Assembly: GCF_014174155.1 (NCBI RefSeq)
Contig: NZ_JABEQM010000014.1
Location: forward strand, 1 to 64,000
DNA length: 64,000 bases
Direction: 5' to 3'
Origin: Gluconacetobacter tumulisoli
Lineage (GTDB): Bacteria; Pseudomonadota; Alphaproteobacteria; Acetobacterales; Acetobacteraceae
The notes under the pieces were generated by a model. It saw nothing but the letters and a program-made list of their open reading frames with translations, searched no databases and was not told the DNA's origin. Below are positions 1-64,000 of this stretch, in pieces. Position 1 is the first letter of the stretch; every line of letters begins with the position of its first letter. Made by a program: the position numbers and the translations under genes.

Positions 1-146
1 ACCATGTTCTCGCTCGCGATCAGCTCGATCCCCTCGCGCTGGCGCACAAGCTCCCCGCCGATCATCGCCGCAACATCGGGATCGCGCTCGGCAAGCGTCG
101 ATCGGAAAAAGGCGTGCAGCCCGCTCTGGCTCATCTGGTCCGGCAT
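1..146 (-). CDS. glyA: Serine hydroxymethyltransferase, N-terminal 48 codons (cut by window edge)
   Basis: The minus strand from 146 reads [18 protein letters not shown] and runs on into [10 protein letters not shown]. This is the conserved N-terminal PLP-fold segment of serine hydroxymethyltransferase, which interconverts serine and glycine using tetrahydrofolate. The frame is open to position 1, so only the first 48 codons are visible and no catalytic lysine can be checked. The ATG at 146-144 has GGAG about eight bases upstream. The gene is divergent from the permease that starts at 326, so 147-325 must hold both promoters. The identity rests on the IELIASEN motif and is strong despite the short fragment. 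Confidence 0.88.
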
Positions 147-325
147 CGTTATATTCTCCAGTTCGTCCAACGCCGCATCCAGATCACCGGAAGATCTCCA
201 ATGGCCCTTGCACATGCGTCATTGTGATTTCGCGCATTCTAGCGTCTCCGGGTCGGCGAGACCACACAGCGATGCCTGGCCCCCCGCCCGGTTCACGAAA
301 ATTGCCCTTTCAGGAGACGCTATGC

Positions 326-2859
<2,534 letters not shown>

Positions 2860-3020
2860 CGGCATCACACGGACGTCACAAATCCTCGCCTGGGCGGCGG
2901 ATTGTAATGCAAACTTTCCGAGGTACCGTTACCATCGATGACGATGGGGTCCATAGCGACGCCGCGACCGGTCCACATCGCCATCGGCCCCAGGGGCGCT
3001 GAATCCCGTCGAGGAGGCGT

Positions 3021-3800
3021 ATGACCTATACATCGCCGCGTCGTCCGCAGCTTTTCTACACGACCGCCCCGATGCCGTGTCCGTATGTCGCGGGCCGGAT
3101 GGAACGCAAGGTCGTCACCGATATCGGCGGACCGGACGCCGAACGGCTGCATAACCGCCTGTCGCGGGCAGGTTTCCGGCGCAGCCACACCATCGCCTAT
3201 GCCCCTGTCTGCCCGTCCTGCAGCGCATGCGTTCCGATCCGCGTGCCAGTGACGCGCTTCGCGCCCGACCGGACGCAGCGGCGCACCCTGCGCCGCAACA
3301 TGATGATCGAAGGGTTCGAGGTCCCGGCCCACGCGACGACCGAACAATTCAGCCTGTTCCAGCGTTACCAGTTCGCACGCCATGCGGAAGGCGACATGGC
3401 GGCGATGAATTTCTACGATTATCGCGCGATGATCGAAGACACGCCGATCGATACGCTGATGATCGAATTCCGCACGCCCGAGGACCAGCTGATTTGCGTC
3501 AGCCTGATCGACCGGCTGGATGACGGGCTGTCGGCGGTCTACAGCTTCTTCGACCCGACCTTCGAGACCCGCTCGCTCGGCTCCTATGCGATCATGCACC
3601 TGATCGACCATACACGACGCATGGGCCTGCCTTACCTGTATCTGGGCTACTGGATCAAGGACAGCGCCAAGATGGCCTACAAGGCCCGGTTCCGCCCGGC
3701 GGAAATCCTGTTCCGGGGCGCCTGGGTGCCGCTGGATGGGCATGACGCGCGGCAGGACGGAAGCGGGATGTCCCGCTTTCCGATTTCCTTCCCCGAATAA
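3021..3800 (+). CDS. bpt: Aspartate/glutamate leucyltransferase (leucyl/arginyl-tRNA-protein transferase family)
   Basis: Bpt adds leucine from Leu-tRNA to proteins with an N-terminal Asp or Glu, marking them for the N-end-rule pathway (ClpS with ClpAP). The 259-residue protein has the N-terminal signature CPYVAGRMERKV and the cysteine motif CPSCSACVPIRVPV. Its C-terminal GNAT-like half carries YLYLGYWIKDSAKMAYKAR, the hallmark of the ATE/Bpt family. AGGAGG lies a few bases before the ATG at 3021. The gene is convergent with parC, 27 bp away. ClpX, ClpP and Lon are encoded further along, but no ClpS or ClpA is seen in this window. Confidence 0.93.
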   Translation: MTYTSPRRPQLFYTTAPMPCPYVAGRMERKVVTDIGGPDAERLHNRLSRAGFRRSHTIAYAPVCPSCSACVPIRVPVTRFAPDRTQRRTLRRNMMIEGFEVPAHATTEQFSLFQRYQFARHAEGDMAAMNFYDYRAMIEDTPIDTLMIEFRTPEDQLICVSLIDRLDDGLSAVYSFFDPTFETRSLGSYAIMHLIDHTRRMGLPYLYLGYWIKDSAKMAYKARFRPAEILFRGAWVPLDGHDARQDGSGMSRFPISFPE

Positions 3801-3827
3801 CGCTTCGACCTGGAATAACGGTTCGGA

Positions 3828-6047
3828 CTAGGCCTTCGGCCGGGGTTTGCGGGTTGCCCAGGCCGGCGCGGGCCGGCCGGCATCCGCGCGCTTGCCCAGA
3901 TACTCCCGGAAATCCGCGAATGGCCGCACCCGCGCGGGATCGGGCCAGGCGACACCGTCCGCCGACGACAGGACGCAGGCATCCTGCAGGCCGCCATCCT
4001 TGTATTTCTGCATCGCGACGCCCAGGCCGCGCGCCATTTCCGGCAACTGGTCGATGGGAAACACCAGCATCCGCCGGTTCTGCCCGATGACCACCACATG
4101 GTCCCCGTCGGCCGGCAGGCACATCCGCGCGCTCTCGGCATCCTTGAGGTTGAGAACCTGCTTGCCGGTCCGCTTTTCGGCCACCATGTCCTCGTCCCGC
4201 ACCAGAAGACCCCGTCCGGCGCTGGATACCAGCAGGTGCCGCGCGCCCTCCTGCACCGGGAAGATCGCAACGATGTCCTCGTCATTCGACAGTTCGACCA
4301 GCAGGCGGATCGGCTGCCCGTCGCCGCGCCCCCGAGGCAGGTCGGCGGCCCGGAGCGTAAAGGCCCGCCCGTCGGTCGCGAAGAAGCACAGCCGGTCGGT
4401 GGACTGGCATTCCACCGCCAGGCGGAACCCGTCGCCTTCCTTGAATTTCTGCGCCGCCGGATCGACGCTGTGCCCCTTCACGGTCTTGACCCAGCCCTTC
4501 GCGGACAGAATCAGGGTCAGGGGCTCCCGGTCCACAGCCTCGACGACCGATACGTCGATCATGCGCGGCGGATCGGCCAGTTCGCTGCGCCGCTTGCCCA
4601 GGGTACCTGCGCCGAATGCCTTGCGGATGGCCTTGAGTTCGTCGGAAATCCGTTTCCAGCGCAGGGCGTCACTGTCCAGCAGCGCCGTCAGTTCTTCCCG
4701 CTCGGCCGTCAGGGCGGCGTGTTCCTTACGGATCTCCAGCTCCTCCAGGCGACGGAGGCTGCGCAGGCGCATGTTCAGGATCGAGTCGGCCTGCAATTCG
4801 GTCAGGAAGAACGTGGCCATCAGGCTGGCCTTCGCATCGTCCTCCTCGCGGACGATGCGGATGACCTCGTCCAGGTTCAGATAGACCGCCAGGAACCCGT
4901 CCAGGATCTCCAGCCGGCGATCGACCGACTGCAGGCGATGACGGCTGCGCCGTTGCAGGACCTCGTGCCGATGGTCCAGCCATGCCTGCAGCACCTCGCG
5001 CAGGCTGCGGACGCCGGGCACCCGGTCCGCGCCCAGCACGTTCATGTTCAGGCCGAACCGGCTCTCCAACGCCGTGGCGCGGAACAGGGTCTCCATCAGC
5101 ACTTCGGGCTCCACCCCGCGCGATTTCGGCTCCAGCACCAGGCGGATGTCCGTGGTGCTCTCGTCGCGGATATCGCCCAGAAGCGGCAGCTTCTTCTGTT
5201 CCATCAGGTCCGCGATCTGTTCGATCAGCCGGGATTTCTGGACCTGGTAGGGGATTTCCGTGATCACGACCTGCCAGGTGCCGAAACGGCCCTGCTCGAC
5301 CGCCCAGCGGGCGCGGATGCGCATGCTGCCGCGACCGGTCTCGTACGCCTGCAGCAGGGTGGCGCGGTCCTCGACGATCAGGCCGCCGGTCGGAAAATCC
5401 GGTCCGGGCATCACCTGCATCAGGTCCGCGACCGATGCCTGCGGCGTGCGGATCAGCAGCATCGCCGCCGCGCAGATCTCGCCGACATTGTGGGGCGGAA
5501 TACTGGTCGCCATACCAACGGCGATCCCCGCCGCCCCGTTCGCCAGCAGGTTCGGGAAGGCCGCCGGCAGGACGACCGGTTCCTGCTCCTCGCCATCGTA
5601 GGTCGGGCGGAAATCGACCGAATCGTCGTCGATTCCCTCCAGCAGGGCCTGGGCGACGGCCGTCATCCGGGCTTCGGTATACCGCATGGCCGCCGCGTTA
5701 TCGCCGTCGATCGACCCGAAATTGCCCTGGCCCTCGACCAGCGGATAACGGACGGCAAAATCCTGCGCCAGGCGCACCAGCGCCTCGTAGACCGAGGCAT
5801 CGCCATGCGGATGGTACTTACCGATGACGTCGCCGACCACGCGGGCGCATTTCTTGAACCCCGCCGAGGGGTCCAGCCGCAATTGCCGCATCGCGTAGAT
5901 CATCCGCCGGTGCACCGGCTTCAGCCCGTCGCGCACGTCCGGCAGGGACCGCGACATGATGGTGGACATCGCATAGGCCAGATACCGCTCGCTCAAGGCG
6001 TCGGCGAGCCTGGTTTCCTCGATATGGCCGCTGGTATCCACTGACAT
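3828..6047 (-). CDS. parC: DNA topoisomerase IV subunit A
   Basis: ParC is the breakage-reunion subunit of topoisomerase IV, which decatenates daughter chromosomes with ParE. It has 739 residues. The winged-helix domain carries the catalytic tyrosine Y123 in AAMRYTEAR, and the C-terminal third is the DNA-wrapping pinwheel. The choice of ParC over GyrA rests on length and on the lack of a clear GyrA-box (QRRGGKG), so it is good but not absolute. The ATG at 6047 has GGGAGGACC just upstream, although the frame is open further. At the quinolone-contact position (E. coli Ser80) this protein has Ala84 in HPHGDASVYE. It follows recO by 112 bp. Confidence 0.92.
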   Translation of the reverse strand: MSVDTSGHIEETRLADALSERYLAYAMSTIMSRSLPDVRDGLKPVHRRMIYAMRQLRLDPSAGFKKCARVVGDVIGKYHPHGDASVYEALVRLAQDFAVRYPLVEGQGNFGSIDGDNAAAMRYTEARMTAVAQALLEGIDDDSVDFRPTYDGEEQEPVVLPAAFPNLLANGAAGIAVGMATSIPPHNVGEICAAAMLLIRTPQASVADLMQVMPGPDFPTGGLIVEDRATLLQAYETGRGSMRIRARWAVEQGRFGTWQVVITEIPYQVQKSRLIEQIADLMEQKKLPLLGDIRDESTTDIRLVLEPKSRGVEPEVLMETLFRATALESRFGLNMNVLGADRVPGVRSLREVLQAWLDHRHEVLQRRSRHRLQSVDRRLEILDGFLAVYLNLDEVIRIVREEDDAKASLMATFFLTELQADSILNMRLRSLRRLEELEIRKEHAALTAEREELTALLDSDALRWKRISDELKAIRKAFGAGTLGKRRSELADPPRMIDVSVVEAVDREPLTLILSAKGWVKTVKGHSVDPAAQKFKEGDGFRLAVECQSTDRLCFFATDGRAFTLRAADLPRGRGDGQPIRLLVELSNDEDIVAIFPVQEGARHLLVSSAGRGLLVRDEDMVAEKRTGKQVLNLKDAESARMCLPADGDHVVVIGQNRRMLVFPIDQLPEMARGLGVAMQKYKDGGLQDACVLSSADGVAWPDPARVRPFADFREYLGKRADAGRPAPAWATRKPRPKA

Positions 6048-6159
6048 GCAAGGTCCTCCCGTAGGGGGAACAGATAGAGAAAAGACCGGATTTGTCCATC
6101 GGGCGGACACGGAAAGGATCGCCGCCACGGACAATCCGGAGACGGGCCGCGCAGCCGGT

Positions 6160-6924
6160 TCAGCCGCCGCTGGCCCCCTCGCAGCCCGGCATCGCGTCCA
6201 CCAGGTCGACAAGGCGCAGCCGCGCCGGCGGCAGGGGACGATGCCGCTGGCCGAACGCGTCACGTGCCAGAAAATGCCCGGTCAGGCGCAGGCCGTCCTG
6301 CCAGTCGCGCACCGTTCCCGGGTTCGATTCGTCAAGAAACGGCGGCGGCAGGCGCAGCAGCCGGGCCTTCCAAATTCCTGCACCGGCGTCACACACCGCA
6401 CGGCCGGTGCGTGGCGATACCCAGGCCAGCCCGTCGGCCTGTCCCGTCACCGCGCAGACGGACAGATCCATCCCGTAGCCGAGGTCGGTCAACAGGCAGG
6501 CCTCCCACCGCAGCAGCGCTGCCATGCCCCCCCAGGATGCCATGTCGGGGTCGAGGCTGATCAGGCTGAGAAACCGGGTCAGAAGATGGAAAATCCGGGG
6601 ATGCGGCTCGCGTTCCGGCAGGCTGCCGTCCGCCACCGCGCAGGCCGAGGCCAGCATCGCAAGCGCCAGGGGGGCGGACAGCAGCCGCGCCGCCGACCCA
6701 TGCACCAGTTCCGCCGAGAGCGCCCCCAGCTGGTCCGCCAGGCGGCCGCGCCAGGCGGCCGAGACCAGGTTGCCCGGTTGCCACAGCGCGCGATTCGCCC
6801 GCGCCGTGCCGCCGCGCGCCAGCCCGTGGAACAGCCCGTGTTCCTCGGTCAGCAGATGGATGATCGCGCTGCTTTCGCCGTACGGGGCGGCGGAAAGCAC
6901 AAGGGCGGGTGCCTCCCATTCCAT
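6160..6924 (-). CDS. recO: DNA repair protein RecO
   Basis: RecO works with RecF and RecR to load RecA on SSB-coated single-stranded gaps. The 254-residue product begins MEWEAPALVLSAAPYGESSA, followed by ALWQPGNLVSAAWRGR. This matches the N-terminal OB fold of alphaproteobacterial RecO, and the rest is helical with a late cysteine-containing region (CDAGAG). The start at 6924 is chosen from the family N-terminus; its ribosome binding site is poor. It lies 43 bp after tsf and 112 bp before parC on the same strand, so recO and parC may share transcripts with rpsB-tsf. Confidence 0.88.
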   Translation of the reverse strand: MEWEAPALVLSAAPYGESSAIIHLLTEEHGLFHGLARGGTARANRALWQPGNLVSAAWRGRLADQLGALSAELVHGSAARLLSAPLALAMLASACAVADGSLPEREPHPRIFHLLTRFLSLISLDPDMASWGGMAALLRWEACLLTDLGYGMDLSVCAVTGQADGLAWVSPRTGRAVCDAGAGIWKARLLRLPPPFLDESNPGTVRDWQDGLRLTGHFLARDAFGQRHRPLPPARLRLVDLVDAMPGCEGASGG

Positions 6925-6967
6925 CAGGAAGGCCCCGCCCCGTTCAGACCCGCAGCCGGGACGTCGA

Positions 6968-7873
6968 TCAGACGCCGGCGGCCTTGGCGACCTCGGCCGC
7001 GAAGTCGTTTTCTTCCTTCTCGATACCTTCGCCGAGCTGGAAGCGGTCGAACGCCGCCAGCTTGGCGCCGGCCTTGTCGACGACCTTGCGGACGCGGCTT
7101 TCGCCGTCATGCACCCAGACCTGCTCCAGAAGAACGACTTCCTCATAGAACTTGCGGACGCGGCCTTCGACCATCTTCTCGATGATCGCTTCGGGCTTGC
7201 CGGAGGCACGGGCCTGCTCGACCAGGACGGCGCGCTCACGCTCCAGCAGCGCGGGGTCGACGCTGTCGATGTCCAGCGCCGCCGGACGGGTCGCGGCGAC
7301 ATGCATGCCGACCTGCCGGCCCAGCGTCAGCAGCGCCTCGTCCTCGGTCGGGGCCTCGATGGCGGCCAGGACGCCGATCTTGCCCAGGCCCGGACGAACC
7401 GCCGAATGGATGTAGCTGGCGACGACGCCCGACGGCACGCGCAGGACGCGGGCGCGGCGGATCGACATGTTCTCGCCGATGGTGGCGATCAGGTGCGTGA
7501 TCTCATCGGCGACCGTGCGGCCGCTGTCCAGCACGACGGCCTTGATCTGCTCGATGTCCTCGCCGGCCACCAGGGCGGCGCGGGCCACGGCTTCAACGAA
7601 ATTCTGGAAGCTTTCGTTACGGGCGACGAAGTCGGTCTCGGCGTTCACCTCGACCATGGCCGCCGCCTGCGGGCCGGAGGCCACGCCGATCAGCCCCTCG
7701 GCCGTCACGCGGCCGGACTTCTTCGCCGCGGCGGCCAGGCCCTTCTTGCGCAGCCAGTCGATCGCACCCTCGATCTCGCCGGCGGCCTCGTTCAGGGCCT
7801 TCTTGCAATCCATCATGCCGGCGCCGGTCTTCTCGCGAAGTTCCTTCACCAGGGCTGCGGTAATCTCCGCCAT
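6968..7873 (-). CDS. tsf: Elongation factor Ts
   Basis: EF-Ts exchanges GDP for GTP on EF-Tu during translation. The 301-residue protein has the N-terminal UBA-like segment ([17 protein letters not shown], about residues 13-29) and the family motif TDFVARNE at 80-87, where it contacts EF-Tu. The ATG at 7873 has GAGGAG eight bases upstream. A GTG three codons earlier lies too close to that ribosome binding site. It follows rpsB after 125 bp, the usual rpsB-tsf pairing, but pyrH and frr do not follow. Confidence 0.97.
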
Positions 7874-7897
7874 ATCAATCACTCCTCAAGGCAGGTG

Positions 7898-7987
7898 CGC
7901 GCCCTGCCATGCCGGCAGGGCGCGTCCTTGCATCTGTCAGTGTCGAACCCCGCATGCCGTCCGGATCACTCGGGACGGGCATGCGGG
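7898..7987 (-). promoter_or_regulatory. Two strong hairpins in the rpsB-tsf intergenic region
   Basis: Between rpsB and tsf there are two inverted repeats. The first has perfect 11-bp arms at 7898-7908 and 7914-7924 around a 5-base loop. The second has arms at 7949-7962 and 7973-7987 with a single bulged base. Neither is followed by a T-run on the minus strand, so they look like processing or attenuation structures rather than simple terminators. In many bacteria the rpsB-tsf gap holds a partial terminator that lowers tsf or downstream expression; that role is inferred here. Confidence 0.55.
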
Positions 7988-7998
7988 ATCCCTTGTCC

Positions 7999-8781
7999 TC
8001 AGACCGCGGGGGCGGGCTCGGCCGCGGCGGCCTCGGCCACCGTGTCGATCGGCAGTTCCTCGGCGCCGCCGAAATCCTGGCCCGACGCGCCCAGCTCGGC
8101 CGAAATGCCGTCCAGCACCGCGCCCGACACCAGTTCGCAATACAGGGCGATGGCGCGGATCGCGTCGTCATTGCCCGGGATCGGGAAGGTCACGCCGCGC
8201 GGGTCGGAATTGCTGTCCAGGATGGCCACGACCGGAATGCCCAGCTTGTTGGCTTCCTCGACCGCCAGCTTCTCCTTGTTCGTGTCGATCACGAACAGGA
8301 TGTCCGGCAGGCCGCCCATCTCCTTGATGCCGCCCAGCGAACGCTCCAGCTTTTCGCGGTTGCGGGTGATATCCAGGACTTCCTTCTTGGTCAGCCCGTG
8401 GGTATCACCGCCCAGCATGTCGTCGATCTGGCGCAGGCGCTTGATCGATCCCGTGATGGTCTTCCAGTTGGTCAGCATGCCGCCCAGCCAGCGGTGGTTG
8501 ACGTAATACTGGCCCGACCGCTTCGCCGCCTCGGCGATCTGGTCGGCGGCGGCACGCTTGGTGCCGACGAACAGCACGCGCCCGCCACCGGCGACGGTGT
8601 CGCGGATCGCCTTCAGCGCGCGGTCCAGCATCGGCACCGTCTGCTGCAGGTCGATGATGTGAACCTGGTTGCGGACACCGAACAGGAACGGCGCCATGCG
8701 CGGGTTCCAGCGGCGGGTGTGGTGTCCGAAATGAACGCCGGCCTCGAGCAGCTGGCGCATCGTGAAATCGGGCATAGCCAT
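7999..8781 (-). CDS. rpsB: 30S ribosomal protein S2
   Basis: S2 joins the small subunit late and helps to bind S1. The 260-residue protein shows the family N-terminus [20 protein letters not shown], the motif [12 protein letters not shown], and the stretch [13 protein letters not shown]. The C-terminal tail is rich in Ala and Glu. The start at 8781 is preceded by AAGGA eleven bases away. A second in-frame ATG at 8775 is possible but sits too far from it. It heads the rpsB-tsf pair, with a 182-bp leader after dnaE. Confidence 0.97.
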
Positions 8782-8963
8782 GATCGGCCAAATCCTTGTC
8801 TTCTGGTTGGTCCTCCGTGAAGCGCCGGTCCCGTGCGGAACACCAGAGGCACTGCTTCACGTGCGAATTGCCGGCCTTGCGACCGACGGGCGTGGATATG
8901 ACGATTTTTCCCGCGCAATGCAAGCGCCGGGGGCCGAAAACCGCCCCGCGCCGGTGGCGGGCG
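8782..8963 (-). promoter_or_regulatory. rpsB leader/promoter region with a long-loop hairpin
   Basis: This 182-bp gap between dnaE and rpsB should hold the rpsB promoter. On the minus strand a TTGCAT and, 16 bases on, a TCATAT could serve as -35 and -10 boxes, but the match is weak. Closer to rpsB, 8-bp arms (8854-8861 and 8816-8823) enclose about 30 bases, ending some 35 bases before the start codon. S2 mRNA leaders bind S2 for feedback control in several lineages. Whether this one does is a guess. Confidence 0.35.
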
Positions 8964-11900
8964 CTATCTTTGCTCCACCCTGCCGACGCCCTCGACGGCG
9001 CGGATCATCTGGGCGATGCGCGGCGTCACCCGGTAGGCGCCGCTCAGGGTCACCTCGACATCGCGCGTCTCGGCCACCGACGGCAGCAGGATGATCTTCC
9101 CCCGCCCGCCTCTTTCCTCGGCCAGGATGGCGTGGATCGGGCTGATGGCATCCTCGCGGTCGAACCAGACGCGCAGTTCGGCGGCAGCGTCGGCCGCCGC
9201 CTGCTCCAGCCCGACCACATCGCTGGCCGTGATGCGTAGCGCCTCGCCGTCCAGGCGCAGGTCCGCCGTCACCAGCACGGCATTGCCGGCGGTCAGCACC
9301 TCGCGCGACCGGGACAGGACCTCGGAAAAGAACGTGACCTCGCAGCCGCCGCTGGCATCCGACAGGCGGACCCAGGCCATCTTGCTGCCGGTGCGGGTCG
9401 GGCGTTCCTTGCGGTCCACGACGCACCCCGCGATCTTCACCCGTGTCAACCCCGCCTGGGCCGCCGCCTCCAGCCCGGTGGCGCGCACGACGCCCAGGCG
9501 GCGCATCAGCGGGCCATAGGAATCCAGCGGGTGGGCCGTCAGATGGAAGCCGATGGCCTCGGCCTCCATGCCCAGGCGCTCGAATTCCGGCCAGTCGGGT
9601 ATGGAGGGCAGGCGCAGCGGCTCGGCCGCCGGGGTATCGCCGCCGCCGCCGAACAGGCCGATCTGCCCGCTGGCGGCCTCCTGCGCCTGGGCGTTCGCCC
9701 GCCGCAGGACGGTCTCGGCCGCCGCCGCAACCAGCGCGCGATTGGGCACCACGGTGTCGAATGCGCCGGCCTTGGCCAGGTTCTCGATCTGCATCTTGTT
9801 CAGCTGGCGCGGGTCCACGCGCGCCGCCAGGTCGGCCAGGTCGGTGAAGGGCCGCCCGCCACGCGCCGCGACCAGCGCCTCCATCGCCGAGAACCCGACC
9901 TTCTTGACCGCCGCCAGAGCGTAGCGGATGCCCAGCGTGCCGTCCGGACGCCGTTCGACGGTGAAATCCGGCCCCGATGCATTGATATCAGGCGGCAGCA
10001 CGGCAATGCCCAGGCGCTCGGCCTCCTGCCGCAGGGCGGCCAGCTTGTCGGTCTTTTCACGGGCCAGCGACATGCACGCCGCCAGGAAGGCCACCGGGTG
10101 GTTCGCCTTCATCCACGCCGTCTGGTACGACACCAGTGCATAGGCGGCGGCGTGCGATTTGTTGAACCCGTAATCGGCGAACTTGGCCATCAGGTCGAAC
10201 ACCTCGACCGCCTTGTCGCGATCGATGCCGCGCCCCACCGCGCCCTCGGTAAAGATCTCGCGCTGGGTGTCCATTTCCGCGCGGATCTTCTTGCCCATCG
10301 CACGGCGCAGCAAGTCGGCGCCGCCCAGGCTGTAGCCCGCCATCTTCTGGGCGATCTGCATCACCTGTTCCTGGTAGACCATGATGCCGTAGGTCTCGGA
10401 CAGGATGTCGCGGATTTCCTCGTGCGGGGGCTCCCAGGCCTCGCCATGCTTGCGGCGGCAATAATCCGGAATGTTGGCCATCGGGCCGGGGCGGTAGAGC
10501 GCCACCGCGGCGATCAGATCCTCCAGCCGCGTCGGGCGCATCTGCTTCAGGACGTCGCGCATGCCCGCGCCTTCAAACTGGAACACGCCGCCGGTGTCGC
10601 CGCGGGCCAGCATCTCGTACGTCAGGGGATCATCCAGCGGCAGCATCGACAGGTCGACCGTCACGTCCAGCCCCTTCAGGAACTGGACCGCCCGTTGCAG
10701 GATCGTCAGCGTCGTCAGGCCCAGGAAGTCGAACTTCACCAGGCCCGCCTGCTCGACGAACTTCATGTTGTACTGGGTGACCAGCATGTCGCTCTTGGGA
10801 TCGCGATAGAGCGGGACCAGTTCCACCAGCTTCCGGTCGCCGATCACCACGCCGGCGGCATGGGTGCTGGCGTGGCGGTACAGACCTTCCAGCTGCAGGC
10901 CGATTTCCATCAGCCGGCGCAACGCCTCGTCGGTGTCGCGCATTTCCTGCAGGCGCGGCTCGCCGTCGATCGCCTGCTTCAGCGTCACCGGCTTGGCCGG
11001 GTTGTTGGGGATCAGCTCCGCGACCTTGTTGACCATGCCGAACGGCAGGCCCAGCACGCGGCCGACGTCGCGCACGGCGGCGCGGGCCTGCAATTTTCCG
11101 AAGGTGATGATCTGCGCTACCCGGTCCGGGCCATATTCGCCCCGGACATAGCGGATCACCTCGTCCCGGCGGTCCTGGCAGAAGTCGATATCGAAATCGG
11201 GCATCGACACGCGTTCGGGGTTCAGAAACCGCTCGAACAGCAGGTTGAAGGGAATCGGGTCGATATCGGTAATCGTCAGCGCCCACGCCGCCAGCGATCC
11301 GGCCCCCGATCCGCGGCCCGGCCCCACGGGGATATCATGCGCCTTCGCCCATTGGATGAAGTCGGCAACGATCATGAAATAACCGGGGAAACCCATCTTC
11401 GCGATGATATCCAGCTCGAACGTCAGGCGGTCCTGATAGAGCCGCCGGGTGTCGTCATCCGGGTTCAGCCGCTGCAATCGCTGATCAAGTCCCGCGATCG
11501 CCATGGCGCGCAGGGTCTGTTCCTCGGTCGAACCGGGTTCCACCTTGGGGCAGACCGGCAGCAGGGGCTTGCGTGTTTCCACCCGGACGGCGCATCGCCG
11601 GGCGATGGCCAGCGTATTGTCGCAGGCCTCCGGCAGATCGGCGAACAGCGCGCGCATTGCCTCGGGCGGCTTGAACCAGTGTTCGGGCGTCACCCGCCAG
11701 CGGTCGCGCTCGGCCATCGTGCGGCCCTGCGCGATGCACAGCAGGGCGTCATGCGCCTCGTACATATCGGGCCGGGGGAAGAAACATTCGTTGGTGGCGA
11801 CCAGCGGCAGGCCCCGCCGGTCGGCCAGCGCGATCATCCCCGGTTCCACCGCGCGCTCGACCGGCAGCCCGTGGCGGTGCAGTTCCACCACCAGCCGGTC

Positions 11901-12392
11901 CCCGAAGGATTCGTGCATACGGTCCAGCAGGCGCGCGGCCTCGTCCTCCTGCCCCTCGGCCAGCATGCGGAACAGAGGGCCGCGCGTCCCCCCGGTCAAC
12001 AGGATCAGTCCCTCGGCGCGTTCGCATAGCAGGTCCAGCGGCACGGTCGGCTCCGCCGTATCCCCTTGCAGGAATCCCGACGAGGACAGGAATTGCAGGT
12101 TCAGCAGCCCGACATCGTCCTGCGCCAGCAGCACCACCGGCTCGGCCGGCTGGCCCGGCTTGTCGCAGCGGGGCGGCAGACCGACCTGGCAGCCGATGAT
12201 CGGCTGCACCCCCTTGCCCGAGCAATATTGCGAAAATTCCAGCGCCCCGAACAGATTGCCGGTATCGGTGATCGCGGCGGCCGGCATCCGCATCTGCTGC
12301 GCCAGCGCCGCGATGTCGGCAACCCGGATCGCCCCCTGGCTCAGGGAGTAGGCGGAATGGATGCGGAGATGGACGAAATCGGCATGGGACAT
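8964..12392 (-). CDS. dnaE: DNA polymerase III subunit alpha
   Basis: DnaE is the replicative polymerase catalytic subunit. The 1142-residue protein opens with a PHP domain (FVHLRIHSAYSLSQG) in which metal ligands look degenerate, as in other proofreading-free DnaE. The Pol III palm has GPGRGSGAGS at 358-367 and the catalytic PDFDIDF near 398-404 (acidic residues 401 and 403). A helix-hairpin-helix and OB fold (VKIAGCVVDRKERPTRTG) follow. The length is close to E. coli DnaE (1160). The start at 12392 has no clear ribosome binding site but gives the standard N-terminus. It lies downstream of lolD, a common alphaproteobacterial order. Confidence 0.96.
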   Translation of the reverse strand: MSHADFVHLRIHSAYSLSQGAIRVADIAALAQQMRMPAAAITDTGNLFGALEFSQYCSGKGVQPIIGCQVGLPPRCDKPGQPAEPVVLLAQDDVGLLNLQFLSSSGFLQGDTAEPTVPLDLLCERAEGLILLTGGTRGPLFRMLAEGQEDEAARLLDRMHESFGDRLVVELHRHGLPVERAVEPGMIALADRRGLPLVATNECFFPRPDMYEAHDALLCIAQGRTMAERDRWRVTPEHWFKPPEAMRALFADLPEACDNTLAIARRCAVRVETRKPLLPVCPKVEPGSTEEQTLRAMAIAGLDQRLQRLNPDDDTRRLYQDRLTFELDIIAKMGFPGYFMIVADFIQWAKAHDIPVGPGRGSGAGSLAAWALTITDIDPIPFNLLFERFLNPERVSMPDFDIDFCQDRRDEVIRYVRGEYGPDRVAQIITFGKLQARAAVRDVGRVLGLPFGMVNKVAELIPNNPAKPVTLKQAIDGEPRLQEMRDTDEALRRLMEIGLQLEGLYRHASTHAAGVVIGDRKLVELVPLYRDPKSDMLVTQYNMKFVEQAGLVKFDFLGLTTLTILQRAVQFLKGLDVTVDLSMLPLDDPLTYEMLARGDTGGVFQFEGAGMRDVLKQMRPTRLEDLIAAVALYRPGPMANIPDYCRRKHGEAWEPPHEEIRDILSETYGIMVYQEQVMQIAQKMAGYSLGGADLLRRAMGKKIRAEMDTQREIFTEGAVGRGIDRDKAVEVFDLMAKFADYGFNKSHAAAYALVSYQTAWMKANHPVAFLAACMSLAREKTDKLAALRQEAERLGIAVLPPDINASGPDFTVERRPDGTLGIRYALAAVKKVGFSAMEALVAARGGRPFTDLADLAARVDPRQLNKMQIENLAKAGAFDTVVPNRALVAAAAETVLRRANAQAQEAASGQIGLFGGGGDTPAAEPLRLPSIPDWPEFERLGMEAEAIGFHLTAHPLDSYGPLMRRLGVVRATGLEAAAQAGLTRVKIAGCVVDRKERPTRTGSKMAWVRLSDASGGCEVTFFSEVLSRSREVLTAGNAVLVTADLRLDGEALRITASDVVGLEQAAADAAAELRVWFDREDAISPIHAILAEERGGRGKIILLPSVAETRDVEVTLSGAYRVTPRIAQMIRAVEGVGRVEQR

Positions 12393-12453
12393 GTCGTCAT
12401 TGTATCATGACCCGATCCATCCCGCGCCGATTCTCCGCCCTGTCCGGACAAGT

Positions 12454-12503
12454 CAGGTCGGGCTTTGCCCGAACCCACCAGGGCCTGAGGGCCCTGGACC
12501 CCG
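12454..12503. repeat. Two-hairpin intergenic repeat, copy A
   Basis: This 50-bp segment between lolD and dnaE recurs almost exactly at 61251-61299 (one substitution and one single-base indel). It holds two adjacent hairpins: TCGGGC-TTT-GCCCGA, and CCAGGGCC-TGAG-GGCCCTGG with 8-bp arms. Copy A continues into further short GC-rich inverted repeats up to about 12575 (AGGGC-CAG-GCCCT and CAGGG-TAGCG-CCCTG). It may act as a terminator or mRNA 3'-end stabiliser for lolD, or be a REP-like dispersed element. Confidence 0.7.
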
Positions 12504-12584
12504 CTCAGGGATGAAACGACCGGGTTCCAGAGGGCCAGGCCCTTTGGCGGGTTTCAGGGTAGCGCCCTGAGGCAAGGCCAATCG

Positions 12585-13289
12585 TCAGTCGGGCGACATC
12601 TCCACCAGCCGTCCCTCGTGCAGGGTCACGACCCGGTCCATGCGGGCGGCCAGCGCGGCATTGTGGGTGGCGATCAGTGCCGCCACGCCCTCGCCCCGCA
12701 CCATCCGCAGCAATTCATCGAACACCGCGTCGGAGGTATGGACGTCCAGGTTGCCAGTCGGTTCGTCCGCCAGCAGGATGCCGGGGCGATTGGCCAGAGC
12801 ACGGGCAATGGCCACGCGCTGCTTCTCGCCACCCGACAGGCGGCCGGGCAGGTGCCCCAGCCGATGCGCCAGCCCGAACGAGCCCAGCAGCGCATCGGCG
12901 CGCACCCGCGCATCGGCACGGCGTACGCCCGCGATCATCTGCGGCAACATCACGTTTTCCCGCGCCGTGAACTCGGGCAGCAGGTGATGGAACTGGTAGA
13001 CGAATCCGATCTGCCGACGCCGGATGGCCGTCCGCTCGCCATCGCCCAGGCGCCCGGCCTCCTCGCCGCCGACCACGACGCGGCCGCGATCCGGCGCTTC
13101 CAGCAGGCCGGCCAGATGCAGCAGGGTGGATTTGCCGGTGCCCGACGGCGCGACCAGGGCCACGATCTCGCCGGCGCGCAGTGCCAGATCCACGCCCCGC
13201 AGCACCTCCAGCGTCTCGTCCCCGCTGCGGAAGGTGCGTTCCACACCGTCCAGGACCAGGGGGATCACGTCCATCCCGGCCTTATTCAT
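12585..13289 (-). CDS. lolD: Lipoprotein-releasing ABC transporter ATPase LolD
   Basis: LolD powers extraction of outer-membrane lipoproteins from the inner membrane together with LolC/E. The 234-residue ATPase has a Walker A (APSGTGKST, 47-55), the signature [14 protein letters not shown], Walker [13 protein letters not shown] and the H-loop ATHN. The first Walker A glycine is alanine here. The ATG at 13289 overlaps the last eight bases of lolC (ATGAATAA), which suggests translational coupling. An alternative start is the ATG at 13274. Confidence 0.93.
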
Positions 13290-14529
13290 GGCGCAGGGCC
13301 TCCACGGGGTCGGTCCGCGCCGCACGCCAGGATGGGTAGAGCGTGGCCAGGAGCGACAGGACCAACGCCATCGCGATGACCTCGAACACCTGCGACCAGA
13401 TCAGCTTCGACGGCAGATGCTCAAGGTAGTAGATCTCGGGATTGAACAAGTTGGTGCCGGTCAGCGACTGCAGCACCTGGCGGATGCGCTCGATGTTCAG
13501 GCTGAAGGCGATACCCAGCGCCGTGCCCGCCGCGGTGCCCGTCACGCCCACCGAGGCCCCGCACATCAGAAAGATCCGCATGATCGCCCCCCGGCTGGCG
13601 CCGAGGGTGCGCAGCACGGCGATGTCGCCGGTCTTGTCCTTCACCATCATGATCAGCGACGAAATGACATTGAACGCCGCGACCAGGATAATCAGGGTCA
13701 GGATCAGGAACAGCACGTTCTGTTCCACCTGCACCGCGCCGAAGAAGGCGTTGTTGCTCTGCGTCCAGTCCAGCACCCGCAGGCGGGAATCCCCCAGCGC
13801 GCGTTCGATCTCCATGCGGATCGGCTGCACGTTGGTCGCATCACGGGTCGTGACCTGGATCTGCGTGACCTGGTCCGGCATCTCGAAATAGATCTGCGCG
13901 GCCGGCAGCGGCAGGAAGACGTAGCTGGCATTGTAATCGTTCATGCCGGCGTCGAAGATCGCCACCACATGATAGGCCCGCACGCGCGGCACGGTGCCGA
14001 ACGCGGTCGCCGCCCCGTTCGGCGATACCAAGGTCAGCTTCGACCCCACCGACAGGCCGGCCCGTTCGGCCAGGGTCACGCCGATGACGATGGCGTCATT
14101 GCCCTGGTAGCCATCCAGCGAGCCCGCCACCAGCGAACCGCTGATTTCATGCAGGTCGCGCAATCCCTGCGCCGTCATGCCCCGGACCAGGCCGCCGGCA
14201 TTGTACGAGCCGGAATTCAGCAGTACCTGCTCCTCGATCAGCGGGGTCGCGGTCACCACGCCGGGGACCTGGCGCACCGTGGCCGCCAGATCGTCGTAAT
14301 TCTGGATGGTCCGCGTCAGGCCGAAGACGCTCAGGTCGCCGTTCAGCCCCAGGATCCGGCCCATCAAATCGGCCTTGAAGCCGTTCATCACCGACATGAC
14401 GATGATCAGCGTCGCCACCCCCAGCGCGATGCCGATCAGCGAGAAGATGGCGATCACCGAGACGAACCGTTCCCCCTTGCGCGCGCGCAGGTACCGGCCG
14501 GCGACCGCCCGTTCGAACGGACCGAACAT
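13282..14529 (-). CDS. lolC: Lipoprotein-releasing system permease (LolC/LolE family)
   Basis: This is the membrane subunit of the Lol exporter, 415 residues. It has one N-terminal transmembrane helix ([18 protein letters not shown]), then a large periplasmic domain, then three C-terminal helices, the standard FtsX-like topology. The conserved segment [14 protein letters not shown] follows the first helix. Only one LolC/E-type gene is present beside lolD, as is common in alphaproteobacteria, where the permease is taken to work as a homodimer. The start at 14529 lies two bases after the proS stop. Upstream in-frame codons belong to an off-frame reading of proS. Confidence 0.92.
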
Positions 14530-14531
14530 CG

Positions 14532-15848
14532 TCAGGCTGCGGTCACGCGGGCGATCGCCTCGTCCACCGTCAACTCGAACCGCGCGCCGTCCTGACGGCG
14601 CTTCAGTTCCACCTTGCCTTCCTTGGCGCCGCGGGGGCCGACAATGATCTGCCACGGATGACCCATCAGATCGGCGTCGGCGAATTTCACGCCCGCGCGC
14701 TCGGCCCGGTCGTCATAGAGGAATGCGTCCGGCGCGGCCGCATACACCGTCTCGCAGATCGCGTCGCAGGCCGCGTCCCCGGTCTTCAGGTTCAGGATGG
14801 CCGCGCGGAACGGCGCCACGCTATCGGGCCAGATGATCCCGTTCTCGTCATGACTGGCCTCGATGATCGCGGCCACGAGGCGCGAGACCCCGATGCCGTA
14901 CGACCCCATTTCCGGATAGAGCGGCGCACCGTCGGGACCGCTGACGGCGATATCCATCGATTCGGTGTATTTGCGGCCGAAATGGAAGATGTGGCCGACC
15001 TCGATGCCCCTGCCCTCGCGTCGGCGCTCGGCCGGGACGTCGGTCCAGGCGGATTCGTCATGCTTCTCGTCCGTCGCCGCATAGAACGAGGTCATGCGCG
15101 TGAAGAACGCATCCAGCGACTCGCGGTCGGCGATGTCCACCGGTTCGGACAGCCAGTCCTGGTCCTCGAACGCACCGTCGAAGAACACGCCGCTTTCGCC
15201 CGTGGGCGCCAGGATCAGGAACTCATGGCTCAGCTCGCCGCCGATCGGGCCGGTATCGGCCACCATCGGGATCGCCTTGACGCCCAGCCGCTGGAAGGTG
15301 CGCAGATAGGCCAGCATCATCCGCCGATAGGTATCGACCGCCGAAGCATAATCGACGTCGAAGCTGTAGGCGTCCTTCATGAAGAATTCGCGCCCGCGCA
15401 TCACGCCGAAACGGGGACGGACCTCGTCGCGGAACTTCCACTGGATGTGGTACAGCACCTGCGGCAGTTCGCGGTACGATTTGATGACCTGACCGAACAG
15501 GTCGGTGATCATCTCCTCGTTGGTCGGTCCGTACAACAGGTCGCGCTCATGACGGTCCTGGATGCGCAGCATCTCCGGCCCATAGGCGTCATAGCGACCG
15601 GACCGCTTCCACAGTTCCGCCGGCTGGATCGTGGGCATCAGCAGTTCCTGCGCGCCGATGGCATTCTGCTCCTCGCGCACGATCCGGGCGATGTTCTGCA
15701 GCACCCGCCATCCAGCCGGCAGCCAAGCATAGATCCCCGCCGAGGTCTGGCGCACCAGGCCGGCCCGCAGCATCAGGCGGTGGGAGACGATCTGCGCCTC
15801 GGCAGGATTTTCCTTGAGAGTAGGCAGGAAGCCACGGGACAGACGCAT
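14532..15848 (-). CDS. proS: Prolyl-tRNA synthetase, short form without the editing insertion
   Basis: ProRS charges tRNA-Pro. The 438-residue protein begins [18 protein letters not shown]. It carries class II motif 2 ([10 protein letters not shown], near 106-115), the binding segment [13 protein letters not shown], and motif 3 [11 protein letters not shown]. coli ProRS has about 572 residues because of an inserted editing domain. That insertion is missing here, as in other alphaproteobacteria. An anticodon-binding domain ends the protein. The start at 15848 is chosen from the family N-terminus; sequence upstream in frame is not protein-like. lolC follows directly. Confidence 0.96.
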
Positions 15849-16161
15849 GCCGTTATCAACCTCGAAAAACCGGCCATTCGCCGGGCGGATCGTGGAACAG
15901 GAAAAGACCAATACGACAGAACCCGCATGGTCGCCATGTCGGCATATCCATGGAGGTCCCGTTATGCACAACGAACTGTGAAGCCCAAACCCTGTCCTGG
16001 CACGTTCAACAAGTCCGTGAAGCAGGTGACAGGCCCGATACGGACTCCTACAGTCCCACCCGTCCAATCCGGTTGTCAGGATATGCCGGGTTTAGGGAAA
16101 AAACGTCCGGGAACGGCAGAAAAGGCAACCACCTTTTCTGCCGTAATCCTTTCGGGCCCCC
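15849..16161 (-). promoter_or_regulatory. rnj-proS intergenic region: terminator and presumed proS promoter
   Basis: This 313-bp gap holds no gene that I can support. Its rnj-proximal end carries the terminator at 16113-16144. The remainder, about 260 bp, must contain the proS promoter, but I could not fix -35 and -10 boxes with confidence. Confidence 0.5.
16113..16144 (-). terminator. Rho-independent terminator after rnj
   Basis: Perfect 13-bp arms (16113-16125 and 16132-16144) enclose a 6-base loop, starting 17 bp after the rnj stop codon. On the minus strand the stem is followed about ten bases later by a run of six T (GTTTTTTCCC). The hairpin is far more A/T-rich at its centre than its surroundings. 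It probably ends the nuo-birA-rnj transcript and insulates proS. Confidence 0.75.
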
Positions 16162-17808
16162 TCAGACGCGCAGCAGGTGCACGTCGACCAGCGGCCGCTT
16201 CTGCAATTTACGCCCCAGGGCACGACGCAACGCGGTCTTCGCGGCCTCGCGGAACGTGGTGTCGTCCCGGCGCAGTTCATCGGGAATCTCGTCCAGCGCG
16301 TCGCCGAATTCCTCGGTCATGCGGGCGGTTTCCGGGTCTTCCGGATCCAACAGGCCGGGCGCGCTGACCTTGGGGTCGCCGATCAGATAGCCTTCGTCAT
16401 CCACGGCGAAGCTGCCGATGACCATGCCGTTGAACAGCATGCGCCGACGGGCGGCCAGCACGCCGCCATTCATCGCCAGCAGGCGTCCCCCGTCGAGCAC
16501 CAGGCGACCGGTCGGCGCGGTATCCACGACCTCGACCGAGCCGGGCGACAGGTTCAGGATGTCGCCATCCTCCAGCAGGATCGGCGTCACGCCCTTTTCG
16601 CGCGCGATGGCGGCGTTGGCGGTCAGATGACGCCATTCGCCATGCACCGGCACCGCATAGCGCGGCTTCACCAGGTCGAACAGGCGCCGCACGTCGCCGC
16701 CGGTCGCATGGCCCGACACATGGACCAGATGGTCCCGGTCCGTCAGCACCCGCACGCCGCGCCGGGTCAGGTTGTCCTGCACCTGCATGACCGCCTGTTC
16801 GTTCCCCGGGATCATCCGACTGCTGTAGATGACGGTATCGCCCTCGCCCAGCGAGATGTTGGGATGGGTATCGCTGGCGATGCGCGACAGGGCGGAGCGC
16901 GGTTCGCCCTGGCTGCCCGTAATGATCAGCACGACCGAATCATCCGCCACGGAATTGGCTTCCTGTTCAGACAGGAAGGGCGGGACGTCGGACAGATAGC
17001 CGCATTCCCGCGCCGCGAGGTCGAGGTTGCGCAGCGACCGGCCGACGATGGCGACCGAACGCCCCGCCGCCTGGGCGGCCTTGGCGATCGTTTCCACCCG
17101 CGCCACGTTGCTGGCGAAGCAGGTCACGGCGATCCGCCCCGTCAGCGATCCGATCAGGTCGGTCATGCCGCGACGGACGTCGGCCTCGGACGCTGACGGG
17201 CCCTCGGTCATCACGTTGGTGCTGTCGCACACCATCGCCAGGACGCCCTCGTTGCCCAGCGCCTCGAACGCCGCGACGTCGGTCGGCGGGCCGACCATCG
17301 GGGTGGGGTCCAGTTTCCAGTCGCCGGTATGGACGACGATGCCATGCGGCGTGCGCAGCACCAGCGCCTGGGCCTCGGGCACCGAATGGGTGACGGGTAC
17401 GAAACCGATATCGAACGGCCCGACGTCAAAGCGCGCCCCGGGCGCGATCACATGGATCTTCACCTGCTGTTGCAGATGCGCCTCGTTCAGCTTGCGCCGC
17501 AGGACGGCGGCGGCGAAGGGCGTCGCATAGACCGGACAGCCCAGACGCGGCCACAGATGGGCCACCGCCCCCAGGTGATCCTCATGCGCGTGGGTGATCA
17601 CCAGCCCCGCGAGGTCCTTCTTGCGCTCGACGATAAAGACCGGGTCGGGCATCAGGATCTCGGCCTCGGGCGTGTCGTTGCCGCTGAAGCCGATACCGCA
17701 ATCCACTGCCAGCCAGGTGGATCCCAGCCTGTAGAGGTTGAGATTCATGCCGATCTCGCCCGTTCCGCCCAAAGGCAGAAAGGCCAGACCATCACTCACA
17801 TCATTCAT
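16162..17808 (-). CDS. rnj: Ribonuclease J (MBL-fold RNase with beta-CASP domain)
   Basis: RNase J is a 5'-3' exonuclease and endonuclease in mRNA decay and rRNA maturation. The 548-residue protein starts LPLGGTGEIGMNLNLY and has the zinc motif HAHEDH at 73-78. Later come the MBL motif HTGDWK, GSQGEPRSAL and the beta-CASP motif HVSGHATGGD. AAGGAT sits seven bases before the ATG at 17808. Many alphaproteobacteria carry RNase J in exactly this place, after nuoN-birA. The 259-bp gap to birA shows only small hairpins and no coaX. Confidence 0.93.
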   Translation of the reverse strand: MNDVSDGLAFLPLGGTGEIGMNLNLYRLGSTWLAVDCGIGFSGNDTPEAEILMPDPVFIVERKKDLAGLVITHAHEDHLGAVAHLWPRLGCPVYATPFAAAVLRRKLNEAHLQQQVKIHVIAPGARFDVGPFDIGFVPVTHSVPEAQALVLRTPHGIVVHTGDWKLDPTPMVGPPTDVAAFEALGNEGVLAMVCDSTNVMTEGPSASEADVRRGMTDLIGSLTGRIAVTCFASNVARVETIAKAAQAAGRSVAIVGRSLRNLDLAARECGYLSDVPPFLSEQEANSVADDSVVLIITGSQGEPRSALSRIASDTHPNISLGEGDTVIYSSRMIPGNEQAVMQVQDNLTRRGVRVLTDRDHLVHVSGHATGGDVRRLFDLVKPRYAVPVHGEWRHLTANAAIAREKGVTPILLEDGDILNLSPGSVEVVDTAPTGRLVLDGGRLLAMNGGVLAARRRMLFNGMVIGSFAVDDEGYLIGDPKVSAPGLLDPEDPETARMTEEFGDALDEIPDELRRDDTTFREAAKTALRRALGRKLQKRPLVDVHLLRV

Positions 17809-18067
17809 AACCAATCCTTCTGTACCTTGAATCCTGCCAGTACCTTGGCTGTGCCGGTTCCTGGCGTTGTCTGTCTTCACTCAGCGCGGGCATGGGGTAC
17901 GCCCGCCAGAATCCACACCCCTTCGGGGTCAATCACATCGGTATCGGTCCGCATGGGCGCAATCGAAGCGCATCGGAGCCGGAGGGCCAACCGCCCGAAC
18001 CCGCCGGGTTCGTCCTGGCCTTCCTCTCGACGAGCACCCCTGCCCGCCGACGGACCTTATCCTGCCG
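17809..18067 (-). other. birA-rnj gap with small hairpins, no gene
   Basis: This 259-bp stretch codes for nothing I can support. It contains a 7-bp hairpin (CGAACCC-GCC-GGGTTCG, near 17996) and an ACCCC-TTC-GGGGT hairpin near 17918. The rnj ribosome binding site AAGGAT lies at its low end. Neither hairpin has a T-run. In some relatives a pantothenate kinase gene sits here. Confidence 0.4.
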
Positions 18068-18883
18068 TTATGTCGCCGCCGCGGTCCCGTCGCCGGCCGG
18101 GGGCGCCATCGCACCCCGGTCCAGCAGCAGGATCTCGCCGGCTGAAATCCGTCTCGTCCCATCGGCGCACCGCAGCAGGAGCAATCCCTGCGCATCGAGG
18201 CCTTCGAACGAACCTTCTACCTGCCCGCTTTCCCCGCGTACCACAAGCCTTGTCCCCGGAGGGTGAGCGTGTTCCAGCCATGCCTGCCGCACCGGGGCGA
18301 AGCCTCCGCGTCCGCAAACCGCCATCCAGCGGTCCAGCCCGTCGCAGATTCCCTGCGCCACGATCTCGGGCACGGGCGGGGGACCGTACTCCGCGACACA
18401 GGCCAGATCACGTCCGGGAATGGGGGGCGCGGCGCGCAGATTGGCGCCAAACCCGATGACCAGCCAGCGGTCGGCCTCCCCCCCCGATTCGATCAGGATC
18501 CCGGCGGCCTTGCGCCCGTCCAGCAGCAGATCGTTCGGCCATTTCAGCCGCAGGGATGCCGGATCGGAAATCCATGGCGCCAGTGCATCGTAAAAGGCCA
18601 GGCCCGCGATAAAGGGCCACAGGCCAGCAGGCCAGCCCCCCGCGCCATCAGGCCGCAGCAGTACCGAAAAGGCCAGATTGCCCCCCGGATCCTGCCAGTC
18701 CCGTCCCCGGCTGCCACGTCCGCGGACCTGCCGCCTTGCCATGACGCCCAAGCGGGCCGCGGCGCCCGCCTGGGCGCGTTCCAGACACAGATCGGAAGTC
18801 GAGCCCAGTTCGTCGTATATTTCCAGCCGCCAGGACGTCGCGCCGGGTAGGGTTGCGGGCCGGGCCGGGTCGGCTTCGTTCAC
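18068..18883 (-). CDS. birA: Biotin--[acetyl-CoA carboxylase] ligase, catalytic form without DNA-binding domain
   Basis: BirA activates biotin as biotinyl-AMP and attaches it to the biotin carrier domain of carboxylases. The 271-residue protein has the biotinyl-AMP loop GRGSRGRDW and the motif KWPNDLLLDGRKAAGILIE, followed by a C-terminal SH3-like segment. It lacks the N-terminal helix-turn-helix of E. coli BirA, so it should be an enzyme only and not a repressor. The start is probably GTG at 18883, which overlaps the nuoN stop as GTGA and suggests coupled translation at the end of the complex I operon. Confidence 0.9.
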   Translation of the reverse strand: MNEADPARPATLPGATSWRLEIYDELGSTSDLCLERAQAGAAARLGVMARRQVRGRGSRGRDWQDPGGNLAFSVLLRPDGAGGWPAGLWPFIAGLAFYDALAPWISDPASLRLKWPNDLLLDGRKAAGILIESGGEADRWLVIGFGANLRAAPPIPGRDLACVAEYGPPPVPEIVAQGICDGLDRWMAVCGRGGFAPVRQAWLEHAHPPGTRLVVRGESGQVEGSFEGLDAQGLLLLRCADGTRRISAGEILLLDRGAMAPPAGDGTAAAT

Positions 18884-20301
18884 CTGAACAGGGCCTGGGC
18901 CGCAGCCTGCGCCGCCGTGGAAACCGGCCCCAGCACCAGCAGGAAGCCCACCGTCGCGACCCCCATGCCCATCGACACGAACGACAGCGACAGCGGCCGC
19001 CGGTCGAAGGCCGGCGCGGCCTCGTCGAAGAACATCACCTTCACGATACGCACGTAATAGAATGCCCCGATCACGCTGCTGACGACGCCGATCGCCGCCA
19101 GAGCATACAGGTGGGCATTGACCGCCGCGTAGAACACCATCAACTTGCCGAAAAATCCGGCCAGCGGCGGGGCGCCCGCCATGCTGAACATGAAGATCGC
19201 CATCGCCATCGCCATCCCCGGATCTGTCCTGGCCAGGCCCGACAGGTCGGCGATCGCGGTCACGCCACGGCCCTTGCGACGCATGGCGATGATCACCGCG
19301 AACGTCCCCACGTTCATCAGCAGGTAGGTCGTCAGATAGACCAGCGTGCCGCGCATGCCCTCGGCCGTGCCGGCGGACAGGCCCATCATCGCGTAGCCCA
19401 TATGGCCGATCGACGAATAGGCCATCAGCCGCTTGATGTCGGTTTGCGGGATCGCCGCCAGCGAACCGAACAGCATGGACACGATGGAGATGCCTTCCAC
19501 CAGGATCTGCCATTGCGGCGAGACATGCCCGAACGGGCCGGCCATGACGCGCAGCAGCAGGGCGAACGCCGCGATCTTGGGCGCGCCGGCCATGAACGCC
19601 GTCACCGAGGTCGGCGCCCCCTGATAGACATCGGGCGTCCACATATGGAATGGCACCGCCGACAGCTTGAAGGCCAGCCCCGCCAGCATGAAGACGATCC
19701 CGAACATCAGGCCCATCGGCACGGCGGAGGTCGCGCTCATCGCCGTCTGGATCCCGCCATATTCAAGCGTCCCGGCGAAACCGTAGACCAGGGCGATCCC
19801 GTAGAGCAGCAGGCCCGACGCCAGCGATCCCAGCACGAAATATTTCAGTCCGGCCTCGGCCCCGGTGACCTCGTCCCGCGCGAAGGCGCACAGGATGTAG
19901 ATGGCCAGCGATGACAGTTCCAGGCCGATGAACAGGGTCATCAAATTCTCGGACGACGCCATCATCATGGTGCCCAGCGTCGAGAACAGCAGCAGAACGG
20001 GAAATTCGAACCGTTCGACCTTCATCTCCCGGGCATAGCCGACCGTGAGCATGGTCGCCAGTCCTCCGCCCGCCAGGCTGAGGATCTTCATGAAGCGCGA
20101 GAAATCGTCGTTGACGAAGATATGGTTGTACCCGACCCCGTCCGCGGACGTCAGGACCAGGAAACCGGTCACCAGGAACGCACCGATCGTCAGCATGGAG
20201 CAGGAGAAGAACGATTGTTCCTTCTGCACCACGCCGAAGACGAGGATGGCGAGGCCGCAGATCGTCAGGACGATTTCCGGCAGGGCAAGTGTCCAGTTCA
20301 T
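18880..20301 (-). CDS. nuoN: NADH-quinone oxidoreductase subunit N
   Basis: NuoN is one of the antiporter-like proton-pumping subunits in the membrane arm of complex I. The 473-residue protein has about fourteen transmembrane helices. It has the conserved TM5 glutamate in LGLELSSLAIYIL and the TM7-8 lysine region LAFKLSAVPFHMWTPDVYQG, which are NuoN and not NuoM signatures. The ATG at 20301 lies only 24 bp after nuoL, where nuoM would normally come between. birA overlaps its stop. Confidence 0.97.
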   Translation of the reverse strand: MNWTLALPEIVLTICGLAILVFGVVQKEQSFFSCSMLTIGAFLVTGFLVLTSADGVGYNHIFVNDDFSRFMKILSLAGGGLATMLTVGYAREMKVERFEFPVLLLFSTLGTMMMASSENLMTLFIGLELSSLAIYILCAFARDEVTGAEAGLKYFVLGSLASGLLLYGIALVYGFAGTLEYGGIQTAMSATSAVPMGLMFGIVFMLAGLAFKLSAVPFHMWTPDVYQGAPTSVTAFMAGAPKIAAFALLLRVMAGPFGHVSPQWQILVEGISIVSMLFGSLAAIPQTDIKRLMAYSSIGHMGYAMMGLSAGTAEGMRGTLVYLTTYLLMNVGTFAVIIAMRRKGRGVTAIADLSGLARTDPGMAMAMAIFMFSMAGAPPLAGFFGKLMVFYAAVNAHLYALAAIGVVSSVIGAFYYVRIVKVMFFDEAAPAFDRRPLSLSFVSMGMGVATVGFLLVLGPVSTAAQAAAQALFR

Positions 20302-20325
20302 CGGTTCAGACCTGTTTCCCGGAGA

Positions 20326-22266
20326 TCAGTGGAAGATCAGCATGGTGGAGACGAGCACCACCAGGCCGATCAGCATCGTGAAGGCATAGACCGCGATCGA
20401 CCCGGTCTGGGTCCGGACCGCCTGGCCGGCGGTACCGGCCGTCATGCGGGCCAGTCCCTGCGGGATGCCTTCGATCACGCCCTCGTCCGCGCCCTTCCAC
20501 AGCAGGCGCGCGAGCGCGCGATAGGGTCGGACGAAGATCAGGTCATAGAGCTCGTCGAAATACCATTTGTTCAGCAGGAACAGGTACAACGGCCGCAGGC
20601 TGGTCGCCAGCGTCGCCGGAATGGCAGGGCTGGCGATGTAACAGAGATAGGCGACCAGGATGCCGGCCACGCCGGCAAATGTCGGCACCAGCGCGACCAG
20701 TTCGGGCGTCTGCTCCAACGTCTCGATGATCGTGTTGCCCGGCGCATTCACGATGGCGCCGTTCCAGAAGGCCACCTGGCCCGAGCCGACATAGTACGGC
20801 GCCAGAAGCATGCCGGCCAGCACCGCGCCAATGCCCAGCAGCACCAGGGGCAGGGTCATCGAAACCGGGCTTTCATGCGCGCCCTCGTACAGATGCGGGT
20901 CGCGGGGCGTGCCGTGGAAGACCAGGAACAGCAGGCGCCAGCTGTACAGCGCCGTCAGGAAGGCCGTCACGCAGCCCAGCGTCCAGGCGTAGAAGCCCAG
21001 GCCGCTATGCGCCATCCAGGCTGCCTCTAGGATCGCATCCTTCGACCAGTAGCCCGCGAAGGGAAAGATGCCGGCCAGTGCCAGGCTGCCTGCCCACATC
21101 GCGCCGTAGGTCAGCGGGATCTTCTTCCACAATCCGCCCATGCGGAACATGTTCTGTTCGTCATGGACGGCATGGATAACCGAACCCGCGCCAAGAAACA
21201 GAAGCGCTTTGAAGAATGCATGCGTCGTCAGGTGGAACATCGATGCCTGGTAGGCGCCGACACCCGCCGCGACGAACATGTAGCCAAGCTGCGAACAGGT
21301 GGAATAGGCGATCGTCCGCTTGATATCCGGCTGCACCAGCCCGACGGTCGCGGCGAAGAAGCAGGTCGTCGCCCCGATGAACAGGATGAAGGCCTTGGTC
21401 GCCGGTGCGAATTCGATCAGCGGCGACATACGCGCCATCAGGAACACGCCGGCGGTTACCATCGTCGCTGCGTGGATCAGCGCGGACACCGGGGTCGGCC
21501 CTTCCATCGCGTCCGGCAGCCAGGTGTGCAGGAACAGCTGCGCCGACTTGCCCATCGCACCGATGAACAGCAGCGTGCAGATGACCTCATAGACCCGGTG
21601 GGTGCCGAACAGCGTGTAGATGTCGTCCCCATGCGCGGGAACCAGGGCAAAGATGTTGTCGTAGGTGACCGAACCGAATTCGACGAACAGCAGGGCGATC
21701 CCCACCATGAAGAACAGGTCGGCAACGCGGTTGACCACGAAGGCCTTGATCGCCGCGTTGACCGCGCTGGGCCGGTCGTACCAGTAGCCGATCAGCAGGT
21801 AGCTGGCGAGGCCGACCCCTTCCCACCCGAAGAAGAGCTGGACCAGGTCATTGGACGTGACCAGCATCAGCATCGCAAAGGTAAAGAGCGAGAGGTAGGA
21901 GAAGAACCGATAGGTCGGCGTCGCCTCGTGCCCCATGTAGCCGATGCTGTAGAGATGCACGAGCGCCGACACGCTGGTCACCATCGCCACCATCGACAGC
22001 GACAGCGTATCCAGGCGCAGCGTCCAGGCCGCGTGGAAGGCGCCCGCGCGGATCCAGTCGGCCAGCTGCACGACCACCGGCGTCGCGCCGGAATGCAGCG
22101 CCGTCCACAGCGCGCCGATCCCGCAGAAGGCGGCCACGATCATCAGGCCGGTCGTCAGGATCCGGGCCAGCCCGTCACCCATCAGCCGGCCGAACAGTCC
22201 CGCCACGACCGAGGCGAACAGAGGGCCGAAGACCGCGATCTCGAAAAGGTAGGATGCCGTTTCCAT
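20326..22266 (-). CDS. nuoL: NADH-quinone oxidoreductase subunit L
   Basis: NuoL is the distal proton-pumping subunit of complex I. The 646-residue protein has the TM5 glutamate in FFGWEGVGLASYLLIGYWYD and the TM7-8 lysine motif MGKSAQLFLHTWLPDAMEGP. It also has the broken-helix lysine region HAFFKALLFLGAG. Its C-terminal extension ends with a final helix after KWYFDELYD, the lateral amphipathic helix that normally runs along NuoM and NuoN. The protein is full length, so the missing nuoM is not explained by fusion or truncation here. nuoK ends seven bases upstream. Confidence 0.97.
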   Translation of the reverse strand: METASYLFEIAVFGPLFASVVAGLFGRLMGDGLARILTTGLMIVAAFCGIGALWTALHSGATPVVVQLADWIRAGAFHAAWTLRLDTLSLSMVAMVTSVSALVHLYSIGYMGHEATPTYRFFSYLSLFTFAMLMLVTSNDLVQLFFGWEGVGLASYLLIGYWYDRPSAVNAAIKAFVVNRVADLFFMVGIALLFVEFGSVTYDNIFALVPAHGDDIYTLFGTHRVYEVICTLLFIGAMGKSAQLFLHTWLPDAMEGPTPVSALIHAATMVTAGVFLMARMSPLIEFAPATKAFILFIGATTCFFAATVGLVQPDIKRTIAYSTCSQLGYMFVAAGVGAYQASMFHLTTHAFFKALLFLGAGSVIHAVHDEQNMFRMGGLWKKIPLTYGAMWAGSLALAGIFPFAGYWSKDAILEAAWMAHSGLGFYAWTLGCVTAFLTALYSWRLLFLVFHGTPRDPHLYEGAHESPVSMTLPLVLLGIGAVLAGMLLAPYYVGSGQVAFWNGAIVNAPGNTIIETLEQTPELVALVPTFAGVAGILVAYLCYIASPAIPATLATSLRPLYLFLLNKWYFDELYDLIFVRPYRALARLLWKGADEGVIEGIPQGLARMTAGTAGQAVRTQTGSIAVYAFTMLIGLVVLVSTMLIFH

Positions 22267-22273
22267 GATCCGC

Positions 22274-22597
22274 TCAACCCTTCATCATCGTAATGTCTTC
22301 GACCTCGATCGAACCGCGATTGCGGAAATAGACGGTCACGATCGCCAGCCCGATGGCGGACTCGGCCGCCGCGATGGTCAGGACGAACAAGGTGAAGACC
22401 TGCCCGGACAGGTCGCCGAGCGCCGAGGAGAACGCCACGAAATTCAGGTTGGCCGACAGCAGGATCAGCTCGATCGACATCAGGATGATGATGACGTTCT
22501 TGCGGTTCAGGAAAATCCCGAAGACACCCAGTACCAGCAGGATGGCGCTGACCGTCAGGTACGGGCCGATGCCGATGCTTCCCAGTCCGCCGGTCAT
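22274..22597 (-). CDS. nuoK: NADH-quinone oxidoreductase subunit K
   Basis: NuoK is a three-helix membrane subunit that links the quinone site to the pumps. The 107-residue protein carries the two buried glutamates expected in TM2 ([18 protein letters not shown]) and TM3 ([12 protein letters not shown]). Its ATG overlaps the nuoJ stop as ATGA at 22594-22597. Two to seven extra residues at the N-terminus compared with E. coli are normal for alphaproteobacteria. Confidence 0.97.
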
Positions 22598-23331
22598 TGA
22601 CCCAGCCCTCCATGCCTGTCGTCGCCAGCCGGGGCGGCCTGGGGCACGGCCTCGGCCGTCACCCCGTACGATCCGGGGACCGAGGCGACGTAATAGGATT
22701 TATCCGGGCGGCGGAAACCGCCCAGTTCCGTGACGCCCTGTCCCAGCGGCAGGGCCATCATCTCGACCGATGCCGCGGCCGTGCGCTCATGCTGGCGGTC
22801 GATATTCTGCCGCCGTCCCATGGGACGTTCGCGCAGGGTCAGGACGATCGCGCCGATCATGGCCACCAGCAGCACGATGCCGCAGGCCTCGAACGGAAAG
22901 ACGTAGTGGGTATACAGCACGTCCCCCAGCGCCGCCGTGTTGGTCCGGCCCGGGGACGGCACCAGGTGGGGCACGTCGGCGATGTTCTCAGCGATCCGCC
23001 AATGCCCGAACGCCAGCGCCAGTTCCGCGAACAGCACGCCGCCGACCGCCGCCCCGAAGGGGGCGTAGCGCTGCAATCCCTCGCGCATCTGGGTAAAGCG
23101 CACGTCCAGCATCATCACGACGAACAGGAACAGGACCGCAACCGCGCCGACATAGACGATGACCAGGATCATCGCCAGGAACTCGGCCCCCGCGACCAGG
23201 AACAATCCCGCGGCGTTGAAGAAGGCCAGGATCAGGAACAGGACGGAATGGACCGGGTTGCGGGCGCTGACCACCATGCCGGCCGACAGGACCAGGACCG
23301 TCGCGAAGACGTAGAAGACGATTTGGGTCAT
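22594..23331 (-). CDS. nuoJ: NADH-quinone oxidoreductase subunit J
   Basis: NuoJ is a five-helix membrane subunit whose TM3 pi-bulge helix couples quinone chemistry to pumping (here [19 protein letters not shown]). The 245-residue protein is longer than E. coli NuoJ (184). It has a hydrophilic tail of about 75 residues after the last helix, including the family segment [15 protein letters not shown]. The ATG at 23331 overlaps the stop of the 28-codon minicistron upstream (ATGA) and also has AAGG seven bases before it. Confidence 0.96.
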
Positions 23332-23414
23332 TGTCGCTGACCTTGCTGTTCAGATCGGGGCTGTTCAGATCGTGGCTGTTTAGCCACGGGCTGTTTGGCG
23401 CGGGCCTGCCGCAT
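23328..23414 (-). CDS. 28-residue repeat-containing minicistron coupled to nuoJ
   Basis: I do not recognise this short frame. It starts with ATG at 23414 behind AGGAGGA at seven-base spacing, the strongest ribosome binding site in this part of the operon. It encodes a basic, Gln-rich peptide built of 5-residue units (KQPVA, KQPRS, EQPRS, EQQGQ). Its stop overlaps the nuoJ start as ATGA. It may be a real small protein, a leader that couples nuoJ translation, or a chance frame created by the 15-bp tandem repeat. It fills most of the 156-bp nuoI-nuoJ gap, unusually wide for this operon. Confidence 0.45.
   Translation of the reverse strand: MRQARAKQPVAKQPRSEQPRSEQQGQRQ
23337..23396 (-). repeat. 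Four tandem 15-bp repeats between nuoI and nuoJ
   Basis: On the minus strand the units are AAACAGCCCGTGGCT, AAACAGCCACGATCT, GAACAGCCCCGATCT and GAACAGCAAGGTCAG, at 23396 down to 23337. They share the core (A/G)AACAGC and drift in their second half. The period is a multiple of three and keeps the minicistron frame open, so copy number could vary without a frameshift. Confidence 0.8.
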
Positions 23415-23487
23415 GGATCTTTCCTCCTGCCGCCGCCGGGCCGCCGCCGGTCCGTTCGCGGACCGTGCCGGCCGGGGGCCGGATCTC

Positions 23488-23976
23488 TCAACGATAGGGC
23501 GCATCGAGCTCCAGCCGCCGCGCCAGGACGCTCTCCCAGCGATCGCCGTTGGCGAGCAGCTTGTCCTTGTTGTACATGAGCTCCTCCCGCGTTTCGGTCG
23601 CGAACTCGTAATTCGGCCCCTCGACGATCGCATCCACCGGGCAGGCTTCCTCGCACAGGCCGCAATAGATGCACTTCGTCATATCGATGTCGTAGCGCGT
23701 GGTGCGCCGCGACCCGTCGTCGCGGGGTTCGGATTCGATGGTGATGGCTTCCGCCGGGCACGTCGCCTCGCACAGCTTGCAGGCAATGCAGCGTTCCTCG
23801 CCATTGGGGTAGCGGCGCAACGCGTGCTCCCCGCGGAAGCGGGGCGACAGAGGCCCCTTTTCATAAGGATAGTTGATCGTCGCCTTGGGCTTGAAGAAGG
23901 CCCGCAGCGTCGCCCCCATCCCGGCCACCAGTTCGGCCAGAAGGAAGGAACGGACCGTCCGGTCGAGATGTCCCAT
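23488..23976 (-). CDS. nuoI: NADH-quinone oxidoreductase subunit I
   Basis: NuoI is the ferredoxin-like subunit that holds clusters N6a and N6b. The 162-residue protein has two CxxCxxCxxxCP motifs: C63, C66, C69, C73 ([12 protein letters not shown]) and C102, C105, C108, C112 ([12 protein letters not shown]). The start at 23976 overlaps the nuoH stop by one base (TGATG) and has GGAGG about ten bases upstream. A wide 156-bp gap follows before nuoJ. Confidence 0.97.
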
Positions 23977-25001
23977 CAGCTTGCTCCTCCCTGGGGCAGC
24001 AGCCCGGTGGCCAGCAGGAAACCTGCCGTCAGCACCATCCAGACCAGCGAGAACGGAAGGAACACCTTCCATCCCAGGCGCATGAGCTGGTCGTAGCGGT
24101 AGCGCGGGAACGTCGCGCGCACCCAGATGAAGACGAACAGGCAGAACAGGATTTTCGCGATCAGCCACAGCGGCCCCGGGATCCAGGTGAATGGCACGAT
24201 CCCCACCGGCGGCAGCCAGCCGCCGAGGAACAGGATGCTGACCATGCCCGACATCAGGAACATGTTGGCATATTCGCCAAGGAAGAAGAGGCCGAAGGCC
24301 AGCGCCGAATATTCGACGAAGAAGCCGGCCACCAGTTCGCTCTCGCCCTCGGGCAGATCGAACGGCGCACGGTTGGTTTCCGCCAAGGCCGAGATGAAAA
24401 ATACGATGAACATCGGGAACATCGGCAGGCAGAACCAGACATGGCGCTGCGCCAGCACGATGTCGTTCAGGTTCAGGCTGCCGACCGCCAGCAGGACCGA
24501 GACGATGACCAGCCCGATCGAGACCTCGTACGACACCATCTGCGCCGCCGAGCGCAGACCGCCGAGGAAGGCATATTTGGAATTGGACGCCCATCCCGCG
24601 ATCAGGATGCCGTAAACGCCCAGCGACGAGATCGCCAGCAGGTACAGGATGCCCACGTTGATGTTCGCCACCGCCCAGCCATTATTGGTGGGGATGACCG
24701 CCCACGCGACCATCGCCAGCGAGAAGGTCAGGAACGGCGCGAACAGGAACAGGACGCGGTTCGCCCCGGCTGGGATCACCGTTTCCTTGGTGATCATCTT
24801 GATCGCGTCGGCAAAGGCCTGGAGCACCCCGAACGGGCCGTTCACGTTCGGCCCCTTGCGAAGCTGCATCGCGGCCATGACCTTGCGCTCGGCCAGGGTC
24901 AGGTACGCCACCCCCAGCAGCAGGGGCACCAGCACCGCCAGGGCCTCGAGGACCGTCAGGATGACCTGGCCGATCAGGGTGTGCAGAAAGAAATGCGCCA
25001 C
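23976..25001 (-). CDS. nuoH: NADH-quinone oxidoreductase subunit H
   Basis: NuoH anchors the peripheral arm and forms most of the quinone channel. The 341-residue protein has eight transmembrane helices. It has the conserved loops [19 protein letters not shown] and [20 protein letters not shown], whose acidic residues line the quinone cavity. The ATG at 25001 lies six bases after nuoG. Confidence 0.97.
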
Positions 25002-25007
25002 GTCGCC

Positions 25008-27077
25008 TTACTCCGCCGCCACCGTCTGGGGATGGACATAGATCCGCGAACATTCGCCCATCGTCGGGCTGGCCCGGCAGATGGGGTTGGTCTGGTAATA
25101 ATCGTCGATCACCGGCTGGAACGGCGCCGGCGACACGGCGCCCGGATCGCCGGCCGGCCCCGCGAGATCGGATATGCCCGACACGTCGCGGCCGCCGATG
25201 ACGCGGAAGACCGGGTTCGCCGCCGCCAGGCGGTCGCGCAGGGCCTCCAGCGTGTCATAGGGAAGGGTCTTGCCGACGACCTCGGAAAACGCCCGCAGGA
25301 TCCGCCAGTCCTCACGCGCGTCGCCCGGCGGCATGACCGCGCGGAACGATCGCTGCACTCGCCCTTCGGTATTCACGTAAGTGCCGGATTTCTCGGCGAA
25401 ACTGGCACCGGGCAGGATCACGTCGGCCCGCGCGGCAGCGGCGTCACCGTGATGCCCCTGATAGATGACGAAGGTCTGCGCACCGATCTGCGCCGTATGG
25501 AATTCGTCGGCGCCCAGCAGCCACAGCACGTCCACGCCGCCGCTCATCATGCCCGCGACGCTGCGTCCGCCCGGGCCGGGCAGCAGGCCCAGATCCAGGC
25601 CTGCCACGCGGCTGGCCGCGGTGTGCAGGACGTTGAAGCCGTTCCACTCCGGCCCGACGGCCCCGACTTCCGTCGCCAGCGCCCAGCATGCCGCCAGGAT
25701 CGCCCGCGCGTCCTCGCGCACCAGCGCGCCATGGCCGACGATGATCATCGGCCGTTTCGCCGCCTTCAGCACGTCGGCGAACGGATGGCCGCCCTGTCGC
25801 AGTTCGGCCAGAACGGCCGGCCCGTCGCCCAGGATTTCAGCCCGGTAGGTCGGATCGGCGTTCGGTGCGCCGATCATCCCGATCGGGAAGCCGCCCCGTC
25901 CTCCGGCGATGAACCGCTTGCGGATCCGGGCGTTCAGGACCGGGGCCTCCTGCCGGGGGACGGATCCTACGATCAGCAGGGCATCCGCGTCCTCGATTCC
26001 GGCAATACCGCTGCCGAATGTATAGAATTCCCGGCGGGACACGTCGTACTGCGCGCCGTCCTGGCGGCAATCGATGTTGGATGACCCCAGCGCGGTCATC
26101 AGATCCTTCAGCGCCAGCATGCTCTCGGCGTCGCACAGGTCGCCGGCGATCGCGCCGATCCGTTCGCCCGGCACGCCGTCAAGCCGGCGGCCGATGGCGA
26201 CGAACGCATCCTGCCACGATACGGGTTGCAGCTTGCCATGGACGCGGACCCACGGGCGGTCCAGCCGCCGGTGCTTCAGCCCGTCCATCGCGAAGCGGCC
26301 CTTGTCGGCCAGCCATTCCTCGTTCACCTCGTCATTGACGCGGGGTACGATGCGCAGCACGGCGCTACCACGAACCTGGAGGCTGGTATTGGTGCCGACG
26401 GCGTCGAACACGTCGATGGAATCGGTCTTCTTCAATTCCCACGGGCGGGCGGTGAAGGCATAGGGCTTGGACGTCAGTGCGCCGACCGGGCAGATGTCGA
26501 TGAGGTTTCCCGACAATTCGGACGTCAGGGCCTTTTCCACATAATTGGTGATTTCCATGTTCTCGCCGCGCGACACGGCGCCCAGTTCGGGCACGCCCGC
26601 GATCTCGGTCGCGAAGCGGACGCAGCGCGTGCATTGGATGCAGCGCGTCATCACCGTTTTGACCAGCGGACCGAGATATTTGTCCGTCACCGCACGCTTG
26701 GCTTCGCGGTAGCGCGAATGGTCCGCGCCATAGCCGAACGCCTGGTCCTGCAGGTCGCACTCGCCGCCCTGGTCGCAGATCGGGCAATCCAGCGGGTGGT
26801 TGATCAACAGGAATTCCATCACCGCGCGCCGCGCCTTGCGCACGATTTCGGTGTCGGTCAGGATTTCCATCCCCTCCGCCACCGGGAAGCCGCAGGACGC
26901 CACGGGTTTGGGCGCGCGTACCACCTGCACCAGGCACATGCGGCAATTGCCCGCGACGGACAGCCGTTCGTGGAAACAGAAGCGCGGGATCTCCTTGCCC
27001 GCGGCCTCGCACGCCTGCAGCGCGCTGGACCCGTTGGGAACCTCGACCTGGATCCCGTCGACGGTAACCTTCACCAT
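25008..27077 (-). CDS. nuoG: NADH-quinone oxidoreductase subunit G
   Basis: NuoG is the 75-kDa Fe-S subunit of the peripheral arm. The 689-residue protein has a [2Fe-2S] ferredoxin fold (C34, C45, C48, C62), the N5-type His/Cys set H94, C98, C101, C107 (HPLDCPICDQGGEC), and a [4Fe-4S] set starting C146, C149, C152 (CIQCTRC). A molybdopterin-oxidoreductase-like domain follows. The ATG at 27077 lies five bases after the nuoF stop. The frame is open further upstream only as a shadow of nuoF. The short length is typical of alphaproteobacteria rather than E. coli (about 908). Confidence 0.96.
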   Translation of the reverse strand: MVKVTVDGIQVEVPNGSSALQACEAAGKEIPRFCFHERLSVAGNCRMCLVQVVRAPKPVASCGFPVAEGMEILTDTEIVRKARRAVMEFLLINHPLDCPICDQGGECDLQDQAFGYGADHSRYREAKRAVTDKYLGPLVKTVMTRCIQCTRCVRFATEIAGVPELGAVSRGENMEITNYVEKALTSELSGNLIDICPVGALTSKPYAFTARPWELKKTDSIDVFDAVGTNTSLQVRGSAVLRIVPRVNDEVNEEWLADKGRFAMDGLKHRRLDRPWVRVHGKLQPVSWQDAFVAIGRRLDGVPGERIGAIAGDLCDAESMLALKDLMTALGSSNIDCRQDGAQYDVSRREFYTFGSGIAGIEDADALLIVGSVPRQEAPVLNARIRKRFIAGGRGGFPIGMIGAPNADPTYRAEILGDGPAVLAELRQGGHPFADVLKAAKRPMIIVGHGALVREDARAILAACWALATEVGAVGPEWNGFNVLHTAASRVAGLDLGLLPGPGGRSVAGMMSGGVDVLWLLGADEFHTAQIGAQTFVIYQGHHGDAAAARADVILPGASFAEKSGTYVNTEGRVQRSFRAVMPPGDAREDWRILRAFSEVVGKTLPYDTLEALRDRLAAANPVFRVIGGRDVSGISDLAGPAGDPGAVSPAPFQPVIDDYYQTNPICRASPTMGECSRIYVHPQTVAAE

Positions 27078-27082
27078 CGCCC

Positions 27083-28420
27083 TTACTCCGCCGCCACGGG
27101 AATGCCCACGGGAACGCCCTGGGGTACCTGCGTGATCCGTCCGCCGCCGTGCGCGGCCTTGTAGGCCTGGATCCGATCCTCCATCACCGGCCGGAAATGC
27201 CGGATCAGGCCCTGGATCGGCCATGCCGCCGCATCGCCCAGTGCGCAGATCGTGTGGCCCTCGACCTGGCGCGTGACCTGTTCGAGCATGTCGATTTCCT
27301 CGAGTTCGGCCCGTCCCTCGACCATCCGCTGCATGACGCGCATCATCCAGCCCGTTCCCTCGCGGCAGGGCGTGCACTGGCCGCAGCTTTCATGCTTGAA
27401 GAATTGCGAGAACCGGGCGATGGCGCGGACGATATCGGTCGATTTGTCCATGACGATCATGCAGGCCGTGCCCAGGCCCGACCGTTCGGCGCGCAGGCTG
27501 TCGTAATCCATCAGGACCGTTTCGCAGATCGCCTTCGGCAGGACGGGGACCGAGCAGCCGCCGGGAATGACGGCCAGCAGATTGTCCCAACCACCGCGCA
27601 CGCCGCCGCCATGCTTTTCGATGATGTCCTTCAGCGGAACGCCCAGTTCCTCTTCGAATACGCAGGGCGTGTTGACGTGGCCCGAGATGGCCATCAGCTT
27701 GGTGCCCGCATTGTTCGGGCGACCCAGCGAGGAAAACCATGTCGCGCCGCGCCGCAGGATGGTGGAGGCGACCGAAATGCTTTCCACGTTGTTCACCGTG
27801 GTTGGGCATCCATACAGCCCCATCGCCGCCGGGAAAGGCGGCTTCATCCGGGGCTGCCCCTTCTTGCCTTCCAGGCTTTCCAGCAGCGCCGTTTCCTCGC
27901 CGCAGATATAGGCACCCGCGCCGCGGTGGATATAGAAATCGAAATCCCAGCCCGACCCGGCCGCATTCTTTCCGATCAGGCCGGCCGCGTAGGCCTCGTC
28001 GATCGCGATCTGCAGATGCCGGGCCTCGTTGAAAAACTCGCCGCGGATATAGATATAGGCCGCATGCGCCCCCATCGCGAACGAGGCAATCAGTGCGCTT
28101 TCGACCAGCTTGTGCGGTTCGTGCCGCAGGATCTCGCGGTCCTTGCAGGTACCCGGCTCGGATTCGTCGCCGTTGATCACCAGGTAATGGGGACGACCGT
28201 CCGAATTCTTGGGCATGAACGACCATTTCACGCCGGTCGGAAAGCCCGCCCCGCCCCGACCGCGCAGGCCGGACGCCTTCATTTCATTGATGATCGCATC
28301 CCGGCCCCGGGCCAGGATCGCCGCCGTGTCGGCCCAGTCCCCCCGCTGGCGCGCGCCGGCCAGGCGCCAGTCCTGCTGGCCGTAGAGGTTGGTGAAGATC
28401 CGGTCCTTGTCCTGAAGCAT
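27083..28420 (-). CDS. nuoF: NADH-quinone oxidoreductase subunit F
   Basis: NuoF binds NADH and FMN and carries cluster N3, so it is the electron entry point of complex I. The 445-residue protein has the glycine-rich FMN/NADH region [20 protein letters not shown], the segment [18 protein letters not shown], and the cluster motif [13 protein letters not shown]. It starts 15 bp after nuoE, with GGGGGAGA just before the ATG. Confidence 0.97.
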
Positions 28421-28435
28421 TCCCGTCTCTCCCCC

Positions 28436-29074
28436 TCAGCCCTGATCCGCCGGACTGTCCGTCAGCGTCTTGCGCCCACCCGCCGGGGCCGAGCCCATGC
28501 GGTCGATCGTCGGACCTGGCGTCGGCCGTTCGCCCCGGCGCAACGCCTCGATCAGTTCGACCGTGCGCGGCCCGTCAAGATCCTCGTAGAAATCGTCATC
28601 AACCTGCAGGATCGGCGCATTGGAACACGCGCCGAGGCATTCGACCTCGGTCAGCGTGAACAGTCCGTCCGCGCTCGACTGGCCGAAGGCCCCGATGCCG
28701 GTCGCCTTCTTGCAGGCCGCAACCACGTCGTCCGACCCGCGCAGCCAGCACGACGTCGTCGTGCAGACCTGCAGATGGTAGCGGCCGATGGGTTTGGTGT
28801 TGAACATCAGGTAGAAGGTCGCGACCTCGTAGACCCGGATCGGCGCCACTTCCAGCCGCCGGGCGATCTCGTCCATCGCCACGCGGGGCACCCAGGCGCT
28901 GCCGGTCAGGCGGCCCATCTGCTTCTGCGCGACATACAGCAGCGGCAGCGTGCCGCTGGCCTTCCGTTCGGCCGGATATTTGGCCAGGATGGTCGCAATC
29001 TCCGCCTCGCTTTCCTCGTCGAAGGCGAAGGACGCGGGCTGCTCGATCTGGTCTATTGGGGAATGAGCGGACAT
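28436..29074 (-). CDS. nuoE: NADH-quinone oxidoreductase subunit E
   Basis: NuoE is the thioredoxin-like [2Fe-2S] subunit (cluster N1a) paired with NuoF. The 212-residue protein has the ligands C104, C109 (VCTTTSCWLRG) and C146, C150 (VECLGACSNAP). The C-terminal 40 residues (RRGERPTPGPTIDR) form a Pro-rich tail seen in alphaproteobacterial NuoE. The ATG at 29074 lies five bases after the nuoD stop. Confidence 0.96.
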   Translation of the reverse strand: MSAHSPIDQIEQPASFAFDEESEAEIATILAKYPAERKASGTLPLLYVAQKQMGRLTGSAWVPRVAMDEIARRLEVAPIRVYEVATFYLMFNTKPIGRYHLQVCTTTSCWLRGSDDVVAACKKATGIGAFGQSSADGLFTLTEVECLGACSNAPILQVDDDFYEDLDGPRTVELIEALRRGERPTPGPTIDRMGSAPAGGRKTLTDSPADQG

Positions 29075-29079
29075 CTCTT

Positions 29080-30330
29080 TCACCTGTCTATCTCGCCGAA
29101 CACCAAGTCGAGCGACCCGATGATCGCGACCGCGTCCGCCAGCATGTGGCGACGCGACATCTCGTCGATCGCCTGCAGATGGGCGAAGCCAGTCGGCCGG
29201 ATCTTGCACCGGTAAGGACGGTTGCTGCCATCGGCCACCAGATAGACGCCGAACTCGCCCTTCGGGCTTTCGACCGCCGTGTAGGTGGCGCCGGGGGGAA
29301 CGTGATATCCCTCGGTGAACAGCTTGAAATGATGGATCAGCGCTTCCATCGAGCGCTTCATCTCGCGCCGCGGTGGCGGGGTGATCTTGTGATCCTGGAT
29401 CTTGATCGGGCCGGGCCGCATCTGGGCCAAGCATTGCTCGACGATCCGCACGCTCTCGCGCATTTCGGCGACACGAATCAGATAGCGGTCATAGCAATCG
29501 CCCTGTCGCGTAACGGGGATATTGAATTCGACCTTGTCGTAATTGTCATACGGTTGGGCGCGGCGCAGGTCCCACGGCACGCCAGAGGCGCGCAGGCATG
29601 GCCCGCTGAAGCCCCAGGACAATGCCTGTTCGGTCGTGAACACGCCGATGCCGACCGTCCGCTGCTTCCAGATCCGGTTATTGGTCAGCAGGGTTTCCAG
29701 ATCGTCGATCCATTTCGGAAACTGCCGCGCCCATTCGCCGATCCTCTCCTCCAGGCCAGCAGGCAGGTCGCGCGCGACGCCGCCGGGGCGGAAATAATTG
29801 GCGTGGAACCGCGCGCCCGACGCGGCCTCGTAGAATTCGATCAGCTTCTCGCGTTCCTCATATCCCCACAGCGCCGGCGTCAGGGCACCGCAATCGAGCC
29901 CGAACGAGGTCAGGTTGAGGATATGGTTCAGAATCCGCGTCAGTTCCGCGAACATCACGCGAATCCATTTCGCGCGGTCCGGGATATCGATCCCCAGCAG
30001 CTTCTCGGTGGCGAGGGCGAACGCCTGCTCCTCGCACATCGGCGAGACGTAATCGAGGCGGTCGAAATACGGCAGCGCCTTCGGATAGGTCTTGTATTCG
30101 ATCAGCTTTTCCGTGCCGCGATGCAGCAGGCCGATATGCGGAATGGCGCGGGCGACGACCTCCCCTTCCATTTCCAGCACCAGGCGCAGCACGCCATGGG
30201 CGGACGGATGCTGGGGGCCGAAATTCAGGGCATGGGAATCGATCTCGACCGTGCGGGTCTCGGCCCTGGCGGCCGCATCGGCCGGCAGCAGGGAGTCCGG
30301 GATATCCTTGTGAAGGACAATGTCGCTCAT
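29080..30330 (-). CDS. nuoD: NADH-quinone oxidoreductase subunit D
   Basis: NuoD is the 49-kDa subunit that forms the quinone-reduction site with NuoB. The 416-residue protein has the quinone-site motif [19 protein letters not shown] near residue 37 and [20 protein letters not shown] after it. It is encoded apart from nuoC, unlike the fused nuoCD of enterobacteria. GGGAG precedes the ATG at 30330, and nuoC ends 31 bp upstream. Confidence 0.97.
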
Positions 30331-30361
30331 CGTCCGGCTCCCTTCAGCTTGGGTGTCCCGA

Positions 30362-31027
30362 TCATCGCGGCAACTTCAGTCCCTGGCGGGATTCGTGCGC
30401 CTTCTCGTCGCCCGGAAGGGTCAGGATGCCTTCCCAGGGCGATTCGAAATCGAAATTGCGGAAATCCTGCGTCAGCCTGACGGGCTCGTAGACAACCTGG
30501 CGCCGGTCCTCGTCGTATCGCACCTCGACATAGCCGGTCAGCGGGAAGTCCTTGCGCAGCGGATGCCCCTCGAACCCGTAATCGGTCAGGATCCGGCGCA
30601 AATCCGGCTGGCCGGAGAACAGGACGCCGAACAGATCGTAGCATTCGCGCTCCCACCACGTAGCAGCGGCCCACAGATGATGGACCGACGGCACCGGCGA
30701 CGTTTCGTCGGTCGTGACGATCACGCGAATCCGATGGTTAAGCGACACCGACAGCAAATTGTAGACGACGTCGAATCGCTCGGCCCGTTCGGGGAAATCC
30801 ACCCCGCACAGATCCATCATCTGCTCGCAGGCATAGCGCGGGTCGTCGCGCAACAGAGTCATCAGGGCGATCAACTGGTCACGCGTGGTGCGCACCACCA
30901 GTTCCCCTCCCTCGATCGCCGCAGAGCGGATGCCCGGCACGGCGGTGGACAACGCGAACGCCAGGGATCCCAGGGTCCCGCGTGCCCGGGTCGCCCCGGA
31001 CATCAGATCGTTTCCGATATCAGCCAC
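30362..31027 (-). CDS. nuoC: NADH-quinone oxidoreductase subunit C
   Basis: NuoC is the 30-kDa peripheral-arm subunit that supports NuoD. The protein of up to 221 residues has the signature [20 protein letters not shown], then [19 protein letters not shown]. The reading chosen starts at GTG 31027, overlapping the nuoB stop by eight bases. An ATG at 31003 with GGAAACG before it would give 213 residues and is about equally likely. Confidence 0.93.
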
Positions 31028-31595
31028 GGAGAATCGTCCCTGTCCTGCGGATTTTCTTCTGCAATTGCAGGATGCCGTAGATCAGGGCCTCGGCCGTCGG
31101 CGGGCACCCGGGGACATAGACATCCACCGGAACGATCCGGTCGCATCCGCGCACCACGGAATAGGAATAATGGTAATAGCCGCCGCCATTGGCGCAGGAT
31201 CCCATCGAAATGACCCAGCGCGGCTCGGCCATCTGGTCGTAGACCCGGCGCAGGGCCGGCGCCATCTTGTTGGTCAGCGTGCCGGCGACGATCATCACGT
31301 CCGACTGGCGCGGCGACCCGCGGGGAATGATGCCCATGCGGTCCAGATCATAGCGCGGCATGTAGGCGTGGATCATCTCCACCGCGCAGCAGGCCAGGCC
31401 GAAGGACATCGGCCACAGGCTGCCCGTCCGTCCCCAGTTCACCAGCTTGTCGAGATTGGCGACGACGAAACCCTTTTCGGTGATCTCACCGGTGATGCCC
31501 TTGATGACGGCGTCCTGTTCCGGTCCCGGCGGCAGCATTTCCCGGTTCCAGGCAATGGCATCCTGCCCCTCGCCCGTCGCTTTGGCGGTGCTCAT
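31020..31595 (-). CDS. nuoB: NADH-quinone oxidoreductase subunit B
   Basis: NuoB holds cluster N2, which passes electrons to quinone. The 191-residue protein has C69 and C70 ([10 protein letters not shown]), C134 ([18 protein letters not shown]) and C164 ([12 protein letters not shown]). The ATG at 31595 has GGAGGAGAG about eight bases upstream. A GTG at 31616 precedes that ribosome binding site and is rejected. nuoA ends 25 bp upstream. Confidence 0.97.
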
Positions 31596-31620
31596 GCGTG
31601 TCTCTCCTCCGCGCACGTCC

Positions 31621-31986
31621 TCAATCCCAGTCCAGTGCGCCCTTGCACCATTCGTAGATGAACCCGACCGTCAGGATGCCCAGGAACCCCATCATGGACA
31701 GGAAGCCGAACAGGCCGATCCGCGACAGGCTGACCGCCCAGGGAAACAGGAAGGCGACCTCGAGGTCGAAGATGATGAACAGGATCGCGACAAGATAGAA
31801 GCGCACATCGAAACGACGCCGCGCGTCATCGAAGGCCTCGAATCCACATTCGTAGGCCGAAACCTTCTCCGCATAGGGCTTCTGGTGCCCGAACAGCAGG
31901 GAGCTTCCCAACATCGCGCCGGCAATGACGACGGCGATCACAGCGAAGACAAGGATCGGAAAGTAATCCGCGATGACGGACTGCAT
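31621..31986 (-). CDS. nuoA: NADH-quinone oxidoreductase subunit A
   Basis: NuoA is a three-helix membrane subunit near the quinone channel. The 121-residue protein has the conserved loop [20 protein letters not shown] and the helix [20 protein letters not shown]. The ATG at 31986 is preceded by GGGGAAG. This is the first gene of the nuo operon, and the promoter should lie in the 256 bp between it and tRNA-Asp. Confidence 0.97.
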
Positions 31987-32242
31987 GATGCTTCCCCTGA
32001 CCTGGTGGCACGCCATTCGGCGTCATGACGAAACAGGGCTTCGACATGCAGGAAGGTTAGACCCAACCTTCCGATGCGAACAGTGTGCGATGCACCATGG
32101 GGATAGGAACATTACCGTGATGACGGGGAAACGTTACACGGATACGCGCGTTAACCGCGAATTACTTTCGCCGGCCCGGGGTTTTCATTTGATTATTGGG
32201 GCGGAAAGTAATTTTCCGAACATACGGTCGACAAGACGACCG
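31987..32242 (-). promoter_or_regulatory. nuo operon leader with two inverted repeats
   Basis: This non-coding stretch lies between tRNA-Asp and nuoA. An 8-bp perfect inverted repeat (GGAAGGTT-agaccc-AACCTTCC, 32051-32072) sits about 65 bp before the nuoA start. A second, imperfect one pairs GAATTACTTTCGCC at 32159-32172 with GGCGGAAAGTAATTTT near 32199-32214, in an A/T-rich island unlike the surroundings. Either could be an operator, a leader structure, or the end of the tRNA transcript. I could not assign -35 and -10 boxes. Confidence 0.45.
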
Positions 32243-32319
<77 letters not shown>

Positions 32320-32426
32320 GAAGGCGTGAGGCGGTGTTTAGCCATCCCCCCCGATCACGTCAACCGACGCGACGGAAGTTTTTGGCGCTGCCCCCCATGG
32401 AGCGGATCCATCGGGACTGAATATCG

Positions 32427-32501
32427 TGGTGGGCGATGACGGGATCGAACCGCCGACCCTCTCGGTGTAAACGAGACGCTCTACCGCTGAGCTAATCGCC
32501 C
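32427..32501 (-). tRNA. tRNA-Val (UAC)
   Basis: The 75-base minus-strand sequence has acceptor GGGCGAT/ATCGCCC, a D-arm TAGCTCAGCGGTAGAGC, and anticodon loop TTTACAC between CTCG and CGAG. The anticodon is TAC. The T-loop is GTTCGAT, and CCA is encoded after discriminator A. It lies 107 bp upstream of tRNA-Asp on the same strand. Confidence 0.97.
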
Positions 32502-32582
32502 GCAAGACGGGGTATGCAAGACAGGAGGACCATGACGCGGCGCCAGGCCGGCATGGCCCCCCTTTTCGAAATCAGCGCGTGA

Positions 32583-32867
32583 TCAGCTCACGGCTTCCTT
32601 CAGGTTCTTGCCCGGCTTGAAACGGACGGAGGTGGACGCCGGAATGTCGATTTCCTCACCCGTGCGGGGATTGCGGCCCTTGGCAGCCTTGCGCGTCGCG
32701 GTGACGAACGTTCCGAAGCCGACCAGACGGACCTCCTGCTTCTTGGACAGGGCCTTCTCGATCGCGCTGAACACGGCATCGACCACTTCGCCCGCCTTCG
32801 CCTTCGGCAGATCGGCGTCGTCGGCCACAGCGGCGACGAGTTCCTGCTTGTTAAGTGGCTTCTCCAT
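32583..32867 (-). CDS. hupB: DNA-binding protein HU (beta type)
   Basis: HU is a small dimeric nucleoid protein that bends DNA. The 94-residue product has the N-terminal MEKPLNKQELVAAVADDA and the DNA-binding arm signature GRNPRTGEEIDIPA, ending with RFKPGKNLKEAV. The ATG at 32867 has AAAGAAAGG upstream. In-frame codons further upstream are Arg-rich and not HU-like. It follows lon on the same strand, the frequent lon-hupB order of proteobacteria. Confidence 0.96.
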   Translation of the reverse strand: MEKPLNKQELVAAVADDADLPKAKAGEVVDAVFSAIEKALSKKQEVRLVGFGTFVTATRKAAKGRNPRTGEEIDIPASTSVRFKPGKNLKEAVS

Positions 32868-32931
32868 TTTACGCCTTTCTTTAGCTGCGCGCGCGCCGGG
32901 ACCAGATGATCGCCTGCGCCGCATTGCGCCG

Positions 32932-32960
32932 CACTATGCAGCCGTTTCCCGTCGCGTCAA
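32932..32960 (-). promoter_or_regulatory. Possible hupB promoter
   Basis: On the minus strand TTGACG (32960-32955) is followed after 16 bases by CATAGT (32938-32933), about 65 bp before the hupB start. The -35 box is good and the -10 box only fair. It sits just past a G/C-rich hairpin region that follows lon. Confidence 0.4.
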
Positions 32961-33028
32961 CCGACCTTCCCCCCCGATCCGGCGGTAAACTCCGACAAAC
33001 CGGGGGGGCTGGTGCGTTTTTGACACAT

Positions 33029-35524
33029 TCAATGCGGCAGGGATGAGGCAGCCATTCCCGCAGCCGATGCCGGGGCGACAGGCTCGGGCGCTTCGGTCCA
33101 TTCAATCGGCTCGGGGCGCGTGACCAGCGCCTGCCCGATCACTTCATCGACATGGGCAACCGGCAGGATCGTCAGGTTTTTCTTCACCGCCTCCGGTATG
33201 TCCACCAGGTCCTTTTCGTTGTCCTTGGGGATGAAGACCGTCTTGATGCCCGCGCGGTGCGCGGCCAACAGCTTCTCCTTCAGGCCGCCGATGGCCAGGA
33301 CCCGGCCGCGCAGCGTGATCTCGCCCGTCATCGCCACGTCGCGTCGGACCGGAATTCCCGTCAGGACGCTGACCAGCGACGTCGCCATCGCGATTCCCGC
33401 CGACGGCCCGTCCTTCGGCGTCGCGCCCTCGGGCACGTGGACATGCAGGTCGCGCTTCTCGAACAGGGTCGGCTTGATGCCGAACGTCACCGACCGGCTC
33501 CGGACATAGGACAGGGCTGCCGCCACGCTTTCCTGCATGACGTCGCCCAGCTTGCCCGTCTGCTTGATCGCGCCCTTGCCGGGCACCATCACGCTTTCGA
33601 TGGTCAAGATCTCGCCGCCCACCTCGGTCCAGGCCAGGCCGGTCACGACGCCGACCATGTCCTCGGCTTCGGTCTCACCATAGCGGAACCGCTTCACCCC
33701 GGCATATTTCTCCAGGTTGCTGGAGGTGATGGCGACCTTCTTGGCCTTGCCGGCAACGATCTCGCGTACCGCCTTGCGGGCCAGGGTCGCGATCTCGCGC
33801 TCCAGGTTCCGCACACCGGCCTCGCGGGTGTAGCTGCGGACCAGTTCGCGCAACGCGTCGTCGCTGACCGACCATTCGTCCGCGCGCAGGCTGTGGGCCT
33901 CGCCCTGCTTGCCCAGAAGATGCCGCTTGGCGATCTCCACCTTCTCGTCCTCGGTGTAGCCCGACAGACGGATGACCTCCATCCGGTCCAGCAGGGGCTG
34001 CGGCATGTTCAGGCTGTTGGCCGTGGTGACGAACATGACGTCGGACAGGTCGTAATCCACCTCCAGGTAATGGTCGGCGAAAGTGGAATTCTGCTCGGGA
34101 TCCAGGACCTCCAGCAGCGCCGAGGACGGGTCCCCGCGCCAGTCGGCGCCCAGCTTGTCGATCTCGTCCAGCAGGAACAGCGGGTTGGACGACTTGGCCT
34201 TCTTCATGCCCTGGATGATCTTGCCGGGCATCGAACCGATATAGGTACGCCGGTGGCCACGGATCTCGGCCTCGTCCCGCACGCCGCCCAGGGACATCCG
34301 CACGTAATGCCGTCCGGTTGCCTTGGCGATCGAACGCGCCAGCGACGTCTTGCCGACGCCGGGCGGTCCCACGAGGCAGAGAATCGGCCCCTTGATCTTC
34401 TGCGCCCGGCTCTGGACCGCCAGATATTCCAGGATCCGCTCCTTGACCTTCTCCAGCCCGTAATGGTCGGTATCCAGCACCTTCTCGGCTTCCTGCAGGT
34501 CGCGCCGCACCTTCGAGCGCTTCTTCCACGGAATGCTGACGATCCAGTCCAGATAATTGCGCACCACGGTCGATTCGGCCGACATCGGGCTCATGGTCCG
34601 CAGCTTCTTCAGCTCGGCCAGCGCCTTGTCACGCGCTTCCTTGGGCAGGCGGGTCTTGGCGATCCGCTCTTCCATTTCGGCGGCTTCGTCCTTGCCTTCC
34701 TCGCCCTCGCCCAGTTCCTTCTGGATCGCCTTCAGCTGCTCGTTCAGATAGTACTCGCGCTGCGTCTTCTCCATCTGCCGCTTGACGCGGTTGCGGATGC
34801 GCTTTTCGACCTGCAGGACGCCGATTTCGGCCTCCATATGCGCGAACACACGTTCCAGCCTGGCATTGACGCCGGGAATTTCCAGGATTTCCTGCTTCTC
34901 GGCGATCTTCAGGTTCAGATGGCTGGCGATCGTGTCAGCAAGCTTCGACAGGTCCTCGATCTGGTTCAGCGAGACCAGGACCTCGGGCGCGATCTTCTTG
35001 TTCAGCTTGATATACTGTTCGAACTGCGACACCACTGTGCGGCCCAGGGCCTCACCCTCGCTGCCGGACGCCGGGTCTTCCTCGACCGGCTCGATCTCGG
35101 CCTCGAAATGGCCGTCGATATCGTGCAGCGCGGTGATGCGCGCCCGGCGCCCACCTTCGACCAGCACCTTCACCGTGCCGTCGGGCAACTTCAGCAATTG
35201 CAGGATCGTCGAGACGGTGCCGTAGCGATAGATGTCCTCGGCCGACGGATCGTCCTGCGAGGCGTTCTTCTGCGCGACCAGCAGGATCTGCTTGTCATGC
35301 TTGGTTACCGCCTCCAGCGCGCGGACCGATTTCTCGCGTCCGACGAACAGGGGGACAATCATATGGGGAAAGACGACGATGTCGCGCAGCGGCAGTACCG
35401 CCATCGTGTCGGCACCGGAGAGCGCGACCTCGTTGCCCTCGTCGACGGTTTCAGGACGGGGGGCGGTACCCTCCGCGTCCTGTGCACCGGCAGGACCGCG
35501 ATCAAGCCGTTCGGAATCGGGCAT
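33029..35524 (-). CDS. lon: ATP-dependent protease Lon
   Basis: Lon is a cytosolic AAA+ serine-lysine protease for damaged and regulatory proteins. The 831-residue protein has an N-terminal substrate domain ([20 protein letters not shown]), Walker [10 protein letters not shown], and a protease domain with catalytic S708 ([14 protein letters not shown]) and K751 ([14 protein letters not shown]). A Pro/Ala-rich tail follows. AGGAGGT lies about ten bases before the ATG at 35524. It sits after clpX, the standard tig-clpP-clpX-lon-hup order. Confidence 0.98.
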
Positions 35525-35735
35525 GTAGTTTGACCTCCTGAAGGACGATCCCGGGCCGGCATCCACAAAAGGCCTGCTCCGCCCGGCGTGTCACATTTGC
35601 GACCACTCAAGACACCATGTCGTCATGCGGAACCGTAACGGCAAGGTCCCGGGGCGATATGGAAGACGACAGGACAAACCGGCCCCTCCCGGGGCGGCAC
35701 GCCGCCGCCGGGATTTCGGGCCGATCCGGAAAGGC

Positions 35736-36995
<1,260 letters not shown>

Positions 36996-37132
36996 AACCG
37001 CTCCTACCCCCGGCGTTCCAGGGCGCATCGCGCCCGGACCGGGATCGAAAATCCTGCCTCAGGTCAGGGCCTGCTTCAACCCTGCCCAAGCAGACGGACG
37101 CCGCCAAGACAAAAAAGCGCGCCCGCTTTCCC

Positions 37133-37771
37133 TCAACTCTTGGCCGGGGACGGGGCCGCGTGGTTGCGCACCACCTCGTCCACGATGCCGAAGGCCTGCG
37201 CCTCCTCGGCCGACATGTAGCTGTCGCGCTCCAGTCGGCGCTCGATATCCTCGAGCGACTGGCCGGTATGGGTCTCGTAGATCTCGTTCAGGCGCTGGCG
37301 GATCGTCAGGATCTCGCGCGCCTGGATCTCGATGTCGCTGGCCTGCCCCTGCGCGCCGCCCGAAGGCTGGTGCACCATCACGCGCGCGTTCGGCAGGGCG
37401 AAGCGACGCCCCTTCTCACCGCCCGCCAGCAGCAACGACCCCATCGACGCCGCCTGCCCGATGCACACGGTGCTGACGGGGCTGCGGATATACTGCATGG
37501 TATCGTAGATCGCGAGCCCGGCCGACACCACGCCGCCCGGGCTGTTGATGTAGAACGAGATCTCCTTGGTGGGGTTCACGCTCTCGAGATACAAAAGCTG
37601 CGCCGACACCAGGGAGGCAACCTGGTCGTAGACCGGCCCGGTCAGGAAGATGATCCGTTCCTGCAGCAGGCGGGAATAAATATCGAAGGCCCGTTCCCCG
37701 CGGGAGGTCTGCTCGACCACCATGGGTACTAGGGCGTTGCTGAAGATCTCCACGGGATCCCGATCCCTCAT
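37133..37771 (-). CDS. clpP: ATP-dependent Clp protease proteolytic subunit ClpP
   Basis: ClpP is the tetradecameric serine peptidase that degrades substrates delivered by ClpX. The 212-residue protein has the triad S109 ([12 protein letters not shown]), H134 ([10 protein letters not shown]) and D183 (LERDSYMS). The family start [12 protein letters not shown] is at 37771. Upstream in-frame codons do not resemble ClpP. Confidence 0.98.
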
Positions 37772-37949
37772 AGTCTCAATTCCCGTTCCTGAAACGCGAA
37801 GACCCGACGCACCGTCCCCGTAACATCCTGGGCGCCGATTTGACGGCATCGGACGGGGGGCAGTGGCCGGGTCGTTCCCCGGTTACCCTGAACAAGATAG
37901 AGATAAACCGCGCGGATACCACCCCACCGCCATCATTTCACGGCGATAA

Positions 37950-38000
37950 TTCCGGGGCCGCGCGGCCGATCCCCGGCCCCGGAACCCCGCGAATCGCGGG
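37950..38000 (-). promoter_or_regulatory. Paired GC-rich hairpins between tig and clpP
   Basis: Perfect 11-bp arms at 37950-37960 and 37974-37984 enclose 13 bases. Beside them is a small hairpin CCCGCG-AAT-CGCGGG at 37986-38000. They lie 28-78 bp after the tig stop. There is no T-run, so they are more likely an attenuator or an mRNA end stabiliser than a strong terminator. The remaining 180 bp to clpP should hold its promoter. Confidence 0.5.
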
Positions 38001-38027
38001 CCGGAGCCGTCCACAGGGTTCGGGCGA

Positions 38028-39362
38028 TCAGAGATCCGCGGGCGGAATCTCGGCCAGTTCCTCGGGCGTCACGTCCTTGTCCTCGACGGTCGCGAGTTCG
38101 ATCACGTAGTCGACGACCTTGTTCTCGAAGATCGGGCCGCGCAGGCTCTCGGCGGCCTGCGGGTTCTTGCGGAAGAACTCGAACACCGCCTGTTCCTGGC
38201 CCGGATAGCGCATCGCCTCGGCACGGATGGCCTGCAGCATCTCGTCCTGCGTCACGCTGATGGCGTTGACGCGGCCGATCTCGGCCAGCAGAAGGCCCAG
38301 CTTCACCCGGCGTTCCGCGATCTTGCGGTAGTCGGAACGCAGGGTTTCCTCGTCCTTCTCCTTGTCCTCGTCGTCCATCTGGCCGGCCTTGCGATCGGAC
38401 TCGACGCGCTGCCAGATCTGGGCGAACTCGGCCTCGACCATGCCCTGCGGGGCCTCGAAATCGGTCTTTTCGGCCAGCGCGTCCAGCAGCTCGCGCTTGA
38501 TGCGCAGCCGCGACAGCTGCTCGTATTCCTGCTCGACCTGCTTGGTGATCAGCTCGCGGACCTGCTCCAGCCCCTCGAAGCCGATCTTCTTCGCCAGGTC
38601 GTCGTCGATCGCGACATCGACCGGACGCTTCAGCTCCTTCGCCGTGATGTCGAAGGTGGCTTCCTTGCCGGCCAGGTTCTCGGCCGAATAATCGGCCGGG
38701 AAAGTCACGGTGATCACCTTCTCCTCGCCCGGGGACATGCCCTCGATCTGCTCGGCGAAGCCGGGGATGAAGCCCGCGCCACCGATCTCGACGGTCACGT
38801 CCTGCGCGGTGCCGCCGTCGAAGGCCACGCCGTCGACCTTGCCGACGAAATCGACCACGACCACGTCACCCTGGGCGGCGGGACGGACTTCCTCGATGGC
38901 CTCGAAGCTGCGCTGGCGGCTGGCGATGTCCTTCAGCGCCTTGTCGACCGTCTCGGCATCCGGGGTCGCCTTCAGGCGGGTCAGGGTCAGGGTGGACAGG
39001 TCCGGCTGCGCGATCTCGGGCAGCAATTCCATCTCGACCTTGAATTCCAGATCGCCCGCGGCGGACTCGGCGTCCGACACCAGGTCGACGCGCGGCTGGG
39101 TCGCCGGGCGCAGGCCACGCTCGTCCAGCAGCGCGCGCGTGGCGTCGCTGACCGCCTGCTCCAGCACTTCGCCCTGCACGGCGGCGCCGTAGCGCTGCTT
39201 GACGATGCTCATCGGCACCTTGCCGGGACGGAAGCCCGGCAGGCTCATCGATTGGCCCAGTTCCTTCAGGCGGGCCGTCCGCTTGCTCTCCAGGTCGCCG
39301 GAGGGCACGGTGACGGTGAACCCGCGCTTCAGGCCATCGGAAAGCGTTTCAGTAACCTGCAT
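38028..39362 (-). CDS. tig: Trigger factor
   Basis: Trigger factor is the ribosome-bound chaperone and prolyl isomerase that meets nascent chains. The protein has the ribosome-binding signature SLPGFRPGKVPMSIVKQRYG, then the FKBP-like PPIase domain (GDVVVVDFVGKVDGVAFDGG), and a long helical C-terminal domain. The ATG at 39362 (MQVTETLSDGLKRG) matches the family N-terminus and gives 444 residues with AGAGG 13 bases upstream. An ATG at 39374 would add four residues but leaves no spacing to that site. Confidence 0.96.
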   Translation of the reverse strand: MQVTETLSDGLKRGFTVTVPSGDLESKRTARLKELGQSMSLPGFRPGKVPMSIVKQRYGAAVQGEVLEQAVSDATRALLDERGLRPATQPRVDLVSDAESAAGDLEFKVEMELLPEIAQPDLSTLTLTRLKATPDAETVDKALKDIASRQRSFEAIEEVRPAAQGDVVVVDFVGKVDGVAFDGGTAQDVTVEIGGAGFIPGFAEQIEGMSPGEEKVITVTFPADYSAENLAGKEATFDITAKELKRPVDVAIDDDLAKKIGFEGLEQVRELITKQVEQEYEQLSRLRIKRELLDALAEKTDFEAPQGMVEAEFAQIWQRVESDRKAGQMDDEDKEKDEETLRSDYRKIAERRVKLGLLLAEIGRVNAISVTQDEMLQAIRAEAMRYPGQEQAVFEFFRKNPQAAESLRGPIFENKVVDYVIELATVEDKDVTPEELAEIPPADL

Positions 39363-39456
39363 CTGCCAGGCCATCCTCTCGGTCAGAACTCTTGTAAAAA
39401 ACGTGCATGACCCACCGGACCGGCGACGTCCACACGCAAAAGGCGATTGCCGGGGC

Positions 39457-39541
<85 letters not shown>

Positions 39542-39631
39542 ACGATGCCCGGGCCTCAAGCGCGCGGCTTTAGCGCACGCCGTCCGATCCGGCAAGCCGA
39601 CAATGCCGCGACCGGCGGCGCTTCCCGGGCG

Positions 39632-41080
39632 CTATTCCCCCACCGCCGGGGCCTGCCCCGCCAGCAGCGCCGCCCGTTCGCGCGCCGCCCCCAGGTGACG
39701 ATCGAACTGTTCGGCCACCGGCCAGGGGCCGGCCTTCATCCCGGCCTCGCCATGCAACCAGACGCCGGCGCAGGCCGCCTGCCAGGCCTCCATGCCCGCC
39801 GCCAGCATCGTGGCGATCACCCCCGTCAGCGTGTCGCCCGATCCGGCGGTGGCCAGGGCGGTGGATGCGTGGCGGTTGATGGCGGCCCGTCCGTCGTGGG
39901 CGGCGATCACGGTATCCGGCCCTTTCAGCACGACCACCCCCCCGATCCGCACCGCCGCCGCGCGCGCGGCGGCCAGCCGGTCGGGGCCGGGCGCACCGAA
40001 GACCCGGGCGAATTCGCCGGCGTGCGGGGTGATCACCGCCGCCCCGCGCAGCAGGTCCGGCCGGTCCGCCGCCAGCAGGAACGCCCCGGCATCGGCCAGG
40101 ACCGTCCGCCCCGCCCCCAGCAGCAGCGGCAGCGCACGCCCGACCTCGCCAACCTCCAGGCCCGGCCCACATACCCATACCGCGCGCCGATGGTCGGCCA
40201 GCAGCTCTTCCAGCCCCTGCCCGTCCACCACCAGCCCGGGATCACCCAGCCGGTACAGGTCGGCAGCATCCCCCGCCGCCAGCCGCACCAGCCCGGCCCC
40301 GGCCGCCCGGGCGCCGGCCGCCGCCAGCCGGGCGGCCCCGGGCATCGACGCCCCCCCGCAGATGCTGACGACGCCGCGCGTATATTTATGGCTGTCGGCC
40401 GCATCCGTCGGCACGTGCCACAGGCCCGGCTCGTTCCGCCAGGTTCGGACCGTCACCGCGTCCCATACCGCGTCCGGCATGCCGATATCGGCCACCAACA
40501 GGCGGCCCAGCATATCCCGGCCTGGCAGCAGCAGATGCCCGGGCTTGGCGCGGACGAACGTGACCGTCATCTCGGCACGGGGGGCATAGCCGCGCACCGC
40601 ACCGGTCGCCCCGTCGATGCCGCTGGGCATGTCCACCGCAACGATGCGCCGCGCCGCGCCCAGCACCCGCGCCACGGCGTCATCGATATCGCGGCTCAGC
40701 CCCGCGCCGAACACGGCATCGACCACCAGGTCGGCCCGCGCGGCCTCGGCCGCCGCGAAGGGGACGACCGGCCCCCGCCACAGCGACGCGGCCCGAGCCG
40801 CGTCGCCGCCTGGGCGCGGAGGCGACAGGGCGGCGACGGCGACGGGCCAGCCGGCCTCGGCCAGGCGGCGCGCGGTCACGTAGCCGTCCCCCCCGTTGCT
40901 GCCCGGCCCGCACAGCACCAGGACCCGGCATGGCGTGACATGCCGCAGCATGGCGCGTGCAACGGCACGCCCGGCATGTTCCATCAGGTCGCGCACCGGC
41001 ACGATGCGGCTGGCGACGGCATCGATCTGCGCCATCTGCGCGGGGTCTGGAAGAAGAAGGGATGTGCTGGCCAGGTTCAT
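39632..41080 (-). CDS. nnr: Bifunctional NAD(P)HX epimerase / ADP-dependent NAD(P)HX dehydratase
   Basis: This enzyme repairs hydrated NADH and NADPH. The N-terminal half epimerises R- and S-NAD(P)HX (motif CGPGSNGGDGYVTARRL). The C-terminal half, a ribokinase-like fold, dehydrates it with ADP (ITPHAGEFARVFG, VVLKGPDTVIA, and TAGSGDTLTGVIA). The total is 482 residues. The ATG at 41080 has a poor ribosome binding site but gives the usual short lead before PDPAQMAQIDAVAS. Sequence composition is very G/C-rich, as in the neighbours. Confidence 0.94.
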   Translation of the reverse strand: MNLASTSLLLPDPAQMAQIDAVASRIVPVRDLMEHAGRAVARAMLRHVTPCRVLVLCGPGSNGGDGYVTARRLAEAGWPVAVAALSPPRPGGDAARAASLWRGPVVPFAAAEAARADLVVDAVFGAGLSRDIDDAVARVLGAARRIVAVDMPSGIDGATGAVRGYAPRAEMTVTFVRAKPGHLLLPGRDMLGRLLVADIGMPDAVWDAVTVRTWRNEPGLWHVPTDAADSHKYTRGVVSICGGASMPGAARLAAAGARAAGAGLVRLAAGDAADLYRLGDPGLVVDGQGLEELLADHRRAVWVCGPGLEVGEVGRALPLLLGAGRTVLADAGAFLLAADRPDLLRGAAVITPHAGEFARVFGAPGPDRLAAARAAAVRIGGVVVLKGPDTVIAAHDGRAAINRHASTALATAGSGDTLTGVIATMLAAGMEAWQAACAGVWLHGEAGMKAGPWPVAEQFDRHLGAARERAALLAGQAPAVGE

Positions 41081-41275
41081 CGGAAGATCAGACTCCGCTT
41101 GCCGTTCTGTTCGTACGATCCACCAGCACCGCCAGGACCTGAGGCCCGCCGCCGAAGCTTCGCTCGTGACGCGAATGGCTATCCCTTGCATGCCGGTCCG
41201 GAATTGGCGATCAAGCATATCATCGGCGCGCACGGCACGTCACGCGGGCCACCCTTCATTCCCAGCGGAGCAGAC

Positions 41276-41728
41276 ATGTCCCTCTCCATTCTCTGGAGCC
41301 TCGTGCTCGCGATTCATCTGACCGCAATGGCCGCCTGGGTCGGCGGCATGGTGTATGCGGTCTTCGTCCTGCGCCCCAGCCTGGGGCTGCTGGACGCGAC
41401 GCAGCGGGCGTCGGTGCATCTGCAGACGCTGGGACGCTTCTTTCGCATCGTCTGGCACACCATGCCGATGGTACTGGTCACCGGATGGCTGATGATCCTG
41501 CACGAAGGCGGATTCGCCGTGGTGCCGTGGCAGGTGAATGCGATGCAGCTTCTGGGCCTGGCGATGGCCGGGCTGTTCGCCCGGATCTATTTCGGCCCGT
41601 ACCAGAAGGCCCGCCGCGCCATCCGCCCCCAGCCCGCGACCTTCGACACCATCCGTTCGCTGGTCCTGACCAATATCGGCCTCGGCATCCTGACCATCCT
41701 GTCGGCCGCGATGGCGCGCGGCCTGTGA
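41276..41728 (+). CDS. Small four-helix membrane protein, CopD-like
   Basis: The 150-residue product has four predicted membrane helices. The N-terminal segment LVLAIHLTAMAAWVGGMVYA resembles the CopD/heme-related membrane protein group, with a histidine in TM1 and another in VWHTMPMVLVTGW. A role in copper or heme handling is possible but not shown. GCGGAG precedes the ATG at 41276. It is divergent from nnr, so 41081-41275 holds the promoters, and convergent with the GH15 gene 45 bp away. Confidence 0.7.
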   Translation: MSLSILWSLVLAIHLTAMAAWVGGMVYAVFVLRPSLGLLDATQRASVHLQTLGRFFRIVWHTMPMVLVTGWLMILHEGGFAVVPWQVNAMQLLGLAMAGLFARIYFGPYQKARRAIRPQPATFDTIRSLVLTNIGLGILTILSAAMARGL

Positions 41729-41773
41729 TGCAGGCCGCCCCCTGAAGGTCGGGCCGGCCTTCGGGGGCGGAGA

Positions 41774-43606
41774 TTACAGAACGGGAAGCGGCGGCGCGCC
41801 GGTCGGCGTAATCCGACCGGCGGACAGGATCGCGGCGGTATTGACCAGCGACAGGTGAGAAAAGGCCTGCGGAAAATTGCCGACCTGCCGCCCCGCCTTC
41901 GCATCATATTCCTCGGCCAGCAGGCCCAGGTCACTGCGCAGGGCCAGCAGCCGCTTGAACAGAGCATGCGCCTCTTCCATCCGGCCCTGGGCCACATAGG
42001 CGTTCACCAGCCAGAACGAGCATGCGATGAACGCGCCCTCGTCACCCAGCACGCCCTCCACCTCCGGGTCGGGGATATAGCGCCGGACGAAGCCGTTTCC
42101 GTCCAGCAACTCGCGCTCGATCGCGGCGATGGTGCCGACGACGCGGGGATCCTCGGGCGGCAGGAAGCCGACGACGGGGATCAGCAGCAGGCCGGCATCC
42201 AGGCCGGTGGCACCGAAATACTGGACGAAGCAGTTCTTGTCCCGGTTGAAGCCGTCACGGCAGACGGTATCGTGGATTTCCGTACGGATCGCCTTCCATT
42301 CGTCGAGCGGGGCCTCCAGCCCGTATTTCTCGACATCGCGGATCGCCCGGTCGAATGCCACCCAGCAGGAAATCTTGGACACCGTGAACTGACGCCGGCC
42401 GCCCCGGACCTCCCACATGCCTTCGTCGGGTTCCTTCCAGATGGTCGCCAGATGCTGCAGCAACCCGACCTCCAGCCGCCAGCCGTCGGTAATGGCGCAC
42501 AGCCGCGTCTGGCGCGCCAGATGCAGGGCGGCGATCGCCTCGCCATAGACATCGAGCTGCAACTGTCCCGCCGCCGCGTTGCCGATCCGCACAGGCCGCG
42601 AGCCCGCATAGCCCGACAGCCACCCGGCCTCCCATTCATTCAGCAGCCGTTCGCCGCCGATGCCGTACATGATCTGCACCTGGTCGGGGCTGCCCGCCAC
42701 CGCCGCCTGAAGCCAGTTGCGCCACTGCACGGCTTCCTCGAAATACCCGCCGGCCATGATCGCGATCAGCGTCAACGACGCATCGCGCAGCCAGCAATAG
42801 CGATAATCCCAGTTCCGGCTGCCGCCCAGTTCCTCGGGCAACGAGGTCGTGGGCGCCGCGACGATACCGCCGGTCGGCTGGTAGATCAGCGCCTTGAGCG
42901 TCAGCAGCGACCGCCGCACCGCCGGCGCATGGTCACCGTGATAGGTGCAGCGCGCGATCCAGTCCGCCCAGAACTGTTCGGTCCGGCGCAGCGCCTGCAA
43001 TGCGTCGATCGGATCGGGCACCGGGTCGTGCGAATCCAGATGCACCATGACGAACGGCACGGTATCGCCTTCCGATACGATGAAGCGCGACACGGTGTGC
43101 CGGTCCTCGCCATGCAGGGCGACGGGGCAGCGCAGGATGCAGCGCGACGGGCCGGCGATGGCGTTGATGCCCATATTATCCGGCAGGCGCGTGACCCAGG
43201 GCACCGACAGGCCGTAATCGAAGCGCATGACCAGCCAGTTCAGCACCGGCACCGCCCCGCGCCGTCCTTCCACGATGCGGATCAGGGTCGGGGTTTCGGT
43301 GCCCATCGCCATGAAATCCAGGATGGCGATCACGCCGCTGGCGGTTTCGAACACCGTTTCCAGCACCATCCCGTTCTGCCGGTAGGACCGCGAGATCACC
43401 AGCGGCGCGCCGCCCCTCTCCTCGTCCGGGGCCAGCAGCCAGTGGCCGTTTTCCCCGTCACCCAGCAGGGCGGCGAAGCAGGCCGGGCTGTCGAAGCGCG
43501 GCCAGCACAGCCAGTCGATCGACCCATTCCGCCCAACCAATGCGCAGCTGCGGCCATCGCCGATCAGCCCGTAATCTTCAATCTTCAACGGATCGACAGT
43601 GACCAC
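41774..43606 (-). CDS. Glycoside hydrolase family 15 protein (glucoamylase/trehalase-like)
   Basis: GH15 enzymes release glucose from alpha-glucosides with inversion, and close relatives act on trehalose. The 610-residue protein has an N-terminal beta-sandwich domain (IEDYGLIGDGRSCALVGRNG, GSIDWLCWPRFDSP) and the (alpha/alpha)6 barrel with GGSRNWDYRYCWLRDASLTL and WEVRGGRRQFTVSK, which hold family active-site residues. No signal peptide is seen, so it should be cytosolic. The start is probably GTG at 43606, giving VTVDPLKIEDYGL. The substrate could be trehalose, maltodextrin or another glucoside; sequence alone does not decide. Confidence 0.85.
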   Translation of the reverse strand: MVTVDPLKIEDYGLIGDGRSCALVGRNGSIDWLCWPRFDSPACFAALLGDGENGHWLLAPDEERGGAPLVISRSYRQNGMVLETVFETASGVIAILDFMAMGTETPTLIRIVEGRRGAVPVLNWLVMRFDYGLSVPWVTRLPDNMGINAIAGPSRCILRCPVALHGEDRHTVSRFIVSEGDTVPFVMVHLDSHDPVPDPIDALQALRRTEQFWADWIARCTYHGDHAPAVRRSLLTLKALIYQPTGGIVAAPTTSLPEELGGSRNWDYRYCWLRDASLTLIAIMAGGYFEEAVQWRNWLQAAVAGSPDQVQIMYGIGGERLLNEWEAGWLSGYAGSRPVRIGNAAAGQLQLDVYGEAIAALHLARQTRLCAITDGWRLEVGLLQHLATIWKEPDEGMWEVRGGRRQFTVSKISCWVAFDRAIRDVEKYGLEAPLDEWKAIRTEIHDTVCRDGFNRDKNCFVQYFGATGLDAGLLLIPVVGFLPPEDPRVVGTIAAIERELLDGNGFVRRYIPDPEVEGVLGDEGAFIACSFWLVNAYVAQGRMEEAHALFKRLLALRSDLGLLAEEYDAKAGRQVGNFPQAFSHLSLVNTAAILSAGRITPTGAPPLPVL

Positions 43607-43849
43607 GATACCCCCACATCGCACGACACCAGAGGCCCAGGCGACCGGACATGGGACGAACACCCGACGTAAACGCTCCACGCTTGATTTTCGTTCCAAT
43701 TATCGATAGGGACGAACACGCGGAACCGGGGGATTCGCCTTCATTTTCGCAAGGCCCTGCTTCGTCGCAGGAAAACAGGCCGAAATGCCTGACGTACCGC
43801 ATCGTGGCGGAACGAACGGGACCACACCACTGACACGTTCGAGAGAATT

Positions 43850-45487
<1,638 letters not shown>

Positions 45488-45550
45488 TGTCGGGCAATGA
45501 GGTGACGCCACCCCATCGCCGGATAGTCTGACGGGCCAGGCGTACGCGAC

Positions 45551-46825
45551 ATGAAATTCGAATCGGATATCGAATTCCTCGGAAGAGACGGGGATGGCAT
45601 CGCGCGCACCGGCGAGGGCGTGCGCCTGTTCGTTCCCGGCGCCCTGCCGGGCGAGCGGATCGTGGCGGAATCGCTGGACGCGCGTTCCGCGCGGCTGGTG
45701 GACATCGTCCGCCCCAGCCCGGATCGGGTCATCCCTCCCTGCTCCCTGTTCGGCACGTGCGGCGGTTGCGCGATCCAGCATCTATCCCTGCCGGCCGCGC
45801 TGGACTGGAAGACCGGCCTTGTCGTCCATGCCCTGGAACAGGCGGGCTTCGATTCCATCCCCCAGCCCAAATCCGTCCAGAGCACGCCTGGCGCGCGCCG
45901 GCGCATCGACCTCGCGCTGCGCCGCACCCATGACGGCATTCGCATCGGCCTGCATGCGCGACGCGGGGATGTGGTCGACCTGTCGGACTGCCCGGTGCTG
46001 GATCCGGCGCTGTTCGCACTGATCGCCGCCCTGCGCCCGCTGGTCCTGTCGCTGGCCGCCTTCCGGCGCGAGGGCGACGCCCTGATCAACCTGCTGGATT
46101 CCGGGCCGGACCTGCTGCTGGCAACGGATGCGCCGCTGGACGCCACCGACCGCGCCAAGCTGGCCGCCTTCGCACGGCAGCACGCCGTTCCGCGCATCGC
46201 ATGGCGCCGCACCGGATCGACGGATACGCCGGAAACCGCGACACAGACCGCCACGATCCGCCATGACCTGTCGGGCATTGCGGTCGCTCCGCCGCCGGGC
46301 GCGTTCCTCCAGCCCTCCCGTGACGGCGAGGCCGCGATCGTCGCGTCCGTCCTGGACGGACTGCCCGGCCGCCTGAACCGCAAGGATGTGGTGATCGAGC
46401 TTTATGCGGGATGCGGCACCCTGTCCTTCGCCCTTGCCCGGCATGCCCGGGTCCTGGCGTATGAAGGCCATCCCGATGCGGTTGCGACCCTGAAACGCGC
46501 CACCACCGGCACCCGCGTGACGGCGGAACAGCGCGACCTGAACCGGCAGCCGGTCATGGCGCGCCAGATCGCCGATGCCCGCGTCCTTGTTCTGGATCCA
46601 CCCTATGCCGGCGCCGGCGCACAGATGGAACAGATCGTCTCCGGCCGGCCGGAACGAATTATCTATGTCAGTTGCAATCCGCAGGCGCTCGGCCGGGATG
46701 CGGCGGATTTGTGTGCGGCAGGATACCGCCTGGACCGCGTGACCGTCGTCGACCAGTTCCTGTGGTCGACCGAAATCGAGGCCGTCTGCGTCTTCACGGC
46801 GCCCCGCGCGCCGCGGCGGCGTTAA
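45551..46825 (+). CDS. rlmD: 23S rRNA (uracil-5-)-methyltransferase, RumA/RlmD type
   Basis: This enzyme methylates C5 of a uracil in rRNA using SAM. The 424-residue protein has a TRAM-like N-terminus and a four-cysteine Fe-S site (C64, C70, C73 in CSLFGTCGGC, and C147 in DLSDCPVL). It has the SAM motif VIELYAGCGTLSFALA, motif LDPPYAGAG, and catalytic cysteine in YVSCNPQALGRD. RlmD (U1939) is likely, but RlmC or TrmA activity cannot be excluded. It lies 63 bp after the helicase, so the two RNA-acting genes may be cotranscribed. Confidence 0.88.
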   Translation: MKFESDIEFLGRDGDGIARTGEGVRLFVPGALPGERIVAESLDARSARLVDIVRPSPDRVIPPCSLFGTCGGCAIQHLSLPAALDWKTGLVVHALEQAGFDSIPQPKSVQSTPGARRRIDLALRRTHDGIRIGLHARRGDVVDLSDCPVLDPALFALIAALRPLVLSLAAFRREGDALINLLDSGPDLLLATDAPLDATDRAKLAAFARQHAVPRIAWRRTGSTDTPETATQTATIRHDLSGIAVAPPPGAFLQPSRDGEAAIVASVLDGLPGRLNRKDVVIELYAGCGTLSFALARHARVLAYEGHPDAVATLKRATTGTRVTAEQRDLNRQPVMARQIADARVLVLDPPYAGAGAQMEQIVSGRPERIIYVSCNPQALGRDAADLCAAGYRLDRVTVVDQFLWSTEIEAVCVFTAPRAPRRR

Positions 46826-46957
46826 GCCGGACCGGACCCGCATAGCCGGTTCGGGATCGTTGCGCCTCGGCAATGCATTGTCGGGATCGACGCCATCCGG
46901 TAGCCTTCCATCCCTGTCGATACGGCCATACCCGCTTCGCCCCAGAAGGGAATCGTC

Positions 46958-47458
46958 ATGCCGCACCCCGGACATCTGGACGACGATCCTCCCGAACCCC
47001 AGCCGATGCCGGCACTCCTGCCGGAATCGACGACCGACCGCCCCGCCCGGTGGCGCCATCCCGGTGCGATCCTGGCCTGTTTCGGTGTATTCCTGCTGCT
47101 GTCGGCCAAGCCATGGATGGCGACCGATTCCGGGCGGCCATTCCCGCCATCCGCGCTCCCTCTATCCAGGCTTCCTGCGACCCACGGCCCGCGCCTGAAT
47201 CGCCTGGCGTCCCCGCGCCTGCTCTATCCAGAGGTCGCGCTGAAGCTTTACATGTCGGGACAGGTTTCCATCGATTGCACGATTCATGCGGACGGGATGG
47301 CATCGGCATGCCGGATCGTCAGAAGCACTGATCCCGTCTTCAACGCCTCGTCACTGTCCTATGTCGCGCACGCCCGTTTCTTCCCCGCCATACGGAACGG
47401 GCAACCGGTCGAAACCCGGGACTACAGCCTGACGGTCCGCTATGTCCTCCGCCGGTGA
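46958..47458 (+). CDS. TonB-family C-terminal domain protein
   Basis: The 166-residue protein has a short cytoplasmic N-terminus, one membrane helix (AILACFGVFLLLSA, about 37-50), a brief linker, and a TonB-C-like domain (LLYPEVALKLYMSGQVSIDC through VETRDYSLTVRYVL). TonB proteins transmit proton-motive force to outer-membrane receptors. This one lacks a long Pro-rich spacer and has two cysteines in its domain (about 115 and 126) that could form a disulfide. No exbB or exbD is nearby, so it may be a stand-alone periplasmic variant. AAGGGA precedes the ATG at 46958. Confidence 0.72.
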   Translation: MPHPGHLDDDPPEPQPMPALLPESTTDRPARWRHPGAILACFGVFLLLSAKPWMATDSGRPFPPSALPLSRLPATHGPRLNRLASPRLLYPEVALKLYMSGQVSIDCTIHADGMASACRIVRSTDPVFNASSLSYVAHARFFPAIRNGQPVETRDYSLTVRYVLRR

Positions 47459-47499
47459 AGTGCCCCTTGCGCCCTCGAATGCGTAAGGGGGCGCCTGGA

Positions 47500-47880
47500 C
47501 TAGACGTGGAAGCTCTCGCCGCAGCCGCAGCGGCCTTTTTCGTTCGGGTTGACGAAGGTGAAGCCCGATTCCAGTTGCCGGACCTCGTAATCCATCGTCG
47601 TGCCGATCAGGAAGAGGGTCGCCTTGCGATCCACCAGCAGGGTGACCCCCTTGTCGGTCACGGTTTCGTCGCCCGGACCGGCTGCGTCGACGAAGCTCAT
47701 GTCGTAGCCATGGCCCGAGCATCCCTTGGTCGAGACCGCGACGCGCAGCAACTTGCCGGCATGCGCCGTTTCATACAGCGTACGCAGCCGGTCGGCCGCA
47801 CGCTCCGACAGGGACATCAGCGGCGGAAGGGCGCGCATCGGGCGGCCCGGGGCCGTCGCTTCTGTGGGCGAATGGGTCAT
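47500..47880 (-). CDS. sufA: Iron-sulfur cluster carrier, A-type (SufA/ErpA/IscA family)
   Basis: A-type carriers receive Fe-S clusters from the scaffold and pass them to apoproteins. The 126-residue protein has the three family cysteines C54 (STKGCSGHGY), C118 and C120 (GRCGCGESF). AGGAG lies nine bases before the ATG at 47880. A TTG at 47901 would overlap sufT but precedes that ribosome binding site. It is the last gene of the suf operon. Confidence 0.94.
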   Translation of the reverse strand: MTHSPTEATAPGRPMRALPPLMSLSERAADRLRTLYETAHAGKLLRVAVSTKGCSGHGYDMSFVDAAGPGDETVTDKGVTLLVDRKATLFLIGTTMDYEVRQLESGFTFVNPNEKGRCGCGESFHV

Positions 47881-47897
47881 GATGGCGGTCTCCTGGC

Positions 47898-48368
47898 TCA
47901 AAACATGTTCAGCGTCAGGCGGGCGTCGTCACTCATGCGCGACATATCCCAGGGCGGGTCCCACACGATTTCGACCTCGGCGCGGGTAACCCCGTCAACC
48001 TTCTGCACCGCCTCCTGCACCTGCACAGGCAGTTCCTGCGCGCTGGGGCAATTGGGGGCGGTCAGCGTCATTTCGATATGCACGCCGCCGTCCTGATGCA
48101 GGTCGATCGCGTAGATCAGGCCCAGCTCGTAGATATTCACCGGGATTTCCGGGTCATAGACGCTGGCGATCGCCGCGATCACCGCGTCTTCGTCCGCCGC
48201 ATGGCCTGTTCCTGCAGCGGTCCCGGCGGCCGGCGCGGCCTCGGCCGAATCGTCGCCGGGCGTCCAGCTCTCGACTGCTCCCGCGCCGGAGACCGATCCG
48301 GCCTCCGCAGCGGCGGGGGGATCGAACGAAAAGCCCTCGGGCCCCTGCCTGGTGTCGGGTTCACCCAT
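47898..48368 (-). CDS. sufT: SUF system FeS maturation protein SufT (DUF59/MIP18 family)
   Basis: SufT-type proteins help Fe-S cluster delivery. The 156-residue protein has an Ala/Pro-rich N-terminal 60 residues of low complexity. It then has the DUF59 domain: SVYDPEIPVNIYELGLIYAI, the cysteine motif LTAPNCPSAQ and VWDPPWDMSRMS. The ATG at 48368 has GAGGAGA seven bases upstream and overlaps the sufU stop by eight bases (ATGGGTGA). An ATG at 48398 is an alternative with a poorer site. Confidence 0.92.
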   Translation of the reverse strand: MGEPDTRQGPEGFSFDPPAAAEAGSVSGAGAVESWTPGDDSAEAAPAAGTAAGTGHAADEDAVIAAIASVYDPEIPVNIYELGLIYAIDLHQDGGVHIEMTLTAPNCPSAQELPVQVQEAVQKVDGVTRAEVEIVWDPPWDMSRMSDDARLTLNMF

Positions 48369-48855
48369 GTCGGCCGTCTCCTCGGGTTGCGCTTGCATCA
48401 ACGCCTCGCCTGTCCTTCGATCCATCCGGGGTCCCATCCACGGCCCCGACCAGGGCCTCCGTCAGCGCCGTCCACGGCAATGTCGCACATCTGATCCGCG
48501 AACGATGCCGGTGCAAGGGGGCGAACACTTCCAGTTCCCCGACCTGTTCCGCGCCTTCGCCCGTCCGCAGCATCTCGCCGAACAGGCGGCCCAGCGTATC
48601 GAGCTCCAAGGCGCTCCGTCCCCCGGCCAGCCCGGCCATCATGTCCGCCGACGCGATGCAGATCGCGCATCCCCGCGTCTCGTGCCGAATGGCGGTGACC
48701 CTGTCCCCGGTCATCGACAGGCCGACGCGAACCCGGTCGCCACACATCGGGTTGGTGCCTTCGCCGACATGCGTCGCATCGTCCAGCGACCCGGCATGCG
48801 CGGGGGTACGCGCCCTGTCGATGACCTGCCTCTGATACAGGGTGTCGCGTTCCAT
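48361..48855 (-). CDS. sufU: Fe-S assembly scaffold / sulfur-transfer protein SufU
   Basis: SufU accepts persulfide sulfur from SufS through a zinc site. The 164-residue protein has the expected zinc ligands C38 and D40 (NPMCGDRV), C63 (RGCAICIASADMM) and C123 (RIRCATLPW). An extra cysteine, C66, lies three residues after C63. SufU replaces SufE in this operon. The ATG at 48855 follows sufS by seven bases, and sufT overlaps its end. Confidence 0.93.
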   Translation of the reverse strand: MERDTLYQRQVIDRARTPAHAGSLDDATHVGEGTNPMCGDRVRVGLSMTGDRVTAIRHETRGCAICIASADMMAGLAGGRSALELDTLGRLFGEMLRTGEGAEQVGELEVFAPLHRHRSRIRCATLPWTALTEALVGAVDGTPDGSKDRRGVDASATRGDGRHG

Positions 48856-48862
48856 CGCCCGC

Positions 48863-50113
48863 TCACACGAACAAGGAGCGGATCTGCTCCAGCGTGGTGG
48901 CCAGGGTGTCGACCTCCTCGCGCGTCGTATACAGGCCGAAACTGGCCCGCGCCGTGGCATTGACACCCAGGCGCCGCATCAGCGGTTCCGCACAATGATG
49001 CCCGGCCCGGATGGCGATGCCGTTCCGGTCCAGCAGGGTCGCGATATCGTGCGGATGCACATCGTCCATGGTGAACGAGATCACGCCGCCCCGATCGGCA
49101 GGCGCGCCAATCACCCGCAGGCCCGGAACCTCGGCCAGGCGCCGCAGGGCGTGGTCGGTCAACGCGGCCTCATGCGCGGCGATCGCGTCGAAACCGATCG
49201 ATTCGATATAGGAGATCGCGGCACCCAGGCCGATCGTCTCGACGATCGCGGGGGTCCCGGCCTCGAATTTATGGGGCACGGTGGCCCAGGTCGCCCCTTC
49301 GAACCGGACGGTGGAAATCATTTCGCCGCCGCCCAGGAAAGGCGGCATGGCGTCCAGCAGTTCCCGCCGTCCCCACAGGACGCCGATGCCGGTCGGACCG
49401 TACAGCTTATGCCCGGTAAAGACGTAGAAATCGGCCCCGATTTCCCGCACGTCCACCCGGCGGTGCACCACCATCTGGCTGCCGTCGAACAGCACGCGCG
49501 CACCTGCGGCGTGGGCCATGTCCGCGATCTGCCGCGCCGGCGTCACCGTGCCCAGCACGTTGGACATGTGCGTGACCGCCACCAGCGCGACCTTGCCGTC
49601 GGACAGCAGGCGCTCCAGCGCGTCCAGTTCCAGTTCGCCCGCATCGGTGATCGGCGCCACGCGCAGTTCGATGCCCGCGCGGTCCCGCAGCATCTGCCAG
49701 GGCACCAGATTGGCGTGATGCTCCATTTCGGAGATCACCACCGCCTGTCCGGGCCGTATCAGGCTGCCGAAGGAATGGGCGACCAGGTTGATCGCCTCCG
49801 TGCTGTTGCGGGTGAAGACGATTTCCTCGCGCGACGGGGCGCCGATCAGGCCCGCCACCTGGTCGCGCACCCCCTCGCACGCATCGGTCGTCCGTTCGCT
49901 CATCCAGTGCAGCCCACGATGGACGTTGGCATACTGGGTGCGCATGGTCCGCGACATCGCGTCGATCACCTGGACGGGCTTCTGCGCCGACGCGGCGCTG
50001 TCCAGGAAGACCAGGGGCTTGCCGTGCACCTTCTCGTTCAGGATCGGGAAATCGGCGCGCAGGTGACGCAGCGCGTCGATCGGGTCGGCCATGGCGGCAG
50101 GCGACAGATCCAT
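48863..50113 (-). CDS. sufS: Cysteine desulfurase SufS
   Basis: SufS is a PLP enzyme that takes sulfur from cysteine and hands it to SufU. The 416-residue protein has the PLP lysine K236 (VFTGHKLYGPTGIG), H132 in EMEHHANLVPW, and the catalytic cysteine C374 in RAGHHCAEPLM, typical of type II desulfurases. AAGGACG precedes the ATG at 50113, four bases after the sufD stop. A second ATG at 50092 is possible. Confidence 0.96.
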   Translation of the reverse strand: MDLSPAAMADPIDALRHLRADFPILNEKVHGKPLVFLDSAASAQKPVQVIDAMSRTMRTQYANVHRGLHWMSERTTDACEGVRDQVAGLIGAPSREEIVFTRNSTEAINLVAHSFGSLIRPGQAVVISEMEHHANLVPWQMLRDRAGIELRVAPITDAGELELDALERLLSDGKVALVAVTHMSNVLGTVTPARQIADMAHAAGARVLFDGSQMVVHRRVDVREIGADFYVFTGHKLYGPTGIGVLWGRRELLDAMPPFLGGGEMISTVRFEGATWATVPHKFEAGTPAIVETIGLGAAISYIESIGFDAIAAHEAALTDHALRRLAEVPGLRVIGAPADRGGVISFTMDDVHPHDIATLLDRNGIAIRAGHHCAEPLMRRLGVNATARASFGLYTTREEVDTLATTLEQIRSLFV

Positions 50114-50114
50114 C

Positions 50115-51392
50115 TTATGCGTCCTTCCGGTTCCACCAGGATTCGACGGCGCGATCCAGCGTCGCGCGCAGGATCTCGTCGCCGATCAGGTCGACGGCAT
50201 CATGAAGGAACGCCTTGACCAGGATGGCCCTGGCCTCGTGCTCCACGATGCCGCGGCTGCGCAGGTAGAACAATTGATCCGGGTCCAGCGCCCCGACCGT
50301 CGCGCCGTGGCTGCACCGTACGTCGTCGGCATAGATTTCCAGCTCGGGCTTGGCATCGATCTCGGCCGTTTCGGACAGCAGCAGGGCCTGGTTCATCTGG
50401 TAGCCGTCGGTCTTCTGCGCCACGCGCTCCACCAGGATCTTGCCCTGGAACACGCCGCGCGCATGGCCCGACAGCACGTTCTTCACCGTCTGCCGCGAAT
50501 TGCAGTCCGGCGCCGCATGCGTGATGACGCTGGTCAGGTCGGCATGCTGCCGACCATCCAGAAGCTGGGCCCCGTTGACGTGGACGACGGCCCCCGGGGC
50601 GGCCAGCCGGACATGGACCTCGTGCCGTGCCAGGGCGGCGCCCAGGGTCAGGGTGAAACTGTCATACAGGCCACCCGCCCCGATTTCGGCATGGACGACC
50701 GCCAGATGCTGCGCACCGGCGGCCTCGGCCTGCATCTTTGCATGCCCCAGCCGCGCGCCGTCGCCGACCGCGATGTCGAAGACCGGGTTGTTCAGGTACG
50801 CGCCCTGCCCGACCGACAGGTCGAGGACCGAGAGCGCCGCCCCCTGCCCCAGTTCGATGCGGTGGCGCGGATGGAACGAGATCGGCGTCCCGTCGGCCCC
50901 CGCCCCGACGGACAGCAGCAGCAGCCGTCCGGCATCGACACCCGGCGCGACACGCAGCAGCAGCCCGTCCTCGGCCAGGATGGCGTTCAGGGCGCTGGCG
51001 ACGTCGGCCGCAGGCTCATCATCGGACTCTTCGTCGAGCGCCTGGAACCGGCCCACCGAAACCCCGTCCGGCAGGGACGAGCGCGACGGATCGAAACGCC
51101 CGTTGACGAACACCGCCCGCGGCATGGCCCCATCCAGGGCGAACGCCTGCTCTGCCCCCGTCACGATCGCGTGGACCGCCGCGTCGTCGGGCGTTCCCGG
51201 CGCGGCGGCGAAGGGAACGTCGCCCAGCGCGCGCAGCGAGGTGTATTTCCACGCCTCGACCCCGCTGCGCGGCAACCCCGCCCGGCGCAGCATGTCCGCC
51301 GCCCGGTCGCGCACCGGATTCGTCCCGGCCCGGGACGCGTAGCGGTCCAGGAACGCGGCGGCGCTGACGCCGGCGGGGACGATCGCGTTCAC
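50115..51392 (-). CDS. sufD: Fe-S cluster assembly protein SufD
   Basis: SufD forms the SufBC2D scaffold complex. The 425-residue protein has the beta-helix core and the conserved C-terminal region DVRCSHGATVGALDPDQLFY, which includes the histidine used at the SufB-SufD cluster site (H360 in E. coli). The start is GTG at 51392, overlapping the sufC stop as GTGA. It is encoded between sufC and sufS as part of one operon. Confidence 0.95.
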   Translation of the reverse strand: MNAIVPAGVSAAAFLDRYASRAGTNPVRDRAADMLRRAGLPRSGVEAWKYTSLRALGDVPFAAAPGTPDDAAVHAIVTGAEQAFALDGAMPRAVFVNGRFDPSRSSLPDGVSVGRFQALDEESDDEPAADVASALNAILAEDGLLLRVAPGVDAGRLLLLSVGAGADGTPISFHPRHRIELGQGAALSVLDLSVGQGAYLNNPVFDIAVGDGARLGHAKMQAEAAGAQHLAVVHAEIGAGGLYDSFTLTLGAALARHEVHVRLAAPGAVVHVNGAQLLDGRQHADLTSVITHAAPDCNSRQTVKNVLSGHARGVFQGKILVERVAQKTDGYQMNQALLLSETAEIDAKPELEIYADDVRCSHGATVGALDPDQLFYLRSRGIVEHEARAILVKAFLHDAVDLIGDEILRATLDRAVESWWNRKDA

Positions 51393-52171
51393 GCGGCCTC
51401 CGCCAGGAAGCGGGCATATCCCTGCGCCTCCAGTTGCTTGGCCAGTTCGGGACCACCGCTATGGATGATCCGTCCCCGCGCCATGACGTGGATCCGGTCG
51501 GGCACGATATAGTCCAGCAGCCGCTGATGGTGGGTGATGACCAGCGCCGAGAAATCGGGCGCGCGCAGGGAATTCACGCCCTCGGCCACGATGCGCAGGG
51601 CGTCGATGTCCAGTCCGCTGTCCGTTTCGTCCAGGATGGCGAAGGACGGGGCCAGCATGCGCATCTGCAAGACCTCGTTGCGCTTCTTCTCGCCACCCGA
51701 GAAACCGACATTGACGTTGCGCTTGAGCATGTCGTCGGACATCGACAGATGCTTCGTCTCTTTCCGGACGGCCTTGAGGAACGCGACCGCATCCAGCTCG
51801 TCCTGCCCGCGCGCCCGGCGCACCGCGTTGACGGCCGTGCGGAGGAAATTCGCATTGTTCACGCCAGGCAGCTCGACCGGCGCCTGGAACGCCAGGAACA
51901 GGCCCAGCGCCGCGCGCTCCTCGGGCTCCAGCGCCAGCAGGTCCTGGCCCTTGAAGGTCGCGGTGCCGCCCGTCACCTCGTAATCCTCGCGCCCGGCCAG
52001 GACGTAGGACAGCGTGGACTTGCCCGAGCCGTTCGGCCCCATGATCGCATGGACCTCACCTGCCGGGATCTCCAGATCGACGCCGCGCAGGATCTCCTTG
52101 TCCGTCCCGCCATCCGAGATTTTGGCGCAGAGGCCGGCGATCCTTACAAACTCGTTGCTCACGTCACTCAT
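51389..52171 (-). CDS. sufC: Fe-S cluster assembly ATPase SufC
   Basis: SufC is the ABC-type ATPase of the SufBC2D scaffold. The 260-residue protein has Walker A at 45-52 (GPNGSGKS), the signature FSGGEKKRNEVLQM, Walker B FAILDETDSGLDIDAL, and the H-loop VITHHQRLLDY. It sits six bases after sufB and overlaps sufD by four. Confidence 0.97.
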   Translation of the reverse strand: MSDVSNEFVRIAGLCAKISDGGTDKEILRGVDLEIPAGEVHAIMGPNGSGKSTLSYVLAGREDYEVTGGTATFKGQDLLALEPEERAALGLFLAFQAPVELPGVNNANFLRTAVNAVRRARGQDELDAVAFLKAVRKETKHLSMSDDMLKRNVNVGFSGGEKKRNEVLQMRMLAPSFAILDETDSGLDIDALRIVAEGVNSLRAPDFSALVITHHQRLLDYIVPDRIHVMARGRIIHSGGPELAKQLEAQGYARFLAEAA

Positions 52172-52177
52172 CTCCGT

Positions 52178-53668
<1,491 letters not shown>

Positions 53669-53682
53669 GTCTTCCTGCTCCC

Positions 53683-54195
53683 TCAGACCGCGGCGGCGGG
53701 GCCGGCGACGGATGTTTCGTGGACCCCGCCACCCGTGGCCCCCGTACGGTGGTCGCGGCGGTCGTCATGTTCCTGTTCGCACGGCCCATGGCCCCGCTGG
53801 CCGTGGCCTTGCATGTCAGCGAGCGAGATCGAAGACAAGGCGCCCCGGATCGCGTCGTTGACCGCATCCCACTGGCCGCAGACGCCGCACAGCGACCGCG
53901 TGTCGCATCCCCCGCCATCGACGCATGCCGTCAGCGAGATCGGGCCATCCACGGCGGTGATGACCCGCGCAACCGATATATCGTTCAATGGCCGGGCCAG
54001 CCGGTAGCCTCCGCGCGCACCACGCAGCGATACCACCAGGTCATGGGCCGCGAGGATCTTCAGCACCTTGGCCACCGTGGGTTCGGGGATGCCGGTCGCC
54101 TGCGACAGGGATGGCGAGGTCATCACGTCATCCTGCTGCCCCAGGCGCACCAGGGCCACCACGGCGTAGTCGGTCAGCTTCGACAGTTTCAGCAT
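53683..54195 (-). CDS. sufR: Rrf2-family Fe-S-sensing regulator of the suf operon
   Basis: This winged-helix repressor probably senses Fe-S status by its own cluster. The 170-residue protein has the helix-turn-helix region ([20 protein letters not shown], near 24-43), the recognition-loop motif [13 protein letters not shown], and cysteines C91, C97, C103 and C106. Three of these match the IscR ligands. The last 40 residues are His/Asp/Gly-rich. AGGGG lies about nine bases before the ATG at 54195. It is the first gene of sufR-B-C-D-S-U-T-A. Its exact type (IscR, SufR or RirA) is not settled by sequence. Confidence 0.88.
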
Positions 54196-54235
54196 CCGTA
54201 CCATCCCCTGGCCGGTCCCGCGACCATAGCGGACC

Positions 54236-54251
54236 AAATCAGTACTGATTT
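54236..54251. promoter_or_regulatory. Perfect 16-bp palindrome, probable operator of the suf regulator
   Basis: AAATCAGTACTGATTT is a perfect palindrome 41 bp before the sufR start codon, in an A/T-rich patch of a G/C-rich region. Rrf2 regulators bind such dyads, and regulator genes of this kind commonly repress their own operon. A TTGACG on the minus strand at 54286-54281 could be the -35 box, which would put the palindrome at the transcription start. The binding is inferred. Confidence 0.7.
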
Positions 54252-54323
54252 AGCCACCAGATGAGACGATGCGCCGTCATCGTCAAGTGCAATCGGCACA
54301 ATCCTGCCCGCATCGCAACGCGC

Positions 54324-55616
54324 CTAGCCCGCCCCCGACCCGAACGCCAGGCGCAGGACCAGCGACAGGACTGCCCCGGCCAGGAACCCGACCAGCGTGC
54401 CGTTCAGCCGCACGAACTGCAGATCCTTGCCAACCCGCAGTTCCAGCCGCGACGCCAGCATGTCGGCATCCCAGCCCGCGACGACCGAGGCGATGAAGCG
54501 CGACAGCCGGTCGCAGACGAAAGGCAGGCCGCGCAGGATCATGCCGCGGGCGCCCGACGTCACCCGCTGTCGCAGCAGCTGGTCGTCGCGCATCTGCTCG
54601 GCCAGGCGTAGCAGCGCATCGCGCACGATCGACGCCGACCAGCCGTCGGGCTGGGCCATGTCGGCCTCGATCATCCGGCGCATCCGGCGCCAGACATCCC
54701 CGCTCCAGCCCCGGATGCTGTCATGGGCCATCACGCCCATGATCGCGTTCGTGATCTCGCGCCGCCGTTCGGGATCGGTCTCGATCCGGTCGATCTCGGC
54801 CCGGACCCAGGTCGTGAAGCCTTCGCGCAGTTCCGAATTCTGGGGATCGACGCGGTCCAGTTCGTGGTTCACCGAAATCAGGACCTTGGTCGCGATCGAC
54901 CCGCCGATGGCCCAGCCCAGGATCCGGCCGCCCTGTTCGCGCACCCGATCCTCGATGATCGCGCGCAGGGCCGCTTCCTTGGCCTTCAGCCCATCCTTCA
55001 GGCGCGCCAGCAGGAAAGACAGGACCTCCTGGTGGCGATCACCTTCCACCAGGGCGCGCAGGGTGCGCGCGACCACTGGCGCCACGTCCTCGCCCCCCAG
55101 GATCACCGGCAGGATCCGGCCCACGGCCGACCCGGCGCGCCCGTCTTCCAGCCGGTCCATGACCGACGGCGCGGCCCCGGCCAGCGCGCGGCTGACGGTA
55201 TCGGCCGTCGCCGGGTCGGCCAGGACCCCCGCCAGCATGCCGGGCAGGTCGATCCGGTCCAGGGCCGCGTTGACGTCGGCCTCGGTAAAGACGTGAGTCG
55301 CCACGAAGCGGCCCAGGGCCTCGCCCAACCGCGCCTTCTGCGCCGGCAGGATCGCGGTATGGGGAATCGGCAGGCCCATCGGCCGGCGGAACAGGGCCGT
55401 CACCGCGAACCAGTCCGCCAGGCCGCCGACCACCCCGGCCTTGGCGCCCGACCGCAGGATATCCAGCCACGGGCCGTCCGCCACCAGCCCTGCGGCCGGC
55501 GCGCCATAGCCTGCGACCGTCAGGACGCCCATCCCGGCCAGCAGACCCGTCGCCGCGCGGCGATAGCGTCGCAATGCAAGCCACGCGGGCCTGTCCGCTT
55601 CGGGAATCGTATTCAT
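54324..55616 (-). CDS. DUF445 family membrane protein
   Basis: The product of about 430 residues has membrane segments near its N-terminus (LLAGMGVLTVAGYGA) and at its extreme C-terminus (LVGFLAGAVLSLVLRLAFG), with a long helical soluble part between. The motif GGLADWFAVTALFRRPMGLPIPHTAILPAQKARLGE... begins the DUF445/YjiN domain, which has no known biochemical role. The ATG at 55616 gives a plausible N-terminus but sits too close to AAGGGG. In-frame ATGs at 55685 and 55673 are alternatives. It is divergent from ppc. Confidence 0.82.
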   Translation of the reverse strand: MNTIPEADRPAWLALRRYRRAATGLLAGMGVLTVAGYGAPAAGLVADGPWLDILRSGAKAGVVGGLADWFAVTALFRRPMGLPIPHTAILPAQKARLGEALGRFVATHVFTEADVNAALDRIDLPGMLAGVLADPATADTVSRALAGAAPSVMDRLEDGRAGSAVGRILPVILGGEDVAPVVARTLRALVEGDRHQEVLSFLLARLKDGLKAKEAALRAIIEDRVREQGGRILGWAIGGSIATKVLISVNHELDRVDPQNSELREGFTTWVRAEIDRIETDPERRREITNAIMGVMAHDSIRGWSGDVWRRMRRMIEADMAQPDGWSASIVRDALLRLAEQMRDDQLLRQRVTSGARGMILRGLPFVCDRLSRFIASVVAGWDADMLASRLELRVGKDLQFVRLNGTLVGFLAGAVLSLVLRLAFGSGAG

Positions 55617-55799
55617 CCCCTTGTCGATACCACCCCGCGCGCGCGGACCCAAGGGTTCGTACCCCGGCGTCATGTCCCGTGGCATGACCCGCCGAACGGC
55701 CCAAATTCACTGTGATGTCGGGCTGGCAGACATTGCGATGTGAACGCGAACATGGAACCTTGCCGCGCAGGTACGGATTGGACGATTGGGACCCGCGCG

Positions 55800-58607
55800 A
55801 TGACCGAAACAACTTCCCGCGACGCAGCGGAAATGCTGCTCGACCTCGCACGGCAGGCCGCTGCGGATGGGCATGATTCCTCCTCGGGCAACCCGGTCAT
55901 TACGCTGGCCCGCCGGATCGCCCGGCAGATCACGTCGGGCACCCTTTCGATCGAAATCCTGGAAGACGTCGTGCGGTGCCTTCGCGACGATGCGTTTCGC
56001 GAGCGCGCGGCCCGCCTGCATGCCTATGTCGAAGGTACCGACGACACCATCGTGGCGGAACGCATGCGCGCCGTCGCGCGCACCATCGCGGAAGATCCCG
56101 CCTCCGACGGCACGCCCACCGGTTTCGGCCATTTCCGCACGACGGTGGAACGCAGCCGCTTCGCCGCCGTCTTTACCGCGCATCCGACCTTCGCGCTCGC
56201 CAACCCGGTCTACGAACGGCTGGCCGCCATGGCCTCGGCCGAAGCGGGCCAGGATGTCGAACTCCCGGTCCTGGCGACGCATCGCCGCGCCGCGCCGCCG
56301 ACCCTGGACGAGGAATTCGCCCTGGCCACGGCGGCGATCCTGCGGGGACGCAACGCGCTGGACCAACTGGCCCGCACCCTGCTGGACGAGGCCCAGGCCC
56401 GCTGGCCGCGCGAATGGTCCGTGCTCAGCCCCCGTCCGGTGATCCTGACCAGCTGGGTCGGCTACGACACCGACGGGCGCACGGATATCGGCTGGTGGGA
56501 TACGATCCGCCTGCGCCTGCGCATGAAGCACCTGCAGCTGGCGCGGCTGCAGGACCAGGTGGCGCCGCTGCGCCCGGTCGCGGACGGGCTGCATGAACGC
56601 ATCGCCCGCGCGCTGGACGCCGTCGCCGCCCAGATCGATGCCTGTCCGGCCGGACCCGATCCGGAGGAGGTCGCCGCCTTCGCCGCCGTGCTGATCGGCC
56701 GCCGGGACGAAGCGATCGCGCGGGCCAGCGACCTGGCCTCGTCGTTCCAGGAGGCCATCGACACCGCCGCCCCGGAACACCGGATGGCCCTGGCCGTCGC
56801 ACGGGCGGGTTTCATGGCGCACGGCATGGCCGCGGCACATACGCATGTCCGCCTGAATTCGACGCAGATCCACAATGTCGCGCGGCAGCGGCTGGGCATC
56901 GAGGACAGCCCCGAAATACCCTCGCAGCGCCGTGGCCTGCTGACCCGGATCAATGACGCGCTGGACCGGGTCGAACCGGTCGAGGTCGATTTCGGTTCGC
57001 TGCTGGTGGAGCAGGCGACGGCGGCGCGCCTGATGATGACGGTGCGGCAGATCGTCCGGCATATCGACCGCGAAAGCCCCGTCCGTTTCCTGATCGCCGA
57101 GACCGAGAGCGGGTACACCCTGCTGACCGCCCTGTGGCTGGCCCGGACCTTCGGAATCGAGGATCACATCGAGATATCGCCGCTCTTCGAGACGCAGGAA
57201 GCCTTGGAAAACGGCGCGCATATCGTCGAGGAAGCGCTGCATTCCCCCCATTGGCGCGACTATCTGCGCCGGACCGGCAAGCTGAGCCTGCAGTTCGGCT
57301 ACTCCGATTCGGGCCGTTACGTCGGGCAGCTGGCCGCGACCTACCTGATCGAACGGCTGCGGCTGAAGATCTGCGACCTGCTGCGGCGCTGGGACCTGAC
57401 CGATGTCGAGGTCATCCTGTTCGACACCCACGGCGAAAGCATCGGGCGCGGCGCGCATCCCTTCCGCCTCGCCGACCGGTTCGACTACCTGTCGCCCCTG
57501 CATGCGCGCGCGGTGTTCGCCGGCGCGGGCCTGCGGATTCGCGAGGAAACGGCCTTCCAGGGCGGGGACGGCTACGTGCTGTTCGGCACCCAGGCGCTGG
57601 CCGACGCGACCGTCAGCATCATCGCATCGCATATCTTCGCACCGACGCCGCTGGACCTCGACCCGGTCTATGACCAACCGGATTTCTCGGCCGATTTCTT
57701 CTCGACCATCGGTGCCGGCATGGCGGGGCTGGTCGAGGACCCGGGCTATGCCGCCCTGCTGGGCGCCTTCGGTCCGTCGCTGATCGACAAGACCGGATCC
57801 CGCCCCTCGGCCCGCCAGAGCGACGCGGCCGCGGCGACCACGCGGATCAGCCATCCCAGCCAGCTGCGCGCCATTCCCAACAATGCGATCCTGCAGCAGC
57901 TGGGCTGGTGCGCGAACACCATCCAGGGACTGGGCTCGGCCGCGGCGCGCCATCCCGAAACGTTCGAGGAATTCCTGGGCAAGAGCCCGCGCTTCCGCCG
58001 CGCGCTGGATTTCGCGTCCCACGCGCTGGCGCATTCCGACGATACGGTCCTGCGCGCGGTGATCTACATGCTCGACCCCGACATGTGGCTGGGCCGCGCG
58101 ACGGCCGAGACCGACCCGGCACGGCGCGACGCCTTCCTGGCGCTGATGAACGGGCTGGAGCGCCTGAATTTCTGGGCCAGCACCCAGGCGATGTTCCGCC
58201 GCATCCAGTCGGATCACCTGGCGCTGCGCAAGGCATGGCAGCATGCGCCGGGCATGCGGCCCGAGGAAATGCTGCTGCATGCGATCCGGATCGCGACGAT
58301 CGAGCAGATCTGGCTGCTCTCGACCCGCATCCCCTATTTCGCGCCGCGCAACGCCTTTACCCGCGACGTGCTGACGATCCGGGTCCTGTGCCTGGAAATT
58401 CCCGCCGCCCTGCGGGAACTGGAAGACATCTTCCCCTACGCCACTAGCAGCGGGCTGGACCTCGATTTCCACGAGCCCCACGGTCCGCGCAACGATGGCG
58501 CCTATGTGCGCGAACACACCGAAATCTTCGATCCGATGCTGCGGCTGTTCAACCTGGTCCGTGAAACCGGCATGGCGGTGATGCACCATGTCGGGGCGTT
58601 CGGCTGA
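55800..58607 (+). CDS. ppc: Phosphoenolpyruvate carboxylase, divergent type
   Basis: PEPC fixes bicarbonate onto PEP to make oxaloacetate for the TCA cycle. The 935-residue protein keeps H128 in FTAHPTFA, the metal-ligand regions PLFETQEAL (E464) and GYSDSG (D503), R550 in ESIGRG, and GSRP at 666-669. Several signatures differ from classical PEPC: TAHPTEA reads TAHPTFA, GYSDSGKDAG reads GYSDSGRYVG, the FHGRGGSIGRGG loop reads FDTHGESIGRGA, and GSRPAKR reads GSRPSAR. It is PEPC by fold and length, but activity should not be assumed. The ATG at 55800 has GGGA upstream; a GTG at 55740 and an ATG at 55752 are in frame without a site. Confidence 0.82.
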   Translation: MTETTSRDAAEMLLDLARQAAADGHDSSSGNPVITLARRIARQITSGTLSIEILEDVVRCLRDDAFRERAARLHAYVEGTDDTIVAERMRAVARTIAEDPASDGTPTGFGHFRTTVERSRFAAVFTAHPTFALANPVYERLAAMASAEAGQDVELPVLATHRRAAPPTLDEEFALATAAILRGRNALDQLARTLLDEAQARWPREWSVLSPRPVILTSWVGYDTDGRTDIGWWDTIRLRLRMKHLQLARLQDQVAPLRPVADGLHERIARALDAVAAQIDACPAGPDPEEVAAFAAVLIGRRDEAIARASDLASSFQEAIDTAAPEHRMALAVARAGFMAHGMAAAHTHVRLNSTQIHNVARQRLGIEDSPEIPSQRRGLLTRINDALDRVEPVEVDFGSLLVEQATAARLMMTVRQIVRHIDRESPVRFLIAETESGYTLLTALWLARTFGIEDHIEISPLFETQEALENGAHIVEEALHSPHWRDYLRRTGKLSLQFGYSDSGRYVGQLAATYLIERLRLKICDLLRRWDLTDVEVILFDTHGESIGRGAHPFRLADRFDYLSPLHARAVFAGAGLRIREETAFQGGDGYVLFGTQALADATVSIIASHIFAPTPLDLDPVYDQPDFSADFFSTIGAGMAGLVEDPGYAALLGAFGPSLIDKTGSRPSARQSDAAAATTRISHPSQLRAIPNNAILQQLGWCANTIQGLGSAAARHPETFEEFLGKSPRFRRALDFASHALAHSDDTVLRAVIYMLDPDMWLGRATAETDPARRDAFLALMNGLERLNFWASTQAMFRRIQSDHLALRKAWQHAPGMRPEEMLLHAIRIATIEQIWLLSTRIPYFAPRNAFTRDVLTIRVLCLEIPAALRELEDIFPYATSSGLDLDFHEPHGPRNDGAYVREHTEIFDPMLRLFNLVRETGMAVMHHVGAFG

Positions 58608-58652
58608 CGGGCGGGTGGGCAGGCGGCGAACGGCCCGGTCCGGCCGGGCCTG

Positions 58653-59525
58653 ATGGCGCACCCGGTCACCCACCGGTCTCGGCACGACTGGCGGGTCAAC
58701 GAACCGCCGCCGCCGGTCGGCGTGCCGCTGGACGCGGCGCCGGGTATCCGTCGAATCGTGGCCCCCAATCCCGGCCCGATGACCGGCCACGGCACCAACA
58801 GCTGGCTGGTCGCGCATCCGGCCGGCACGGTGGTCATCGATCCCGGGCCGGACGACCCCGCCCATCTGCGGGCGATCGTGGCGGCGGCGCGCGGTCCGGT
58901 CAGCCACATCCTGCTGACCCATACCCACCGCGACCATCTGGAGGGCGCGCGTCCGCTGGCCGGGATGACCGGCGTCCCGGTCTGCGCCTACCGTCACAGC
59001 GCATGCGCGACCTTCAGTCCCGATATCGCCCTGGATGATGGCGCCCGGGTCGCGACCCTGGCCGCGCTGCATACCCCGGGACACGCCAGCGACCACCTAT
59101 GCTTCGCAACCAGGGACGGCATCCTGTTTACGGGCGACCACATCATGGGCTGGTCGACGACGATGGTCCCGCCGGCCCCGCACGGGTCGGTCCGTTTGTT
59201 CCTGCACAGCCTGGACAAGGTGCTGGACCACGACGCGCGCCTGCTGCTGCCCGCCCACGGCCCGCCGATTACCCGGACGGTCCCGTGTGTCCAGGGACTG
59301 ATCGCCCATCGTCTGGCGCGCGAGGCCAGCATTCTGGCGGCCCTGCCGGACGAACCGGCCACGCTGGAGGTCATCCTGCGCCGTGTCTATCGCGCGGTCC
59401 GTCCGGCCCTGCGCCGGGCGGCGGAACTGAATCTGCTGGCCCATCTGGAAAAATTGCGGGACGACGGCCTCGTCGTTCACGATCATGATACCTGGCGCGC
59501 CGTTCGTGACGGGACGGCCGACTGA
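58653..59525 (+). CDS. MBL-fold metallo-hydrolase (LACTB2-like)
   Basis: The 290-residue protein has the zinc motif HTHRDH at 90-95, then HTPGHASDHL and FTGDHIMGW, which complete a two-metal site. The C-terminal 60 residues resemble the winged-helix segment of LACTB2-like hydrolases, which are endoribonucleases or thioester hydrolases in known cases. The substrate is unknown. The gene follows ppc by 45 bp on the same strand and may be cotranscribed. The start at 58653 has only a weak ribosome binding site. Confidence 0.82.
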   Translation: MAHPVTHRSRHDWRVNEPPPPVGVPLDAAPGIRRIVAPNPGPMTGHGTNSWLVAHPAGTVVIDPGPDDPAHLRAIVAAARGPVSHILLTHTHRDHLEGARPLAGMTGVPVCAYRHSACATFSPDIALDDGARVATLAALHTPGHASDHLCFATRDGILFTGDHIMGWSTTMVPPAPHGSVRLFLHSLDKVLDHDARLLLPAHGPPITRTVPCVQGLIAHRLAREASILAALPDEPATLEVILRRVYRAVRPALRRAAELNLLAHLEKLRDDGLVVHDHDTWRAVRDGTAD

Positions 59526-59569
59526 CTGCGCCGGCCCGCATCACGCGCCGCCCCCCATCCGGAGAAACC

Positions 59570-61234
59570 ATGTTGAAGAAACGCGTATCGTTGCTGCTGT
59601 CCGCCTCAGTTCTGGCCCTGGGCCTGGGCTGGGGGGCGGAGATCGCCCCGGCCCTGGCCGACGATCCGGCCGATGCCGCCCATGCGGCCCGTTCCACCGC
59701 GCGGCCGGCCCCGCAACCCATCGAGCGGACCAGCAGCGGTACGGTGACCGTCGGCGGAAAGACGATCGCCTATCAGGCCGTCGCCGGGACTCTGCTGGTC
59801 CATCCGCGAAGCTGGGACGATTCGGAAGACACCGTCCATCAGGAAACCCCGGGCAGCGAGACCCACGCCATCGACGGCAATGCCGACGCCACCGCATCGA
59901 TGTTCTATGTGGCCTATTTCCGCAAGGACGCCCGGCCCGAGACCAGGCCGATCACCTTCGTCTACAACGGCGGTCCCGGATCCTCGAGCGTCTGGCTGCA
60001 TATGGGCGCCTTCGGCCCCCGCCGGGTGATGACGAACGATGACACCCACACCCCCGCCAGCCCATATCGCCTGATCGACAACCCCCAGAGCCTGCTGGAC
60101 GTCACCGACCTGGTGTTCATCGATGCGCCGGGAACCGGATTCGGCCGGATCAACGGCAAGGACAAGGAAAAGCTGTTCTGGGGCGTCGATGCCGACGGAC
60201 AGGCCTTCACCCGTTTCATCAGCGGCTTCCTGGCGAAATATGGCCGGTACAACTCGCCCAAATATCTGTTCGGCGAAAGCTACGGCACCCTGCGGTCCGC
60301 CGTCGTCGTCAATGACCTGCAAAACCAGGAAAATATCGATTTCAACGGCGTGATCCTGCTGTCGCAGATCCTCAGCTACGACAACAGCGTCGACGAACCC
60401 GCGCTGAACCCGGGCATGGACGAGCCGTTCGTGCTGGCGCTGCCGACCTATGCCGCCACGGCGTGGTACCATCACAAGCTGCCCCAGCAGCCCGCCGAGC
60501 TGAAGCCGTTCCTGGCCGAGGTCGAGCACTTCGCCAGCACCGACTACCTCCTGGCGCTTCAGCAGGGGGCGGCCCTGCCGGCGACGGACCGTGACCGAAT
60601 CGTCGGCCGCCTGCACGATTACACGGGCCTGCCCACCGACTATATCCGCCGGGCCAACCTGCGGATCGATGGCGGTGAGTTCTCGAAGACGTTGCAGGCG
60701 GACAGCGACATCACCACCGGGCGCCTGGATACCCGCTTCTCGGGCCCGTCGCTCGACCCGCTGAGCGAAGAGGCCGGATACGATCCGCAATCGACCTCGA
60801 TCAGTTCGGCCTATGTGTCGCTGTTCAACGATTATACGCGCAAGATCCTGGGCTACGGCGACGGGCTGACCTACCGGGCGGAGATCGACATTCCGCACTG
60901 GGATTTCCACCACGCCGCCGACGGACCCGATTCCACCCCGTCCGATGGACCGGCGAACGTCATGCCCGACCTGGCGCAGGCGCTGAAGACCAATCCGACC
61001 CTGAAGATCATGCTGAATGCCGGATATTTCGACCTCGCGACGCCGTACTACGAAGGCATCTACGAAATGCAGCACCTTCCGATTCCTGCGCGCCTGCAAC
61101 GGAATATCGAATTCCAGCAATACCAGTCCGGCCACATGGTCTACGCCAACATCCCGTCCCTGACCCGGTTGCATGACAACATCGCGGACTTCATCCGCCG
61201 TACCGACAACCATGCCGAGCCGACCACGCCGTAG
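59570..61234 (+). CDS. Secreted serine carboxypeptidase, peptidase family S10
   Basis: The 554-residue protein starts with a signal peptide (basic MLKKR, then a hydrophobic core, likely cut after ALA at about residue 30), so it should act in the periplasm or outside. S10 features are NGGPGSSSVW (133-142, oxyanion region), S237 in FGESYGTLR, D488 in NAGYFDLATP and H522 in YQSGHMVY. S10 enzymes work best at acid pH, which would suit an acid-producing host. Specificity is unknown. It is convergent with the EamA gene, with a two-hairpin repeat between the stops. Confidence 0.9.
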   Translation: MLKKRVSLLLSASVLALGLGWGAEIAPALADDPADAAHAARSTARPAPQPIERTSSGTVTVGGKTIAYQAVAGTLLVHPRSWDDSEDTVHQETPGSETHAIDGNADATASMFYVAYFRKDARPETRPITFVYNGGPGSSSVWLHMGAFGPRRVMTNDDTHTPASPYRLIDNPQSLLDVTDLVFIDAPGTGFGRINGKDKEKLFWGVDADGQAFTRFISGFLAKYGRYNSPKYLFGESYGTLRSAVVVNDLQNQENIDFNGVILLSQILSYDNSVDEPALNPGMDEPFVLALPTYAATAWYHHKLPQQPAELKPFLAEVEHFASTDYLLALQQGAALPATDRDRIVGRLHDYTGLPTDYIRRANLRIDGGEFSKTLQADSDITTGRLDTRFSGPSLDPLSEEAGYDPQSTSISSAYVSLFNDYTRKILGYGDGLTYRAEIDIPHWDFHHAADGPDSTPSDGPANVMPDLAQALKTNPTLKIMLNAGYFDLATPYYEGIYEMQHLPIPARLQRNIEFQQYQSGHMVYANIPSLTRLHDNIADFIRRTDNHAEPTTP

Positions 61235-61250
61235 GCCTCAAAGGGCACGC

Positions 61251-61299
61251 CAGGTCGGGCTTTGCCCGAATCCACCAGGGCCTGAGGCCCTGGACCCCG
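61251..61299. repeat. Two-hairpin intergenic repeat, copy B
   Basis: This 49-bp copy matches 12454-12503 with one substitution and one missing base. Hairpins TCGGGC-TTT-GCCCGA and CCAGGGCC-TGA-GGCCCTGG are both kept; the missing base falls in the loop, so the stem is intact. It lies between the convergent S10 and EamA genes and could end transcription from both sides. Confidence 0.72.
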
Positions 61300-61300
61300 G

Positions 61301-62278
61301 TCATCGATCCCGATCAGGCCCCATCGCAAAGACCCGTAGAGCCATCGCAACGCCGGCAACCAGCATCAGGGCGCCGGCCAGTTCCGGCCAGGATGGAATC
61401 TGCCGTGCATATATCGCGCTGTAGACCAGTGCGAAGAGTGTTTCGAAGACGATAAGTTGCCCGGCCACGGAAACCGGCAATGCGCGGGCCGCGATGGACC
61501 ATGTCCAGGTCGCCCCCCAGGACGACAGCAGCCCGAGCACCAGCCCGGCGGCCACCGGGCGCAGCCACGCCCCATGGGCCAATCCGATCGCGGGAATGGC
61601 CGACCAGTGCGCCAACCAGCCGACCACAAGCAACGGAAGCAGCGCGATCATCGTGCCGATCCCCGTCAGCGCCGTCCATGTGGTCGGGGATACGCCGGGG
61701 CGCGCCGCCAGTTCGGCCGCATTGCGCATGCCGTACCACGACCACAGCACCATCGCCCCCACAGCCAGCAGCAAACCCCAGAGCGGCCCGCGAACCACGC
61801 CGCCCGCCCGCGCCTGCAGCAGGGCGACGCCGTTCACCAATGCCAGGCCAAGCAGAATGCACAGCAGCGACGGCATCAGCCGCCTGAAAGGAAGGCCACT
61901 CGTCCGACGGCCCAGCACGCACATCAGGACCGGCAGGCACCCGATCACCAAGGCGACCGCCGGAGGGCCCGCGAGTGGAATGGCAAGCGAAAGCGCCAGA
62001 TAATATCCGACATTGCCCGTAAAACCGAGCAGGACCAGAACCTGGCAGTCCGCCCGCGTCAGGCGCCGCAGGGCCGCAAAGCCGTCCGGCGCAAGCAGCA
62101 TGAGCGACACGACGCCGAAGGCGACGTATCGACACGCCGTCAGGTCGAAGGCCGAATACGGGCTACTGACCAGCGGCGCGATGAACGTCAATGCCCACAA
62201 TGCCCCGGTCGCCAGGCCGGCCAGAATCCCTACGGCCACCGCCTGCGTGCCCATGCCCGCGGTGAAATACGCTTTCAT
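61301..62278 (-). CDS. EamA/DMT-family transporter
   Basis: The 325-residue protein has ten predicted membrane helices in two EamA repeats, the drug/metabolite exporter layout. Examples are AVGILAGLATGALWALTFIA in the first repeat and VAGQLIVFETLFALVYSAIY near the end. Substrates in this family range from amino acids to nucleotides and cannot be told here. The ATG at 62278 is taken from the usual family N-terminus. ATGs at 62254 and 62332 are also in frame, and none has a good ribosome binding site. Confidence 0.82.
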   Translation of the reverse strand: MKAYFTAGMGTQAVAVGILAGLATGALWALTFIAPLVSSPYSAFDLTACRYVAFGVVSLMLLAPDGFAALRRLTRADCQVLVLLGFTGNVGYYLALSLAIPLAGPPAVALVIGCLPVLMCVLGRRTSGLPFRRLMPSLLCILLGLALVNGVALLQARAGGVVRGPLWGLLLAVGAMVLWSWYGMRNAAELAARPGVSPTTWTALTGIGTMIALLPLLVVGWLAHWSAIPAIGLAHGAWLRPVAAGLVLGLLSSWGATWTWSIAARALPVSVAGQLIVFETLFALVYSAIYARQIPSWPELAGALMLVAGVAMALRVFAMGPDRDR

Positions 62279-62358
62279 GCTCAGGATCGATCTCGTCAAA
62301 GGCGCTCGATAAGCAGACGATGATTCGATCATTATCAGGATATGTCCAAGTATAGAGC

Positions 62359-63138
62359 TTAACGATACACCATGCCCCCATCGATCAGGATCGATTGCCC
62401 GGTCATGTAATCGGAATCCGGGCCGGCCAGATAGGCCACCAGTCCCGCGACGTCCTCGGCCGTTTCCGCACGCCCCAGCGCGATTCCGTCGACATATTTC
62501 CGGTAGGTCTCGCCCACCTGCGCGCCCGTGATGTCCGAAAACCGCCGGTCGATCTCGACCCACATGTCGGTGCCCACCACGCCGGGGCAATAGGCGTTCA
62601 CGGTGATCTTCCGGCTGGCATATTCCTTTGCCGCCGCCTGGGTCAGCGCCCGCACGGCGAATTTCGTGGCGGAATACACGCCCAGCAGCGCAAATCCCTC
62701 ATGCCCGGCGATCGAGCAGGCGTTGATGATCTTGCCGACCTGTCCACGTGCGATGAATTTGGCCGCCGCGACCTGGATCCCCCACAGGGTGCCCTGGACA
62801 TTGATCCGGAAGATGCGCTCGACCTCTTCGGGCGTCACCGCCGCGATCGCCTGCACCTGCGCGATCCCGGCATTGTTGACGATGACGTCGAAGCCACCCA
62901 GTTCCTGTTCCGCGTGATCGACCGCTGCCTGGACCTGCGCCCGGTCGCCCACATCCGCAACACAGGTCGTGACCCGGGCACCCAGCGCCTCGATTTCATG
63001 CGCCACGGCACTCAGCGCATCGTTCCTGATGTCGACCAGCGCGATGTGCGCGCCTTCCTTTGCCAGCCGCAGGGCGATGCCCCGGCCAATTCCCTGGCCC
63101 GCGCCGGTAATGAGTGCCACTTTCCCGTCGATAGACAT
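62359..63138 (-). CDS. budC: Acetoin/diacetyl reductase (2,3-butanediol dehydrogenase), SDR family
   Basis: This NAD(H)-dependent short-chain dehydrogenase is expected to interconvert diacetyl, acetoin and 2,3-butanediol. The 259-residue protein has TGAGQGIG at 11-18, NNAG at 88-91 and the catalytic set S142, Y155, K159. The stretches GKIINACSIAGHEG and SDYMTGQSILIDGGMVY closely resemble Klebsiella BudC. The start at 63138 sits right behind AAGGG. Two inverted repeats lie upstream. Another SDR specificity is possible, but this match is good. Confidence 0.85.
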   Translation of the reverse strand: MSIDGKVALITGAGQGIGRGIALRLAKEGAHIALVDIRNDALSAVAHEIEALGARVTTCVADVGDRAQVQAAVDHAEQELGGFDVIVNNAGIAQVQAIAAVTPEEVERIFRINVQGTLWGIQVAAAKFIARGQVGKIINACSIAGHEGFALLGVYSATKFAVRALTQAAAKEYASRKITVNAYCPGVVGTDMWVEIDRRFSDITGAQVGETYRKYVDGIALGRAETAEDVAGLVAYLAGPDSDYMTGQSILIDGGMVYR

Positions 63139-63220
63139 CCCTTAGGTTCCCCGCGCCGATATCCGCACCGGCCGCTTTTCCGGCCGGGGGTACTCGGCTG
63201 TTCTTATGGTGTTTTGCTCT

Positions 63221-63241
63221 CCGTGGCCGGTCCGGCCACGG
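63221..63241. promoter_or_regulatory. Perfect inverted repeat upstream of budC
   Basis: CCGTGGCCGG-T-CCGGCCACGG is a perfect 21-bp inverted repeat 83 bp before the budC start. It could be an operator for a regulator encoded elsewhere or an RNA hairpin. A smaller inverted repeat (CCGGCCG-cttttc-CGGCCGG) lies closer to the gene at 63168-63187. Confidence 0.45.
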
Positions 63242-63411
63242 TGACGCAGTTCAGGCATGGCGGGCGCAAGGGGTTCAACAGGTCGGCGCGCCGCCTCACC
63301 GCGGCGTGACGCACGCCGTCGGAACTGTCGCAATTTCGCGCCACCACATGACCGGGGACCTGGCCGCGCGAGGATGCCGGCCATGGGGCGCGGTCCGCGC
63401 CATTGAAAAAA

Positions 63412-63438
63412 AAAACCGGCCCACATGGGGCCGGTTTT
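63412..63438 (-). terminator. Rho-independent terminator of fusA
   Basis: Perfect 11-bp arms (63412-63422 and 63428-63438) enclose a 5-base loop, 22 bp after the fusA stop. On the minus strand the stem runs straight into a stretch of about ten T. This is the clearest intrinsic terminator in the window. Confidence 0.93.
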
Positions 63439-63460
63439 CTTGGTTGCGATCCGGTTGAGA

Positions 63461-64000
63461 TCAGGCCGACTTGGCCATGATCTCTTCGGCGACGTTGCGC
63501 GGCACCGGGTCATAATGATGGAACTGCATCGTGAAGGACGCACGGCCCTTCGTGATCGAACGCAGGTGCGAGATGTAGCCGAACATTTCCTTCAGCGGCA
63601 CCAGCGCCCGTACCATGACGGTCGAGCCCGAGCTCTCCTGGTTCTGGATCATGCCGCGACGACGGTTCAGGTCGCCCACCACGTCGCCGACATGGTCGTT
63701 CGGCGTCGTCACCTCGACGTCCATGATCGGCTCCAGGATGACCGGGCCGGCCCGCTTCATGCCTTCGCGGAAGCACGCCTTGGCGGCGATTTCGAACGCC
63801 AGCGCCGACGAGTCGACGTCATGGTACTTGCCGTCCAGCAGCGTGAACTTGAAGTCCACGGTCGGGAAGCCCGCCAGCACGCCCGTCGAGGACTGCATCC
63901 GGATGCCCTTTTCGACCGCCGGGATGTATTCCTTCGGCACGGTGCCGCCGACCACCTTGTTCTCGAACTCGATGTCCTTGTTCCGCTCCAGCGGCGCGAA
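63461..64000 (-). CDS. fusA: Elongation factor G, C-terminal part (cut by window edge)
   Basis: The last 179 codons of EF-G are present: the end of domain IV ([40 protein letters not shown]) and domain V ([34 protein letters not shown], ending [14 protein letters not shown]). EF-G is the translocation GTPase of translation. The frame is open past 64000, so the GTPase domain is outside the window. The sequence is the canonical fusA type and not an FusB or tetracycline-protection paralogue. Confidence 0.96.

Follow-up and report, generated by a model that had tools for sequence, protein, structure and literature searches.

nuoM lies apart from the nuo operon in Gluconacetobacter tumulisoli and other acetic acid bacteria

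Complex I of Gluconacetobacter tumulisoli is almost certainly complete, its nuoM gene having left the nuo operon in a single event in an acetic acid bacterial ancestor. We analysed a 64,000-nucleotide window (positions 1-64000 of contig C14, 94,087 bp) from a draft assembly that totals 3.96 Mb over 49 contigs. The first-pass annotation had noted that nuoM was missing between nuoL and nuoN and had offered three readings: nuoM is encoded elsewhere, the lineage makes a shortened complex I with lower H+/e-, or the sequence has lost about 1.5 kb. We found nuoM intact on a different contig of this genome, in agreement with the first of these readings; the other two were not supported. The finding is largely ordinary, and the respiratory enzyme most likely complete. 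The split is already in print for one species, Acetobacter pasteurianus, and the arrangement is lineage-wide. The single relocation and a burst of change confined to NuoM may be the new parts.

We identified the nuo operon with NCBIfam and Pfam models. The genes run in the order nuoA to nuoN, all on the minus strand, starting with nuoA (31621-32016, PF00507) and followed by model matches for nuoB (31020-31616), nuoC (30362-31027) and nuoD (29080-30330). The nuoE open reading frame (ORF; 28436-29434) matches PF01257 at residues 147-298, and its true start is probably further downstream. Next is nuoF (27083-28420, model match). The nuoG ORF (25008-27377) matches TIGR01973 from residue 104, and its true start is probably nearer 27070. 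Model matches also define nuoH (23976-25001), nuoJ (22594-23331) and nuoK (22274-22597). We assigned nuoI (23488-23976), the C-terminal part of ORF 23488-24594 with an inferred start, from its two 4Fe-4S domains, length and position. The order of the remaining nuo genes was as annotated, with models for A, B, C, D, E, F, G, H, J, K, L and N.

The junction itself is clean. nuoL (20326-22266) encodes 646 aa with the C-terminal part included (TIGR01974, 790.3 bits), and nuoN (18880-20301) encodes 473 aa (NF004440, 609.7 bits; cut-off 519). Both genes are complete and are separated by 24 bp (20302-20325) at the usual place of nuoM, which leaves no room for a nuoM remnant. The usual, although not defining, layout, an operon in which nuoM stands between nuoL and nuoN, is absent here. 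The absence of nuoM and the positions reported for this region were both correct. Of the 646 residues of NuoL, two segments, 10-492 and 501-640, aligned with PDB 8qby chain L. Because the alignment extends through residue 640, the lateral-helix region is present, as had been annotated. Directly after nuoN is a biotin-protein-ligase ORF (18068-18892; PF03099, PF02237).

We performed the whole-genome search for a NuoM homologue that the first-pass annotation had proposed. PF00361 matched at seven places: two in the window, three on contig C2, one on C22 and one on C15 (8458-9312). The C15 match lies in an intact nuoM at C15:8197-9708 on the minus strand, with a GTG start and 503 aa. The protein scored above the cut-off of the NuoM equivalog model NF004499 (595.6 bits; cut-off 585) and of TIGR01972 (550.2 bits; cut-off 263.8). 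Its best solved relative was 8qby chain M, titled 'NADH dehydrogenase subunit M' (E = 2.9e-135, residues 4-499) and presumably from Paracoccus denitrificans; compared by protein only, the separate NuoM is a near full-length homologue of this best match. Among the best 80 of 114 named relatives, a set that may exclude the genome studied here, the records closest in the separate NuoM came from Gluconacetobacter azotocaptans (97%) and G. johannae (97%). Genes for all 14 subunits, NuoA-N, are present in the genome (nuoI by its 4Fe-4S domains only), and NuoL and NuoN are not encoded without a NuoM.

We assessed whether charged residues of NuoM are kept. Glu144, Lys223, Lys254, Glu396 and His230 were conserved in 28/28 separate, 27/27 in-operon and 23/23 other alphaproteobacterial NuoM rows. 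Asp235 was conserved in 26/28, 27/27 and 23/23 rows, respectively. The core charged residues of the pump are the Glu of TM5, the Lys of TM7, the Lys of TM8 and the Glu of TM12, and these were kept in all 28 separate rows.

The genome also carries a second nuo cluster at C2:119992-124888 (L009:12993-17889), which encodes its own NuoL, NuoM and NuoN, with NuoN just under the TIGR01770 cut-off. The antiporter-like protein on C22 (594 aa; L010:8521-10305) scored highest with models of Na+/H+ antiporter subunit D, but below their cut-offs. PMC4596401, whose tree was built on nuoHIJKLN, ascribes two nuo operons to G. diazotrophicus and a single one to each of three or four further acetic acid bacteria. 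PMC9368920 describes G. diazotrophicus nuoA to nuoN with nuoCD and lao, a set that we take to be the second G. diazotrophicus operon.

We next consider the published record for A. pasteurianus. PMC5158111 gives a nuo operon of 13 gene numbers and a distant nuoM. In strain LMG 1262 (L111), nuoM is also downstream of mutL, as in the genome studied here; the latter belongs to another genus, has a 588-aa ORF between mutL and nuoM and carries the second nuo cluster. The proteome study PMC10742644 uses the identifiers HN.1610 and HN.3342-3354, which implies a distant nuoM there as well. In its four comparisons, the ratios were 0.62, 0.33, 2.16 and 1.78 for NuoM, 0.93, 0.31, 2.22 and 2.12 for NuoN, and 0.39, 0.24, 2.72 and 2.05 for NuoB. 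Succinate dehydrogenase rises and falls alike, which means that this shared pattern extends beyond complex I. The text names NuoM for only one comparison, whereas the table marks all four. Given this mismatch and the shared succinate dehydrogenase pattern, the data back production of NuoM more than its assembly. A statement on gene order that cites 2022 work also appears in PMC12361115.

We surveyed 120 genomes of the family Acetobacteraceae, setting aside 18 NuoM rows with identity of 39% or less. NuoN matched in 98/120 genomes and a NuoM of the separate or operon type in 99/120, with both in 97. NuoN alone was present in G110, and NuoM alone in G017 and G119. G110, the sole genome without a NuoM match among the 98 with NuoN, is 73% complete, and its contig starts inside nuoN. 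nuoM adjoins nuoN in 83 of the 97 genomes holding both, and 13/97, including the genome studied here, are truly split. G080 was rejected as a split genome: K-L-M ends one contig and M-N starts another, so its gene order is intact and only the assembly interrupts it, inside nuoM. NuoL and NuoN were neighbours without NuoM at all 14 operon loci taken from split genomes (L042-L055). Extra NuoM matches (48-52%) away from NuoN were seen at G070:C211:4411, G130:C1:2218086 and G040:C1:993074, and each of these genomes also has an in-operon copy. A search of the genus around G022, which covered one genome, yielded nothing further.

We also scanned named genomes, covering the best 80 of 114 relatives. 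nuoM stood alone, with no NuoL, N, K, G or H match in the surrounding DNA, in 66 of these 80 (64-97% identity), and was accompanied by nuoL and/or nuoN in 14/80 (42-55% identity). The titles of the 66 loci were Gluconacetobacter, Novacetimonas, Komagataeibacter, Acetobacter, Commensalibacter, Lichenicoccus and Acetobacteraceae, and one metagenome-assembled genome (MAG; L140) was titled only Rhodospirillales. A MAG titled Asaia bogorensis (L151) has a nuo operon with an in-operon nuoM; it groups with the Acetobacteraceae MAG L147, away from the acetic acid bacteria, and its label may be wrong.

Several explanations compete with relocation in a genome with a complete enzyme. A collapse or deletion at the nuoL-nuoN junction is conceivable in a 49-contig draft, but the junction is 20 kb inside a 94-kb contig and recurs in relatives, the comparison that the first-pass annotation had called for. 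NuoL and NuoN matches were neighbours, with an M-like match elsewhere, in 12/13 same-genus relatives; in the thirteenth (G013, 87% complete) a third match was not among the matches listed. The distant match was verified by tblastn as a separate-type NuoM in 4 of the 12 (G001, G004, G011 and G012). The same split is seen within a single contig in G. diazotrophicus PA1 5 and in two further assemblies. The nuoL-nuoM distance is 2.08 Mb in G004, or ~1.8 Mb if measured in the opposite direction around the circle, and G011 and G012 carry the nuo operon and nuoM on single contigs of 4.75 and 3.94 Mb. The same junction is present in other genera of Acetobacteraceae. The one-contig assemblies already refute an assembly fault, and we give it a negligible chance. 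A shortened complex I that pumps fewer protons, with the separate NuoM in some other role, is very unlikely. It would fit the absence of nuoM from the operon and the loss in the separate NuoM of 62 of 221 otherwise conserved columns. Against it, the core pump residues are kept in 28/28 separate rows, the genome encodes an intact protein of the NuoM family, and G110 alone among the 98 NuoN-bearing family genomes has no NuoM match. In PMC10742644, NuoM was among the proteins detected in A. pasteurianus, and its level changed along with those of other Nuo subunits, although succinate dehydrogenase did so too. Less likely still, the complex encoded in the window might borrow the NuoM of the second cluster, which has its own NuoL, M and N. 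However, that NuoM shares only 37% identity with the separate one and is placed in its own cluster, and the separate NuoM is also retained in Komagataeibacter and Acetobacter; PMC4596401 gives one nuo operon each for A. pasteurianus and K. medellinensis.

A further alternative concerns origin: the separate NuoM could be of foreign origin, acquired from a donor outside the family in place of the native gene. In its favour are a very long stem branch (~1.0 change per site), which sets the moved NuoM apart from the in-operon NuoM of the family, and the fact that operon NuoM of other alphaproteobacterial families (48-55% among matches listed at E <= 1e-150) comes close in identity to same-family in-operon NuoM (50-57%). 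In the NuoM tree, however, the separate proteins formed a single clade (support 100/100) inside Acetobacteraceae NuoM, and the branch uniting them with the in-operon proteins of the family had support of 100/99. The parent group by this tree is thus the family's own NuoM, whose gene lies between nuoL and nuoN. We performed a grafting test in which the separate clade was placed on each of 98 branches of one backbone tree under a simpler model (LG+F+G4). All 45 grafts outside the in-operon rows of the family were rejected (highest p-AU = 0.0044, the best being 39.9 log units worse). Three grafts had p-AU > 0.05 (0.74, 0.59 and 0.058), all at in-operon rows of G109, G071 and G108. We regard a foreign donor as improbable. 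Branching inside the family is unsure: a mixture-model AU test did not reject the in-operon rows as their own clade without the separate ones (p = 0.279), whereas the graft beside all 27 in-operon rows gave p = 0.027 under LG+F+G4. The split genomes formed one clade in the NuoN, NuoL and five-gene trees. Judging from these trees, one relocation of the family's own nuoM would be the simplest account.

We examined the neighbourhood of the moved gene at 83 separate-nuoM loci (17 from the survey and 66 titled, some genomes being counted twice), using the putative names mutL, parE, ileS and lspA, read from the sequences. mutL was upstream of nuoM on the same strand at 73/83 loci, with 119-202 bp between match ends at 59 of the 73. 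parE was downstream on the opposite strand at 59/83, and mutL and/or parE were present at 76/83. In the genome studied here, the mutL-like gene is 2.05 kb upstream of nuoM, and the intervening 588-aa ORF had no Pfam match at 1e-4. nuoM has the mutL neighbourhood in Gluconacetobacter, Novacetimonas, Komagataeibacter, Commensalibacter and 27/32 Acetobacter loci. Neither gene was found at seven loci: G128, G145, A. nitrogenifigens, Acetobacter sp. DsW_063, A. sacchari, A. musti and A. oeni. The loci L103, L104, L105, L106, L135 and L069 lie away from mutL/parE and belong to G145 and to an Acetobacter group including A. nitrogenifigens, A. sacchari, A. musti, A. oeni and kin. Thus 5/32 Acetobacter-titled loci are exceptional in their neighbourhood. 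A later move is likely, and the location of nuoM in this Acetobacter group and G145 probably reflects a second move. We also searched in-operon genomes for the landing site. The order ileS-lspA-lipoprotein-mutL without nuoM was present in 7/10 in-operon genomes examined. Neither nuoM nor parE was found beyond mutL in 10/10 of them (~1.2 to 8.9 kb past mutL), so the empty landing site is seen on the mutL side only.

We compared the stem of the split clade among three membrane-arm proteins in nearly the same genomes. The stem was 1.07 changes per site for NuoM, 0.26 for NuoL and 0.18 for NuoN. The trees held 37, 33 and 36 rows, respectively, those of NuoL and NuoM being quick searches; the NuoL tree is without G128 and the NuoM set includes the second NuoM of G128. 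With a conserved column defined as at least 90% in 17-18 rows without the split, those lost in most of 14 split rows were 62/221 in NuoM, 13/156 in NuoN and 12/233 in NuoL. Within the split clade, distances were alike for the three proteins (0.14 each between the genome studied here and G001). By these comparisons the burst appears restricted to NuoM among NuoL, NuoM and NuoN. Fixed NuoM changes were not significantly clustered near the core charged residues (4/16 within 4 positions, p = 0.10; 5/16 within 6, p = 0.10; within 8, p = 0.21; within 10, p = 0.38). A diverged duplicate replacing the operon copy, or adaptive change, would explain the burst. It is possible, although we rate it as doubtful, that NuoM was remodelled on leaving the operon (~4-6 times the change of NuoL and NuoN, pump residues kept), that a diverged second copy displaced the native one and that this central pump has altered coupling or assembly. 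The burst at the move is possibly unreported; we found no mention of it in the literature searched, in which few subscription journals were covered.

One genome carries two types of NuoM. G128 has two nuoM genes (L074:5128-6660 and L075:6735-8189), one in its operon and, elsewhere, a second of the moved type; the moved-type gene lies between putative NAD-epimerase-like and glutamyl-tRNA-synthetase-like genes, named from sequence. A sister relationship between G128 and the split clade, under which G128 would be the direct intermediate, was rejected (p-AU = 0.004) with concatenated NuoN, L, G, H and MutL. This five-gene tree was a quick tree of 32 rows, of which 12 had no NuoG, 1 no NuoH and 10 no MutL. 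With that relationship rejected, the second NuoM of G128 was either gained laterally or survives from an older duplication.

Overall, our data suggest the following course. The family's own nuoM would have left the nuo operon once, in the acetic acid bacterial ancestor, by way of a stage with two nuoM copies, which we infer, in which the second copy diverged and then displaced the operon copy. Once synthesised, the separately encoded NuoM would take its usual position in the membrane arm, flanked by NuoL and NuoN, so that the enzyme would have four pumps.

These results remove a false lead, as no natural complex I lacking NuoM was seen here. If a diverged second copy did replace the native gene, G128 would be a living example of the two-NuoM state. 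The acetic acid bacteria provide a clean natural case in which the gene for a single subunit of a large membrane complex left its operon, very probably once, and was kept apart through many genera. The relocation of nuoM and the change that appears confined to its product bear on how important operon linkage is for the co-assembly of such a complex.
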